DNA of 63,817 bases from an uncultured Pirellulaceae bacterium (GTDB lineage Bacteria > Planctomycetota > Planctomycetia > Pirellulales > Pirellulaceae). Both the position numbers and the translations under genes were made by a program. The notes beneath the pieces are model-generated. The model searched no databases. It was given only the letters and a program-made list of their open reading frames with translations, and was not told the origin of the DNA. The stretch's first letter is position 1. Each line of letters starts with the position of its first letter. Below, piece after piece: positions 1 to 63,817 of this stretch. Where the stretch lies: NCBI GenBank assembly GCA_938010615.1, contig CALLUY010000002.1, forward strand, positions 1 through 63,817, in the 5' to 3' direction.

Positions 1-562
1 ACTTGGTGCAGCGTTATTTTAGCTGAGTTGATAGAGAACTTCCAGCGTCAGAATCGTCAGTACCAGCTTGGGCGGTAAGGCGACGCCATCACACGGTCCC
101 AACTTGGTTTGGGGATTTCTCTATGCGGAATCAATCGACCGACGCAAGATTCACACTGACCATGTGAAGCAGATGAACCCTGATTTGCAAGCTCAGGGTC
201 AAGATCATCCTTCGATGAATCAACTTCGAAAGGCCCGAACTTCATCGCCGTCGGTGACAGCGGAACGTCCGTCGCTTGCAACTGCATCGCGAAACGCTCT
301 AGGAATTGCTCGCGGTGAATATTGCACCAGCCTCCGAAACGCCGTGTCCGAGTGTATCCCTTGGTCAAGTGAATTGTCCTCTTCAGCGTGTTGCGCTTCA
401 GGAATCGCATCGTCAAGCCGCGTCTCGCGTCGAGGAATCGGGAAGCAAATCCCTAAGAGGGGCGGAAGTAGAAAGCCGCTTGTCGCATTCGGCCTTCTTG
501 AACAGAGAACTTGAACATCGGCTACGTTCGTGCCTCACTACGCGATGTCAAATTCTTAATTG
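1..562. other. No supported gene (left edge)
   Basis: I see no recognisable gene here. Open frames of 119 to 148 codons on both strands overlap one another, match no family I know and lack convincing ribosome binding sites. The stretch may be intergenic or decayed coding sequence cut by the window edge. Confidence 0.4.
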
Positions 563-1051
563 TTATGTCGCGATTTTCTGTGGTTTGTACAGCCACGCAA
601 GAGATGCGATTGCAAGCCCGGTTAAGATCACTCGGAGCAAAAACCCCTTGCGCATCAAATCACGTCGGGTTTTGATCTGTCCCCAGTCGGCATCCCACAC
701 TATTTGCACATTGGGATCGCCAGCATCCATTTTCCAGTAAATCGCAACTGGAGCTTCGAGCCAAGACACGTCGATAATGATATCCTGCCCTCGGTAGGGC
801 GACAATGGACTACCGACCCACTCAGGAGTCTCCACCCAATCGTCGAGTCCCAATTTTTCGATCAATTCAGTGTCGGTGATCGGCGGCAACGGGTTCATTG
901 TAGATGCGGGCAGGGAAAGTTTGTCAGCAGCAAGTTTGGCGTCCAGCAAAGCATCTGCCGAAACGCCTTGATTGACATGGAGAAGCCAGACCATGAAAAC
1001 ACCGGCGACAAATGTCAGCGAAAGCAAGTCGCGGAGTTGGAATCTAATCAT
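563..1051 (-). CDS. Small membrane protein, planctomycete type
   Basis: A 162-residue protein of unknown function. It begins MIRFQLRDLLSLT and continues into a hydrophobic segment (about residues 4-24). This RFxLRDLL-like opening is very common in short planctomycete membrane proteins. A second hydrophobic segment lies near residues 138-157, so both ends are probably membrane-anchored with an acidic, Trp-rich central domain outside the membrane. The frame stays open upstream to 1270, but that extension looks non-hydrophobic and non-family-like, so I place the start at the ATG at 1051. Existence of the gene is fairly safe; function is unknown. Confidence 0.6.
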   Translation of the reverse strand: MIRFQLRDLLSLTFVAGVFMVWLLHVNQGVSADALLDAKLAADKLSLPASTMNPLPPITDTELIEKLGLDDWVETPEWVGSPLSPYRGQDIIIDVSWLEAPVAIYWKMDAGDPNVQIVWDADWGQIKTRRDLMRKGFLLRVILTGLAIASLAWLYKPQKIAT

Positions 1052-1996
1052 GGAAGCGACATAACTTTGTAATTGTCGGCGAATGAACACGTGGTAAGTC
1101 CAGATTTTCCACTTATCGCCGAGACTTATCGCAGTGTGGTTGATAATTATCGCCGAGTCAAGCAATCGAGGGCCGTGGAAGCTGGGCGAAATGGCTGGTT
1201 TGCGATGCCTGGGGGTGATCCTGTTTCCCATGAGTCGTACCGCCCTCAAGAAAAAATTTGACAAGGGCATGCGTGGTTGTAGTTGGCCGATGGATCGAGG
1301 TCTGCGCCAAGGCTGGCTCGCCTGCCTATGCTGTGACTGGAGTGAGCAATGACGACGATTTCCCAGAGTGTGCTGAACCGAGAATTAGCCGCGACGGCCG
1401 CACGATCCAAAAGCTCAGGCAGATATTCAGGTCAGCGAAAACCTGAAAAAAATCAGTGGGCGGAGATCTGGTTCGGCAAACTGTGCAAATTTCACCATGT
1501 CGCGCCGGAGCCGCGATGGAATTTCACTGACCCGATAAACATCTTCGAAGCGTCCAGTAGCAAGGAGTCTTCATGCTGCGCGGTGGTCAAAATCAAAACA
1601 CAAAACGGCAGCCATTGGAACGCGTCAGAGCCAATTCGGGCTTCTTGAACAAAGTGTTTGAGCTCCGGCGGGACCCAAAGAGCCACCCCATGCGAACATT
1701 CAAAGAGAATTATCGCCTAGACCAAACTCACTCCGCCGCACCCGCGAAGTCAAACACTCAATTTTTATCTGGCGATTGGGATGCTCGTTTGGGCATGTGG
1801 TGCAGAGTCACACACCCTCAATAGGCATCGCCATAGAAAGAGTACTTGAGATGCTTGCCGATCATGAGGCTAAATATGATCCAAAGTACCTGTGAGAATA
1901 ACTGCATTGATGTCTCGCCGTCCGGGCTAATCGCCAATTTCAAAACCGTCTCGGTCACATCGACCGGGGAACTTGTTCTCGATAATCGTGATTGAT
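1052..1996. other. Gene-poor gap of about 945 bp
   Basis: No convincing gene. Several frames of 60-99 codons occur on both strands (for example minus strand 1492-1686, GTG start). None shows a family motif, signal peptide or good ribosome binding site. It could hold decayed genes or the 3' untranslated region of the RTX gene that ends at 1997. Confidence 0.4.
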
Positions 1997-4117
1997 TTAT
2001 CGAAGTTCGTCGGCCACATCGACGGCCGTTGCCGTTCTGCCATTTAGCGGAGAAGACTCGGATACCCGAACCACAACTCCATCGACCAAGTCCACTCCAA
2101 AGCCGGCCCATTGAGAGAAGGGGAAATCGACAACGCCATCTCGGCTTAGGATAGTCAGGCTAACATTCTGCTCAAGACCAGCTAACTGACTTGCTGCTGC
2201 TTCCGTTAACGAAATGTAGTCGTTGATGCCTGCCTGATAAAATCGATCCGAGAATGTTGGCCCAAAAGTAGATGATGAAAAACTGTCCCCCACAGCGAGC
2301 ACTCGACCGTCATGAAAAGCAAAAGTCAAACGACCAAAAACAGTTTCCTCTGCCAACGCTTCATCCACGCCAATCTCGAATAGCCGAACTTCACGACCGT
2401 AGCGGTCGGCCAACTCCAGCGCCTCATCCAGCGCGAGGCCTCGATAGAATTCTCCGCTGGGCGATTGGACGTTGTTTACAATGAAAACCGTTCCATTTCT
2501 AATCGTCATCGAAATGTTACTTAGATCTAGTGTGTTGTCTCGCCAAACCGTTACGCCATCTTCCAACCTGATGGTGTACTTGCGGTTCTCGGCAAGAGCT
2601 TTGTCACGAGCTTGCTGCGCTGTCAAGCCGAAGTAACTTGAGAGCGAGTCAACGACAGATTCTCTGTCGACGCCTTCTTCAAACCCCGCGACCTTGTCGC
2701 CAGCATCCGGGCCCACGTAAGTGTCTTGCCCTACAGCCCCATAAAGCAGGTCGTTTCCCGCCTCGCCTTCAATCCTGTCGTCACCAACTCCTCCGTTGAG
2801 TCGATCATCCCCGTCGCCGCCAATAAGATTATCGTTGCCGGCCATTCCAAATATCCTGTCGTCGCCGAAAAAGCCTCGAATGGTATCATCGCCATCACCA
2901 CCATAAATCCGGTCATCGCCCTGAGCTCCATCAATAATGTCTCCGCCGCTGTTTCCATTGATAAAGTCATCACCACGCCCACCGTTGATGCGATCAATTC
3001 CATCGCCGCCAAAGATCGAGTCTTCACCTGAATCGCCGTTTAACCGATCTGCATCGCCGTTTCCACTAATGATGTCGGCCCCCAAGCCACCATTGATCGT
3101 GTCTCTTCCAGCGCCTCCGATAAGTCGATCCTTGCCTTGCTGCCCATCGATTGTATCGATGCCGTCCTGCCCAAGAATCAAATCAGCACCAGCACCCCCT
3201 TCAATTCTGTCGTTTCCGTCTCCTCCATAGATCGTGTCATCGCCGTCACCGCCATAGATGCGGTCGCCACCAAGGCCTCCATAGATCACGTCATCCCCGT
3301 ACCCGGAGTAAATCGTATCGTTGCCAGCTCCGCCCCAGATGTTGTTTACATAAGGGCCAGGATTCGGCGCACTGCGCTCAAGCCCAAACAAACTGACCGT
3401 ATCATTTCCCGCTCCACCTGAAAAAAGATTTATACCGCCAACGTCAAACAGGAAATCATCTTGCCTGCCACCATACAGCTCATCGTTACCAAGACCACCG
3501 TGAAGTCGATCCTCGCCAAAACCTCCGTAAAGCTGATCGTTGCCATTGCCGGCCCTTAAAGTATCGTCGCCAACTCCACCATAGAGCTGCGAGTTGGTCT
3601 TGAACTCACTAGAAATCGGAACTGCATTGTCTTCCAGCGTGTCATCACCGTTGCCACCGTAGGCGACCAATTCAACGTTCACCTCTGTCAGGGTGTAGTC
3701 CAGCAAGTCGTCTCCATCGGAACCGGTAAACAGGATATTTGTCAATTGTGTCAATTGAGTGTTCGCACCCGCATCAGAACTCAACGACAAAGAATCATTA
3801 AATTTCCGTCCAATGAAGCGAATGGTTTGAATTTCATCAGCAGCAAACGACTGGACGTCACCATTTAAACTGCTCGTGACATTCACCGTCCCGTCAATCG
3901 TTTCATTGAAATCAAAATTTGCACTTTCGGTAGCAGAGGCAACGATCCTGAGTGTGCCGTCGACAAGCAAAACACTGGACAGCAGTGTTCGGTCTTCCAA
4001 TGTCTCAACGACTAGCCCTGTTGAACAGGAAGTCTTTTCTTCGATTCGAAAACACGGTTGAAGAAAACGAAGGAGAACATTGCGATACTTTTGGCACGTG
4101 GTTGACAAATTCCTCAT
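1997..4117 (-). CDS. RTX-type calcium-binding protein with C-terminal I78-like modules
   Basis: A probable exported or surface protein of 706 residues. Near residue 40 it has ETLEDRTLLSS, the LExRxLLs motif at the N-terminus of many large planctomycete exported proteins. A beta-rich region follows, then a long run of nonapeptide repeats (GGxGxDxxx, roughly residues 150-480) that in RTX proteins bind calcium as parallel beta rolls. The last ~220 residues hold three modules, starting YFGLTAQQA, YRGLALDEA and YISLTEAAA. Each continues to a DGV or DGR near its end, recalling the potato-inhibitor-I/I78 protease inhibitor fold (my inference). The frame extends to a TTG at 4180, but the ATG at 4117 follows a GGAAAG ribosome binding site, so I prefer it. 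Target unknown. Confidence 0.85.
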   Translation of the reverse strand: MRNLSTTCQKYRNVLLRFLQPCFRIEEKTSCSTGLVVETLEDRTLLSSVLLVDGTLRIVASATESANFDFNETIDGTVNVTSSLNGDVQSFAADEIQTIRFIGRKFNDSLSLSSDAGANTQLTQLTNILFTGSDGDDLLDYTLTEVNVELVAYGGNGDDTLEDNAVPISSEFKTNSQLYGGVGDDTLRAGNGNDQLYGGFGEDRLHGGLGNDELYGGRQDDFLFDVGGINLFSGGAGNDTVSLFGLERSAPNPGPYVNNIWGGAGNDTIYSGYGDDVIYGGLGGDRIYGGDGDDTIYGGDGNDRIEGGAGADLILGQDGIDTIDGQQGKDRLIGGAGRDTINGGLGADIISGNGDADRLNGDSGEDSIFGGDGIDRINGGRGDDFINGNSGGDIIDGAQGDDRIYGGDGDDTIRGFFGDDRIFGMAGNDNLIGGDGDDRLNGGVGDDRIEGEAGNDLLYGAVGQDTYVGPDAGDKVAGFEEGVDRESVVDSLSSYFGLTAQQARDKALAENRKYTIRLEDGVTVWRDNTLDLSNISMTIRNGTVFIVNNVQSPSGEFYRGLALDEALELADRYGREVRLFEIGVDEALAEETVFGRLTFAFHDGRVLAVGDSFSSSTFGPTFSDRFYQAGINDYISLTEAAASQLAGLEQNVSLTILSRDGVVDFPFSQWAGFGVDLVDGVVVRVSESSPLNGRTATAVDVADELR

Positions 4118-4399
4118 AAGTGCTTTCTTTCCAAATTGTTTTTTCCCAAGTCGATTCAACAGCAACGCTTGAGCAGTCAATATGTGATATCCACATGATC
4201 GACTTCATCTTATATTACGCTCGCGACTTTACTCACTGCAAATAGCAAGCGACTATTTTTTCTTCGAGTTTTCGAACAGTCGTCGAAGTCCCTCTCAATG
4301 GACATCGGTCCGAAGTTATTGTTGATGTTCTCTCGAAGCCGTCTGACTTGGCAGGATTCGCCAACGACTGGTCCTTGGAAATGGCAAGTAACTCTGCAC

Positions 4400-5974
4400 T
4401 TACTTCATCGCGACAACCGGATCCAGTTTTGCGGCTCGGCGCGATGGTAGCAGGCTGGCGAGCATGCAGATCGTGATGGCGATCGCTGTCACGACCAAGG
4501 CGTCGCCAAACGAGTAAACAAAGACGGCGAAATCGAAGTCGTCGCGAATTCGGGTTTCGATGTATTGGCGAGCAAACCCGGTGATGACCGAATCGATCAA
4601 TCGCGCGACCGCCAACGAAACTAACGCGCCAAGAATTCCAGTTAGAGCTGCTTCGATCAGCATGAGCCGGCTAATGTCGGAGTCGCTCGCCCCGATGGCC
4701 TTCATGATTCCAAATTCGGGAGTGCGTTCCATCACGGCGATGATCATTGTGTTCATGATGCCCACCGATGCGATCAACAGGATGACCAACGCGATCGCAG
4801 CCACGATCAAACGGACTTTCCCCAATTCTGATTCTGCTTTTTCGAGAATCTCGAGTGCCGAACGAGTTTCGAGGCCCTTTGATTCGACAAGATCCACGGC
4901 TGCCCTGAGGTCTGCCGAATTTTCAACCGAAGCGAGGCTGTAGTAGTAAATGCGTTCAGGGTGCGTTGCCAAATCGATCGCGTGATAGTCTCGCCAGTCA
5001 ATCAGCAAGTCCGATCCACCGTTGGCCCTAGCCATTCTGAAAAGCGCGGTCGCAGTTGTGTCTTTTGGTTTCACGACGCCGGCAATTTCGAACTCTCGGT
5101 AGATGAACTGATTGGCGTCGTCGGCCTGTTCAGTCGTCGGCTTCGGCGAATCGAGTCCCATTCGCGTGGCGACTTGGCGGATCGTTTCTTTTTCAATTTC
5201 GCTCAAATTGGTTTGCTCGACTTCGGCAAATAGATTGCGGAAGGTGTCGGCCAGCTGTTCTGTTTCTGAAAAACCACTGACGCCGAAGAAGCCGGCAAGT
5301 CTTTTCATCTTCGGTGACTGGGTTGCTGCTGCGACGCTGAATCGAAGTTTGACTTTGGTCCCGATGAGCTCTTCGAGTTGTTGATCTGTTTTGTAGCCCA
5401 GTCGCCAGGCGCGGTACTCGTCGATCCAGATTTTGCCGCTGGAAGAAGTGGACTCGGGAGCACTCCCAGCGACGATGCGAGCGTCGAGGCCACTGGTTTC
5501 GGTTGAAAAGCAGGTCGCTCGTGCGGCGATTTCTTGGTCGCCGATGGTAAGCTGTCCGCGCAGGTCCTGCCGCGGCAAGATGGATGCGATCTGCTTCAGG
5601 CCTCGAAGTTCGTCCAGCATTTCCAGCGATACCTGTACCGAAGGCAGATTTTTGGTTGCCCACGCCTTTTCGAGTTTCTCTCCGATCCTTTCCTTTCGGT
5701 CTGGCGAGATTCCGTCGCCGAGTTCGTTGCTGGCGGCCTTTGGGGGATTCGAGTTCGGGCCGGTTTGGGCTCGCCCGGGAACGATGGCGAACTGTTTGGA
5801 AAAGTCAGACTGACCGAAAAGGTTCATGAGTCCGTCGCGGGCTCCTCGCGTTCCGGCGAACACAAGCAGTAGCATCGAGCAGCTGACGACGATGCCAAAA
5901 ATATTGAAGGCAGTGCGGGACTTTCGAGCCCACAGATTCTGAATCGCCATCATGAAAAGTTCAGATCGATTCAT
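4400..5974 (-). CDS. ABC transporter permease, MacB/LolC/FtsX type
   Basis: A 524-residue inner-membrane subunit. One transmembrane helix lies near residues 21-43, then a large extracytoplasmic domain (to about residue 390), then three helices in the C-terminal FtsX domain. The conserved stretch MERTPEFGIMKAIGAS follows the second helix, as in MacB and LolC/E permeases. Such proteins use ATP hydrolysis in the cytoplasm to drive movements outside the membrane (lipoprotein release, efflux, signalling) rather than classic transport. It overlaps the ATPase gene upstream by 4 bp (ATGA), so the two are translationally coupled. No periplasmic adaptor gene lies next to it, and the substrate cannot be read from the sequence. 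Confidence 0.9.
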   Translation of the reverse strand: MNRSELFMMAIQNLWARKSRTAFNIFGIVVSCSMLLLVFAGTRGARDGLMNLFGQSDFSKQFAIVPGRAQTGPNSNPPKAASNELGDGISPDRKERIGEKLEKAWATKNLPSVQVSLEMLDELRGLKQIASILPRQDLRGQLTIGDQEIAARATCFSTETSGLDARIVAGSAPESTSSSGKIWIDEYRAWRLGYKTDQQLEELIGTKVKLRFSVAAATQSPKMKRLAGFFGVSGFSETEQLADTFRNLFAEVEQTNLSEIEKETIRQVATRMGLDSPKPTTEQADDANQFIYREFEIAGVVKPKDTTATALFRMARANGGSDLLIDWRDYHAIDLATHPERIYYYSLASVENSADLRAAVDLVESKGLETRSALEILEKAESELGKVRLIVAAIALVILLIASVGIMNTMIIAVMERTPEFGIMKAIGASDSDISRLMLIEAALTGILGALVSLAVARLIDSVITGFARQYIETRIRDDFDFAVFVYSFGDALVVTAIAITICMLASLLPSRRAAKLDPVVAMK

Positions 5975-6642
5975 GGACTCACCAGCTTTCCGTCGCGCAA
6001 TCTGATCACTCGATCCGCGACGTCGCTGGCCAAAGATTCATCATGCGTTATCAGACACAGCGTCGAGTTTTGAGCATCGATCATCTCCAGCATTAGCTGC
6101 ATGACATCGACGGCGTTTTGAGAGTCCAAGTTTCCGGTCGGCTCGTCCGCAAGAATCACCGGCGGGTCGTTCACCATGGCGCGGGCGATTGAAATACGCT
6201 GCTGTTCACCGCCGGAGAGTTGATTCGGTTTGTGACGTGCTCGTTTTTCAAGACCGATGCGTTTGAGCAATTCGCGGACTTTCTTGCGGCGTTTCAATAG
6301 CGGGACGCCGGCTAAAATTAGCGGCAATTCGATATTTTGAAAGGCGGTTCGCTGCGGGATCAATTGGAAGGACTGAAAGACGACGCCGATTTCGTGGAGT
6401 CGATAATTTGCTTTTCCTTGCGAGTCCAGCTTGGCGGTTTCGTTGCCGTTGACCGAAAGTTCGCCCGATGAAGGCGTGTCCAAGCCGGCGATCAAATTCA
6501 GCAGTGTCGATTTGCCGGATCCGGACCGGCCAAGGATCGCGATCTTTTCGCCTTTTTTGATTTCCAGGGAGAGGTCATCGATCGCCGTGACTTTTGCGTT
6601 GCCAGAACCGTAATGGCGGGAAAGAGAGGAGGCGACGATCAT
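5971..6642 (-). CDS. ABC transporter ATP-binding protein, LolD/MacB type
   Basis: A 223-residue nucleotide-binding subunit. Walker A is GRSGSGKST (near residue 37), the Q-loop lies in [10 protein letters not shown], the signature is LSGGEQQR, Walker B is [12 protein letters not shown] and the switch histidine is in THD. Length and the DEPTGNLD form are typical of the LolD/MacB/FtsE branch. It is the first gene of a two-gene operon with the permease, which starts 4 bp before this stop codon. It powers that permease; the cargo is unknown. Confidence 0.93.
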
Positions 6643-6817
6643 TGGTTTGGTGGCTGTGTAAGAGGGTCTTTCGTGACGCGAATTCCAATATCGCCTTTAG
6701 CAGTTCATGCGAGCAGTTTTAAAGCCCAGTAGGCGAGTCAGTCCTGGCTCGCGGCATTGCAAATCACGGTCTCGGAGAGACTGAGCTGCTACCTGCGATC
6801 GGCTCCAGTGTAATCGA

Positions 6818-7321
6818 CTAGCGTTGATTGGGGCGGACTTCGATGATTCGCCCTTCATTTTTGGTGCTGATTATCTCCATTCCATGGACCGAAAGCCGTC
6901 CGATGGATTTGCCATTGGTAGACGAATATCCGCTTACTGAGAGTCGAGTGTCCAGTTCTTTTCGGACTTCTGAAATGTTTCTGCCCACCAGATGTTGATA
7001 TTCGGCGGCTTCGTAATGAGCGATCGGTCTATAGAAGTAGGCGACCAGTAAGATTGGCGGAGCGAGCTGAACAACAATGCTCAGCCAATGCTTTTGCCAG
7101 CAAGCTATTCCAATCCCGACGGCCAGAGCCAGCATGTACAACCAGATTCGCGGCGTGATGCCTTCGGGATCGCTGAGTAAAAGATTGCTTGGGTAGTCGT
7201 AATGTGAAAGCGGCCTAAAGACCAGAAGTATCAGTATCAGCTGGATTGGGAAGGTGATCAGCAAGACTGTCTTGGTCGTCCAGCTGGAGCTTTTGGAGAT
7301 GTTTGGATTTGAGGTATTCAT
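6818..7321 (-). CDS. Hypothetical membrane protein
   Basis: A 167-residue protein I do not recognise. It has a polar N-terminus and three hydrophobic segments (about residues 18-38, 54-72 and 79-97). A soluble C-terminal half of about 65 residues is rich in Ser, Arg and Glu. It ends 175 bp from the start of the ABC operon on the same strand, with a small palindromic stretch between, so it is probably transcribed separately. No catalytic motif is visible. Confidence 0.65.
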   Translation of the reverse strand: MNTSNPNISKSSSWTTKTVLLITFPIQLILILLVFRPLSHYDYPSNLLLSDPEGITPRIWLYMLALAVGIGIACWQKHWLSIVVQLAPPILLVAYFYRPIAHYEAAEYQHLVGRNISEVRKELDTRLSVSGYSSTNGKSIGRLSVHGMEIISTKNEGRIIEVRPNQR

Positions 7322-7507
7322 GAACTGAGTAAATTATCGCTGCCAAAAAGGTGCAATTGAGCGAAATTGCGAGAATGGCTCAACTTGCCCATGTCGAAAG
7401 TCGAAAAATTGAGGGTCTTACTATAAAGTAAATGGGTCTGTTTCGGTTTGAAGCAGGTTTGCGAGAAATCGCGAACCAAATAGAGGGCTGTCGCGTCAAT
7501 TTACGTA

Positions 7508-7535
7508 TTGCGACCAAACTCGATTTGAATATATT
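7508..7535 (+). promoter_or_regulatory. Sigma-70-type promoter of the tRNA-tuf operon
   Basis: TTGCGA at 7508-7513 and TATATT at 7530-7535 are separated by 16 bp. The first tRNA gene begins 18 bp after the -10 box. Spacing and position suit a strong housekeeping promoter for the tRNA-Thr/Tyr/Gly/Thr-tuf transcript. Inference from sequence only. Confidence 0.55.
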
Positions 7536-7553
7536 ACCGAAACTTCAAAGTCA

Positions 7554-7626
7554 GCCAGCGTAGCTCAGTTGGCAGAGCAATGGTTTTGTAAACCATAGGT
7601 CGTGGGTTCGAACCCCTCCGCTGGCT
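7554..7626 (+). tRNA. trnT: tRNA-Thr (UGU)
   Basis: Complete cloverleaf of 73 nt. The acceptor GCCAGCG pairs with CGCTGGC, discriminator U. The anticodon stem ATGGT/ACCAT encloses the loop TTTGTAA with anticodon TGT, reading ACA. T arm GTGGGTTCGAACCCC. No CCA is encoded. It is the first gene of the tRNA-tuf cluster. Confidence 0.97.
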
Positions 7627-7777
7627 CTTGAATTAGAGGTGCGTCGCAAAGAACGCGAGGGGCGATTTGGTGAAAGCTAGATCGCTTTGATTGTTCTATC
7701 GGTACCGCACCTTGACCCTGAGAATCGGTCAATTGCGATTGTGTCCAGAAATGGACGTTTCAAAATTGTCCAAAAAC

Positions 7778-7859
7778 GGGGGGGTACCGAAGCGGTCAAA
7801 CGGGACAGACTGTAAATCTGTTGGCTCTGCCTTCGCAGGTTCGAATCCTGCTCCCCCCA
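7778..7859 (+). tRNA. trnY: tRNA-Tyr (GUA)
   Basis: An 82-nt tRNA with the long variable arm of bacterial tRNA-Tyr. The acceptor is seven G residues paired with TCCCCCC (last pair G-U), discriminator A. The anticodon loop is CTGTAAA with anticodon GTA. T arm GCAGGTTCGAATCCTGC. Second gene of the cluster. Confidence 0.96.
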
Positions 7860-8139
7860 CTTTTTGCTTCTTGGGCCTCGCTTGGCTTTCTTCTGGTGCA
7901 AATTCCAAATGGTTTTGCGTTAGGATTGCGCTGCGGGTCCGTGGAGTTTGCGATTTGCTTGTGGCCTCGATGTGAGGAAATAGGCGGTTGTCGCAGAATC
8001 CGTACTATGGATTAGAATTTTTTTGACTCGGAATTTTGGTTTTGAAGTCAAAATTGTTCGTTTGTCCATTGGTCAATGTCGCGAATTTGTTACATTGTCC
8101 GGTCATTCGAGATGGCGGGAGACCGTTGTTTCGAACAAA

Positions 8140-8210
<71 letters not shown>

Positions 8211-8246
8211 CATTTGATGAGATACACACTGACCGGATTTTGAACT

Positions 8247-8319
<73 letters not shown>

Positions 8320-8393
8320 TTTGTTGTGGTCGGCTTTCGGGTCGATTTTTTTTCAGCTTAGTTGATTAAGAGAGATAACAGGTAAACAGACGT

Positions 8394-9590
8394 ATGGCCA
8401 AGGAAACATTTGAGAGGACTAAGCCTCACGTGAACGTTGGAACCATTGGGCATATTGACCATGGTAAGACGACCACGACCGCATCGATTCTTGCTGTTCA
8501 GGCTGCTAAAGGCTTGGCTGAAGCAAAGGCTTATTCGGATATCGCCAAGGGTGGTACCGTTCGTGACGCCACAAAGACCGTTACGATTTCGGTTGCCCAC
8601 GTTGAGTATGAGACGCCAAACCGTCACTATGCTCACATTGACTGCCCGGGTCACGCCGACTTTATTAAAAACATGATCACCGGGGCCGCCCAGATGGACG
8701 GTGCGATCTTGGTTGTTTCTGCAGCTGACGGCCCAATGCCTCAGACTAAAGAGCACGTTCTGTTGGCTCGTCAGGTTGACGTTCCAGCACTCGTTGTCTT
8801 CTTGAACAAGTGTGACCTCGTCGATGACGAAGAGTTGCTTGAGCTTGTTGAGATGGAAGTTCGCGAGTTGTTGAACAAGTATGACTTCGACGGCGACAAT
8901 GTTCCGATCGTTCGCGGTTCTGCTCTTCCAGCTCTGAACAATCCTTCAGACGAAACAGCTAACGCCTGCATCGGTGAGCTGATGGAAGCGATTGACTCAT
9001 ATATTCCTGAGCCAGCTCGTGAAGAAGACAAGCCATTCCTTATGGCTGTTGAGGACGTTTTCTCAATCGAAGGTCGCGGTACTGTTGCGACTGGTCGTGT
9101 TGAGCGTGGCGTTATCAATACTGGTGACGAAGTTGAGATCATCGGTCTCGAAGCTGAGCCAATGAAGACGACTTGTACTGGCGTTGAAATGTTCCGCAAG
9201 ATCCTGGACTCAGGACGTGCTGGTGACAACGTTGGTCTTCTTCTTCGTGGTGTTAAGCGTGAAGAAATTCGTCGTGGTCAGGTTATTGCCAAGCCATCTT
9301 CGATTACTCCTCACCACAAGTTTGAGGCAGAGATTTACTGCTTGAGCAAAGATGAAGGTGGTCGTCACACGCCATTCTTCAGTGGATATCGTCCTCAGTT
9401 CTACTTCCGTACAACTGACGTGACTGGTACTGCGAACTTGGTTGATGCTGAAATGTGCATGCCTGGCGACAGTGTCAAGTTGACGATTGAGTTGCACAAG
9501 CCGATCGCGATGGACGAGCAAAATCGTTTCGCGATTCGCGAAGGTGGCCGCACCGTTGGTTCTGGTGTTGTTACTAAAGTTATCGAATAG
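8394..9590 (+). CDS. tuf: Elongation factor Tu
   Basis: EF-Tu, 398 residues, the GTPase that carries aminoacyl-tRNA to the ribosomal A site. G1 is GHIDHGKT near residue 19 (most bacteria have GHVDHGKT), G3 is DCPGHADF, G4 is NKCD and G5 lies in GSAL. Domains 2 and 3 are complete, ending [14 protein letters not shown]. It follows four tRNA genes and precedes tRNA-Trp, secE and nusG. The four tRNAs upstream match, in order and anticodon, those before tufB in E. coli. The start is the ATG at 8394, giving the usual [21 protein letters not shown]-terminus. Confidence 0.99.
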
Positions 9591-9737
9591 TTTGGCATGG
9601 TGGTCGCGAATGATTGCGGCCTCCATTGCTGGAGAAAATTGGAAGCGGCAGGTGTTTTGATACGCTTGCCGCTTTCCAGCAGTTTGTGGCCCTTGCTGTC
9701 TTTTTTGATGGTGTGGGCGAGCAGGTTGCTGGTTTGG

Positions 9738-9810
9738 AGGGGTGTAGCTCAATTGGTAGAGCACTGGTTTCCAAAACCAGCGGTTGCGGGTTCAAGTCCC
9801 TCCGCCCCTG
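9738..9810 (+). tRNA. trnW: tRNA-Trp (CCA)
   Basis: A 73-nt cloverleaf between tuf and secE. The acceptor AGGGGTG pairs with CGCCCCT (one G-U), discriminator G as expected for Trp. The anticodon stem CTGGT/ACCAG encloses TTCCAAA, anticodon CCA. T arm GCGGGTTCAAGTCCCTC. tRNA-Trp ahead of secE-nusG is a widely conserved bacterial arrangement. Confidence 0.97.
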
Positions 9811-9931
9811 CTTTGTTTGGTTGATTGCGGTGGTTCGACGAATCGTGCCGCGTGGTTGGCCTGTCCGTTCAATGGAATGTGCGGCTACGCGACGCTTTGT
9901 TTGGCGTGGCGGTAAATTAAAGGTTCATTAA

Positions 9932-10462
9932 ATGAGTGCAACTGTAAATCAAGGTGGCAGTAATTCGGGAGGCTCGTTCTTCCCTGAATTGTTCCGGTTC
10001 GGCTTGTATAAGCCGGCGCAGGGACGCATTGTGCGCCAGGTTACTTTTTTCTCGGTAGCGTTGCTGGCTTGTCTGGCGATTTGGGAATTGCACTCATCGG
10101 GTTGGTTTAACTTCCTTAACGCTGCGGCGGTTGAGGGTGAAGTTGCTGGTCCTCAGATTGTCAAAATGTTGTTCTCTTTTGCGTTGGCTGGCATCGGAAT
10201 TTGGTCGGCCTATCGATTGGTGAACTATCCCGTGTTTGCGGATTTCCTGATCGCTGTCGAAGCGGAGATGAACAAGGTTTCGTGGCCAACGCGAGATCAG
10301 CTTTATCGTGCTTCGGTTGTTGTGATCTTTGTGATTTTCGCGATGGCGGTTCTGCTTTTCCTTTTTGATATTTTGTGGACGGCCGTTTTCGAGATGATTG
10401 GAATTCGATATTCCGATTCCGATTCGTGGTGGTCCAAGTTGCGTGGTTTCCTTGGCTTTTAG
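9932..10462 (+). CDS. secE: Protein translocase subunit SecE with N-terminal membrane extension
   Basis: SecE stabilises SecY in the inner-membrane translocon. The conserved part lies at about residues 105-165: an amphipathic helix with EMNKVSWPTRDQL followed by one transmembrane helix. At 176 residues the protein is much longer than the usual 60-70-residue SecE. The extra N-terminal ~100 residues hold two further hydrophobic segments (about residues 38-55 and 75-95), giving three transmembrane helices in all. This resembles the three-helix SecE of E. coli in outline. It lies between tRNA-Trp and nusG in the standard order. Confidence 0.95.
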   Translation: MSATVNQGGSNSGGSFFPELFRFGLYKPAQGRIVRQVTFFSVALLACLAIWELHSSGWFNFLNAAAVEGEVAGPQIVKMLFSFALAGIGIWSAYRLVNYPVFADFLIAVEAEMNKVSWPTRDQLYRASVVVIFVIFAMAVLLFLFDILWTAVFEMIGIRYSDSDSWWSKLRGFLGF

Positions 10463-10526
10463 TCCGGGGCGGTGGCTTGGGGTTGCCAGTTACTAATTCA
10501 GTTGAAGTTGTTTGTTGGTCGTATAG

Positions 10527-11351
10527 ATGTCAGACGAAGAATCATTGCCAGAAGACGCAGAGACAACTCCTGTCGACGGCGCCGAACAGTCGGCAGCCGA
10601 AGTTCAGGTCGTTGATGATGCGGATGGTTCGTCTGAGGATGCTTCTGCGAAGCCAGAGGTTGAGCTTTCGCCGGAAGATCTTGAGTTTTCTGCTGATGAA
10701 ATCATCACCGACGAGGACGACGAGTGGGGAGACGATGACGAGGATGCGTCACCGATCGAGGAATTCGTTGAGCCCGTCAAGGAAGTTAAAGCTTCTGACC
10801 TTGAGATGAACTGGTACATCCTGAAGGTTCAGGTGAACCGCGAAAAGGGTATCTGTGAGACGCTCAAGCGTTCGGTTCGCGTTGCCGGAATGCAGGATTT
10901 CTTCGGCGATATCCTTGTGCCCACCGAAGACGTTCGCGAATTCAACAAGGCTGGTAAGCCAAAGATTACGAAGCGGAAGCTTTATCCGGGCTACATCGTT
11001 GTGAATATGGCGATCACGGATGAGTCTTGGTTTTTGGTGCGAGACACCAGCGGAATCGGTGACTTTGCAGGTGCTGCGGGTCGTCCTTCGCCGCTTTCTC
11101 AAGAAGAAATTGATCGAATCATCGCAGCGGCACGTCCTCCTAAGGGCGAGGATGTGGAAGACCAGATCAAGACCACGATCCCGTTCAAGGTTGGCGATCG
11201 AGTACGTGTAAAAGAAGGCTATTTCCAGAACTACGAGGGTGATATCTCTGCGGTGGACGAGCGAAATGGTCGAATTGAAGTCTTGATCAACATCTTCGGT
11301 CGTCCGAATCCGGTCGATATGGAGCACTGGCACGTCGAGATGGTCAAGTAG
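10527..11351 (+). CDS. nusG: Transcription termination/antitermination factor NusG
   Basis: NusG binds the RNA polymerase clamp and couples it to the ribosome or to Rho. The protein is 274 residues, about 95 longer than usual. Residues 1-94 form a very acidic, probably disordered extension (runs such as DEDDEWGDDDED). The NGN domain begins at MNWYILKVQVNREKG (about residue 95) and includes KRKLYPGYIVV. The KOW domain lies at the end with FKVGDRVRVKEGYFQNYEG and INIFGRPNPVDM. The start at 10527 keeps the extension; an internal start at the Met of MNWYI would give a normal-length NusG, but I see no strong ribosome binding site there. Confidence 0.96.
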   Translation: MSDEESLPEDAETTPVDGAEQSAAEVQVVDDADGSSEDASAKPEVELSPEDLEFSADEIITDEDDEWGDDDEDASPIEEFVEPVKEVKASDLEMNWYILKVQVNREKGICETLKRSVRVAGMQDFFGDILVPTEDVREFNKAGKPKITKRKLYPGYIVVNMAITDESWFLVRDTSGIGDFAGAAGRPSPLSQEEIDRIIAAARPPKGEDVEDQIKTTIPFKVGDRVRVKEGYFQNYEGDISAVDERNGRIEVLINIFGRPNPVDMEHWHVEMVK

Positions 11352-11557
11352 CGTTTTCTGTGCCAGCGACTCACTTGCAGCCCAGATTGTCAGGCTTGCG
11401 GGAGTTGGTTGGGTGCGGTTGGCAAAAATGCCTGGAATTCAGGCCTAAATCAATAATTATCCAAAGTTCAACATTTTCAAATTTCGAAACCTGAGTATCT
11501 TATTGGCCTCACTAACAGGCCCAGAAGTGCCCGGTTTGCGACACGCGGAACAAAATC

Positions 11558-11983
11558 ATGGCTAAACAGGTTACAGGACAAGCGAAATTTCAGGTTCCCG
11601 GAGGTCAAGCGACTCCGGCTCCACCTGTCGGTACGTCCCTCGGTAAATTCGGTATCAACCTTGGGCAGTTCGTCCAGCAGTTCAATGACCGAACAAAAGA
11701 GTTCAACGGAACGCCGATTCCTGTTGTTGTTACCGTTTTCAACGATCGATCATTTGAGTTTGAGACCAAGAGTCCTCCAGCTGCTGCTTTGTTGAAGTTG
11801 GCTTGCGGGATTGCAAAAGGCTCGGGGGTTCCCAACCGCGACAAGGTTGCGAAGGTGACTCGTGCTCAGTTGGAGGACATCGTCAACAAGAAGATGAAAG
11901 ACCTTAACGCAACTGAAATGGACAACGCCGTTCGGATGATCGAAGGAACTGCTCGCAGTATGGGCATCGTTGTCGAGGGTTAA
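11558..11983 (+). CDS. rplK: 50S ribosomal protein L11
   Basis: L11 forms the GTPase-associated centre with 23S rRNA and L10/L12. It is 141 residues, the normal size. The proline-rich N-terminal segment QATPAPPVGTSLGKFGIN and the rRNA-binding C-terminal domain ending in ARSMGIVVEG are complete. It is the first ribosomal-protein gene after nusG, with a 206-bp gap that could hold a promoter. Confidence 0.98.
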   Translation: MAKQVTGQAKFQVPGGQATPAPPVGTSLGKFGINLGQFVQQFNDRTKEFNGTPIPVVVTVFNDRSFEFETKSPPAAALLKLACGIAKGSGVPNRDKVAKVTRAQLEDIVNKKMKDLNATEMDNAVRMIEGTARSMGIVVEG

Positions 11984-12061
11984 TTCGTCAGTGAAGTCTG
12001 AAGTCTTGCGACTCCAGCTACCAAAACAGGATTTGGATCAACGCGATCCGGGATTATAGAT

Positions 12062-12739
12062 ATGGCTAAACAATCAAAACGATACCGAGCTCACGCCGAA
12101 AAGGTTACCGAAGAGCCGATTGCGCTCTCGGATGCGGTCAAGTTGGTTAAGACTTTTGGCACGACCAAGTTTGATCAAACGGTTGAGATTCACATGAACC
12201 TTGGCATTGATCCAAAGCAGGCCGATCAGATCGTCCGTGGCTCACTGGTTCTGCCAAACGGTATCGGCAAGACTCAGCGTATTTTGGTTTTCGCCAAAGA
12301 CGCAAACGCCAAGGCAGCTGAAGAAGCGGGTGCAGATTTCGTCGGTCAGGAAGAACTGGCTGCGAAAGTATCCGACGGATGGTTGGATTTTGATGTCTGC
12401 ATCGCCAGCCCTGACATGATGGGCGTCGTTGGGCGTCTTGGTCGTGTGCTTGGTCCTCGTAACTTGATGCCTTCGCCACGTGCCGGCACGGTGACTCCGG
12501 ATGTTGCGACAGCAGTTAAAGAATACAAAGCGGGTAAAGTCGAGTTCCGCAACGATACCGGTGGCAATATCCACGCGGTTGTTGGGAAGGTCAGCTTTGA
12601 CGAAGCGAAGCTTGAAGAGAACGTTGCGGCGTTCCTTAAGTACATCGAATCGCTAAAGCCGATCTCTACCAAGGGAACCTATGTGAAGTCAGTGTGTCTG
12701 ACTGCTGCGATGAGCCCGGGTGTGCGAGTCGTTGCTTAA
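12062..12739 (+). CDS. rplA: 50S ribosomal protein L1
   Basis: L1 builds the ribosomal E-site stalk and in many bacteria represses its own operon by binding mRNA. The 225-residue protein carries the family motifs, including [20 protein letters not shown]-like sequence ([16 protein letters not shown]) near residue 130 and [15 protein letters not shown]. It follows rplK by 78 bp and precedes rplJ by 57 bp. Confidence 0.98.
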
Positions 12740-12796
12740 GCTGCGAGTCGTTCAAGTTAAACAAGTCATTTTTGTAACATTGTTGGAAGCGATTCC

Positions 12797-13324
12797 ATGA
12801 GTAAATTTGTAAAAGACATGCTGACCAAGGATCTGGCCTCTCGTCTTGAGGGTGTCGAAGATTGCGTGGTCGCCAACGTCATCGGGATCGATTCCAACAC
12901 GACAACAGCGCTGCGGCGTCGTTTGCGTGAGAAGGATATCAGCCTGATGGTCGTGAAGAATTCTCTTGCTGCTCGGGCAACCGAAGGCACTGCATTGGGG
13001 CCAGCTTTTGAGGGGCTCACTGGAAACGCTGCGGTTGTTTGGGGTGCATCTGACTTTGTGACGTTGGTCAAAGAAGTGACTGCGTTGGACAAAGAAGAAG
13101 GTGAGCTCGAGTGCTTCAAGGCGCTTGGTGGCGTCATGGATGGCGAGAAGCTGACTTCTGAGAAGGTTGCTGAGATCAGCAAATGGCCTTCTCGTGATGA
13201 GCAGCTCAGTATGTTGGTCGGCCAGATTCTCGGCCCTGGCTCACAACTGGTTGCACAGATCAATGGCCCTGGCTCGCAGCTTGCAGGTCAAGTCAAATCG
13301 ATCGTCGAAAAAGGCGAAGAGTAA
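12797..13324 (+). CDS. rplJ: 50S ribosomal protein L10
   Basis: L10 anchors the L7/L12 dimers to the 50S subunit. The 175-residue protein has the usual N-terminal domain (KDMLTKDLASRLEGVED) with KNSLAARA. The C-terminal helix region contains a local repeat, GPGSQLVAQIN followed by GPGSQLAGQVK. It ends KGEE. The gap to rplL is 150 bp. Confidence 0.97.
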   Translation: MSKFVKDMLTKDLASRLEGVEDCVVANVIGIDSNTTTALRRRLREKDISLMVVKNSLAARATEGTALGPAFEGLTGNAAVVWGASDFVTLVKEVTALDKEEGELECFKALGGVMDGEKLTSEKVAEISKWPSRDEQLSMLVGQILGPGSQLVAQINGPGSQLAGQVKSIVEKGEE

Positions 13325-13474
13325 ACACGAAACATGGGTGCCGGCTCCTGCGATTCCTGAATTCGCGAATCGGCAACGTTACTTCATCAATGGCCCTGTA
13401 AAAGCCAAAATTAGTTTTCGAAGGCTGGCGAGCAATACCTCGTGCAAGCCGGCAAATTTTTGAAAGGTAGAGGA

Positions 13475-13885
13475 ATGTCAGACGAGACAGCAACAATCGA
13501 ATTTTCTGCAGAAGCAAAATCACTTGGCGACAAGATCGCTGAGTTGACGCTTAAGCAAGCTAAAGAGTTGAGCGAGTACTTGAAGGAAGAGCACAAGATC
13601 GAAGCTGCTGCTGGCGGCGCGGTTGTCATGGCCGGTGGCGGTGGTGGCGGTGGCGAAGCTGCTGCGGAAGCCAAGACTGAGTTCGACGTAATCCTGACTG
13701 GATTCGGCGACAAGAAGCTCGACGTTGTGAAGGTCGTAAAGACAATCACAGGTGCTTCACTCATGGAAGCCAAGAAAATGGTCGAAGCTTGCCCTGCGAC
13801 GCTCAAAGAAGGCGCTTCGAAGGAAGATTGCGACAAAATCAAAGCGGACGTCGAAGCTGCTGGTGGTAGCGTCGAGCTCAAGTAG
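13475..13885 (+). CDS. rplL: 50S ribosomal protein L7/L12
   Basis: L7/L12 is the flexible stalk protein that recruits translational GTPases. I use the ATG at 13475, giving 136 residues starting MSDETATIEFSAEAKSLG. A GTG 33 bp upstream is in frame, but an AGAGG-type ribosome binding site directly precedes the ATG. The N-terminal dimerisation helices are followed by an Ala/Gly-rich hinge (a run of seven glycines). The C-terminal domain is complete from EFDVILTGFGDKKLDVVK to AAGGSVELK. Confidence 0.97.
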   Translation: MSDETATIEFSAEAKSLGDKIAELTLKQAKELSEYLKEEHKIEAAAGGAVVMAGGGGGGGEAAAEAKTEFDVILTGFGDKKLDVVKVVKTITGASLMEAKKMVEACPATLKEGASKEDCDKIKADVEAAGGSVELK

Positions 13886-14549
13886 TTCGTCGATGTTCGG
13901 CTAGCAGTTGAATCGGTTCCTGTCGCGATGCTCGCCTGATTTGGTGTGCATTTGACGAGATGCTGGATTTCGACTGCTTCGAAGGCTATTGATGCGTACA
14001 TGAAACGGCGGGCAGAACGATTTATCGTCTGCCCGTTGTTTTCGTTCAAACCTCGCTGTTTTTGCCCTATTTATGGGGCTTGTCAGCGTCAGAGAAATCT
14101 CTAGGGCGGCGGGAGGCGAATTCGCCAAAATCTCGGCGTTTTTGTAGAATTGGCAAAGGTGCGGTGTTTCGGGGTTGTGAAAACCCAAGATGCAGCAGAA
14201 ACTATGCCCAGTTGGTTTGAGCAGTGTGGTCGCAGGGAAGCTTTCGTCGGTTGGTGCCCGATGTTTCTAACGTTTTCGGAATCGCTATTTGATTGCGTTA
14301 CCGGTACAGCGTTAGAGAGCCTTAAGACCACATTAAGTTTTAATTCGCCGAACGTTTTTGATGATTCGCCCTCATTAATGCGTTTGAGCAGAACTCAATC
14401 AGGAACCGCATGCGTTCATTTCGCACGCCTGGACAATATGTATCCCAGACCTGTTGCAACGTCTTGCGCAGGTGGTTTGTTTCTTCAGTACCGGTGTGGA
14501 CTTGTGTCTGCACTTTTTGCCTGACAATTGATCCGGAGATTTTGCGCTT
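13886..14549. other. 664-bp spacer between rplL and rpoB
   Basis: No gene is supported. The spacer holds a strong hairpin with a T-rich tail (14003-14043). An open frame at 14150-14524 lacks family features. The length suggests attenuation after rplL and a separate rpoBC promoter, but I could not pick out a convincing -35/-10 pair. Confidence 0.5.
14003..14043 (+). terminator. Hairpin terminator or attenuator after rplL
   Basis: CGGGCAGA (14009-14016) pairs with TCTGCCCG (14028-14035). With G-U and A-T pairs the stem extends to about 14 bp (from 14003 to 14041), and the 3' side runs into TTGTTTT. It lies 118 bp after the rplL stop. It fits an intrinsic terminator, or an attenuator lowering rpoBC relative to the ribosomal proteins. 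Confidence 0.65.
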
Positions 14550-16523
14550 ATGGCAACCCCAGTAGAGCGACGTTTACGCCCAAAAGATGTTCGACGATTT
14601 GGCAGTGGACGGGATTACCACTTGCCGCCCGATCTGACAAAAATTCAAACAGTGAGCTTCAAAGCTTTACTGCAAGAGGATGTTGATCCGGAGAAACGGA
14701 AAGACCAAGGCATCGAAAGTGTCTTGCGCGAAATCTTTCCGATTCAAAGCTATGACAAAAAGCTCTCGCTTAGCTACGTGCGATACGAGCTTGGAAAGCC
14801 ACGTTATACGCCGGAGGAATGTCGTCAGTTGCGTCTGACGTACGGACAGCCTTTCCGCGTTTGGTTGCGTCTTGAGAAAGAGCAACCAGTCGAAGAGGAA
14901 GTGTTCCTTGGCGACATCCCAATCATGATGGGTGGCGGTGAGTTCATCATCAACGGTGCCGAGCGCGTCGTGGTGAGTCAGCTTCACCGTTCGCCGGGTA
15001 TCGACTTCGTGATGGCTTCGGACACGACGTCTGATCGTAAGCTTGCGAGCTGCCGAGTGATTCCTGAGCGTGGAAGTTGGATCGAGATCAACGCAACCAA
15101 AAAGGATGCTTTGACGGTTCGGATTGACCAGAGCGGTAAGTTCTCTGCGTTGACTCTCTTGCGGGCGATGGATCCAAAGTTCAGTGAAGACTCGGACATC
15201 ATTCGTGCGTTCTACGATACGATGAAAGTCAAAGTTGTCGACGGTCGCAGTGCTGCGAAACTTGAAGGCAAGATGGCCGTTGATGACATCGTCTACCCTG
15301 CTGGCTCAAAGCGTGCTGGCGAAATCATTGTCGAATGTGGCCACAAGATCAGCAAAGAGAACTCGGAGCTTATTTGCACTGCAGGTGTGAAGGTTTGCGA
15401 GATCATGAATCCGGTGAAGTCACCGCTGATTTTCAATTCTCTAATTGACGACAATACTTCTTCGCACGAAGAAGCTCTGCTGCGTATCTATCAGCGACTT
15501 CGTCCCGGTAACCCGGCTGCGTTGGAGAAGGCACGTACGCTGTTTAACGAAAAGTTTTTCGATTCGAATCGATATCGACTTGGAAAAGTTGGGCGTTTCC
15601 GCATCAACCGAAAACTCGATCTTGGTGTCAGCGAAAAAGAGATGACACTGCGTCCGGAAGATATTCTGGCATCGATTCAGTACATCTTGGATCTTTCGAC
15701 TCCGGGTGCGGATGCGATGGTCGACGATATTGACCACCTTGGCAATCGCCGTCTGCGAACGATCGACGAGTTGGCTTGCGACGAGATGCGAAAAGGTTTC
15801 CTTAAGCTTCGCCGCACCGTTCAGGAGCGAATGAGCCAGAAGGAAGTCGATGATATGACTCCGCGTTCATTGGTGAATCCGAAGAGTGTTTCGGCTTCGA
15901 TCGATTACTTCTTCGGTCGCGGTGAACTTTCGCAGGTTGTTGACCAGACGAACCCGTTGTCCCAGTTGGCTCACGAGCGTCGTCTTTCGGCTCTTGGTCC
16001 TGGTGGTTTGAACCGTAAGCGTGCGGGTTTCGAAGTTCGCGACGTTCACATTTCTCACTACGGTCGAATTTGCCCGATTGAGACTCCCGAAGGTACCAAC
16101 ATTGGTTTGATCTCCAGCCTCGCGATTTGTGCGAGCGTTGATGATTATGGATTCCTGGTGACGCCATACGTTGTGGTCAACAAAGGAAAGGTAACGGACG
16201 AAATTCGTTTGTTGCGTGCCGACGAAGAAGCGGAGGCTCATGTGGCTCCCGCGGATACGCCAATTAAAGACGGACGAATCGTCGGAACGAAATCGCTCGG
16301 CGGAAACATTCTTGCTCGATTCCATGCTGACTTCGAGTTGGCTGATCCGGAAGAGCTGGAATACATGGACGTTGCCCCGGCTCAAATGGTCGGTGTTTCA
16401 GCCAGTTTGATTCCGTTCCTTGAGCACGATGATGCGAACCGCGCCCTGATGGGTTCGAACATGCAACGCCAAGCCGTTCCGCTGTTGGTGGCAGAGCCTC
16501 CGATTGTTGGTACCGGTATGTAG
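14550..16523 (+). CDS. rpoB: RNA polymerase beta subunit, N-terminal part (ends at in-frame TAG)
   Basis: Residues 1-657 of RpoB, from [18 protein letters not shown] to PPIVGTGM. It includes the protrusion, lobe and fork regions and the rifampicin-site sequence ([20 protein letters not shown]), where the Gln, Asp and His contact positions of E. coli are kept but Phe514 is Val. The frame stops at TAG (16521-16523), where RpoB proteins normally read Glu in GTGME. The next eight codons, in the same frame, read RHVAVNSS, which continues the conserved sequence. The complete gene would span 14550-18287 with 1245 codon positions. A sequencing error, a real nonsense mutation, readthrough or a split subunit are all possible. 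Confidence 0.93.
16521..16523 (+). other. rpoB: In-frame amber codon inside rpoB
   Basis: The sequence reads ATG TAG CGT CAT GTT GCG. TAG is one base away from GAG, the Glu expected after GTGM. The frame is unbroken on both sides and the residues after the stop remain conserved. The base after TAG is C. Confidence 0.9.
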
Positions 16524-16547
16524 CGTCATGTTGCGGTTAATAGCTCG

Positions 16548-18287
16548 ATGGTGATCAAGGCACGCCGTGCCGGAAAAGTCACTTTCGTGGACGCGACGCG
16601 AATTGAAATCGGCAACGATGTCTATCCGCTCAAGAAATACGTTGGACTCAATGAGCGAACGTGTAACAACCAGAAGCCATTGGTGATGCCTGGCCAGAAG
16701 GTTGAGAAAAACGAAGTGATCGCAGACGGTGCGGCAACGTTTGAGGGTGAATTGGCTCTCGGTCGTAACGTGCTCGTCGGTTTCATGTCGTTTGACGGTT
16801 GCAACTTTGAAGATGCGATCATCATTAGCGAAGAGCTCGTTCAGAACGATACTTACACTTCGATTCACATCGAAGAGTTCGACGTTGAAGTTCGCGAAAC
16901 GAAGCTGGGTCGTGAAGAGTTCACTCGCGATATTCCAAACGTTAGCGAAAAAGCACTTCGTAACCTGGACGACGCTGGAATTATTCGCGTTGGTACTTTC
17001 GTCAAGCCAGGCGAGATTCTTGTTGGTAAGGTGTCGCCGAAATCGAAAACAGAGCTGACTCCGGAAGAGAAGCTTCTTCACGCGATCTTCGGTCGTGCCG
17101 GTGAAGATGTGAAGAACGATTCACTTGAGGTGCCGTCTGGTATCGAAGGTATCGTGATCGACGCACAACGATTCTCTCGTCGTATGAGCCTGTCTGAAGA
17201 AGAGCGAAAAGTCTTCGAGCAGGATCTCAAAGCGGCTGAAGCTGATGGCAACGAAGAGATTGCTCGTGTCTTCGGCGAGATGGTCGAAGTCATGGAGAAA
17301 ATCCTCGGCAAGACTTTGACCGATCAGGATGATACTCCTTTGGTTCGCAACCAAGATCCAAAGTTCATCGCCGAAAAGGCAAATGCTTTCCGCTTGCAAA
17401 CTTACGTGAACGATCTTCGTAGCGAGGATCGCGTCAAGCAGATGAAGCAGGCTTACGCGGAGCACTGGCCGGACATCGAGAAGGTTATTGAAGCTCGCGA
17501 TCGCAAGGTCAACAGCATGAAGCGTGGCGATGAGCTTCGCAGCGGCGTTCTGCAAATGGTCAAGGTTTACATCGCGACCAAGCGAACGATTTCCGTCGGC
17601 GACAAGATGGCTGGTCGACACGGTAACAAGGGTGTGATCTCCAAGATCCTTCCTGTGGAAGACATGCCGTTCCTTGAAGATGGAACGCCGGTTCAGATCA
17701 TGCTCAACCCGTTGGGTGTACCTTCGCGTATGAACGTGGGGCAGATCCTTGAAACTCACCTCGGTTGGGCTGGTTCGAAGCTTGGTTTCCAAGCGTTGAC
17801 GCCAGTGTTCGATGGTGCTTCTGAGAAGGACATCAACGAAGCGTTGGCTGAGGCTGGTTTGCCGTCACACGGTAAGCACACTCTGATCGACGGACGTACG
17901 GGGCAACCTTGTGGTCAAGAAACAACGGTCGGCTACATCTACATGTTGAAGCTGCATCACCTTGTTGACGACAAAGTTCATGCTCGAAGTACAGGACCTT
18001 ACTCGCTGATTACTCAGCAGCCGCTCGGTGGTAAGGCTCGTTTCGGCGGCCAGCGTTTTGGAGAGATGGAAGTATGGGCTCTGGAAGCTTACGGGGCTGC
18101 CTACATCCTTCAGGAATTGCTGACGGTCAAGTCGGACGATGTCGAAGGGCGTACGAAAATCTACGAGTCGATGGTCAAGGGCGAGAACACGCTCGAAGCC
18201 GGCACACCAGCCAGCTTCGACGTTTTGACTAACGAGATTCGTGGGCTGGCATTGAACATGCAGCTTGAAAAACGACGGGGCGGTTAA
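16548..18287 (+). CDS. rpoB: RNA polymerase beta subunit, C-terminal part
   Basis: The rest of RpoB (579 residues from the first ATG after the stop), in the same frame as the upstream part. It contains [20 protein letters not shown] with the Glu-Asp pair near the catalytic Mg, the flap region, [12 protein letters not shown] with conserved lysines and histidine, LGWAGSKLG, and the C-terminal clamp/switch segment [19 protein letters not shown]. No Shine-Dalgarno sequence precedes the ATG at 16548. As a separate product it would start by reinitiation 24 nt after the stop and would lack RHVAVNSS. Codon use matches the upstream part. I think this is one gene with an interrupting TAG rather than a designed two-part subunit. 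Confidence 0.9.
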
Positions 18288-18302
18288 CGACCGTCAACCA
18301 AA

Positions 18303-18361
18303 GGTGGCATGGGCTTTCAGCCCGTGTTCTACATGTCCACAGGCCAGAGGCCTATGCCACC
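18303..18361. repeat. Intergenic palindrome, tggcat/atgcca family
   Basis: GGTGGCAT (18303-18310) and ATGCCACC (18354-18361) flank inner inverted sequences (gggctttcagccc; ggccagaggcc). It lies in the 129-bp rpoB-rpoC gap. Related copies occur at 38783-38841, 55593-55652 and 55796-55870. It could form an RNA hairpin between the two cistrons. Confidence 0.8.
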
Positions 18362-18416
18362 GACTAGCTTCCTAAACAAAACATTCAGACACCTATAACT
18401 TTGAGGAGCTTGCAGT

Positions 18417-23960
<5,544 letters not shown>

Positions 23961-23987
23961 AGCGACCTCAAATTGAAATGAATATCG

Positions 23988-24015
23988 CCGGCTCTCGATT
24001 GGGAGCCGGTTTTTT
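23988..24015 (+). terminator. Intrinsic terminator after rpoC
   Basis: CCGGCTC (23988-23994) pairs with GAGCCGG (24003-24009) across an 8-nt loop and is followed at once by six T residues. It lies 28 bp after the rpoC stop and closes the operon. Confidence 0.92.
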
Positions 24016-24344
24016 CATGCGCCGATGAAACGCCTATCCAGTATTTTCTCGTTCGCATCGAACAGCTTCGCGAGATGTCGGGGGCGAAGGCATATTCTTT
24101 GATCCGTAGCTCAAGTTCAACAGCCAACTTTTGTGGAATCCCATCGCCGTACTTCTCAGCCAGAGAACCGCTCTCAGCATCAAGCATTTTGTCGTTGGTT
24201 GACGCGGCCATGGGTTCAAACTCTTTGGGCCAGACACGATCGCTTCGCCCTCGATGAGTTAAGTGAGTGTCGTCTTCCCAGATCGAATGGGCTGATCCTG
24301 TTCGGCATTTCCCGAGTCTCGCAGTGATGGTCCTTAGACATTGC
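24016..24344. other. Intergenic space between convergent rpoC and sigma gene
   Basis: No supported gene. A minus-strand frame (23957-24346) begins with TTG and runs through the rpoC terminator, so I do not call it. Confidence 0.5.
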
Positions 24345-24374
24345 AAAAAAAGAGCGGAGAAAGATCTCCGCTCT
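24345..24374 (-). terminator. Intrinsic terminator of the sigma-factor gene
   Basis: Perfect 10-bp stem AGAGCGGAGA (24351-24360) with TCTCCGCTCT (24365-24374), loop of 4. On the minus strand it is followed by six T residues (24345-24350). It lies 45 bp downstream of the sigma gene stop. Confidence 0.92.
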
Positions 24375-24418
24375 GAATCACAATTGGTTCACTGAGGGTT
24401 AGCATCTCGTTCCAGAGA

Positions 24419-26131
24419 TTAGTTTTCCGAATCAATCAAATCTGCAAAGACCGCTTGGTCTTGAGTCGCCGCTGCTCGAAGTTTACTCAAAGCACGTGCT
24501 TCGATTTGGCGAATGCGTTCTTTGGTGACTCCCAGCTCTTCGCCAACTTCTTTCAAAGTCTGCGGTTCGTTGCTGTAGTCCAAACCAAATCGGCTGATGA
24601 TGATCTTTTGTTCACGATCGTCCAGCGTTTCCAAGATGGCACTGACTTGCTCTTCACGAATCGCCTGTTCTGTTTCCAGCATAATTCGATCAGTACGCTC
24701 GTCGGCTTTTGCTAGGAACATTTCCTCTGACGTCGGTCGGAACCGATCCTTCTGACGGTATTCGCCCGGAATCGTGCGGGCAAAGTTCTTCATGATTGCC
24801 CAGCTTGCGTAGGTGCTGAACTTGTTTCCACGAGTGTAGTCAAACTTCTCGACCGCTCGGATCAGAGACATGTTGCCGTCACTGACCAGCGTGAAGAAAT
24901 CTTCGCTGGCTTGAACGTGTCGCTTGGCGATCGAAACAACCAAGCGAAGGTTCGACTGAACGATACGGTTCTTGATTTTGACTGCTTCGTTATAAAGCCG
25001 TTCGATCTCATCCATTTCATTGGATCGAGCTCGCGAAACTTCCATCTTTTCACGCAGCTTGGTAGCGCGATGCTTGAGGAAGTTGTACTTTCGGAACAGG
25101 TATTGTTCCTGCTCACGGTTGAGAAGCGGTACTTCATACAGCGACGCGAGGTAGTGCGGCAATCCTGCAGGAGCCTTCACGCGACGCGGTGCTTTTTCGT
25201 ATTCCGGGAACGGCGAGTCAACAATTTTCTTGTCGGCGGCCTTGCGATGGAATTCGGGGCTGTCCATGAAGTCGAGTGGCAGCTCCATGATCATCGTCGC
25301 ACGCATCTCGTTGATGACGCGATAGATTGTCGTCTTCGTGCGACAATACCTTGCAGCGATCGTCTCGGCAGGTTTTCCGGCTGAAAAATCAGCGTAGATA
25401 CGCTCCTTCATTTCCAGATTCAAAGGTCCAGTTTGATTCGGGAATACAGCGATCGTTGGGTTCTTTTCATCGAACTGTTTGATCGTGTAGCGAATCGTCT
25501 CGATGCTTCGTCCCATGTGCTTGGCGATGCGGCGTGTAACTTCCGCTGGGCATCCGCCGGCACGAGCGAGTCGACGAGCACGGTCGATGATTTCAATTTT
25601 GTCGTTGTCAGTCAGTTGGCTGAAGCGTTGGCCACGGCTGACTTTTGCCTCGTTGTTCTTAACGAACGAATCGACACTGGTCTGCAAGAAGCCAACTCGC
25701 TTGCGTCCGCCATCAAAGATGAACTTGCGGCTCACGAGGCCCTGTTGACGCCAACGTGAAATGGTTTTGGTTGATACATTGAATCGCTTGCTCAATGCTT
25801 CGACGGTGAGGACTGGCTGTCCGAAATCGTCAGCCATCAAATCAGAAGCTTCTGACATGTCTTCGATGAAGCGATGCAAATCGTGCAGCAGTTGCTTTCC
25901 GGGAATCTTAACGATTGGACCCGCGTCGGCTCGAAAGCCCGTGATGCGAAAGCAAACAAACTCGAAGTTGTAGTCTTGGTTTGTATTGATCTCGAGGAGC
26001 AGTTTCTCCGCTGCGTCCAATTGTTCGATTCGTCGATTTCGGGGCGCAAAGCGAACCTGCTGATCTCGCAGCTCGCGAATTGAGTCACATTTGTAATCGA
26101 TATGCATAATTTTTTTGCTCCGTTGTTCCAC
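24419..26131 (-). CDS. Sigma-70 family RNA polymerase sigma factor with N-terminal helix-turn-helix regions
   Basis: A 570-residue sigma factor (562 if the ATG at 26107 is used; the GTG at 26131 has the better AGGAAG ribosome binding site). Residues ~105-160 (LTVEALSKRFNVSTKTISRW) look like an excisionase/MerR-type helix-turn-helix. A second region with AARYCRTKTTIYRVINEM lies near 265. Region 1.2 is PHYLASLYEVPLLNREQEQYL, region 2 is NLRLVVSIAKRH to KFDYTRGNKFSTYASWAI, and region 4 ends ELGVTKERIRQIEARALSKL. Only about 50 residues separate regions 2 and 4, so region 3 seems missing. Region 2 keeps the aromatic -10 melting residues only in part. It is probably an alternative or planctomycete-specific factor, not the RpoD housekeeping factor, but this is uncertain. 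Confidence 0.9.
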   Translation of the reverse strand: MEQRSKKIMHIDYKCDSIRELRDQQVRFAPRNRRIEQLDAAEKLLLEINTNQDYNFEFVCFRITGFRADAGPIVKIPGKQLLHDLHRFIEDMSEASDLMADDFGQPVLTVEALSKRFNVSTKTISRWRQQGLVSRKFIFDGGRKRVGFLQTSVDSFVKNNEAKVSRGQRFSQLTDNDKIEIIDRARRLARAGGCPAEVTRRIAKHMGRSIETIRYTIKQFDEKNPTIAVFPNQTGPLNLEMKERIYADFSAGKPAETIAARYCRTKTTIYRVINEMRATMIMELPLDFMDSPEFHRKAADKKIVDSPFPEYEKAPRRVKAPAGLPHYLASLYEVPLLNREQEQYLFRKYNFLKHRATKLREKMEVSRARSNEMDEIERLYNEAVKIKNRIVQSNLRLVVSIAKRHVQASEDFFTLVSDGNMSLIRAVEKFDYTRGNKFSTYASWAIMKNFARTIPGEYRQKDRFRPTSEEMFLAKADERTDRIMLETEQAIREEQVSAILETLDDREQKIIISRFGLDYSNEPQTLKEVGEELGVTKERIRQIEARALSKLRAAATQDQAVFADLIDSEN

Positions 26132-26629
26132 AACTAACTTCCTGATGGCTCAACAGTTCTGTTTCATACTGAACTGTCCTACGGAGTTGATGTCCCTACC
26201 GTTCAAAATCCTACGTTTTGGCGAAGTATCGAACAGTAAGGTGCGTCAACTCAGCGACGTTCGGGTAGCTTTGGAAGTGGAAAGCAAGGGGATGCTTCGT
26301 TATTCTATACCCGATAAATCGCTAGCTAGATTCTTCTGAAATTCGGTAAATGTCAGAAAACTCTGCTCTCTAACTGTCTTGCAAACGGGGTGCCAAGATC
26401 GGCAATTTGGCACGCATTTTGACGAAATCACGCGTTTTGTAGGGTTTTTGACGCCTAGGAGCCCCAATTTCGGAAGTTGGTGGCTGATGTCAAAACCTAG
26501 GGATTGGAAGTCAAGAATGTCGTTTTGAGACAGTTTTCTGACGATGATTCTCAGGATAGTTCCGATTTCCAAGCGCATTTCTGCCTCGTTTAGTTGGAAC
26601 AAACGCCGAGTAATTCAAGGATGAATGAA
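26132..26629. other. Divergent intergenic region of about 500 bp
   Basis: Lies between the start of the sigma gene (minus) and a secreted-protein gene (plus), so it must hold promoters for both. I see no clear -35/-10 pair, operator palindrome or RNA gene. Confidence 0.4.
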
Positions 26630-28027
26630 ATGAAATTTGCGGCAAAAAGCCTGCTGTTCGCCATCGCACTCTCAAGCTTCTCAGCTTTCTGTGCAGCCGA
26701 AGATATCGATATCAATTTGAAGTTTGAGCGCGGCCAGCAACATCGTGTCCAATTGCAATTCGAGCATGAAGGCAAAGTCGTCATGCAGAAAGACCCGGAA
26801 CGCGAGGAAGAAGACTTCCGCATGCTTCCGATGAAAACCACCGCCAAGCTGGGCTACGCTCAACGTTTCACTGGCAAGAAAGACGACATACAGGCGATTC
26901 GCTATTACGACAAAGCGGATGGCCGTTTCGAAATCCTCAAAGGCAAAACAGGCGCCAGCCTCTCAGACAAAAATCGCCTCATTGTGGTTCGCGTCAAATC
27001 GAAGGCCGGCAAGCGAATTCAGATGGCATCCGTCTCTGAAACGCTGGCTCAATATGAACTTGAACTGCTTTGCAATCCGGTTGATCCGTTAGCGATCGCT
27101 TCGTTGATCAACCACAAAGGAGCAAAAGTCAGAGGAACGTGGAAGCCATCCAACGATGGATTGGCTAACTTTCTTTCAGTCGATCGAATCATTCGCAATG
27201 ACGTAAAGATTCAATTGAAGGAAGCCCGCAAAGGCACTGCAATACTTCATGTGACTGGAAAGGTTCGTGCTGGAGTCGACGACGTCAGCACCGACATGGA
27301 AATCGCATCCATCATCAAGATCAAGCTTGGCAAATCACAGGAGTTGATGCAGGCGAAATTGAATGTGCGTGAAATCCGTCAGCCAGGACAGGTTGCTCCG
27401 GGCTTTGATGGCACCAGCAGTGTTGCTCTTGAGTTGACCCCTGACAAGTCATGCAAATACCTGACCAATGAATCGCTCGCCAAGTTCACCAAAGGTCGTG
27501 TCATTGAGCAGCGTTTGCAATGGCAATCGCCAGGCTTGAAGCTCAAGTACGACCCGCGTTGGCGAGTGATCGCATCGGAGCGTGAGGCCGCGATTATGCG
27601 ATTCGTCAGCGGAGGCAACTTGCTGGCTCAGTGCAACATCGTTCAGCTTCCTGCTCGTCCGTCGAACAATCCGCTTGCCCTTGTGGACTACAAAAAAGAA
27701 GTCGCTCGAATTATTGCCGCAGATGATGTCGCGACGATCGTCGATGCGAAAGAGTTCAAAACCAAGAACTCTGTAAGAGGTCTGGTGGTTGAAGTCGAAG
27801 GAAAAGAAGGCGGAGTGCCTGTTTCGTGGCTCTACTACCATCTCAACGACAAAGATGGACGCCGTCTGACGTTTGTCTTCACGCTTGAGAAGGAAATCAT
27901 GAATGAGTTCCTTCCAGCGGACCGCAAAATGGTCAATGGTTTGGTGTTTGGAGCCCGCCCTGCCACGCGGAAGATGAAAAGTCGTCCAGCTAGAAAAGCG
28001 GATTCGAAAACTTCATCGCGTCGCTAA
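26630..28027 (+). CDS. Secreted protein of unknown function
   Basis: A 465-residue protein with a clear signal peptide (MKFAAKSLLFAIALSSFSAF, cleavage near CAA-ED). I take the ATG at 26630, which follows AAGGA by 8 nt; two in-frame ATGs lie just upstream. The mature part is basic, rich in Lys and Arg, with mixed alpha/beta composition. The C-terminal tail (RPATRKMKSRPARKADS) is strongly basic. I recognise no domain. It is probably periplasmic. The downstream gene starts 98 bp later and is unrelated. Confidence 0.75.
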   Translation: MKFAAKSLLFAIALSSFSAFCAAEDIDINLKFERGQQHRVQLQFEHEGKVVMQKDPEREEEDFRMLPMKTTAKLGYAQRFTGKKDDIQAIRYYDKADGRFEILKGKTGASLSDKNRLIVVRVKSKAGKRIQMASVSETLAQYELELLCNPVDPLAIASLINHKGAKVRGTWKPSNDGLANFLSVDRIIRNDVKIQLKEARKGTAILHVTGKVRAGVDDVSTDMEIASIIKIKLGKSQELMQAKLNVREIRQPGQVAPGFDGTSSVALELTPDKSCKYLTNESLAKFTKGRVIEQRLQWQSPGLKLKYDPRWRVIASEREAAIMRFVSGGNLLAQCNIVQLPARPSNNPLALVDYKKEVARIIAADDVATIVDAKEFKTKNSVRGLVVEVEGKEGGVPVSWLYYHLNDKDGRRLTFVFTLEKEIMNEFLPADRKMVNGLVFGARPATRKMKSRPARKADSKTSSRR

Positions 28028-28124
28028 GTTGTGAGGCAGGCTTTAAACCTGTTACACACTCTTGAGATAAGGCATTGGATCGTTTACGTTTTGGGCATTC
28101 ACCCAGAACGTAAACGGATCCAAA

Positions 28125-28952
28125 ATGCTCGACTTGTACGACAAAATTCAGGAAGCGGTTGGAGTCATCCAGCAGCAATTTTCGACGGCTCCTCACGCCG
28201 GCATCATTCTCGGCACTGGCTTGGGGCCGTTGGCTGAAAAGATCGAAGTGGAAGCCTCCATCGATTACGGAGACATTCCGCACTTCCCCAAGTCGACAGC
28301 GCTTTCGCATAAAGGGCGCCTCGTTTGCGGGAAGCTGGCTGGCCTGCCGGTCATCGCGATGGAAGGTCGTACTCACATGTACGAAGGCTATCCATTGAAA
28401 GAGGCGACGTTGCCGATCCGCGTGATGAAAGCGCTCGGTGCGAATCTGTTGGTTTGCTCGAACGCCGTCGGAGGCCTGAACCCCTACTACCGCAAAGGGG
28501 ACATCATGGTCATCGAAGATCAGATCAACATGATGGGCGACAATCCACTGATCGGAATCAATGACGATCGACTGGGGCCGCGGTTCCCGGATATGTGTGA
28601 GCCTTACCGACAAGATTTGGTCGATCGTGCATTGAGCATCGCTCGCGCCGAAGACATTGTTGCTCATAAAGGCGTTCTGGTTGCAGTCGCCGGTCCGAAT
28701 CTTGAAACGCGAGCCGAGTATCGAATGCTCAGGACGATGGGCGCCGATGTGGTTGGCATGTCGACGATTCCAGAAGTCATCGTTGCGGTTCACGCCGACA
28801 TGCGAGTCGTTGGTTTCTCTGTGGTAACGGATTTGTGCTTCCCCGATGCGTTGGAACCAGCCGATGCGCACGAGATCGTGAAGATTGCCAACGAAGCAGA
28901 ACCTTCGCTTTCAAAATTGGTAGTGAAAGTCCTTGAAATGGAAACGGCCTAG
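28125..28952 (+). CDS. Purine nucleoside phosphorylase, trimeric type (paralog 1, Asp variant)
   Basis: A 275-residue enzyme of the PNP/MTAP family, which splits purine nucleosides with phosphate to base and ribose-1-phosphate. Seen: the phosphate loop GIILGTGLGPLA, GRTHMYEGY, SNAVGGLNP, and GPNLETRAEYR, which holds the Glu equivalent to human Glu201. At the position of human Asn243 it has Asp (VVTDLC). Asn favours 6-oxopurines, while Asp at this place is found in MTA phosphorylase and permits 6-aminopurines. So this copy may prefer adenosine-type substrates (inference). A second paralog begins 10 bp after its stop, so the two are co-transcribed. Confidence 0.93.
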   Translation: MLDLYDKIQEAVGVIQQQFSTAPHAGIILGTGLGPLAEKIEVEASIDYGDIPHFPKSTALSHKGRLVCGKLAGLPVIAMEGRTHMYEGYPLKEATLPIRVMKALGANLLVCSNAVGGLNPYYRKGDIMVIEDQINMMGDNPLIGINDDRLGPRFPDMCEPYRQDLVDRALSIARAEDIVAHKGVLVAVAGPNLETRAEYRMLRTMGADVVGMSTIPEVIVAVHADMRVVGFSVVTDLCFPDALEPADAHEIVKIANEAEPSLSKLVVKVLEMETA

Positions 28953-28962
28953 CCTGTCATTC

Positions 28963-29808
28963 ATGAATGCGGACTTCAAAACTTTGATCGCCGAATCGGT
29001 CGAGTCGATTGCCAGCCGTTGGGACGGAAGTCCACGTTTTGGAATTGTGCTCGGTACCGGCGCGGGCATCGTCGCGGATCACATTCAAGCAGAGGCCACC
29101 CTGCCCTACGGCTCGATCGCCAACTTTCCGGTTAGCACGGCAACCGGTCACAAGGGTAATCTCGTTTGTGGCACGTTGGATGGACATGAAGTTGTCGCGA
29201 TGCAAGGACGTTTCCATCTGTACGAGGGATACGACGTGGATCATGCGACGCTGCCGATTCATGTGATGCATGCGATGGGAGTTGAATTTTTGTTCGTCAG
29301 CAATGCGGCTGGTGGACTAAACCCGAAGATGGACAGCGGCGATGTGATGCTGATCGACAGCCATGTCGACTTCATGAATCGAACATCGCCTCAGATCTCG
29401 GCCGCTCCCGTGATGCAACGTCCTTCCTTTCGAAGTGATCAGGCTTACGATCCTGAACTGATTGAGGCTGCTCATGCGATTGCTCGGCACGCTGGATTTG
29501 CACTTCATCAAGGCGTCTATGCGGCGATGTTGGGTCCGAACTATGAGACGCGAGCCGAGTATCGTTTTTTGCGTCGAATGGGAATCGATGTCGCTGGCAT
29601 GTCGACGGTTCCCGAAGTAAACGTGGCGGCAGCGAACGGAATTCGAGTTCTCGCGATGTCGATCATCACCAACGTCGCAAACCCGGATGTGCTCGAATCG
29701 ACGTCCGGAGAAGAAGTCATCGAGGCGGCTCAGGTTGCAGCGCCGAAGCTCAAGAGCATCGTCAGCGGTTTGATCGCACAAATACAAGCCCAAAGCGCCA
29801 GCGAGTGA
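28963..29808 (+). CDS. Purine nucleoside phosphorylase, trimeric type (paralog 2, Asn form)
   Basis: A 281-residue paralog of the preceding gene. It has GIVLGTGAGIVADHI, MQGRFHLYEGY, SNAAGGLNPKMDSGDVMLI and GPNYETRAEYRFL. It keeps Asn at the human Asn243 position (IITNVANPD), the usual form for guanosine/inosine. I place the start at the ATG at 28963; the frame extends upstream into the end of paralog 1. The last nine codons lie inside the left arm of a long inverted repeat (29781-29867), so the tail IQAQSASE was probably contributed by that repeat. Together the pair may cover oxo- and aminopurine salvage. Confidence 0.93.
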   Translation: MNADFKTLIAESVESIASRWDGSPRFGIVLGTGAGIVADHIQAEATLPYGSIANFPVSTATGHKGNLVCGTLDGHEVVAMQGRFHLYEGYDVDHATLPIHVMHAMGVEFLFVSNAAGGLNPKMDSGDVMLIDSHVDFMNRTSPQISAAPVMQRPSFRSDQAYDPELIEAAHAIARHAGFALHQGVYAAMLGPNYETRAEYRFLRRMGIDVAGMSTVPEVNVAAANGIRVLAMSIITNVANPDVLESTSGEEVIEAAQVAAPKLKSIVSGLIAQIQAQSASE

Positions 29809-29867
29809 ATACTGGGCACGAGGAAATGCCGAGGAATATTCACTCGCTTGCGCTTCGGGCTTGTATT
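29781..29867. repeat. Long inverted repeat overlapping the 3' end of the second PNP gene
   Basis: Left arm 29781-29811 begins AATACAAGCCCAAAGCG; right arm 29837-29867 ends CGCTTCGGGCTTGTATT. The 31-bp arms differ at a few positions around a 25-bp loop. The left arm contains the PNP stop codon. Single arms of the same family occur near 31028-31057, at 60893-60908 and at the window's right end. It may also act as a bidirectional RNA terminator. Confidence 0.85.
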
Positions 29868-29992
29868 CGGGCTTGGATTCCTGCTGCTAGCGAAATGTGC
29901 ATTTCTCAATCCAATCCGAGCTAGGTCGAAGATCGGCCTCTTGATAGACTCACGCCCTTACAGATCATTGCCATTCGTTGTCAGGGACGATC

Positions 29993-30919
29993 ATGAATTT
30001 TGGTGGGTTGAAGAATCAACTGTTTGCAGTTGCGCTGATTGCCATGTGCGGCTCTTTCGGTAGTCGTGTCAACGCTCAACAACAAGGCACGCAACCGGTT
30101 CGTCCCTTTGAGCAAATTTCAGCCGACGAGCAACAACATCTTGTTACGGTGCTCGACTTTTGGCAGGAGCAAAGCGAAGGAATCAGCCTCTACGAGTGTT
30201 CGTTCAATCGATACGTGTACGACACGGCGTTAACGAACTACCGTGATCCCAAAACGCAACAGCTTTCGGCAGACAGCGTTGCCGTCGGCAGTATTCGTTA
30301 CGGCAAGCCCGGAAAAGCCAGCTACGAAACGACGTCGCTTTATAAATTTGACGGTCCCGGAAAAGAGTACAAACCAGTTACCGATGCGAAGCTTCGCGAA
30401 AAATGGGTCACCGATGGTGCGGCTGTCTACGAGTTCGATTTCCAGGCGAAACGACTCTACGAAACGAAACTACCTCCAGATATGCGAGGCGACGGAGCGA
30501 TCACGAACAGTCCAATTCCATTCATGTTTGGTGCTCGCAAGGATCAGATATTGCAGCGATATTGGGTTCGCGTGATCACGCCACCGGGTGCGAAAGACGA
30601 AGTTTGGCTCGAAGCGTGGCCGAAGCGAGCAGAGGACGCACAGAACTATTTGAAGGTCGAAATTATTCTTTCGCATGAGCCATTTCTGCCAAAGGCTGTG
30701 CACATGTATCTGCCGCAGTACAATCCCAAGAAAAACAATTTTAGCAGCGTCTACATTTCTTTCGCTGATCAAAAGGTCAACGACCGTCTTGCCAAAATAA
30801 AGGATTTCTGGGGTGCTTTCGTGAAACCAAGCCTGCCAAAATTTGAAGCCGGTTGGAAGATGGTGCCTCGCCAGCAAATGAATGCGACGGCAGCAGGTGC
30901 TCAGCCTGACCGCAAATAG
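29993..30919 (+). CDS. Secreted planctomycete protein, LolA-like (TIGR03009-type)
   Basis: A 308-residue exported protein. The signal peptide runs to about residue 29 (SRVNA-QQQ). The pattern of the mature part (LDFWQEQSEGISLYECSFNR, then VGSIRYGKPGKASYE, WVTDGAAVYEFD and KRLYETKLPP) matches what I know of the planctomycete family TIGR03009, thought to resemble the outer-membrane lipoprotein carrier LolA. That would mean a beta-barrel half binding a hydrophobic ligand, but its role is not established. I use the ATG at 29993, 5 nt after AGGGA. Confidence 0.75.
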   Translation: MNFGGLKNQLFAVALIAMCGSFGSRVNAQQQGTQPVRPFEQISADEQQHLVTVLDFWQEQSEGISLYECSFNRYVYDTALTNYRDPKTQQLSADSVAVGSIRYGKPGKASYETTSLYKFDGPGKEYKPVTDAKLREKWVTDGAAVYEFDFQAKRLYETKLPPDMRGDGAITNSPIPFMFGARKDQILQRYWVRVITPPGAKDEVWLEAWPKRAEDAQNYLKVEIILSHEPFLPKAVHMYLPQYNPKKNNFSSVYISFADQKVNDRLAKIKDFWGAFVKPSLPKFEAGWKMVPRQQMNATAAGAQPDRK

Positions 30920-30945
30920 CTTGCGATGCTCAGCTGGCCAATCAT

Positions 30946-30997
30946 AACCTGACGCGTAAGCGAGGTACCAAAGCGCACCTCGCTCACGCGTCGGGTT
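30946..30997. repeat. 21-bp inverted repeat (gacgcgtaagcgaggt family)
   Basis: AACCTGACGCGTAAGCGAGGT (30946-30966, written in two parts: AACCTGACGCG and TAAGCGAGGT) pairs with ACCTCGCTCACGCGTCGGGTT-type sequence at 30977-30997 across 10 bp. It lies between convergent genes (29993+ and 31060-), where it could terminate both transcripts. A related but larger arrangement is at 60943-61263. Confidence 0.8.
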
Positions 30998-31059
30998 AAG
31001 ATTTGCACGGACAAACCAAACCATGCAATTCACTCGCTCGAGCTTCGGGCTCGTATTGG

Positions 31060-32070
31060 CTACTTCCCGGATCCTTTTCCGATCGGGGAAAGCCCGAGCA
31101 ACAAGCCCATCACCATCCCGCCGCCGTGCGCCCAGTTAGCGACGCTGCCGGAGCCCCCGAATGATCCTCCGATCTGCGGGACGAGCATGCAATAGAACAG
31201 CCAACCGATCATGATGATGATCGTTGACTGTGGCAAATGCATCCGCGAACCCGGGTCGTACAGCATGCGAAACCAAATGAATCCGAACAGTGCATAGACC
31301 ACTCCAGACATGCCGCCGCATATCGAAATCATCAAATTGTTGAGCATCACAGGGACTGAACCACCCATATTTGCAGGAACCACTCCTTGCAAAACGTTCG
31401 AAAAGATCGCGGAAAATACGACGATCATGGCAAGGCTCAGCGTGCCGTAGCGAGCCTCGATCATTCTGCCAAGCATAACCAACCACAGCATGTTGAAGAC
31501 AATGTGGAATGTGCCGTAGTGATAGAAAATGGGTGAAATCGTCCGCCAAAGTTCACCGCGATAAATGCTTGCCAAGCGAACGTCCATCGAATCAGGGTTT
31601 TCCGCCCGAGACTGTTGTAAGGCGGGGCTTGGTGCGTCAATTGACACAAACTGCAATGCCCTCGCGACGGCGCGGTCATGGTGTTTGCTGGATCCAAACT
31701 CGGTCAGCAAAGAAACAACCACACAGATCAGAACCATCACCATCGTCAACGGAGCCGTCTCGAAGATTCCTTTCTGAGCCGAGGCCGTGCCTTGGCGAAC
31801 GTTTTTCTGGTACTGCTGTTGTCTGGCAACAGAGGCTTCTTGGATCTTGCTGGCCTCGGCCACCGCTTTGCGATACTTCTCTGCCTTTGGGTTTTCGCGA
31901 AATTCAATGATCTCAGCCTTCGCTTGCTCGAATCCGTCTTCGTCCTTGACCCAGACGTCAAACGCATTCTGGCCGTCCGACTCGACTTGACACTCAATAG
32001 ACTGAGTCAACAGATAGGCAGTAAATGTGTTGGCTTCGGATTCGGATGGCAAATTGCCAATCAATCTCAT
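31060..32070 (-). CDS. Rhomboid family intramembrane serine protease
   Basis: A 336-residue multi-pass membrane protease that cuts transmembrane helices of other proteins. An N-terminal soluble domain (residues ~1-100; MRLIGNLPSESEANTFTAYL) resembles the cytoplasmic domain of GlpG-type rhomboids. The membrane core contains HIVFNMLWL (HxxxN), the nucleophile motif GMSG and the catalytic histidine in WAHGGG. The Ser-His dyad is therefore intact. I start at the ATG at 32070; the frame extends to 32127 without family sequence. It is divergent from the GAF-HlyD gene. Substrate unknown. Confidence 0.92.
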   Translation of the reverse strand: MRLIGNLPSESEANTFTAYLLTQSIECQVESDGQNAFDVWVKDEDGFEQAKAEIIEFRENPKAEKYRKAVAEASKIQEASVARQQQYQKNVRQGTASAQKGIFETAPLTMVMVLICVVVSLLTEFGSSKHHDRAVARALQFVSIDAPSPALQQSRAENPDSMDVRLASIYRGELWRTISPIFYHYGTFHIVFNMLWLVMLGRMIEARYGTLSLAMIVVFSAIFSNVLQGVVPANMGGSVPVMLNNLMISICGGMSGVVYALFGFIWFRMLYDPGSRMHLPQSTIIIMIGWLFYCMLVPQIGGSFGGSGSVANWAHGGGMVMGLLLGLSPIGKGSGK

Positions 32071-32224
32071 GGTAACTTTCTGACGCGATGGGATTCGTAG
32101 TGCAAGCAAATTGTGGAGTGCAAGCACTCGGGAAATGGCGTGATTGAGCGAGCGGAATCGAGCTTGCCAAAGCCCCCTAATTCATGGAAAGTTCCGAACT
32201 GGCTCAATTGTATACGGTTCTTTT

Positions 32225-34384
32225 ATGGCGCACGACCCAACAACTAACGATTCCGATCCCGTGAAGGGTATGGCGTTCGCGCCATCGTCCACTGGGACCA
32301 CCGATTCGTCTCCGAAGCGTCCCGGGCGACGACGCGTTGACCTGTCGGATTCCGATGCTGCGCTGGTTGATAAGACACGAGCTCAGATTCGCGAGCTGGT
32401 TCAGGAAGTTCATCAGCTGGCCGAAAAAGACTGCGGTGTAGATGAGTTTTATGAAGGATTTCTCACGCGAATTGTCACCGCTTTGGCTTCCGTTGGAGGA
32501 GCCATTTGGCTGCGTGACGCCAACACCAAAGCAATTCAGCTTCAATGTCACGTCAATCTGAAACAAACTTCACTCAATGAGAACGCACAAGCTCAAAAAA
32601 TTCACGGGAAGCTCATTCAACGTTTGAGTGAATCTGGCGAGCCAACTCTAATCCCGCCGGGTACCGGAAGCGACTCCGCCGATTCGGGCGGTAATCCGAC
32701 CGATCATTTGTTGGTCGTTGGGCCAATCAAGATCGACAGCGACATTGTTGGGCTGGTTGAAATTTTCCAACGCCCCGGTGCTGGTCCCGCAACGCAGCGC
32801 GGCTACTTGAGATTCGTTTTGCAAATGTGCGAAATCGCCGGCGAGTACCAATCGAATCTTCGTTTGCGATCGTTTCAGGAACAGCAAAAAATGTGGACGC
32901 AGCTGGAGCGATTCGTTCAGCTGATCCATAGAAAGCTCGATGTCAACGATACCGTCTACGCGATCGCCAACGAAGGACGTCGCTTGATCGATTGTGATCG
33001 AGTCAGCGTTGCCACGATGCAAGGCAGGAAATGCGTTATCAAAACAGTTAGCGGTCTCGATGCGATCGAACGGCGAAGCGAACAAGTCAAAACGCTTGGT
33101 CGATTGGCGACAGCGGTTGTACAAAGCAAATCGCCTCTGTGGTATTTTGGCGACAGAGCTGGTTTGGCTCCTCGTCTCGAAAAACGCATCAATGAACACG
33201 TTGAGAAATCACACGCGCGAATGATCGCCGTGATTCCTCTGCTCGACGTAAAGCCATCGGCATCCGACGACGATCCGTTCGAGCAAGCTCAACCTTCGGG
33301 AACGGAAAAACCAGTCGGTGCGATGATTATCGAACAGCTAAACGAGGCTTCAGCTTCTCCGCTGTTGAAGGATCGAATCGAAATCGTGGCAACACACGCA
33401 CAGACCGCGCTCGCCAACAGCATCGATCACCAGAGTATTTTCTTGATGCCGCTATGGAAGGCGATCGGGAAAACTGCCCAACAGTTTCGTGGCAGTCGAC
33501 TGATTCGAACGGCATCGATTCTAGGAGTACTCGCGGCCGTCATTGGATTCCTGAGCCTGTTTCCCTATCCGTTTTCACTTGGTGCGCGAGGTAGCTTGGT
33601 CCCCGAAAGTCGCCACGAAATTTATGCTCAACTGGACGGAATCCTGACGGACATCAAAGTCTCCAACACAGGAGATTCGATGGTTGAGAAAGATCAACTG
33701 TTGGCAACGATGGCCAGTTCGACTTTGGAACTGCAAATCGGAGACGTTGAAGGACGAATTGCACAAGCGAAAAATGAACGTCGCATTGCAGAGACCGGAA
33801 AGACGAAGGGCAGTGATGCTGATGAGCAGTTGGCTTACGCTTCTCAGTTTCAAAGAGCCAATCAAACGATCACCAATCTAGAAAATGAACTGGCGGTCAA
33901 GCTCCGCGATCGGGAGCTGCTGGAAGTTCGAGCTCCGATTGCCGGCCAAGTCGTGAACTGGCAAGTCCGACAAAATCTGTTGCGTCGGCCCGTGCGTTTT
34001 GGGCAGCATTTGATGACCGTTGTGCCACCTGACACGCAGTGGTTGATCGAACTGGAAATGCCGGAGCGACGGTTGGCGCATCTCTCTCGAGCGATGGAAG
34101 GTTCTTCTGAGGTGCTGACCGTAACGTTTGCTTTACTTTCGTGGCCAGGAAAAGAATTCGAAGGCGAGTTAGTTTCTGTCGATCAGAAGCTGGACGTTTA
34201 CTCTGACGAAGGCAACGCGGCACTGGTTCGAGTTCGTTTTCCAAATGACGTGATTCCGACGGAACTTCTTCGGTCCGGCACACGCGTCACGGGTAAAGTT
34301 CATTGTGGTACACAACCGATTGGCTACGCTCTTTTCTATGAGCTGATCGAAACCGTTAAGTCGAAATGGCAGTTCTGGTTCTAG
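32225..34384 (+). CDS. GAF-domain protein fused to a HlyD-type membrane-fusion domain
   Basis: A 719-residue protein with an unusual order of parts. Residues 1-50 are low complexity. Two GAF-like regions follow (about 70-220 with GGAIWLRDANTKAIQLQCHV, and 245-410 with RLIDCDRVSVATMQGRKCVI). A single transmembrane helix lies near 447-465. Then come a biotinyl-lipoyl-like domain (LDGILTDIKVSNTGDSMVE), a coiled-coil hairpin (about 530-590) and a beta-barrel part to the end. GAF domains would sit in the cytoplasm and the HlyD part outside. I use the ATG at 32225. The next gene on the strand is another HlyD-type adaptor. No transport ATPase or outer-membrane channel lies near. Confidence 0.85.
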   Translation: MAHDPTTNDSDPVKGMAFAPSSTGTTDSSPKRPGRRRVDLSDSDAALVDKTRAQIRELVQEVHQLAEKDCGVDEFYEGFLTRIVTALASVGGAIWLRDANTKAIQLQCHVNLKQTSLNENAQAQKIHGKLIQRLSESGEPTLIPPGTGSDSADSGGNPTDHLLVVGPIKIDSDIVGLVEIFQRPGAGPATQRGYLRFVLQMCEIAGEYQSNLRLRSFQEQQKMWTQLERFVQLIHRKLDVNDTVYAIANEGRRLIDCDRVSVATMQGRKCVIKTVSGLDAIERRSEQVKTLGRLATAVVQSKSPLWYFGDRAGLAPRLEKRINEHVEKSHARMIAVIPLLDVKPSASDDDPFEQAQPSGTEKPVGAMIIEQLNEASASPLLKDRIEIVATHAQTALANSIDHQSIFLMPLWKAIGKTAQQFRGSRLIRTASILGVLAAVIGFLSLFPYPFSLGARGSLVPESRHEIYAQLDGILTDIKVSNTGDSMVEKDQLLATMASSTLELQIGDVEGRIAQAKNERRIAETGKTKGSDADEQLAYASQFQRANQTITNLENELAVKLRDRELLEVRAPIAGQVVNWQVRQNLLRRPVRFGQHLMTVVPPDTQWLIELEMPERRLAHLSRAMEGSSEVLTVTFALLSWPGKEFEGELVSVDQKLDVYSDEGNAALVRVRFPNDVIPTELLRSGTRVTGKVHCGTQPIGYALFYELIETVKSKWQFWF

Positions 34385-34730
34385 TGTCAAAGTAGCTCGT
34401 CTCTCCGAGACGTTGATAGTCGCCAAAGTAGCTCGTCTCTCCGAGACGTTGATAGTCTAGCCGCCAAAGTAGCTCGCCTATCTCTCTTAGCCGTGGATGA
34501 TCAATCGCCCCAGCACCACGGATCTTCGGGCTTCTTCTTTGGCTGATTTGCCAGTGGCTGAGAAACGCAACTTCTCCAAGTTCACAATTGCTTTAAGATG
34601 GGAAGAGCACGTCCTTTGGTGAATCACGTTCCAGTTGATTTTGTATGGCTGATACTGTCGTGTTTCGCTGGTTTTGGACGATGATAAATGGGCAGAGCTA
34701 TCCTTTCATTCTCACAGAGGCGAAGTAACC
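34385..34730. other. Intergenic region with tandem repeats
   Basis: Gap between the two HlyD-related genes. The first 90 bp hold short tandem repeats (listed separately). The rest shows no gene or motif that I can support. Confidence 0.5.
34388..34485. repeat. 36-bp tandem repeat with gagacg palindromes
   Basis: Two identical 34-bp units (34388-34421 and 34424-34457) with period 36, each containing CGTCTC-TCC-GAGACG, then a diverged third unit from about 34464. Each unit can form a small hairpin. A related palindrome (gtctctccaagac / ctcggagagac) lies at 62948-62985. Confidence 0.85.
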
Positions 34731-35846
34731 GTGAATGTTGCACTAACAAGTCGTCGATTCGTTTGGCTTCATTTTTTGACGTTCGTATGCGTGCTTTCAT
34801 TGAGCAGTTCAATCACGTTCGCTCAAGGCAGCTTCCAGACTAAAAATGGTTCGGCGTATAAAAATGGAAGCGTGCCGAATGCTTCGTCGGGGATTAGCAA
34901 GTTCAATCCGCAATCAACGGATGCTCGTCGATCACCTTCGTTTGGCGATCCGAGCAGCACGTCGACTTTTCCTTCGACCAATAGCCGATCGCCGCAGCAA
35001 GACTATTCCAATCAGTCATCGATTGGTGAATCTTCAGATTCCAACGTGGTTCGATGTACCGTTGAGTATGTTGACGTGGTCGATTTTCCAGCGCTTGAAA
35101 CGGGCGCGTTGGTGGAGATGAATGTCAAGGAAGGCGATTCGATACCAAGTGGAATGCTCATTGCTCGAATTGATGATACGCTGCTCAAGCATCAGCTTCG
35201 CCAAGCGTTGGTGCGAAAGAACAATGCCTATAGCATGGCAAATGACGCAACATCCATTAAAGCGGCCCAAAAGCAGATCCAATTGACACGGCAGCTATAC
35301 GAAACGACGAAGAAGTTAGCGGCCAAGGGCGCTCGTTCGGCTGACGAGAAACGAACCGCGAAGTACGAGTATGAAGTTGCGCTCCTCCAACTCCAAGCAG
35401 CCGAAGTGCGGCAGTTGGAAGCTCGAGGTGAGGCGGAACTGGAAAACGCAAGAGCCAGTGAAGTTCAGGAGCGAATAGACCGGCATGTCGTGAAAGCCAT
35501 GTTTGACGGTCAGGTTGTCGATCGATACAAACAGAAAGGCGAATGGGTGACTGCTGGCGAACCAGTGGCAAAGGTTGCTCGTATGGACAAGCTTTACGTG
35601 ACCGGACTGATCAGGAATCGCCAGTACAATCCAGCCGAAGTTTCTGAGAAAGATGTGGTCGTTACGGTCGAATTGGCTCGCAACGAAAAGGTGGAGTTCA
35701 AAGGCAAGATCGTTTCGATTGGTCCAAAAATCATTCAGGGTTCGGGCAATGAATTCTCAGTGAAAGCCGAAATTACCAACCAAATGAAAGAAGGCCAATG
35801 GGTGTTGCGTGAAGGCTCCAGCGTTTCGATGCGTATTCTGAAATAG
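34731..35846 (+). CDS. HlyD family periplasmic adaptor protein
   Basis: A 371-residue exported adaptor. It starts with GTG at 34731 and has a signal peptide ending near TFA-QG (residue 31). A Ser/Asn-rich linker follows (about 35-100), then the first half of a lipoyl-like domain (VVDFPALETGALVEMNVKEG), a coiled-coil hairpin with KAAQKQIQLTRQLYETTKKL (about 165-255), the second lipoyl half (VVKAMFDGQVVDRYKQKGEW) and a beta barrel. Such adaptors normally link an inner-membrane pump to an outer-membrane channel; none is adjacent. Its partner may be the GAF-HlyD fusion upstream. Confidence 0.85.
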   Translation: MNVALTSRRFVWLHFLTFVCVLSLSSSITFAQGSFQTKNGSAYKNGSVPNASSGISKFNPQSTDARRSPSFGDPSSTSTFPSTNSRSPQQDYSNQSSIGESSDSNVVRCTVEYVDVVDFPALETGALVEMNVKEGDSIPSGMLIARIDDTLLKHQLRQALVRKNNAYSMANDATSIKAAQKQIQLTRQLYETTKKLAAKGARSADEKRTAKYEYEVALLQLQAAEVRQLEARGEAELENARASEVQERIDRHVVKAMFDGQVVDRYKQKGEWVTAGEPVAKVARMDKLYVTGLIRNRQYNPAEVSEKDVVVTVELARNEKVEFKGKIVSIGPKIIQGSGNEFSVKAEITNQMKEGQWVLREGSSVSMRILK

Positions 35847-35974
35847 CTGCGGACATGTTTATTGATAGGCTGGATGACCTGTCTTTGCATCTTCATTCTG
35901 CACACATAGCATCGATTCAATTAAGTATCATGGGGTTTACGAATCCAAGTTGAGATCCTTATCCGAATTTGAAA

Positions 35975-37132
35975 ATGCAACCGCCGAAAACGCCGAACGA
36001 AGATCCCTTCCGCGAAGCACGCGAAGAAAAAGGTGTGATGAAGTGCCCCTTCGAGGGCGAGATGATCACGATGTTGCTGCGGCATGATGACGTTCGCAAA
36101 GCCGCCGCGGATTGGCAGCAGTTCAGTTCCGATGCTCCTTTCCGTGTGCCGATTCCTTCCGAAGAAGAGATGCGGTCCGTTCGACAATTGCCGATCGAAG
36201 TCGATCCGCCTGATCACAAAGAGTATCGCAATCTCACGGAGCCATTTTTTCTGCGAGCGAAGAAGCCAGAAGTCATCGCTGCGATAAAGAAATTGATGGG
36301 TTCCATTGTCGATTCGTTTTCCAATGGTGAAACGTTCGATGCGGTCACCGATTTCGCGTTGCCAATCCAGTCACGGGCTTTTACGTATTTGCTCAATATG
36401 CCTGAAACGGAAGCTGCGATTTGGATTCAATGGGGCATTCACGTTTTTCAGCCACAGGAAGGCGAAACGAAACGCGGCAGTAAACTGGAGACGTATCTTG
36501 AAGAGACGTTTGATGCAGCTGAAGCGAATCCAGGCGACGATTTCTTTAGTGTGTTAACCCAAGTCGAATTTCGAGGCAGGAAGTTGACTCGAGACGAATG
36601 CATGGGTTTTGCGAATCTTGCGTTTGCTGGAGGCCGCGACACGATCATTCACAGCATCACTTCGATCATCGCTTGGCTTGCCACAAACCCGGAAGCGTTG
36701 GAATTTCTGCGAGAAGAAAAGAAGCGAATCGTGTTGGCCAGCGAGGAGTTCTTTCGCGTCTTCATGCCGTTGACTCAAATCGGCCGAGTCTGCCCTGCGG
36801 GTGCTGAAGTCCATGGCGTAAAAGTGTCGCCGGGTGAACGAATTGGATTGTGCTGGGCATCTGCGAACCACGACGAGTCTGTCTTTAAGGATGCTCAGAA
36901 TGTTGTTCTTGATCGCCGTCCAAATCCCCACGTGTCGTTTGGATTTCGCGACCATCTCTGCCAGGGTGCTGCTCACGCAAGGTTGGTGATTCGATCCATG
37001 CTTGAAGTTCTATGCGATCGCAACATTGCGATCGAAATGGTTGAGGCCGTTCCCCACGTGGAGCATGCTGAAAAGTTCACTCGTGCTGTTGGATACGAGT
37101 CGTTGAATGTTCGCTTCAACAAGCAGACCTAG
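35975..37132 (+). CDS. Cytochrome P450
   Basis: A 385-residue bacterial-type P450 monooxygenase. The heme-ligand loop is FGFRDHLCQGAAHAR, with the cysteine ligand in place and Arg where the second Gly of FGxGxHxCxG is usual. The K-helix ExxR motif is EEFFR. The I-helix has AGGRDTI in place of the common AGxDTT. There is no signal peptide, so it is cytoplasmic. The start is the ATG at 35975. No ferredoxin or reductase gene is adjacent, so electron donors must come from elsewhere. Substrate unknown. Confidence 0.93.
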   Translation: MQPPKTPNEDPFREAREEKGVMKCPFEGEMITMLLRHDDVRKAAADWQQFSSDAPFRVPIPSEEEMRSVRQLPIEVDPPDHKEYRNLTEPFFLRAKKPEVIAAIKKLMGSIVDSFSNGETFDAVTDFALPIQSRAFTYLLNMPETEAAIWIQWGIHVFQPQEGETKRGSKLETYLEETFDAAEANPGDDFFSVLTQVEFRGRKLTRDECMGFANLAFAGGRDTIIHSITSIIAWLATNPEALEFLREEKKRIVLASEEFFRVFMPLTQIGRVCPAGAEVHGVKVSPGERIGLCWASANHDESVFKDAQNVVLDRRPNPHVSFGFRDHLCQGAAHARLVIRSMLEVLCDRNIAIEMVEAVPHVEHAEKFTRAVGYESLNVRFNKQT

Positions 37133-37180
37133 TGGTCAATCAAACCTGAATTGACTACTCGTCGATTCAAAAATCCGTTG

Positions 37181-37227
37181 AGGATGCTGCCAGCATCCTT
37201 TTGTGCAACGGACGCTGGCAGCGTCCG
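37181..37227 (+). terminator. Double hairpin after the P450 gene
   Basis: AGGATGCTG/CAGCATCCT (37181-37200) followed by TTTT, then CGGACGCTGGCAGCGTCCG (37209-37227). The first stem plus T-run could terminate the P450 transcript, and the second could serve the convergent gene ending at 37267. The two stems share the GCTG/CAGC core, so this is also a small repeat of the gctgccagc kind common in planctomycetes. Confidence 0.6.
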
Positions 37228-37266
37228 CAACGGCTGTACACTGTAGCCGGTACTACGAACTACGTC

Positions 37267-38694
37267 TTACTTGTTGCGGACGCAGAAGAGATGATCTTTG
37301 CCGCGGATGAAAATTTCTTCGTCGGCTAGGGCGAGCGTTGCATCGACGGGTTCACCGATGTCATTTTTCGAGACGATGCCAAACGTAACGGCATCGTTGA
37401 TCACCGCGGTCCTTCCATCGCGGCCTGTAATGAACACATTGCCATTGGCGGCCACCGGTGACGAATACACGCCTCCGATAGGAAGTCTTTGAGGGGAAAA
37501 AAATGGTTCTCCTGTTTCCGCGTTGACGCAAGTTACAATCCCGTTGTTGGCGTCAGTGAAGTAGAGTCGGTTTTCTGAAAGCAGCAGCGATGGAATGTCC
37601 GGAGTTTTCTTGGTGATCGTCCAAGCAATTCCGTTCTCGCTGATGTCACCTTTCTGGTCCAATGGAATCGCTTGAAGGATCGATCCACCGCGAGCACTCG
37701 CAAAAAAGCCGACGGTTCCGAACACGGTTGGGCAGCAAACGGGACGTTGTGATTGTCCAGATGCTTTCCAGAGCTCCTCGCCGGTTTGCAGGTCATATCC
37801 GCGTGAATAATTTTGACCTGTGTGGATGATTTGCTTGCGTCCATCAACCTCAACGACCAGTGGCGTACTCCAAGCGGTCGGTTCGTCTCGCATCGTTTTC
37901 CAAATCGTTTCCCCTGTGTCGCTATTGAGCGCTTCGATGCGAGATTGGCCTTCGTGGTCCCATGGAAGAATCACCATGTTGTTATGAATCGCGACGGAAC
38001 TGCCTTCGCCAAACGTGCCGCGAGTCTGCATTTTTCCAAGGTCGTCCCGTTTCCATTTCAAGCTGCCTTCGAGGTCGTAGCAATAGAGCCCGTAAGATCC
38101 AAAGTTAATGTATAGCTGCTGGCCGTCGGTGACTGGAGATGCGGAAGCGTAGCCGTGATCGGGATGATGAGCTTCATGAGGGGTGGCTTGGGTGGCAACT
38201 TTTTGCCAGACTGGATCGCCGGAAGCTCGGTCGTAACACAGGACCATGAACTTTTGTTTTTGCATAACCGAAGCGCGTTGGTGGTCGACGGCTTTGCGCC
38301 GCTCGGGGCGACTCAGTTGGCCATCACCGTCTTCATCGAACTTCGCGATCAGTTTTTCCCGACTCAACGGTTTCGGAGCGTTCGCATCAGCAGGCGCCGC
38401 GGCCGTAATGTAAACGCGATTGTTGACTACGATCGGGGAGGACGATCCCCTGCCGGGAATCTTTTGCTTCCAAGCAATGTTCTCAGTGTTGCTCCAAGTC
38501 GTTGGCGGTTTAGCCGTTGTGCTCGCGCCGTTGTTGTTGGGGCCACGGAAATTTGGCCAAATTAAACTCTGATCCGTTTCTTGAGCTGTCTCTTGAGCAG
38601 AAACTGACGTTGAAAAAAGGACAGTGGCTGCGGCGATGCAGAACGATAAGATATGGGTCGCGAATTTGGAATTGAGCATGGAGCAGCCGTTCAT
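37267..38694 (-). CDS. Exported PQQ-like beta-propeller protein with EF-hand
   Basis: A 475-residue exported protein. The signal peptide ends near SVSA-QE. The mature part has repeated propeller blades (for example WPNFRGPNNNG, YCYDLEGSLKW, IEALNSDTGETIWKT, YDLQTGEELWK, VTCVNAETGEPFF), as in PQQ-dependent dehydrogenases and BamB. An EF-hand-like loop (FDEDGDGQLSRPER) near residue 115 probably binds calcium. This PQQ-propeller form starting with WPNFRGP is abundant in planctomycetes. I see no dehydrogenase catalytic residues, so it may be structural or a binding protein. Confidence 0.88.
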   Translation of the reverse strand: MNGCSMLNSKFATHILSFCIAAATVLFSTSVSAQETAQETDQSLIWPNFRGPNNNGASTTAKPPTTWSNTENIAWKQKIPGRGSSSPIVVNNRVYITAAAPADANAPKPLSREKLIAKFDEDGDGQLSRPERRKAVDHQRASVMQKQKFMVLCYDRASGDPVWQKVATQATPHEAHHPDHGYASASPVTDGQQLYINFGSYGLYCYDLEGSLKWKRDDLGKMQTRGTFGEGSSVAIHNNMVILPWDHEGQSRIEALNSDTGETIWKTMRDEPTAWSTPLVVEVDGRKQIIHTGQNYSRGYDLQTGEELWKASGQSQRPVCCPTVFGTVGFFASARGGSILQAIPLDQKGDISENGIAWTITKKTPDIPSLLLSENRLYFTDANNGIVTCVNAETGEPFFSPQRLPIGGVYSSPVAANGNVFITGRDGRTAVINDAVTFGIVSKNDIGEPVDATLALADEEIFIRGKDHLFCVRNK

Positions 38695-38744
38695 TGGTCT
38701 TGAAAATCAACATCAATTGTAGCGGTTCGCTTTGATTGTGGCAG

Positions 38745-38920
38745 CGACTAACGGCAATACCGTTCAATGAAGCCAAAGTCTCGGTGGCATAGGCCTCTGG
38801 CCTGTGTTCTGCACGTCCACAAGCCAGAGGCTTATGCCACCTCCCCAACTGCAACGACCCTACTGAAAAGGCAAAACGAAGGGTGACATCACCTTCATTG
38901 AACGGTATTGCGACTAACGG
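38745..38920. mobile_element. Nested-palindrome MITE-like element, copy 1
   Basis: Outer 18-bp perfect inverted repeats CAATACCGTTCAATGAAG (38755-38772) and CTTCATTGAACGGTATTG (38893-38910) enclose the tggcat/atgcca palindrome (38783-38841). The 10-bp sequence CGACTAACGG directly flanks both sides (38745-38754 and 38911-38920), like a target-site duplication. The right flank includes the stop codon of the adjacent minus-strand gene. There is no coding capacity. A second copy lies at 55556-55710. Confidence 0.8.
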
Positions 38921-39996
38921 CGAGTGGTTATCCAAAGGAAACGCTTGCCAACTTCATCGATACGCAGTTCCGCTTTCAATTTAGGTTTGCACTGGTTCAG
39001 GACTTTATCGATCACCGTGTCGTAACTGGACTTCTTGCCAGGCCGAACGAAAGACACTTTGGTTTCTTTCAAGTCGATTTCATTGGCAGAAATTTTTGCG
39101 TGGTCGTAGAAGAAAGGAAATTCCATGCGGCCTTCGATCGCGTTGAGCAAGTCCATAAGGGGCGTCTCTTCGGCTCGGATGTCGACTTTCACGTAGAGTT
39201 TGGGAGCAGCTTTTTTGAGTGATTCCACAATCGGCCAGCCAACGGGCCAGTTTTTGACTTTTTCGTCCGCGGAACGGATGAGTAGTTGAATGTCTTTGCC
39301 TTGCGGGCGAATTGGTTCGAATACCAAACCCATTTTCCGCAGTGCCAAAGCAATGCCGGTCCCCAAAGTGAATCCTTCGAGTTCGACATCCAGTTTGGAT
39401 TGCGAGTTGGAGATCACCGTTCTTGTGGCTCGATCGATCGACAAAGTGTAGCCGCTTTGTCGCAACAACGAGTTCGCGATCTCTCCCGTGTTCTGCCCTT
39501 TAGTTGAGGATCCAATTTTGACCCCAAGCTGATCGTGGACGCTGATCAATTGTTTTGCGGTCAGGCCAAAAGCAACTTTGTCTGCCAAAGTGACTTCGGC
39601 GCCATCGTCACGCAATTTTTGCAAATGATTGCGAATGGCAGTGGTCTGGCGAATCGTGAACTTGCCTCCCGGAAGATGCAGCTTGCCACTTTTCACGATC
39701 CCGACAACGGCAAGCGTTTTCTTCGCTCCGGTGCCGAACTCTTCGAACGAAGGCTTCGTGGCTCGGGAATTAGAGGCAACGACGCGGTCGGCACCAACTT
39801 CGGCGAGAGCTTGCATCCAATCGTGGCTGGTTCCGATGGGACTGCGTTGGTCGACCAGAACTCGAAGCTCGAGAGAACGGTTTTGCGTTTGAGACGATGA
39901 CGTCTTCTGACCATTGCGTTGGCGAAACGACTGTGCAGAAGTTGCATCCGCAAAAATGAGCATCACGGAAAAAATGATGACAATACGTTGGATCAT
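38914..39996 (-). CDS. Secreted protein of unknown function
   Basis: A 360-residue protein with a signal peptide (MIQRIVIIFSVMLIF..., cleavage near TSA-QS). The central part (LAVVGIVKSGKLHLPGGKF, LRDDGAEVTLADKVAFGLTA) looks like alpha/beta segments. The last 160 residues contain a secretin/STN-like pattern (VELEGFTLGTGIALALRKMG; KVDIRAEETPLMDLLNAIEG). I recognise no named family. The stop codon lies within the 10-bp repeat at the edge of the nested-palindrome element, so the element landed exactly at the end of this gene without changing the product. Confidence 0.7.
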   Translation of the reverse strand: MIQRIVIIFSVMLIFADATSAQSFRQRNGQKTSSSQTQNRSLELRVLVDQRSPIGTSHDWMQALAEVGADRVVASNSRATKPSFEEFGTGAKKTLAVVGIVKSGKLHLPGGKFTIRQTTAIRNHLQKLRDDGAEVTLADKVAFGLTAKQLISVHDQLGVKIGSSTKGQNTGEIANSLLRQSGYTLSIDRATRTVISNSQSKLDVELEGFTLGTGIALALRKMGLVFEPIRPQGKDIQLLIRSADEKVKNWPVGWPIVESLKKAAPKLYVKVDIRAEETPLMDLLNAIEGRMEFPFFYDHAKISANEIDLKETKVSFVRPGKKSSYDTVIDKVLNQCKPKLKAELRIDEVGKRFLWITTRR

Positions 39997-40090
39997 GATA
40001 TTTACTTTCTGTCAGCCCCAAACCAATCATAGGCGGCATCGGCGGCATGCTCAATTGCGAATCACATTAGGTGGGCGTTGTTGCTGGCTT

Positions 40091-40660
40091 TCAAATCATG
40101 TCGACGAACAAGGCAACAACCGCGACAGCCAGCATCACGGATCCTAGCCATAGTTTTCCGACCGTTCCAATCAGCCGTCCGGCGAACGCAGCGGTTCCAA
40201 TTTTCAGGTTCTTTTTGTTCTCAGTTCCTTTGATCCTCTCGCCAATCATCGTCCCGAGCATGGCTCCGACGCAGGCGAATAGAATCGAGCTGATGATCCA
40301 TCCGATAATCGGAATCGGAATCGCGATGATCACGCCCACCAGTCCACCGACCATCGAACCAACGACGGACAGCACGGCACCCAACCGAGTCGCCCCTAGC
40401 TTCTTTGCACCGAGTATTGAAGCACCAAATTCAAGACCTTCACCAATGATTGCGAGAACGGTCAGTCCCACTAACACGGGCCACTCGATCGAATATTGCT
40501 CGGGCCCAACGAAAAACCACAATGCAGTGATGCCGATCAAGATCCAGTTTCCTGGCGCGCCGACCAAGTTGACAACCCAACAGAAAAGCGCTGCCAAGAT
40601 GAATAACGCCACCCAAAGATATGGTAGGAGAGATGAGAAATATTCCAGAGCAGCTTGCAT
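40091..40660 (-). CDS. DUF456 family membrane protein
   Basis: A 189-residue inner-membrane protein with about five hydrophobic segments. It shows the DUF456 pattern: APGNWILIGITALWF early on, GEGLEFGASILGAKKLGATR in the middle, and Gly-rich helices (GSMVGGLVGVIIAIPIPIIG; GAMLGTMIGE) after it. The function of the family is unknown. I start at the ATG at 40660 (MQAALEYFSS); the upstream in-frame codons are not family-like. Confidence 0.85.
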   Translation of the reverse strand: MQAALEYFSSLLPYLWVALFILAALFCWVVNLVGAPGNWILIGITALWFFVGPEQYSIEWPVLVGLTVLAIIGEGLEFGASILGAKKLGATRLGAVLSVVGSMVGGLVGVIIAIPIPIIGWIISSILFACVGAMLGTMIGERIKGTENKKNLKIGTAAFAGRLIGTVGKLWLGSVMLAVAVVALFVDMI

Positions 40661-40783
40661 GTTGCGATTTGATTCTTCGTAGAAAAGAAGCCACAAAGCG
40701 ACCGATCGTGGCCATCATCAATGTAAGCAAATTGAATTGGGTAGGATGTCCTAGGCTTTGGTTAGGCGTCTTTTTATCAGAAT

Positions 40784-41659
40784 TCAGTCGCTAACGCCGT
40801 ATCGTCCAATGCACCAGATCGCGTTGAATAAATCTTTGACGCCGATCTTCTTACCTTCGTCGTAGCCGCGGCTTTCGTAAAAGCTGATCGGGACTTCGGT
40901 GAATCTGAAGCCTTGTCGAGCGAGCTTCGCCGTGATTTCTGGCTCAATACCGAATCTTTCTTGCTCAAGATCGACAGCTTCCATTGCTTCACGTGTGAAG
41001 GCTTTGTAGCAAGTTTCCATATCTGTCAGCTTTAAGCCGCTGAAGAGGTTGGAGGACTGAGTGAGAATCCAATTGCCGAGCCGGTGGATGAAGCTTTCGT
41101 CGTGAACGACATCGCCAATGAAACGAGATCCATAAACAATATCGGCTTCGCCACGGAGCAGCGGTTGAATGATCGGTGGGATGTCACGCGGGTCGTATTC
41201 GAGATCCGCGTCCTGCACGATGATGTAATCGCCCGTCGCAGTCTCGAATCCGGTGCGAAGTGCTGCACCTTTGCCAGCGTTTTTTTCTTTCAAAATAACG
41301 CGTACTTGAGGCAAGTCAGCGACTCGAGAAAGAATGTCACGAGTGCCATCGGTGCTGCAGTCGTCGATGATGACCAACTCAGAATTCAAAGGAAGCGCTG
41401 CGACTCGGCTTACAACACGGGCAACGGTTGCTTCTTCGTTGTAGACCGGAATAATGATCGAGAGCAAGTAATCTTGCTCAGTTTCGATGTTATCTTGATC
41501 GGACGACGGAGTTTCGGTCTTTCTGTATTCGGCAAGTTCTTGCTCGACGAGCCCTTGGCAATCGCGGAGTCTTGCGAGCATTTCGTCGAAACGTGCGTCC
41601 GTATTCGTTCTCTTTGTGCTTGTTGAATTGGACAGTTTTGTCACTGGATTGCTCGTCAC
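40784..41659 (-). CDS. Family 2 glycosyltransferase, dolichol-phosphate mannose synthase-like
   Basis: A 291-residue GT-A transferase without transmembrane segments. After a 65-residue hydrophilic N-terminus it has LLSIIIPVYNEEATVARVV, VIIDDCSTDGTRDIL, NAGKGAALRTGFETATGDYI and VQDADLEYDP, the last holding the metal-binding DxD. YGSRF and DMETCYKAF are typical of DPM1/GtrB-like enzymes. These transfer a sugar from a nucleotide to a polyprenyl phosphate. It lies downstream of nrdB in the same direction but beyond a strong terminator. Confidence 0.9.
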   Translation of the reverse strand: MTSNPVTKLSNSTSTKRTNTDARFDEMLARLRDCQGLVEQELAEYRKTETPSSDQDNIETEQDYLLSIIIPVYNEEATVARVVSRVAALPLNSELVIIDDCSTDGTRDILSRVADLPQVRVILKEKNAGKGAALRTGFETATGDYIIVQDADLEYDPRDIPPIIQPLLRGEADIVYGSRFIGDVVHDESFIHRLGNWILTQSSNLFSGLKLTDMETCYKAFTREAMEAVDLEQERFGIEPEITAKLARQGFRFTEVPISFYESRGYDEGKKIGVKDLFNAIWCIGRYGVSD

Positions 41660-41928
41660 AGAACTCTGTTGGTTTTACCGAAGATCGATGGGATTTCCCC
41701 CAGCAGTGTTAACCGCGCACCGATCGCCCTGAAAGTTACCTCACAGATAGCGACGAGTAGCGATTTTGCGGTAATTCGCGTGACCCGCGCATTGGGATCA
41801 ATCGGAAGATTCGTGATGTGCCGTTTCGGGATATCCGGCAAGATGTCCCGAAAAAGCAACTTGAATCGGAGCGATTCGATGAAGTCACGAATGACACCAG
41901 TTGGGTAAAGTCACTTTTGCAGTGAACG
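41660..41928. other. Intergenic region downstream of the nrd operon
   Basis: No gene supported. It must hold the promoter of the glycosyltransferase gene. Short inverted sequences (gggatttcccccagc; cgggatatccgg) are visible but not clearly functional. Confidence 0.4.
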
Positions 41929-41960
41929 AAAAAAGCCGCTGTGGAATGAACCACAGCGGC
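41929..41960 (-). terminator. Intrinsic terminator of nrdAB
   Basis: Perfect 10-bp stem GCCGCTGTGG (41935-41944) with CCACAGCGGC (41951-41960), 6-nt loop, followed on the minus strand by six T residues. It lies 30 bp after the nrdB stop. Confidence 0.93.
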
Positions 41961-41989
41961 CGACTTCAATGATGGTGTCCCCAGCTTAA

Positions 41990-43048
41990 TCAGTCCCAAT
42001 CCAGTTTGCCACCAGTTTGGTATTCGGTGACCCGAGTTTCGAAGAAGTTCTTTTCCTTCGCAAGGTCCATCGTTTCGCTCATCCAAGGGAATGGATTTGG
42101 GCTGTTGTACTGAACAGGCAAGCCAATACGCTCCAAGCGACGGTCAGCGATGTACTGAACGTAGTCGCGGAACAGATCGGCGTTGAGGCCCAAGACGCCG
42201 TTAGGAAGGCAGTCTTTAGCGTACTCAATTTCCAGCTCAACCGACTCGCGAATGCGATCAACCATTTGCTGCTGGAACTCAGGAGTCCAAAGCTCAGGGT
42301 TTTCGGATTTGATGCCGTTGATCAAATCGATGCCGAAGTTCAAGTGAATCGACTCATCACGAAGGATGTACTGGAACTGCTCTCCGATACCCTTCATCAG
42401 GTTCCGACGGTGGAACGAAAGAATCATCACGAATCCGGTGTAGAAGAAGATACCTTCCATGATCAGGTAGAAACCGATCAGGTTCTTCAGCAACGCTTGA
42501 GCACCTTCGAACGTTTCGGTCGTGAAGTCCGGATCGAGTACTTCTCGAGTAAGCTCCATTTCGAAAGCGTCCTTGCGAGCGATCGCAGGAACTTCGTTGT
42601 ACATGTTGAAGACTTCGCCTTCGTCGAGGCCGAGGCTTTCAACCACGTATAGGAACGTGTGCGAGTGTACCGCTTCTTCAAACGCCTGACGAAGAAGGTA
42701 CTGACGACATTCTGCGTTGGTGATGTGTTTGAAGATCGCCAGAACCAGATTGTTTCCGACGAGGCTTTCCGCTGTCGAAAAGAAACCGAGGTTCCGCATA
42801 ATCACGTGGCGCTCAGCCGGTGTGAGGACATCGGACTTCCAAATTTCGATGTCCTTGTTCATCGCAACTTCGGTTGGCATCCAGTGATTGGCACAACCGT
42901 TGTCGTAGTGTTCCCACGCCCATTTGTATTTGAGCGGCATTAGTTGGTTTACATCAACTTGGTGACAGTTAATTAAACGCTTTTCGCTTGCGTCGACGCG
43001 TTTTTCCTTCGCCGATTCAGCAGATGTTTCTCGAATGTCCGTAGCCAT
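41990..43048 (-). CDS. nrdB: Ribonucleotide reductase small subunit, class Ic-like (Phe at radical site)
   Basis: R2 subunit of aerobic class I ribonucleotide reductase, 352 residues, which generates the oxidising equivalent passed to NrdA. Metal ligands visible are Glu in [10 protein letters not shown] (first ligand, Asp in classical class Ia), Glu and His in [10 protein letters not shown], and Glu-His in [11 protein letters not shown]. The position of the E. coli radical Tyr122 (ExxHxxxY) is Phe (EAVHSHTF). Phe plus Glu is the signature of class Ic enzymes such as that of Chlamydia, which use a Mn/Fe cofactor. I start at the ATG at 43048, 9 nt after GGAG. It is the second gene of nrdAB. Confidence 0.95.
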
Positions 43049-43158
43049 TGATTGCGACTCCATGCAATTTTAGTAATTTGACGAGTAGTATTTTAACCGT
43101 TCGCGAAACTGATTTTCAACCAGCTTCCGAAGGTTAGTTTGGCAAAAGGTCCCGCGAA

Positions 43159-43182
43159 GAACCGCGACCAAAGTCGCGGTTC
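43159..43182 (-). promoter_or_regulatory. Intercistronic hairpin between nrdA and nrdB
   Basis: Perfect 10-bp stem GAACCGCGAC (43159-43168) with GTCGCGGTTC (43173-43182), 4-nt loop. There is no T-run after it on the minus strand, so it is more likely an mRNA-stability or processing element than a full terminator. Confidence 0.55.
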
Positions 43183-43229
43183 AATCACAGGTTTCAGTTG
43201 GTTTACTGACAAGCTTGGCAGTTCTAAAA

Positions 43230-46073
43230 CTACTGACAAGCTTCGCAATCGGGGTCGTCGATGCTGCAAGCCTGAACTTCAGGCTGTCGCTCGACTCCGA
43301 TTTCAGAAGACGCACTTGCGTTCTTCATCCAGCGAGGTTGCACTCCGAATTTGTTGATGTCGACCGTTGATTTCTCAACCTGTGTCGCACCCAACGAACG
43401 AAGATAATAAGTCGTCTTCAGGCCAGCGACCCAAGCGTACTTATACATTTCGTCCAGTCGCTTACCGCTCGGCTGTCCAAGATACAGGTTCAGCGACTGA
43501 CCCATGTCGATCCACTTTTGGCGGCGACTGGCGGCTTTAATCAACCATTTTGGATCAATCTCAAACGCCGTTGCGAAACGACCTTTGATATCTTCAGGAA
43601 GCCCCGGGATTTCACCGACTGAACCATCGTAGTACTTGATCGCTTCAAGCAAATCATCGCACCAGAGATCACGCTCTTTCAATTCGGCAACGAGCTTCCC
43701 GTTGAGCTGAACAAACTCACCAGAAAGATTACTCTTCACGAACAGGTGCTTGTAAGTTGGCTCGATCGATTGAGTCACGCCGACGATCGTGGAGATCGTT
43801 GCCGTCGGAGCAATCGCCATCACGTTGCTGTTGCGAATGCCGTGCTTCTTGATCTGCGTTCGAACAGCATCCCAATCCATCGTGGACGATTTGTCCATGT
43901 CGATCGCCATGCCACGCTCTTCTTCAAGAATCGCAACGGTGTCGATCGGCAACAGGCCGCGATCCCACTTGGAACCTTCGTAAGACGAATACGTGCCACG
44001 CTCTTCTGCCAAACGACTCGAAGCCATCAGAGCAAACCAAGAAATTGCTTCCATGCTGCGATCCGCGAACTCGACGCCCTGATCGCTGGCGTAGCTGATT
44101 CCGCAGGCTGAAAGAGCATCTTGGAAGCCCATCAAGCCAAGGCCAACCGGACGGTGGCGATGGTTCGCGTTCTTGGCTTCTTCGGTTGGGTAGAAGTTAA
44201 TGTCAATCACATTGTCCAACATGCGGACAGCGGTGTTGATCGTTTCTTCCAACTTTTCCAGATCAAGCTCACCATCAGTGATGTGGTTGAGCATGTTGAT
44301 CGAACCAAGATTGCAAACCGCAGTCTCGTCCGCAGACGTGTTGAGCAAGATTTCGGTGCACAGGTTACTGCTATGAACAACGCCGCAGTGATCCTGAGGC
44401 GAACGGATGTTCGACGGATCTTTGAACGTAATCCACGGGTGACCTGTTTCGAAAACGCGAGTCAGCATTTTTCGCCAGAGATCCTGAGCTGGAATTTGCC
44501 GCGAAAGACGGATCTTCCCATCAGCTGCTTGTTGCTCGTAGTGCGTGTAACGCTCTTCGAACGCTTTACCGTAAAGGTCGTGCAAGTCAGGAACTTCATC
44601 CGGACTGAAAAGCGTCCAGTTTGCACCTTCGTGAACGCGACGCATGAACAAGTCAGGAATCCAGTTCGCGGTGTGCATGTCGTGAGTACGACGACGCTCG
44701 TCACCGGTGTTCTTGCGAAGGTCGAGAAACTCTTCGACGTCCAGATGCCAGCTCTCAAGGTACGAACAAACTGCACCTTTCCGTTTGCCGCCTTGATTGA
44801 CAGCTACCGCTGTGTCACTGACGACTTTCAAGAACGGAATGACGCCTTGGCTCTGACCGTTGGTTCCCTTGATGTGCGAGTTCGTCGCGCGAATGTTGGT
44901 CCAATCATTTCCAAGACCGCCAGCCCATTTAGAAAGACGAGCATTGTCGCCAATCTGCTTGAAGATGCTGTCGAGGTCATCCGAAACGGTGCTGAGGTAA
45001 CATGAGCTCAGCTGAGGATGCAAAGTTCCGGCGTTGAACAGCGTTGGAGTCGCTGAAGTGAACCGGAAGTTCGAAAGGATGTTGTAGAACTCGATCGCAC
45101 GATCGTTTTTGTTCTCTTCGTTGATCGCCAAACCCATCGCGACACGCATCCAGAAATACTGGGGTGACTCGAAGCGACGACCATCAATGTGAAGAAGGTA
45201 TCGGTCGTAAATTGTTTGCAGACCAAGGTATGGAAAAAGTGCATCACGCTCAGGAGCGATGACTGACGCCAGTCTTTCCAAGTCGAAATCACCAAGTACT
45301 GGCGAAAGTCGTTCGGCTGCGATGCCTTCTGCGACGTAGCCACTGAACTGTTCACGATAACGCTGGGCAACATCCTGTATGGCGCTCGACTTACCGAGCG
45401 ACTCACGATAGATGATGTTGAGAACAAGACGACTGGCGACGGTGTCGTAGTCGGGATCGTTCTCGATGCGAGCACGAGCTGCCAAAACCATGCAGCGAGC
45501 GATCTCTTTGGGTGTGATTCCATTGAAGAACTGCTTTTGCACTTCGAGAAACAGCTCTTCGGCCGAACAGGTTTCCTCAAGTCCTTCGCAAGCTGCCGCA
45601 ATCTGGGCACGCAGGCGAGGGAAGTCGAGGTTTTCCAGTGTGCCGTCGCGATTGACCATCATCGATGGAAACGCTTCTTCGCTTTCCATTCTCTCTTCGG
45701 CACGCAGCTGTCGAATCTTGTTGTGCTCAGCACGGTACAGGATGTAACGTCGAGCAACTGAGAAATGCTGGTTACGCATTAGCTCGGCTTCGACGACATC
45801 TTGAATTTTCTCGACGCTGATACCTTCGTTCGTCAACGAAAATGGCTTCGCAGTTTCAATGACGTTACGAGTGATCTCGCGAATCTTATCTAGTTGATCC
45901 TGTGACAGATCTGTGACGCTCTTTAGATTGAGGTCGGCGCAAAACGCCTTCTCCAACGCTTGAGTAATCAAACGCTCATCAAACGAAACTTGTCGTCCAT
46001 CACGCTTTGTGACGTTCATAACTACAACTGCATTGGCTGCAGTTCCGCTTTGAGGGTTGAGTGTGTCAGACAT
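43230..46073 (-). CDS. nrdA: Ribonucleotide reductase large subunit, class I
   Basis: R1 subunit, 947 residues. It reduces ribonucleoside diphosphates using thiyl-radical chemistry. An ATP-cone lies near residues 17-105 ([20 protein letters not shown]), giving overall activity control by ATP/dATP. The barrel contains [11 protein letters not shown] and [12 protein letters not shown] with active-site cysteines. The tail ends PDCEACQ, the C-terminal cysteine pair that relays electrons from thioredoxin. I use the ATG at 46073, next to AAAGGA; the frame extends to 46175 without conserved sequence. Just after the stop the frame reads Phe-TAG-Asn-Cys-Gln-Ala-Cys-Gln-TAA, a second copy of the tail. 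First gene of the operon; NrdR boxes lie about 400 bp upstream. Confidence 0.97.
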
Positions 46074-46471
46074 TCCTTTGAACTCCCTTAGAATTGTTCG
46101 TTTGACGGATGAGTCAAACAGTCCATGACAAGCATCAACATCAAGCAGGGAGGTGCATCCGTCAGACCCGTACAAAACGGCGGGTTAAGGAGTCGCATCC
46201 TTGCTTAAGTTGGGCTGTCCCAATTACGTTTGAACAATGTCCGTGTTTGCTTTGACACGTTTGGTCCAATCTCCGAACGAATTCGAAAAAATCCCCGCCA
46301 AGCGGTATAAGCAAACGTTATTGTTCCAGTCGTGGTCGATGCGAAGAGGCGTGCACCACATGTTGTGTGCTTCCTCTTGGGGTCGACGAATCAAAATCAA
46401 AGAAAACTTTGAAGATGACTGCGAAAATCCGTGTTCATGTTGTCAATTCTTAACTTCTCGCCACGTCACGG

Positions 46472-46487
46472 CCCCAATATATAGTTG
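46472..46487. promoter_or_regulatory. NrdR box 1 (distal half of pair)
   Basis: CCCCAATATATAGTTG resembles the NrdR consensus acaCwATATATwGtgt, the core being CAATATATAG. Its start is 31 bp from the start of box 2, the helical-turn spacing seen for NrdR pairs. It covers the -10 box. Confidence 0.75.
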
Positions 46488-46503
46488 TTGGGTTTGGTGT
46501 CAA
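46476..46503 (-). promoter_or_regulatory. Promoter of nrdAB
   Basis: On the minus strand, TTGACA (46503-46498) and TATATT (46481-46476) are separated by 16 bp, a near-consensus sigma-70 promoter. Transcription would begin near 46469. Both elements overlap NrdR boxes, so NrdR binding should block RNA polymerase. Confidence 0.75.
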
Positions 46504-46518
46504 CACAAAATGTTGTGC
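46503..46518. promoter_or_regulatory. NrdR box 2 (proximal to -35)
   Basis: ACACAAAATGTTGTGC matches 13 of 16 positions of the NrdR consensus, with the dyad ACACAA/TTGTG. It touches the -35 box. Confidence 0.75.
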
Positions 46519-46766
46519 TTTGCACTTCTGAATGCGAGCGCACTTTTGAAGTGGAAATTCTCGGGCTTCCGCTGTATGGACACTCTTGCGAGCGCCCTAA
46601 ATGCAAAGAAGTGATAGCAATTAAATTCAACATCCAGGTTCTTTTTGTTTCCTTGAATGCAAACCGAATTTCTTAATGAGTGGTTTCTGATGAGATCCCG
46701 GTGAGACAGTGACCTGCGGCGACACATCGCTTGATTGCATTCGTCGATCTCTGCGATAATGACGGC

Positions 46767-47546
46767 ATGGCAAAGCGCACAAAAGCACAATCGAAGCTTC
46801 TACGATCAATTGAAGGCCAAGACTTCGCGCCCGCGAGACGCAACGCGATGCAGCGAGAAATTTACGAACACATGTTGCTGAATTCATCCAACGTGAATTC
46901 TGGGAATTTTGATGTCATTTCGGCAGCGGATTTGGGGACGCTTTTTCAGGTCACCGATGAGCTATTCTTTGGCGGGGTGATTACTCGATTTGTCGAGGCC
47001 AACTTCAATAAGCCACTCACCTTTCGGCTTTCAACTCGCATGACGACCGCGGGTGGCACGACGACGATGACCAGTCCCGGGCCACGTCGTGACACCGAAT
47101 TTGAGATCGCCATCGCAACAACACCACTGTTTGGGACTTTCCAGATTGAATCGCAAGCCAAAGTCGGAGGAGTTGTTTGCCACACCAGATTGGAGGCTCT
47201 CCAGCGAATTATGGAACACGAGGTGATTCACCTGGTTGAACTTCTGGCGACGGATGATTCGAACTGTCAGGCAAAACGATTCCGCAATTGGGTTGGCAGC
47301 TATTTTGGTCATCGAGAATCCAATCACCAGCTTCTAACACCTAGGGACATTGCTCGAAAACAGATGGGGATTCGGTGTGGAGACGCGGTGACGTTCCGTA
47401 TCAAGGGCGATCGATATCTCGGCACTGTTAACCGGATCACCAAGCGAGCCACCGTTCTGGTGAAAGATCCTGCGGGTACTCCATACACTGACGGCGAACG
47501 ATATGCCAAATTTTACGTGCCTCTAAAGATGTTGAAGCGTGCGTAA
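46767..47546 (+). CDS. SprT-like zinc-metalloprotease-domain protein
   Basis: A 259-residue cytoplasmic protein with HEVIHLVEL (HExxH) near residue 153, the zinc-binding helix of SprT/Spartan-like proteases. Upstream parts (LFQVTDELFFGGVITRF; FRLSTRMTTAGGTTTM) match the SprT pattern of a short N-terminal subdomain and a beta strand before the HExxH helix. A C-terminal small barrel (VTFRIKGDRYLGTVNRITKR) may bind nucleic acid. Related proteins cut DNA-protein crosslinks, but that role is inferred here. I start at the ATG at 46767 (MAKRTKAQSK). It is divergent from the nrd operon. Confidence 0.8.
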   Translation: MAKRTKAQSKLLRSIEGQDFAPARRNAMQREIYEHMLLNSSNVNSGNFDVISAADLGTLFQVTDELFFGGVITRFVEANFNKPLTFRLSTRMTTAGGTTTMTSPGPRRDTEFEIAIATTPLFGTFQIESQAKVGGVVCHTRLEALQRIMEHEVIHLVELLATDDSNCQAKRFRNWVGSYFGHRESNHQLLTPRDIARKQMGIRCGDAVTFRIKGDRYLGTVNRITKRATVLVKDPAGTPYTDGERYAKFYVPLKMLKRA

Positions 47547-47683
47547 GTCTCGATATCGGAAGTTGTGCTAGATTCCCGTTCAAGTAAGAACGAAGAACGG
47601 GATTTCTCCCTCAAATTGAGCATGGAAAGTCGTGGTGGGCGATGCGACAATGATGGCGACCCACTGCCATATCTCACTGCATC

Positions 47684-48715
47684 ATGCTTGACCGTGCTAC
47701 AGAGTTCGCCTGTTTTACCCCTTCTTCGAAAACTCGAAGAGAGCTAGTGATGCGCTGGGGTGACTTTTCGCTGGCTTGGTCGATCGCTGTGCAGGACGGA
47801 CTGGAATACTTTGGCGACGAATCGGGATTAATTGCCTTCGCCCGCAAATGGGGCTACGTGTATGTGCTCGGCGATCCGTTGTGTTCACCCAGAATTCGTG
47901 ATCGTTTAATCGAACATTTTCTCGACAAGTTTCCAAACGCTGGTTTCTATCAAGTCGGTGCTGCAACCGCGTTACTTTTGGAATCACGTGGCTTTTACAT
48001 CAACGAGATGGGCGTCGACACGAGAATCGATCTTGGCTCCTATGACTTCACGGGTAAACAAAAAGAACATTTCCGCCACGCTTCCAATTGGTTGGCCAAA
48101 AGAAATTATGAGGTGGTCGAAGAGAAGGATGAGTCAGTAGCTCGAGATTCTGCTGTCGAAATTTCTAAACAATGGCGCCAAACTCGTATCATTCGTTCCC
48201 GAGAAGTTGCTTTCCTGAATCGCCCCTTGCAGCCAAACGAGTGGGCAGTCGATTCCGAATCAACAGCGCCCGTGCGTCGCTTTTTCTTGCATGACGCTGA
48301 GGGAAAAAAGGTTGCGTTCGTCTTTTTTGATCCGATCATGGACAAAGGGGAGACCAAAGGCTACGTGACGTCGTTCAAACGGCGATCGGACTCGGCGCCT
48401 TCAGTTGCAGAGGTTGGCATCACTCGTTTCGCGATCGAGGCGTTTCGACTTGAAGGGCTAACGCACCTCTATTTGGGCTTGTCTCCGCTCGCCGAAATAG
48501 AGAACGCCGACTGCCGCAAGAACTGGTTTCTCCATCACAGCTTTCGCTATCTGTTCCGATCCAAGTTATTCAATCGCTATTGCTACAACTTGGCGGGCCA
48601 CGCTCAGTTCAAGAGGCGATTCAGAGGCGTCAGTGAAAAGGTGTATTTTGCGTCGCCGAAACTCGTCAACGATGTGCGGTTGATTGGCTTGTTGCGGCTG
48701 TGTCGTGCGATCTGA
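47684..48715 (+). CDS. DUF2156 family protein, aminoacyl-PG synthase C-terminal-like
   Basis: A 343-residue protein. WGYVYVLGDPLCSPRIRDRLIEH, FYQVGAATALLLESRGFY and INEMGVDTRIDLGSYDFTGK match the soluble acyltransferase domain (DUF2156) of phosphatidylglycerol lysyltransferase, a tandem GNAT-like fold. The membrane flippase part of MprF is absent. It may transfer an aminoacyl or acyl group to a lipid or peptide; the substrate is unknown. The start is the ATG at 47684; a later ATG at 47750 is possible. Confidence 0.8.
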   Translation: MLDRATEFACFTPSSKTRRELVMRWGDFSLAWSIAVQDGLEYFGDESGLIAFARKWGYVYVLGDPLCSPRIRDRLIEHFLDKFPNAGFYQVGAATALLLESRGFYINEMGVDTRIDLGSYDFTGKQKEHFRHASNWLAKRNYEVVEEKDESVARDSAVEISKQWRQTRIIRSREVAFLNRPLQPNEWAVDSESTAPVRRFFLHDAEGKKVAFVFFDPIMDKGETKGYVTSFKRRSDSAPSVAEVGITRFAIEAFRLEGLTHLYLGLSPLAEIENADCRKNWFLHHSFRYLFRSKLFNRYCYNLAGHAQFKRRFRGVSEKVYFASPKLVNDVRLIGLLRLCRAI

Positions 48716-48921
48716 GTGCTGAGCCGTAAGCATGTGTCCGCAAGAGAGTTGCTCGTCCCAAGAGTTGTCTTGTTCTCCTCCGCGGTGGGCGGCATTGGTT
48801 GTGGTTGGTGATCGGCCCGATTTCAGCGATTAGTCTGAAACGACCTTTGAGATCGCGAGGCGTGAACCGCCAACCGCACGCACAAACCTTGTTTCCCGCC
48901 GCGTTCGTTTCGCTAGCGCAC

Positions 48922-48954
48922 AAAAAAAGCTGCCTCAAGAAAGAGAGGCAGCTT
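48922..48954 (-). terminator. Intrinsic terminator of the Cys-rich protein gene
   Basis: AAGCTGCCTC (48927-48936) pairs with GAGGCAGCTT (48945-48954). On the minus strand seven T residues follow, overlapping the stem foot. It lies 34 bp after the stop of the gene ending at 48988. Confidence 0.9.
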
Positions 48955-48987
48955 AAGTTTGTAACTAACTTGATGTCGACTGGTCGA

Positions 48988-50307
48988 CTAGTTTGGTGAG
49001 CTTGGGCTCGCATCGTCATCAGAAGCGATCGCGACTACAGCTCCGGCGATTCCACCGAGAAGAGCAAGACGACGAAGTCCGCTAGAACCACCAGCGAACA
49101 AGCGTCCGCCACCAAGTCCTCGTCCGCCACCGCTACATGCATTGCAGCTGCTGAATCCGCTGAAGTCCCCAGTAGCACCACATGATGCACCGCAAGCTCC
49201 GCCGCAGCTAACTGCGTCTGAAGCGTACTCAATTGGAGCGCCCGCGTCGTAACCGTTGTCGTAGACAACTTCAGAGCCGGCGTAGTCAGCTTGCTGACCA
49301 ACGAAGCCAGCATCGTTTGAGCATGTTGTGCACACGTCCAAAGAAGAAGCAGTGTCGTAAGGGATATCAGCACTAACAATATCCTGGAAAGGAAGGGCTG
49401 CAGCGGCTGCTGCTGGCTGAACCGCGACAGGCTCTGGCGCTACGAACGAAGTTGGCTCGATTGCGACAGGGATCTCATCTGAATCGATTACTGACTCAGC
49501 TGTGATTTGACCTTCTTCATCAACTGCTTGGAAGCTAACAGCTGCGATACCTGTTGGGCCAGCAGCAACGAAATCGTATACGCCCGGCTCAAGGTTAGCG
49601 ACTGAGAATGCTCCGTTTACGTCAGCTTGAACTTGAGCAACTTGCTTGTCGTTCTGGATGATGTGAACGTTAGTTCCTTCAACTGCAGCGATTTCGCCGA
49701 ACAGTGGAACGATGCTTCCAACCAAATTGCCGTCTTGAAGCTGGATGCGGTTTGCACCAACGAGCTCATCAGTGATGTTTGATGAACCTTCAAGGATCTC
49801 AGATGCGATTTGCTGAGGAAGGTTGTTTTCGAGAATTTCTTTTACAACAGAAAAGCGAGGAGAAACCGCCGCTGCTTCCATTGCGTTGACTTGTGAGTTG
49901 CCATTGTGAGCAACAACGTTGACACCGTAAGCAGCGAAACCGCCCTCACCAGTAGCAACGAAAGAGTAAGCACCTTCAGCAACGTTATCGATGCGGAATG
50001 TGCCTGTTGAGTCAGTCACAGTTTCTTGTGCGATTTCGCCATTGCGTACGAAGTAAACTTTCAAGTCTGCGAGGCCTTTGCCATCAGCATTCTTGAGAGT
50101 CGTGATGCGACCTTCGATTCCACCACTGCGATTAAGTGCAATGTTGTGAACGCGGTCTGCAGAGATCCGTGACGACGTGATTGCCTCAGGCGCCGAAATT
50201 GGAGAAGTGGATGAAATCCACTGGTGAGCCGAAGCTGCTGCTGTTGCTACGAAAGGGAGAGCAACAAGCATCAGTCCAAGCTGAAATTTGTTCCGTTTTT
50301 TAATCAT
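48988..50307 (-). CDS. Exported protein with two carboxypeptidase-regulatory-like domains and Cys-rich tail
   Basis: A 439-residue exported protein. The signal peptide ends near SAH-QW (residue 28). Two beta-sandwich repeats are visible: GIEGRITTLKNADGKGLADL to GAYSFVATGEGGF (about 63-130) and NLVGSIVPLFGEIAAVEG to GVYDFVAAGPTGI (about 195-260). An Ala/Pro linker follows. The tail holds cysteine clusters (CTTC, CGGACGASCG, CNAC), a Gly-rich stretch, a hydrophobic segment and an acidic end. The clusters suggest disulfide cross-linking or metal binding at the cell surface. Its own strong terminator and codon bias suggest high expression (inference). Confidence 0.8.
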   Translation of the reverse strand: MIKKRNKFQLGLMLVALPFVATAAASAHQWISSTSPISAPEAITSSRISADRVHNIALNRSGGIEGRITTLKNADGKGLADLKVYFVRNGEIAQETVTDSTGTFRIDNVAEGAYSFVATGEGGFAAYGVNVVAHNGNSQVNAMEAAAVSPRFSVVKEILENNLPQQIASEILEGSSNITDELVGANRIQLQDGNLVGSIVPLFGEIAAVEGTNVHIIQNDKQVAQVQADVNGAFSVANLEPGVYDFVAAGPTGIAAVSFQAVDEEGQITAESVIDSDEIPVAIEPTSFVAPEPVAVQPAAAAAALPFQDIVSADIPYDTASSLDVCTTCSNDAGFVGQQADYAGSEVVYDNGYDAGAPIEYASDAVSCGGACGASCGATGDFSGFSSCNACSGGGRGLGGGRLFAGGSSGLRRLALLGGIAGAVVAIASDDDASPSSPN

Positions 50308-50508
50308 TGATACACCAAAAACTCAAGTTGCATTACAAATCTGTTAACAACGCGCCCAGGAGAGGACCCGTCGAATTAGTCCCCATTTATAGCTGTCAAT
50401 TACTTCTGGGTCAAGAAAATTGACAAGGTGGATAAGGCAAAAAGGGAAATATTCCTTTGACAAGCTATTTGAGGGAGGAACCCCAACGACCGCAATAAAC
50501 GGAACACC

Positions 50509-51396
50509 TTAAGAGTCCGGTGTATTGCGGGATGAAATCACCCCTAATTCCGGGCTACTGGCCGATCCGTAGGTGGATTTGCCCATTCGTCCGGCTTCAA
50601 AAGCCAATTTTCCAGCAACAACTGCCAGCCTCATCGCGCTCGACATTTTTATCGGTTTTTCAGCATGAGCGACTGCACTGTTTAGTAATACGGCGTCAAA
50701 ACCCAATTGCATTGCGATAGCCGCATCACTTGCCGTACCCACACCAGCATCAAGAATCACGGGGTAGTCGGGATCTTCCCGCTTCAATTCCCCGAGAATA
50801 ATGCGTTGGTTGTTCATGTTGGAGATCCCCAGGCCGGATCCTATCGGGCTTCCGGCGGGCATTACGCTAGCGGCTCCGGCATCTTTCAAGCGTCTAGCGA
50901 CCACTGGATCGTCGTTCGAATAGCACAGGACTTCGAATCCATCCTTAACCAATAACTCCGTTGCTTTCAAAAGCTCAAACGGATCTGGCAGCAAAGTTCG
51001 GCTGTTGCCCAGAACCTCAAGTTTGACCCAATTCTGGCCCGGGTTGTCTAGCCCTTCTAAGATCGCCCGACCCATCCGAGCGCATCTCACTGCGGTGACT
51101 GCGTCGTAGCATCCGGCCGTATTGGGAAGCAGCGTCAATCGATCGTGATCGAGAAAGTCCAAGATATTCCGGGCCGAGCTATCGTTCAATTTCTCGCGAC
51201 GCACAGCCAATGTCACGCAGTCACACCCCGACGCGTCAATCGAATCTCGCATCGTCTCAAACGAGTCGTACTTTCCCGAGCCAAGAATGAGCCGGCTGTT
51301 AAGCGTATGTGATCCGATCTGCAGCGGAGCAACTTTCGGGATCGCGTCAGCTGATTCAGAATTTGGATTCGATTCAATTGGAGTATCAATAGACAT
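50509..51396 (-). CDS. thiG: Thiazole synthase ThiG
   Basis: A 295-residue enzyme that makes the thiazole phosphate of thiamine from deoxyxylulose phosphate, dehydroglycine and ThiS thiocarboxylate. Seen: [16 protein letters not shown] near residue 39, [50 protein letters not shown] and [19 protein letters not shown] with the phosphate-binding end [14 protein letters not shown]. The first 30 residues are an extension. Last gene of lipA-thiS-thiG; the gap to thiS is 18 bp. Confidence 0.97.
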
Positions 51397-51414
51397 AAGT
51401 CTTCTTCAGTTTGG

Positions 51415-51672
51415 TTAGCCACCACCGACAAGCGTTACAACTTCTACTTTGTCGCCGTCGTTCAACTGGGTTTGGCTGAATTGGTCTTGGGAAACGATCT
51501 CCGCGTTCAGTTCAACTGCCACCGCACCGAAGCGCCGTGGCGAGCTGTTTTCTGCGCTTTCGATTCCTTTGCCTATCGCGATCAATAGTTGTTCGAGCGA
51601 GCTATCTACTTCGATCGCATACGGTTCGCCATTGAGTTCAATCTCAATTTTTTGGGTGTTATTCATTGCCAT
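51415..51672 (-). CDS. thiS: Sulfur carrier protein ThiS
   Basis: An 85-residue ubiquitin-fold sulfur carrier. It has the ELNGEPYAIEVDSSLEQLL start, FGAVAVELNAEIV in the middle and the required C-terminal VVTLVGGG, whose last Gly becomes the thiocarboxylate. It lies between lipA and thiG with short gaps, so it is co-transcribed. Confidence 0.95.
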   Translation of the reverse strand: MAMNNTQKIEIELNGEPYAIEVDSSLEQLLIAIGKGIESAENSSPRRFGAVAVELNAEIVSQDQFSQTQLNDGDKVEVVTLVGGG

Positions 51673-51688
51673 GATGTTCAGATTCAGG

Positions 51689-52669
51689 CTACTCAGTTTC
51701 AGCCATGTCGCGAGCGTGATAACTGCTTCTTACGAAAGGACCGCTGGCGACTTTCTTGAATCCCAAATGCTTGGCTGCAGCTCCCAAGGCATTGAATTCC
51801 TCGGGTGGAACGTAGCGAACGACAGGCAAGTAGCGATCCGTTGACGGCTGCAAATACTGGCCCAGAGTCAGGAAATCACAGCCAACGCTGCGCAAATCGG
51901 CTAGGACGTCGAACAGTTCTTCGTGCGTTTCGCCGAGCCCCAGCATCAATCCGCTCTTGGTTTTGATGTTTGGATCAGCTTCCTTGATCAGCCGCAGCAT
52001 CTCCAGAGTCCATTTGTAGTCCGACTTCGGACCGCGGACACGGCGATAGAGTCGCGGAACGGTTTCGGTATTGTGGTTGAAGACTTCTGGCTTCGCTTCG
52101 ACGACTCGCATCAACGCATCTGGATTGTTGAGAAAGTCTGGAGTCAGAACCTCTACAGACGCATCGCATTTTTCGCGAACCGCTTTGATGCATTGGTAAA
52201 AGTGATCTGCTCCGCCATCGGGAAGATCGTCACGAGTCACCGAAGTGATCACGACGTGCTTGAGCCCCAATCGAAGTGCGGCTTCGGCGAGGCGATCTGG
52301 TTCGTCGATTTCAAGCAATTCGGGCTTGCCGCGTTTCACAGCGCAAAAACCACACGGACGAGTGCAAGTATCGCCAAGAATCATGAACGTCGCCGTTTGC
52401 TGCGAATAGCACTCCATTCTATTGGGGCACTTCGCACTGTCGCAGACGGTGACCAGTTTCAACTCGTCCAACAAGTTCGCGGTATGGTTGACGTGGTTCC
52501 CTTTGGGGATCTGACGCTTCAGCCATTTCGGCAATCGACCCGTGGCGCTCATTTCGTCACCGGATGTCAGCGAAGCTGGAAAACTGGCCCCTCCGCAGGC
52601 TCCTCCGGAACCGCAGCCGCCGCTTTTGTCGGATTCGCTGCCTGGATTTAAGATTGGAAGTTGAGCCAT
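51689..52669 (-). CDS. lipA: Lipoyl synthase LipA with Cys/Gly-rich N-terminus
   Basis: A 326-residue radical SAM enzyme that inserts two sulfurs into octanoyl groups on lipoyl domains. The auxiliary cluster motif CDSAKCPNRMEC, the radical SAM motif CTRPCGFCAVKRG and the C-terminal RSSYHA (Ser ligand) are all present. The first ~45 residues include SGGCGSGGACGGA, an unusual cysteine-rich extension. I use the ATG at 52669; the frame opens with a TTG 24 bp earlier. First gene of a sulfur-insertion operon with thiS and thiG. Confidence 0.97.
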   Translation of the reverse strand: MAQLPILNPGSESDKSGGCGSGGACGGASFPASLTSGDEMSATGRLPKWLKRQIPKGNHVNHTANLLDELKLVTVCDSAKCPNRMECYSQQTATFMILGDTCTRPCGFCAVKRGKPELLEIDEPDRLAEAALRLGLKHVVITSVTRDDLPDGGADHFYQCIKAVREKCDASVEVLTPDFLNNPDALMRVVEAKPEVFNHNTETVPRLYRRVRGPKSDYKWTLEMLRLIKEADPNIKTKSGLMLGLGETHEELFDVLADLRSVGCDFLTLGQYLQPSTDRYLPVVRYVPPEEFNALGAAAKHLGFKKVASGPFVRSSYHARDMAETE

Positions 52670-52834
52670 GAAACGTTCTCTTCGATTTGTCAAATAACGA
52701 AACCAGATTGTACGCCTGAGACCGTTTTTTTTCCAGTTAAAGTCCTCTCGTGAGCAATCTCATTTGGGATATGATGGTTTATCGAGCCACCTTGGAAACC
52801 CATTTTGGCGTCACGTTTGCCAAAACTGCATTGC

Positions 52835-53374
52835 ATGTCCAAAAAGAAAAAATCACAACCCAAGCCAACTTCTCCCGGCAAGCCCGCCAAAAAGAAGAAA
52901 GGTAAGGATCCGCCTTCCGGAAAGACGATCGCGGAGAATCGCAAGGCTCGGCACAATTATGAGCTGCTTGAAAAGCTTGAATGCGGATTGGTGTTGCACG
53001 GCAGCGAGGTCAAAAGCCTCCGAAACGGAAAACTTTCTCTCGGCGAGGCTTACGTTCGATTTCATCGCGGCGAGCTCTGGTTGGTGAATGCTGACATTTC
53101 CGAGTACCGACAGGCGAATCTTTGGAATCACGATCCGAAACGTATGCGCAAACTCTTGGTTAATAAACGAGAGCTCGAGCGTCTTGGTGAAAAAGCAACG
53201 GCAGGTGGTTTGACAATTATTCCGCTGCGGGCGTACTTTACGGCTCGAGGTATTGTAAAAATCATGGTGGCAGTCGCGCGAGGCAAGAAAACTCACGACA
53301 AACGCCAAAACTTGAAGACGCAAGAAGCTCGTCGACAAATCGATCGGCAAATGAAAGCCGGAAACCGGCGATAG
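52835..53374 (+). CDS. smpB: SsrA-binding protein SmpB
   Basis: SmpB binds tmRNA and takes it to stalled ribosomes. The 179-residue protein has a Lys/Pro-rich N-terminal extension (about 38 residues), then IAENRKARHNYELLEKLECG, LHGSEVKSLRNGKLSLGEAY, and the basic tail GKKTHDKRQNLKTQEARR. The ATG at 52835 gives MSKKKKSQPK. No tmRNA gene is seen nearby. Confidence 0.97.
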   Translation: MSKKKKSQPKPTSPGKPAKKKKGKDPPSGKTIAENRKARHNYELLEKLECGLVLHGSEVKSLRNGKLSLGEAYVRFHRGELWLVNADISEYRQANLWNHDPKRMRKLLVNKRELERLGEKATAGGLTIIPLRAYFTARGIVKIMVAVARGKKTHDKRQNLKTQEARRQIDRQMKAGNRR

Positions 53375-53422
53375 GTGTAGCCTCTCGTCGAAACCATACT
53401 CACTACAGAAAGCGACTGAACC

Positions 53423-54817
53423 ATGTCTCAGAAAAGCAGCACGTCTCGGCGCAGATTTCTCAAAACGGCATCCGCTGCTGGAGCAGGACTTATCCTGCCG
53501 TATCATTTTTCTGCCGCGCCTTCACTGGCGTTTGATACAGGTTCGGCGAACGACAAAGTCAACATTGGCTTGATCGGTGCCGGCGGAATGGGTGGGGGCA
53601 ACATCAACGCGGCCAAAAAATGGCTGAACCTCGTCGCGATTGCTGATGCGGATTCCCAACGAGCCGAGAAAATGAAAGCCGGTCTCGGTAAAGGCAAGTC
53701 CGACGTCTACACCGACTACCGCAAGATCCTTGAACGCGACGATATCAATGTCATCCATGTCGCAACGCCCGACCATTGGCACACCAAGCCACTGATCGAA
53801 GCGATGTACGCCGGTAAAGATGTCTATTGCGAAAAGCCTTTGACGTTAACGATCGACGAAGGAAAACTGATCCGCAAAGTTCAGGAAGAAACCGGACGCG
53901 TGGTCCAAGTCGGAACCCAACAGCGAAGTACGTTCGACAAGTTTGTCAAAGCAATGGCTTTGGTCAAAGAGGGGCGACTCGGAAAAATCAAAAAGATCCA
54001 AGTCGCGATCGGTGGTGCTCCTTCATCACCTGCTCTACCGGTAGTCGATGTGCCGGAGGAGCTCGATTGGGATCGCTGGCTGGGCCCTGCACCCAAAGTT
54101 GACTTTCGATCGTTGGTACGGGAAAAGGGACGTCCTCAAACTAACGGTCACTACGAGTTCCGTTGGTGGTACGAGTACTCTGGCGGCAAGCTCACCGATT
54201 GGGGCGCTCACCATGTGGACATCGCGATTTGGGCTCTCGAACTCAACGGCCAGAACACTCAGCCGCTTTCGATTGAAGGAACTTCCAAGCACCCCGTCGA
54301 ATACAAAGATGGAATGCCGGTTCAAACAGATCGCTACAACACGGCGACGGAATTTAATTTCAACGTTAAGTTTCCTGAAGGTGCCGAAGTTGTCATTCGT
54401 CACGACACCAGCAATGGCGTTTTGATCGAAGGTGACAAAGGGCGAATCTTCGTCAGCCGCGGAGCACTCAAAGGAAAGCCTGTCGAAGATCTGGAGAGCA
54501 ATCCTCTTCCTGAAGGCGCGATCCAAGCCGTTTATAAAGGCTTCACACCTGTCCAAAACGAACGACGAGCTCATTGGGCGAACTTCCTTCATTGCGTCAA
54601 TGAAAAGAAGGAGCCAATCTCCGATGTGCACTCGCACATGCGAATGCTGAACATCTGCCACTTGGCCGGAATCTGTGCTCGACTCGGTCGCAAGCTCGAA
54701 TGGGACGGCAAGACGGAAACGATCAAAGGCGACGATCAAGCGAACGCAATGCTTGCGAGGCCTTATCGTGCCGGTTACGAGATCGAAATGGGTACGCCTG
54801 CCAAGGTTGGCAGCTAG
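53423..54817 (+). CDS. Gfo/Idh/MocA family oxidoreductase with Tat signal
   Basis: A 464-residue NAD(P)-dependent sugar-type dehydrogenase. The twin-arginine signal is SRRRFLKTASAAGAG (residues 9-23), so it is exported folded. The Rossmann fold begins NIGLIGAGGMGGGN near residue 49; VIHVATPDHWHTKPLIEAM and CEKPLT follow, the latter with the catalytic-site Lys. The second half has WWYEYSGGKLTDWGAHHVDI. Exported Gfo/Idh proteins of this kind are abundant in planctomycetes and are linked with polysaccharide use; the substrate is unknown. The next gene starts 27 bp later. Confidence 0.93.
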   Translation: MSQKSSTSRRRFLKTASAAGAGLILPYHFSAAPSLAFDTGSANDKVNIGLIGAGGMGGGNINAAKKWLNLVAIADADSQRAEKMKAGLGKGKSDVYTDYRKILERDDINVIHVATPDHWHTKPLIEAMYAGKDVYCEKPLTLTIDEGKLIRKVQEETGRVVQVGTQQRSTFDKFVKAMALVKEGRLGKIKKIQVAIGGAPSSPALPVVDVPEELDWDRWLGPAPKVDFRSLVREKGRPQTNGHYEFRWWYEYSGGKLTDWGAHHVDIAIWALELNGQNTQPLSIEGTSKHPVEYKDGMPVQTDRYNTATEFNFNVKFPEGAEVVIRHDTSNGVLIEGDKGRIFVSRGALKGKPVEDLESNPLPEGAIQAVYKGFTPVQNERRAHWANFLHCVNEKKEPISDVHSHMRMLNICHLAGICARLGRKLEWDGKTETIKGDDQANAMLARPYRAGYEIEMGTPAKVGS

Positions 54818-54844
54818 GCCCATCGGTCGACGAAAGAAATCTCA

Positions 54845-55525
54845 ATGTCCGAATCCTTTATCGATCTGTTTGCTCTTTCGGTTTTCCGCAAGCAGCTCGA
54901 TATCGATCCGGAGTATCGCAAGCAGCTTTGCGAACGCGTGTTCGAAATGGAACGTCCAAAGCCCGATCAGGAATCTGCTTGGTTGGGCGACACCGGCGGG
55001 TTTGAGTTCCTCTTTCGCGAGCCTGAATTCGCGACATTGTTCGAGTCGATCGGTGGTGCGGTCCGCAGCTACACGCATGAGCTCGGTTTGAACAATGATT
55101 TGCTCTCGTTCTATTTCCAGCGTTCGTGGGCAACAGTCAGCCGTGAGGGTCAACGGATTTTTGAGCATGCTCATCACCAATCGCATTTAAGTTTCGCTTA
55201 CTATTTGCAAAAGCCCGTCGACGGTGGAGGCATCTTTTTCAGTGTCGCTGAACATCCCAATGAGTTTGCGGCAGGTTTGTTTACGCTTTCGAAAGCGGAG
55301 CTCGACATCATCAAGCGGCCCGGTGATCGGACCTTGAATCGAATTTATGTTGAACCAGAGGAAGGAGAGATTCTGATCTTTCCGTCGAAGACGCTGCACT
55401 CAACCTCGCCAAATATGACGACGGATCCCCGGATCTCAATCTCTGCCGACATTGTTGTTGCGCTTAAGGACAGTAGCGGTCACGAGACGTTGATGCCTGC
55501 GATTGAAAACTGGCAGAGTTTTTAG
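54845..55525 (+). CDS. 2OG-Fe(II) oxygenase-like protein (TIGR02466 type)
   Basis: A 226-residue double-stranded beta-helix protein. FEHAHHQSHLSFAYYLQKP carries the probable first iron ligand. EEGEILIFPSKTLHSTSPN contains the second histidine, and DPRISISADIVV has the Arg that would bind 2-oxoglutarate. This layout matches the TIGR02466 group of putative oxygenases. Its target is unknown. It follows the Gfo/Idh gene by 27 bp and may be co-transcribed with it. Confidence 0.75.
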   Translation: MSESFIDLFALSVFRKQLDIDPEYRKQLCERVFEMERPKPDQESAWLGDTGGFEFLFREPEFATLFESIGGAVRSYTHELGLNNDLLSFYFQRSWATVSREGQRIFEHAHHQSHLSFAYYLQKPVDGGGIFFSVAEHPNEFAAGLFTLSKAELDIIKRPGDRTLNRIYVEPEEGEILIFPSKTLHSTSPNMTTDPRISISADIVVALKDSSGHETLMPAIENWQSF

Positions 55526-55555
55526 AAGGTCTAAATGCGGATCAAATTATCTATT

Positions 55556-55710
55556 CGTTTAACGGCAATACCGTTCAATGAAGCCAAAGTCTCGGTGGCA
55601 TAGGCCTCTGGCCTGTGTTCTGCATGTCCACAAGCCAGAGGCTCATGCCACCTCCCCAACTGCAACGACCCTACTGAATCACCTTCGTTGAACGGTATTG
55701 CCGTTAAACG
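55556..55710. mobile_element. Nested-palindrome MITE-like element, copy 2
   Basis: Same outer arms as the copy at 38745: CAATACCGTTCAATGAAG (55566-55583) and CTTCGTTGAACGGTATTG (55683-55700), enclosing the tggcat/atgcca core. Here the inverted match continues outward (CGTTTAACGG left, CCGTTAAACG right), so the arms reach 28 bp. Internally the two copies are nearly identical, but this one lacks about 20 bp near its right end (after CCCTACTGAA). It sits 30 bp after the oxygenase gene. Confidence 0.8.
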
Positions 55711-55795
55711 AGTAAGCGGACGTTTCGACTTGATGAAGGTAAAACCTCTGAACCCTTTGCCGTGCTGGTCGTAGAAAGCGAATCTGGTAAAAAAG

Positions 55796-55870
55796 GTGGC
55801 ATAAGCCTCTGGCTTGTGTTGCATGAAATCACAAGCCAGAGGCAAATCACAAGCCGGAGGCTTATGCCAC
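55796..55870. repeat. tggcat/atgcca palindrome, solitary core
   Basis: GTGGCATAAGCCTCTGGCTT and its inverse GCCGGAGGCTTATGCCAC bracket an internal partial duplication of 'caagccagaggcaaatca'. It ends 30 bp before the ATG of the ABC ATPase gene, so a transcript would carry a hairpin just upstream of the ribosome binding site. Confidence 0.85.
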
Positions 55871-55900
55871 GGACAAAAATCGCCCTCTCCGCACCCTTCC

Positions 55901-56602
55901 ATGCTCAAACTCGAAAACATCAAAAAGAGCTTCGTGCAGCCAGACGGCAAACGCGTTCCGATTCTCGATGTTCCCTCTTTCGAAATCGAATCTGGTGAAC
56001 AAGTCGTTCTGATCGGCCCTTCTGGGTGTGGCAAGACGACGCTTCTTCACATCATTTCAGGAATCACCAAGCCCGATAGCGGCAAAGTCTTCGTCGACGG
56101 AACGGAGCTGACTCGATATAGCGAATCGACTCGTGATCGAATCCGGGCGGACAAAATCGGCTACGTTTTCCAAACGTTTAACTTGTTGGACGGTTTTTCC
56201 GCGATGGAAAATGTGTTGCTAGGGATTAGCTTTGGCGCCAAGCGATCGACACCGGCACGAGCCAAAGAATTGCTTAAAAAAGTCGGACTCGGACATCGGC
56301 TCAATAACAAGCCGCATCAAATGTCGGTCGGAGAAAAACAACGTGTTGCTGTCGCGCGTGCCGTTGCTAACCGCCCTGCCCTGCTGCTGGCCGATGAGCC
56401 GACGGCCAATGTCGATCCGCAGAATCAACAGCAAGTCGTCCAGCTAATCAAAGATACTTGTCGAGAAGAAAACATTGCCATGTTGATGGTGACTCACGCG
56501 ATGGAGGTCGCCGATCAGTTCGACCGTGTTGTGCGGTTGGATGAACTCAATCGAGTCGTTGCTGATTTGCGAAGTGCGGCCGCCGACGGAGGAGACGCAT
56601 GA
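55901..56602 (+). CDS. ABC transporter ATP-binding protein, LolD/MacB type
   Basis: A 233-residue ATPase. Walker A is GPSGCGKTT (near residue 39), the Q-loop is YVFQTFNLLDG, the signature is MSVGEKQR (Val and Lys where LSGGQ/E is usual), Walker B is ALLLADEPTANVD and the H-loop is VTHAME. The start is the ATG at 55901; upstream in-frame codons belong to the palindromic repeat. It overlaps the permease gene by 4 bp (ATGA). Confidence 0.93.
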   Translation: MLKLENIKKSFVQPDGKRVPILDVPSFEIESGEQVVLIGPSGCGKTTLLHIISGITKPDSGKVFVDGTELTRYSESTRDRIRADKIGYVFQTFNLLDGFSAMENVLLGISFGAKRSTPARAKELLKKVGLGHRLNNKPHQMSVGEKQRVAVARAVANRPALLLADEPTANVDPQNQQQVVQLIKDTCREENIAMLMVTHAMEVADQFDRVVRLDELNRVVADLRSAAADGGDA

Positions 56603-58305
56603 ACGTTTTCAAAATCGCTTGGCGAAGCATTCAGCACCGCGGCATCGGATCTCTTTTGACGATCCTTTCGATGGCGCTGGGGATCATGATGGTTGTGTCC
56701 GTGATCTCAATTCACGGCATCGTTTCAAAATCTTTTAAGAACAGTCGAACGTTCGGCTACAACATTTTGTGCGGAGCCCGAGGCGGCGAAGTTCAGCTCA
56801 CGATGAGTAGCGTGTTCTTTCTCGCTCCGCCGGTGGAGAACATTCCCTACGAGTACTATCTTGCGTTTGCGGACAAGGAAAAGCGCCAGCGCGAGATGCG
56901 GCATTCGTTGGGGATGGTGTCCCAGCAGCATGAGCAAGATTCATTGAAGTTGGCGGGCTTGGTCGGCGGTCCAGTGAGTTCGATTTCCGGGCTGGGGCAT
57001 GAGCTCGCGGCTGCGGTTTCCGATGTCGAGCAAATGAAGAGGATGCGGTTTCACGATCGCGGCATGTTCGATACGTGGGTCCACACGGTCGTGCCGATTA
57101 ACCTTGGTGACTTTTGGGTCGACGAAGAGACGCAATCAAATTTCCGATGCGTCGGAACGAAGCCGACTTACTTTACGGAACTGGTCCTGGACATCGAAAC
57201 CGAACGCCGATTTGAATTCGCGGAAGGTCGAGCTTTTGATGAGTACAACGAAGAACACGGATTCTACGAAGCTGTAATTGGCTCTGCGGTTGCTGCCAAA
57301 AGTGGCTTGAAGATTGGCGATACGATTCAGCCCACGCACGGTGACCCGAATAGTTCAGGTTCGCATATTCACGAAACGGACTTCCACATTGTTGGGATCA
57401 TGGAGCCGTCTGGTTCTCCCAGCGACAAGTGTCTGTTTCTGAATATGGAAGGCTTCTTTTTGATGGACGGCCACACGAAGTCAATTAAAGATGACTCCAT
57501 GCGAGCGGCTACCAAACGGCAGCGGGAGAGACGTGAGTTGGAAGAAGAGGGTTTCGTTTTCGAAGAAGACGCGCCGATCGATGATTCTTATGTCACGCCC
57601 GGACCTGCTCGATTACCGATCGAAAAACGGGAGGTCACTTCGCTGCTGATCCGTGGTGAAGTTGGCGATGACGGAATCGATTCGGTGGGACAGTTTTTGC
57701 CGCCGCTAATCAACAAGGGTGATCTTAAGTCGTCTCTCGACTGGACGTCGTTTTCACCTGAAAGTGGGCAGGATGCTGCGATGGCTGTGAATCCGGTTGA
57801 GGTGGTTACGAAGTTGTTCGCGACGTTCGTCGATCCGATTCAAAAGATTCTGCTTGGGTTAACTTTTTTGATTTGCATCGTGTCGTCGATCAGTATCTTG
57901 GTCGGAATCTATAACTCGATGAGCCAGCGAAAGCACGAGATCGCGGTGATGCGAGCACTCGGTGCCAGTCGCTCCAAAGTTTTGATGATCATGCTGTCCG
58001 AATCCATCTTGTTAGCGTTGGCCGCTGGCGTCATTGGTTGGATAGCCGGACATGCGCTGAACGTTGCGATGGCGCCGGCAGTTGAGCAACAAACTGGAAT
58101 TCAGTTGGGCTTCTTTGACCTCGCACCGAGCATACCAGTTGCGTTTTTGCCGGGTGCTGAGACGCTTCCGGGTTGGCTTTCCGCGATGGAGGTTTCGCCG
58201 GAATTGTTGCTGATCCCGGGCTTGATTTTGCTGGCAATTCTGGTCGGGATTTATCCAGCTATTTCTGCTTACCGAACAGATGTCTCGCAGGCGTTGGGTA
58301 AGTAG
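56599..58305 (+). CDS. ABC transporter permease, FtsX/MacB type
   Basis: A 568-residue permease with one N-terminal helix (about 19-40), an extracytoplasmic domain to about residue 410, and three C-terminal helices. The conserved RKHEIAVMRALGASRSKVLMI lies after the second helix. The extracytoplasmic domain includes a long charged stretch (about residues 290-345) not usual in MacB. It is coupled to the ATPase upstream. Function unclear, but lipoprotein or lipid handling is common in this family. Confidence 0.9.
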   Translation: MNVFKIAWRSIQHRGIGSLLTILSMALGIMMVVSVISIHGIVSKSFKNSRTFGYNILCGARGGEVQLTMSSVFFLAPPVENIPYEYYLAFADKEKRQREMRHSLGMVSQQHEQDSLKLAGLVGGPVSSISGLGHELAAAVSDVEQMKRMRFHDRGMFDTWVHTVVPINLGDFWVDEETQSNFRCVGTKPTYFTELVLDIETERRFEFAEGRAFDEYNEEHGFYEAVIGSAVAAKSGLKIGDTIQPTHGDPNSSGSHIHETDFHIVGIMEPSGSPSDKCLFLNMEGFFLMDGHTKSIKDDSMRAATKRQRERRELEEEGFVFEEDAPIDDSYVTPGPARLPIEKREVTSLLIRGEVGDDGIDSVGQFLPPLINKGDLKSSLDWTSFSPESGQDAAMAVNPVEVVTKLFATFVDPIQKILLGLTFLICIVSSISILVGIYNSMSQRKHEIAVMRALGASRSKVLMIMLSESILLALAAGVIGWIAGHALNVAMAPAVEQQTGIQLGFFDLAPSIPVAFLPGAETLPGWLSAMEVSPELLLIPGLILLAILVGIYPAISAYRTDVSQALGK

Positions 58306-58488
58306 GCGGTTTGTTTCGTTGATGAGCTATCAAAGCTGTGATCGGCAGCTGACCTCGCTTTCGCGGGATACTCGACGAATTTGCAAAAATCTCCCTGCAA
58401 GCTTTTTCCACAGCAAAAAAGAGTTTCAAATTAGGGCTGGGGTTTTGATTTGTTACGCTATAATTTCGGCACTAACAACGGAATGGCC

Positions 58489-60111
58489 ATGAAACTTGCT
58501 TCACGATTACAGAACCTTCTTCTCAAAACAACATTGTTGTTCGGAGTCATGGTTTGCGCCGTGGGGTTGGCCCAAGCCTGCTTTGCCAACGTTTCAGTTT
58601 CAGCCTGTCCTTTTTGTGCCAGTGTTGGCCTGACCTTCACCGATCAGATGTCGGCAAAGGATGTCGTCGTTTCCGCAAAGCTGCTTGAGATCCCTGAGCC
58701 CGACGAGGACGATGATGAGCTTCCACGAGCGAAGTTTGAAATCGTCAAAGTCTTCCGTGGAAAAGAGCTGGTCAAGGAAGGCATGAAATTCCGTGCTCTG
58801 CTGGTTGGTCGATATCCAATCGGGCAGAAATTCTTTGTAATGGGTGTCAATCCTCCAGATATCAATTGGTCGACTCCGATGAAGGCCACCGATCGCGTGC
58901 TGGAGTACTTGGGCAAGCTTGACTCGCTTCCCGAAAAAGGTGCCGATCGGCTTGCGTTCTTCCAGGATTACTTCGAGGACGAAGAGTCGCTTCTGGCGTT
59001 CGATGCCTACGATGAATTCGCGAAGGCCCCCTACGAGGACTTGATTGAGCTCAAAGATCGGATGGATCGCAAGCGAATCATTTCATTGATTCAAAACGAC
59101 AAGACTTCTCCGAATCGACGCCGATTGTATTTCACGATGCTTGGAGTCTGCGGCTCTGCGGAAGACGCCGGCATGCTGGAAGAGTTATTGCTCTCTGGCA
59201 GTCGCAAAAAAATGCGTGGCCTCGAAGCGTTGATCGCGTGCTACTTGAATCTCAAAGGCGAATCGGGCATGGATCTGATTCAAAAAGAGTTTTTCGAAAA
59301 GAAGGACTGTGAATTCACCTACACGATGTTGGCGATGCAGGCGTTGCGTTTTCACGCTGAAGAAACAGACATCATTCCGAAGGATCGAATCATCGCAGCA
59401 GCGCGTACGGTTTTGGATAACGAGGAAGCCAGAGATCTCGTGATTCCCGATTTGGCTCGTTGGGAAGACTGGACGGTGATGGACAAGCTGGTTTCGATTT
59501 TCAAAACCAGTGGAGAAGACGACAACTGGATTCGTGTCCCGATCGCTTCTTACTTGATGGCTTGCCCGTTGCCTGAAGCCAAAACGCATCTTGCGGAATT
59601 GAAAGAATTGGATGCCGCGTCGATCGCCCGCGCGAAATTCCTCAGTGGAATGGACTTTGATGAGGACGAAAGCGACGAAGAAGACGGGCAGGAGTCGGCA
59701 GATGAAGAAGAGTCCGACATCGATGTTGGTTTTTCGTCTCCGGTTCCCGATGAGAGCCTCACCCCACTTGAGGACACCACTGAGTTCGTTTCTCTGGTCC
59801 AAGATCCTGTGGTTGAGCGGCACGTTGTCAAGAAAGTCGAGCAGCCAACTGTGGATTCGATTGAAAATTCGGACTCAGCGAACCCGATTGAGCAAACGTT
59901 CGTATCCAACAAGAGTGCTTCAAACCAGAATTCCCGTTCGATGGCTCAGGTGGCTTCTTCGACTTCTGCCCCGGTTGCCGCAGCCCCTGTCGTTGCGATC
60001 GCTCCGAATTTAACGTGGCAGATCATTTTCATCCCGATGGGTGTGTCGGTCGTCCTGTTTGTTCTCCTGTGGTCGGTGCTTAGCGGCTGGTTTGAGCGTT
60101 TGATTTTCTAG
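58489..60111 (+). CDS. Exported protein with C-terminal membrane anchor
   Basis: A 540-residue protein. The signal peptide ends near ACFA-NV. Right after it lies SACPFCASVGLTF with a CxxC, then a domain resembling a NTR/TIMP-like beta barrel (VVSAKLLEIP... FRGKELVKEGMKFRALLVGR), then a helical middle (about residues 150-400) with HEAT-like pairs. An acidic low-complexity segment follows (DEDESDEEDGQESADEEESD) and a hydrophobic helix near the C-terminus (about 515-533). I use the ATG at 58489; one lies 6 bp upstream. I recognise no named family, though ACPFC proteins of this kind look common in planctomycetes. Confidence 0.75.
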   Translation: MKLASRLQNLLLKTTLLFGVMVCAVGLAQACFANVSVSACPFCASVGLTFTDQMSAKDVVVSAKLLEIPEPDEDDDELPRAKFEIVKVFRGKELVKEGMKFRALLVGRYPIGQKFFVMGVNPPDINWSTPMKATDRVLEYLGKLDSLPEKGADRLAFFQDYFEDEESLLAFDAYDEFAKAPYEDLIELKDRMDRKRIISLIQNDKTSPNRRRLYFTMLGVCGSAEDAGMLEELLLSGSRKKMRGLEALIACYLNLKGESGMDLIQKEFFEKKDCEFTYTMLAMQALRFHAEETDIIPKDRIIAAARTVLDNEEARDLVIPDLARWEDWTVMDKLVSIFKTSGEDDNWIRVPIASYLMACPLPEAKTHLAELKELDAASIARAKFLSGMDFDEDESDEEDGQESADEEESDIDVGFSSPVPDESLTPLEDTTEFVSLVQDPVVERHVVKKVEQPTVDSIENSDSANPIEQTFVSNKSASNQNSRSMAQVASSTSAPVAAAPVVAIAPNLTWQIIFIPMGVSVVLFVLLWSVLSGWFERLIF

Positions 60112-60170
60112 TATCGGCGAAATTCCGATGCTAGAATTGTATTTCGCATCCCGCCACGAATTGATTGCAA

Positions 60171-60878
60171 ATGTCTAACACAATGACCAAAGAAAGCCCG
60201 CTCGAAACCGAGCCAGTTAAGTCTGCGTTCACCGAAGAAGCTGCTTACCAGTCCGTTTGCAAGACGGCAGTCGCGTCGGTGATTTTTGGCGTCCTTGGTC
60301 TGTCGGCTTTTCTCACTCAAGTGTTTATGTTGTTGCCGATTTTGGGCATCATCTTTGGCCTACTGGCTTACAAAGCGATTCGCGCTTATCCGGACGAGTT
60401 GGTGGGTAAAGGAGCGGCCAGAGTCGGTTTGCTGTTGAGCCTTGTTTGCTTGATCGCCAGCGGCGCAATGCATAGCTTCATTTATGCAACGGAAGTTCCA
60501 GAAGGTTATCGACGGATTTCGTTTGCTGAACTGAAACCATCAAGCCGCGGAATCGACGCGACGGAGTATCCCAAACGGGCTGAAGAGCTTGATGGAGAAA
60601 AGATTTTCATCAAAGGTTACGTTCGCCCGCCAAGCGGCAAGAAGTACAATCTGAAGTCCTTCATTATGGTCGGCGACTTCGGTGATTGTTGCTTTGGAGG
60701 CGATCCAGCCGCGACGGATGTTGTTGCAGTGAAAATCAACTGCGACGATACCGTAAACTATGGCTACGGCTTACGTCGCATCGGCGGAAAATTCAAACTC
60801 AATACCCGCGCCCAACGTTCTCATGAAGATGATATCCCGCGAGTGTACTATGAAATCGAAGCAGACTACGTGCGGTAG
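60171..60878 (+). CDS. Membrane protein with DUF4190-like N-terminus and CCFG domain
   Basis: A 235-residue protein. Two hydrophobic pairs at about residues 33-70 and 80-105 (YKAIRAYPDELVGKGAARVG between them) look like DUF4190. The C-terminal ~120 residues form a small beta-rich domain: LDGEKIFIKGYVRPPSGKK, FIMVGDFGDCCFGGDP and RIGGKFKLNTRAQ. The next gene's C-terminus shares the pattern (LDGKEITLGGYMKPS, ECCFGPQA, KIRGTLYLKE). The domain resembles DUF3299 (inference). The start is the ATG at 60171. Confidence 0.8.
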   Translation: MSNTMTKESPLETEPVKSAFTEEAAYQSVCKTAVASVIFGVLGLSAFLTQVFMLLPILGIIFGLLAYKAIRAYPDELVGKGAARVGLLLSLVCLIASGAMHSFIYATEVPEGYRRISFAELKPSSRGIDATEYPKRAEELDGEKIFIKGYVRPPSGKKYNLKSFIMVGDFGDCCFGGDPAATDVVAVKINCDDTVNYGYGLRRIGGKFKLNTRAQRSHEDDIPRVYYEIEADYVR

Positions 60879-61284
60879 TTGCAGTACAAGCCCGAAGCGG
60901 AAAAGGAAATGGCCTATTTTTGGTTTGTTCGCGCAAATCCTAAACCGACGCGTAAGCGAGGTGCAGGCAGATGCCTCGCTTACAAGTTTTGAAGTTGCAC
61001 TTCTGTATTCGATTCGGGCCAACGGCCCAGCAGTTTACCTAGCCCAGCCCATCGGGCTGGGTTTTCGATCAAGATTAACACAAGGGCTGAAAGCCCGACC
61101 AGTTGCTGCGCGAGTGCTGCCTAACCGAAGCAAATGGGCCGGACCCTTGGTCCTAAATAATCGGGTGAATGTAAGTCCCAGCCCGTTGGGCTGGGCTAGA
61201 CAAATGAACGGGGCTTTGCCCCTAAGCGTAAACGCTAAAACTTCAAAATTTACGCGTCGGGTTGTGATTGCCAGTAGCAAGCGA
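60879..61284. other. Repeat-filled gap between the two CCFG genes
   Basis: Largely taken up by the palindrome cluster at 60943-61263. A frame open across it to the downstream gene encodes only repeat-derived sequence, so I do not call it coding. Confidence 0.6.
60943..61263. repeat. Composite palindrome cluster
   Basis: Outer arms AACCGACGCGTAA (60943-60955) and TTACGCGTCGGGTT (61250-61263) enclose several smaller inverted repeats: gcgaggtgcaggcagatgcctcgc, CCCAGCCC-atc-GGGCTGGG, cgggctttcagcccg-type sequence, and CCCAGCCC-gtt-GGGCTGGG. It appears to be several palindrome families inserted into one another. Confidence 0.75.
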
Positions 61285-61959
61285 GTGAATTCTGGCCACG
61301 AAGTACGAAGTGGCGACAGTAGACGCAACAGCTCTGCTGGCTCCTTGACGCAATCCATTTTCGCCGCAGCTTTGATGCTGTTGAGCTTCTCGATTTTTTC
61401 CGGCTGTGAAAGTGAGCCCGTCAAAGCTGCCTCTTCCGACAACGATGAACCAACAGAAGTCGTGGAAATCGTTCAAATCGCTGATCCGCAACCGGAAGAA
61501 AAACCAGCTCGACTCAAACGCGGCGAAATGCCAGAAGAATGGATCGAGCCGCAACGCGAACGGTTGCTGCCAATCGATACCGCCAGCGACTCAATGGATT
61601 TGACTTTCGATGACCTCAAATTTGACATCGAAATTGGCCAAGCTTTCGAGCGATCGTTGCTTTCCGAAGAAGTCAAGGCTCTCGATGGAAAAGAGATTAC
61701 CCTCGGCGGCTATATGAAACCATCTTTCAAGGCATCCGGCCTTAAAGGTTTCGTTTTCGTTCGCGACAACAAGGAGTGTTGTTTTGGTCCTCAGGCCGCC
61801 ATCTACGACTGTGTGATGGTAAGATTGGCCAAGGGGACCAAGACCGACTACCTCGTTCGTCCGTTCAAAATTCGTGGCACGCTCTACTTGAAAGAGTACG
61901 AAGGCCCTGACGGAACGACGTGGGCGATTTTCAATATGAAGAACGCGAAAGTCGAGTAG
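61285..61959 (+). CDS. Probable lipoprotein with CCFG domain
   Basis: About 224 residues from the GTG at 61285 (a TTG at 61345 is also possible). An Arg-Arg n-region and a hydrophobic segment lead to FSIFSGC, a lipobox-like site, so the Cys is probably lipidated. A Pro/Glu-rich linker follows (about 35-80). The C-terminal domain (LDGKEITLGGYMKPSFKASG, RDNKECCFGPQA, KIRGTLYLKEYEGPDG) is related to that of the preceding gene. The pair may act together at the membrane. The start is uncertain because palindromic repeats abut it. Confidence 0.75.
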   Translation: MNSGHEVRSGDSRRNSSAGSLTQSIFAAALMLLSFSIFSGCESEPVKAASSDNDEPTEVVEIVQIADPQPEEKPARLKRGEMPEEWIEPQRERLLPIDTASDSMDLTFDDLKFDIEIGQAFERSLLSEEVKALDGKEITLGGYMKPSFKASGLKGFVFVRDNKECCFGPQAAIYDCVMVRLAKGTKTDYLVRPFKIRGTLYLKEYEGPDGTTWAIFNMKNAKVE

Positions 61960-62023
61960 CCGTTTCGGTTCCAGATGCGTCAGCACGTTCTTTTGATCGA
62001 AATCGAAATCGGAAACGACCGCC

Positions 62024-62947
62024 ATGATGAAGCTTGGATTTGTAAGTGCTGTACTGCCCGATGCATCGTTGGAAGAGATCTTCGCGATTGCAGCTCGATA
62101 CGGATACGATTGCGTTGAGTTAATGTGTTGGCCTGTCGGAAAAGCGGAACGTCGATACGCGGGCGTGACCCACCTCGACGTGACTCAATGTGACGAAGCC
62201 AGTGTGTCCAATGTTCATGAGCTCAGCCGAAAGTATGACGTCCAAATCAGTGGCCTTGGCTACTATCCGAATCCACTTTCGCCGCACGGGGACGAAGGCA
62301 GTTTGGCAGCTCAGCACCTTACGAAAATGATTGAAATGGCGGCGCGGCTTGACGTTCGTCAAGTCAACTCATTCATTGGGCGGGATCCCGTAAAGTCAGT
62401 CGATGAGAATTGGCAACCTTTTCTTGATCGCTGGTCTCCGTTGATTGAACACGCAGAGCAGCATGACGTGCGGGTCGGAATTGAAAATTGTCCGATGTCT
62501 TTCACGCAAGACGAATGGCCAGGCGGCAAGAACCTAGCGACGAGCCCTGCCATCTGGCGGCGAATGTTCGAAGCGATCCCGAGCAGACACTTTGGTTTGA
62601 ACTACGATCCATCACATCTGGTTTGGTTGCAGATGGATTGGATTGCTCCGATGAAAGAATTCGGCGATCGAATCTTCCACGTTCACGCCAAGGATGTACG
62701 CATGGACTATGATCGCTTGAACGATGTCGGTATTCTGGGGTATCCCAACGAGTACCATGTGCCAAAGCTGCCCGGCCTCGGTGAGATCGATTGGGGGCGG
62801 TTCGTGGCGGCGCTTGGTGAGACGGGCTTTCAAGGATCGGTTTGCGTGGAAGTCGAAGATCGAATGTATGAAGGTTCGATCGAAGCTCGCGAACTCGCGC
62901 TGAAACAGTGTCATACCTTTCTTCGTAACTTCATTCCTCGCTTGTAG
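62024..62947 (+). CDS. Sugar phosphate isomerase/epimerase-like TIM barrel
   Basis: A 307-residue xylose-isomerase-like TIM barrel (AP_endonuc_2 family). It starts [19 protein letters not shown] and contains [42 protein letters not shown] and FHVHAKDV, with Glu, Asp, His and Glu positioned as metal ligands. Members interconvert ketoses or cyclitols such as in inositol breakdown; the substrate is not evident. It has no signal peptide. GGAAA lies 8 nt before the first ATG. Confidence 0.9.
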
Positions 62948-62993
62948 CTCCGTCTCTCCAAGACGAAACGAGCCTCGGAGAGACTCGCTTACG
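62948..62993. repeat. gagacg-type palindrome
   Basis: GTCTCTCCAAGACG and CTCGGAGAGAC sit head to head between the isomerase-like gene and deoC. It is related to the tandem units at 34388-34485 and may form a hairpin between the two genes. Confidence 0.6.
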
Positions 62994-63028
62994 TCAAAAA
63001 TTGAATCAGTAAAGTTTTAGGAAAATCA

Positions 63029-63751
63029 ATGGATTACAGTTACCTCGACGTTGCCAAAATGATCGATCATTCGCTCTTGAATCCGACGTTGACCGTCTCT
63101 GATTTGGAAGCCGGAATTCAACTTGCGATTGCTTACGATGTCGGCAGCGTCTGCATTCTCCCCTACCATCTGAAAAAGTGTTCCGAGATGCTCGCCGGAA
63201 GCGACGTTAAGGCTTCGACGACGATTGGATTTCCGCACGGTGGAAATACGACCGCGATCAAACGCGCCGAAGCAGAGCAAGCAATTGCTGACGGTTGCGA
63301 AGAACTCGACATGGTTGCCAATATCTCCAAAGTTCTCAGCGGCGATTGGGATTATGTTCGCGACGACATTGCGGCGGTCATCGAAGTGGCTCATGCTGCC
63401 GGGCAAAAGGTAAAAGTCATTTTTGAGAACTGTTATCTCAATGACCAGCAGAAAACTCGCCTCTGTGAAATCTGTACCGAGCTAAACGCTGACTGGGTCA
63501 AAACATCGACGGGCTACGGCACCGGCGGAGCGACGCATGAGGACCTCAAGCTAATGCGAGAAAAGTCAGGCGACCATGTTCAGGTTAAAGCTGCTGGAGG
63601 CGTTCGCGATCTGGATGCTCTGTTGGCGGTTAGAGCACTAGGCGTGTCTCGCTGTGGGGCAACTCGAACCGCTGGCATGATGGATGAAGCTCGTAAACGT
63701 CTCGAACTACCTCCAATCGAAGTTGCCGCGGCAAACAACGACGGCTATTAG
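63029..63751 (+). CDS. deoC: Deoxyribose-phosphate aldolase
   Basis: A 240-residue class I aldolase that splits deoxyribose-5-phosphate into glyceraldehyde-3-phosphate and acetaldehyde. The Schiff-base lysine lies in WVKTSTGYGTGGAT (near residue 155); the second lysine is in VKAAGGV. MIDHSLLNP and GFPHGGNTT are also family motifs. It could act after the nucleoside phosphorylases at 28-30 kb, but is not linked to them. Confidence 0.96.
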   Translation: MDYSYLDVAKMIDHSLLNPTLTVSDLEAGIQLAIAYDVGSVCILPYHLKKCSEMLAGSDVKASTTIGFPHGGNTTAIKRAEAEQAIADGCEELDMVANISKVLSGDWDYVRDDIAAVIEVAHAAGQKVKVIFENCYLNDQQKTRLCEICTELNADWVKTSTGYGTGGATHEDLKLMREKSGDHVQVKAAGGVRDLDALLAVRALGVSRCGATRTAGMMDEARKRLELPPIEVAAANNDGY

Positions 63752-63787
63752 GTTCTGATGATCACACCAAGCACGAAGCACAAGTTT

Positions 63788-63817
63788 TGATGTTGCGCCA
63801 ATACAAGCCCGACGCGC
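63788..63817. repeat. Partial arm of the aatacaagcccg repeat (cut by window end)
   Basis: CAATACAAGCCCGACGCGC at the right edge matches the arm of the inverted repeat at 29781-29867. The rest lies beyond the window. Confidence 0.6.

Follow-up and report, generated by a model that had tools for sequence, protein, structure and literature searches.

A private in-frame TAG in rpoB of a draft Pirellulaceae genome, most probably a consensus error

The rpoB locus and its internal TAG

The window, by which we mean the whole stretch of DNA that was analysed, is one complete contig (C2) of 63,817 nucleotides from the draft genome of an uncultured Pirellulaceae bacterium, an assembly of 221 contigs and 4.70 Mb that is 84.28% complete. 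Its forward strand carries an rpl-rpoB-rpoC operon in which rpoB follows rplL (13475-13885) and precedes rpoC (Table 1). The rpoB frame opens at an ATG and closes at a TAA (18285-18287), and its sole interruption is one internal TAG. Upstream of this stop, matches are found to the Pfam domains Rpb2_1, Rpb2_2, Rpb2_3 and external-1, in order, and the part that begins at the next in-frame ATG matches Rpb2_6 and Rpb2_7, the succession of Rpb2 domains that, together with the operon, characterizes a bacterial beta subunit. Aligned to the Escherichia coli beta chain, with query residue 2 at chain residue 649 and no gap up to query residue 58, the stop codon falls on Glu705. A sequence-only reading of this DNA had described an rpoB with an in-frame TAG at a conserved glutamate codon, and we indeed find the TAG in the window and glutamate in the relatives. 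When 398,431 bases of the genome were scanned by codon usage, the site emerged as the top candidate for a coding frame that continues across a stop, which indicates that the interrupted frame is not a product of chance ORF geometry.

Table 1. Coordinates of rpoB, its parts and two further, intact genes in the window
Feature	Position	Strand	Remark
nusG, intact	10527..11351	+	ends TAG-CGT, same 3' context as internal TAG
rpoB, RNA polymerase beta subunit	14550..18287	+	one frame, single internal stop
Upstream open part of rpoB, 657 aa	14550..16523	+	ends at internal TAG
Internal in-frame TAG of rpoB	16521..16523	+	residue 658; GAA/GAG (Glu) in 29 near relatives
Downstream open part of rpoB, 579 aa	16548..18287	+	starts at next in-frame ATG
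rpoC, intact	18417..23960	+	ends in TAG

The neighboring rpoC has a peculiarity of its own. The C-terminal tail of its product (approximately 22884-23957) contains four helix-hairpin-helix stretches (HHH_5, also DUF4332) that form near-identical repeats, and RpoC is 1847 residues long here versus 1757 in the corresponding ORF of the only single-contig genome of the genus (G025); the number of tail repeats thus seems, from this comparison, to vary within the genus.

Conservation of the site and constraint on both sides of it

The genus comprises 28 genomes, and RpoB is 70-94% identical to the genus, family and order relatives that we found, with G025 at 94%. Among named rpoB loci, those closest to the C-terminal part in the window also belong to Planctomycetota (L035, 79%; L032, 70%). 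The codon at the TAG site specifies glutamate in all 29 near relatives (GAA in 16, GAG in 13), and glutamate likewise occupies this position in 80 of 80 public rpoB loci drawn from many bacterial phyla. None of the 26 other genus genomes that cover the site, out of 27, has a stop there, and a search of 60 relatives returned no stop in any matched rpoB stretch of the 59 other genomes, 58 of which cover the codon. At the level of the class, rpoB was matched in 244 of 248 genomes and, among the matches listed, a stop occurred only in the present genome; a closer look at 23 genomes gave 42 matched rpoB stretches, none with a stop. Twelve class genomes showed two rpoB matches of similar size and were considered as candidates for a natural two-piece gene. 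Eleven of them proved to have a single open frame of 1253-1299 codons, so their two pieces reflect an alignment gap rather than a split, and the twelfth (G205) is a truncated contig piece.

Compared with G025, the nearest relative, the stop codon differs by one base, a G-to-T change, and it is the sole difference at the amino acid level from 53 codons before the site to 19 after it. A second G-to-T change lies 312 bases before the TAG, where the codon at 16209-16211 reads leucine here and tryptophan in 29 of 29 near relatives; because the 80-locus comparison shows this residue to be variable in other bacteria, we do not count it as evidence of error. Against G025, the dN/dS of rpoB is nearly the same on the two sides of the stop (0.048 before, 0.049 after), and close to the stop, in the 100 alignment columns on either side, the values are 0.11 before and 0.033 after. 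The downstream half of the gene is therefore constrained, in agreement with the earlier suggestion that conservation continues past the stop, and the gene has no visible decay of the kind expected from an old nonsense mutation. Together, these data establish that the assembly contains the stop, that no other genome compared shares it, and that the surrounding gene is constrained in the normal way.

These comparisons bear on whether the TAG could be a genuine nonsense mutation carried, for a short time, by the sampled cells or by a part of them, either in a dying lineage or in a genome whose second, intact rpoB is missing from the assembly or has been collapsed. A very recent mutation would be consistent with a downstream part that has not decayed, and a second rpoB could be missing from a genome that is only 84% complete. 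Against this, family, protein and DNA searches of the 84.28%-complete genome each failed to find the second rpoB that the sequence-only reading had named as a thing to look for. The gene is essential in bacteria, and for this reason a fixed null allele of a sole rpoB cannot last. We consider a true nonsense mutation of this kind quite unlikely.

They bear equally on a beta subunit made in two pieces, in which translation would terminate at the TAG and restart at the ATG at 16548, and both fragments would assemble into RNA polymerase. Large RNA polymerase subunits are naturally split in some lineages, and the break in the present gene falls between Pfam domains that are matched separately. In the available text of PMC2675907, archaeal Rpo1 is described as split into two subunits, and the present locus resembles that case in that its two open parts follow each other, in order, in a single operon. 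It differs in that the relatives are uninterrupted, with no split at this position in any of them and an open frame across the site in the 26 other genus genomes, and in that the second part has no visible start signal: nothing resembling a Shine-Dalgarno sequence could be read ahead of 16548, and the ATG at 16528, which lies closer to the stop, is in another frame. Restarting at 16548 would also lose the nine residues from the TAG to that ATG, including the conserved stretch that follows GTGM-E. Thus neither a start signal of its own, as judged by reading, nor a split conserved in relatives accompanies the second part; the missing start signal and the relatives' uninterrupted frame bear out the earlier view that a designed split is unlikely, and we regard a two-piece subunit as exceedingly improbable.

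Use of TAG and the decoding apparatus

TAG is an ordinary terminator in this organism. Across 32 window genes checked, 19 end in TAG, 9 in TAA and 4 in TGA, with TAG at the ends of tuf, secE, nusG, rplL and rpoC and TAA at those of rplK, rplA, rplJ and rpoB; that tuf, secE, nusG and rpoC all end in TAG had been stated before and reads correctly in the window. The genome has a release factor 1 family match above cut-off, and the gene is intact with no internal stop. We counted 50 tRNA genes with Rfam and 54 with ARAGORN run on the stretches that hold them, and the anticodon CUA, which the sequence-only reading had also proposed to search for, occurs in none of the 54, in a genome whose 84% completeness means that a gene could be missing. 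It is absent as well from the tRNA genes of G025, which has 58 Rfam matches.

The tRNA complement includes 14 genes packed into an array of less than 2 kb (L142 1684-3555, on contig C153 of this genome), whose members score lower than the dispersed tRNAs and carry anticodons, none of them CUA, that duplicate those of dispersed genes. G025 has a similar array of 15 tRNA genes (L275 462-2552) as well as smaller clusters of four and five. Such tRNA arrays have been described in other bacteria.

Some reassignments first came to notice through a TAG within an essential gene, as the part of PMC8629427 available to us describes, and the rpoB stop raises the same thought. In the present organism, the features that would mark a reassigned UAG (a TAG that is common within genes and seldom ends them, and a release factor 1 that is altered or gone) are not what we find: TAG ends 19 of the 32 window genes checked, release factor 1 is present, no CUA tRNA is found among the 54 tRNA genes, and the other internal-TAG candidates in the 398 kb that were scanned resemble gene ends. 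Terminator use, release factor, tRNA set and codon scan all contradict reassignment of TAG to an amino acid, which had already been judged unlikely from the sequence and to which we give almost no credence.

A stable, real TAG that is read through, by natural suppression or in a context-dependent manner, would yield full-length beta in smaller amounts. The constraint that persists past the stop is consistent with such an arrangement, and the available part of Belinky et al. 2021 (PMC7918605) reports bacterial genes in which in-frame stops occur under purifying selection. The rpoB stop is like those cases in being in-frame with low dN/dS on both sides, well below 1. Within that same part, sequencing error is controlled for by requiring that a stop recur in at least two genomes, and here rpoB differs, since its stop is shared by no other genome compared. 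Nor do the local features favor readthrough. There is no CUA tRNA among the 54 of this genome or in G025, the 3' context of the stop is that of the nusG terminator (TAG-CGT), and the RNA after the stop has no unusual structure and is no more stably folded than shuffled sequence (z = 0.78). Readthrough of a stable TAG is accordingly very unlikely in our estimation, and we would put even less trust in its fullest form, in which beta would be made by amber readthrough at a universally conserved glutamate and the supply of polymerase would depend on the efficiency of that event.

Assembly quality and the case for a consensus error

To judge the quality of the assembly, we compared the window with 62 ORFs from a syntenic 80 kb of G025, 35 of which match it; 14 of the 53 window ORFs have no match in that region and stand outside this comparison. 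A stop lies inside the matched stretch in five of the 35 ORFs, namely rpoB, nusG and three short ORFs. In nusG, the stop lies ahead of the point where the window gene starts, and the short ORFs are not gene-like (one is in a tRNA region, one is antisense to rplL and one is a weak 62-residue match), which leaves rpoB as the only clear gene with an internal stop. In the same comparison, the neighboring ORFs at 28125-28952 and 28933-29808 each match the other's G025 counterpart at 45-46% identity and are probably tandem paralogues.

The codon-usage scan gave 15 candidates in its 398,431 bases versus 16 in 400,000 bases of G025. The highest score in this genome, 0.13, belongs to the rpoB site, the next being 0.07, and G025 reaches 0.10 at best; the power of the scan is limited, as artificially placed stops were recovered at rates of 84.6% (threshold 0), 61.0% (0.05) and 27.8% (0.1). 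With a single clear stop-bearing gene and similar numbers of candidates in the two genomes, an error, if it is one, would be isolated. At columns that are invariant among relatives, RpoB departs in 3 of 705 positions here versus 0 to 23 in 29 other genomes. The same count over eight ribosomal, tuf, secE, nusG and RNA polymerase genes is 14 of 2418, against 0 to 158 in 21 relatives and 6 in G025; the ORF at 14150, used as a ninth query, found a match in just one relative and contributed no usable column. Several of the 14 departures would take two or three base changes each and have the look of evolved differences, so these counts do not amount to a high error rate. The tryptophan-to-leucine difference at 16209 is among the 14. 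The assembly is thus not visibly poor in general, and the rpoB stop is an isolated event. That the assembly is not visibly error-rich counts against an error, as does the lack of a stop in the rpoB of the 59 other genomes surveyed, from which it follows that such errors are uncommon in this group.

A parallel case comes from the public loci. A stop fell within the aligned part in 4 of the 80 rpoB loci, and three of these are normal gene ends. The fourth, in a draft genome of an uncultured Spartobacteria (L070, CAIJRY010000086.1), is an internal TAG at position 3806 of that locus, at a site that differs from the present one, with glutamate in 73 of the 80 loci and an open frame on both sides. 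As far as sequences can tell, two unrelated draft rpoB genes with TAG for glutamate at different places are more suggestive of isolated errors than of biology, and the pair indicates that isolated nonsense calls recur in draft rpoB sequences.

The change itself is of a type that could arise artificially, G-to-T being a known artefact class of oxidised DNA in human exome data as presented in the accessible text of PMC12390751. This alone proves nothing, as true mutations of that type exist. Our literature search on split beta subunits, amber rpoB and draft-genome errors, which covered subscription journals little, did not find the present case. The stop resembles isolated false stops in draft consensus sequences in that it concerns one base in one genome, lies in a conserved gene, is unshared and is accompanied by no decay; it differs in that the error is deduced here and not seen in reads.

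No suppressor, special context, sharing by relatives or decay accompanies the stop, and a consensus error therefore accounts for it best. The fragmented draft, the private nature of the stop, the single rpoB found, the ordinary terminator context and the Spartobacteria parallel all favor this account. We hold it very likely that the TAG is a single-base consensus error of a draft, metagenome-type assembly in a normal, full-length, single-copy rpoB. In an alternative form of such an error, the assembler would have picked a read variant that is not representative. Under either form, the codon in the living organism would be glutamate, as in the relatives, its translation would be ordinary, and reads or a resequenced cell would be expected to lack the TAG. 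The sequence-only reading had left three outcomes, an error, a nonsense mutation tolerated through suppression or readthrough, and reinitiation; our results favor the first and make the other two unlikely.

It would be remarkable if the stop were real, since an essential gene would then need readthrough or a subunit made in two pieces. On the present evidence, the case serves chiefly as a caution that a single stop in a conserved gene of a draft genome should first be checked against relatives and reads.
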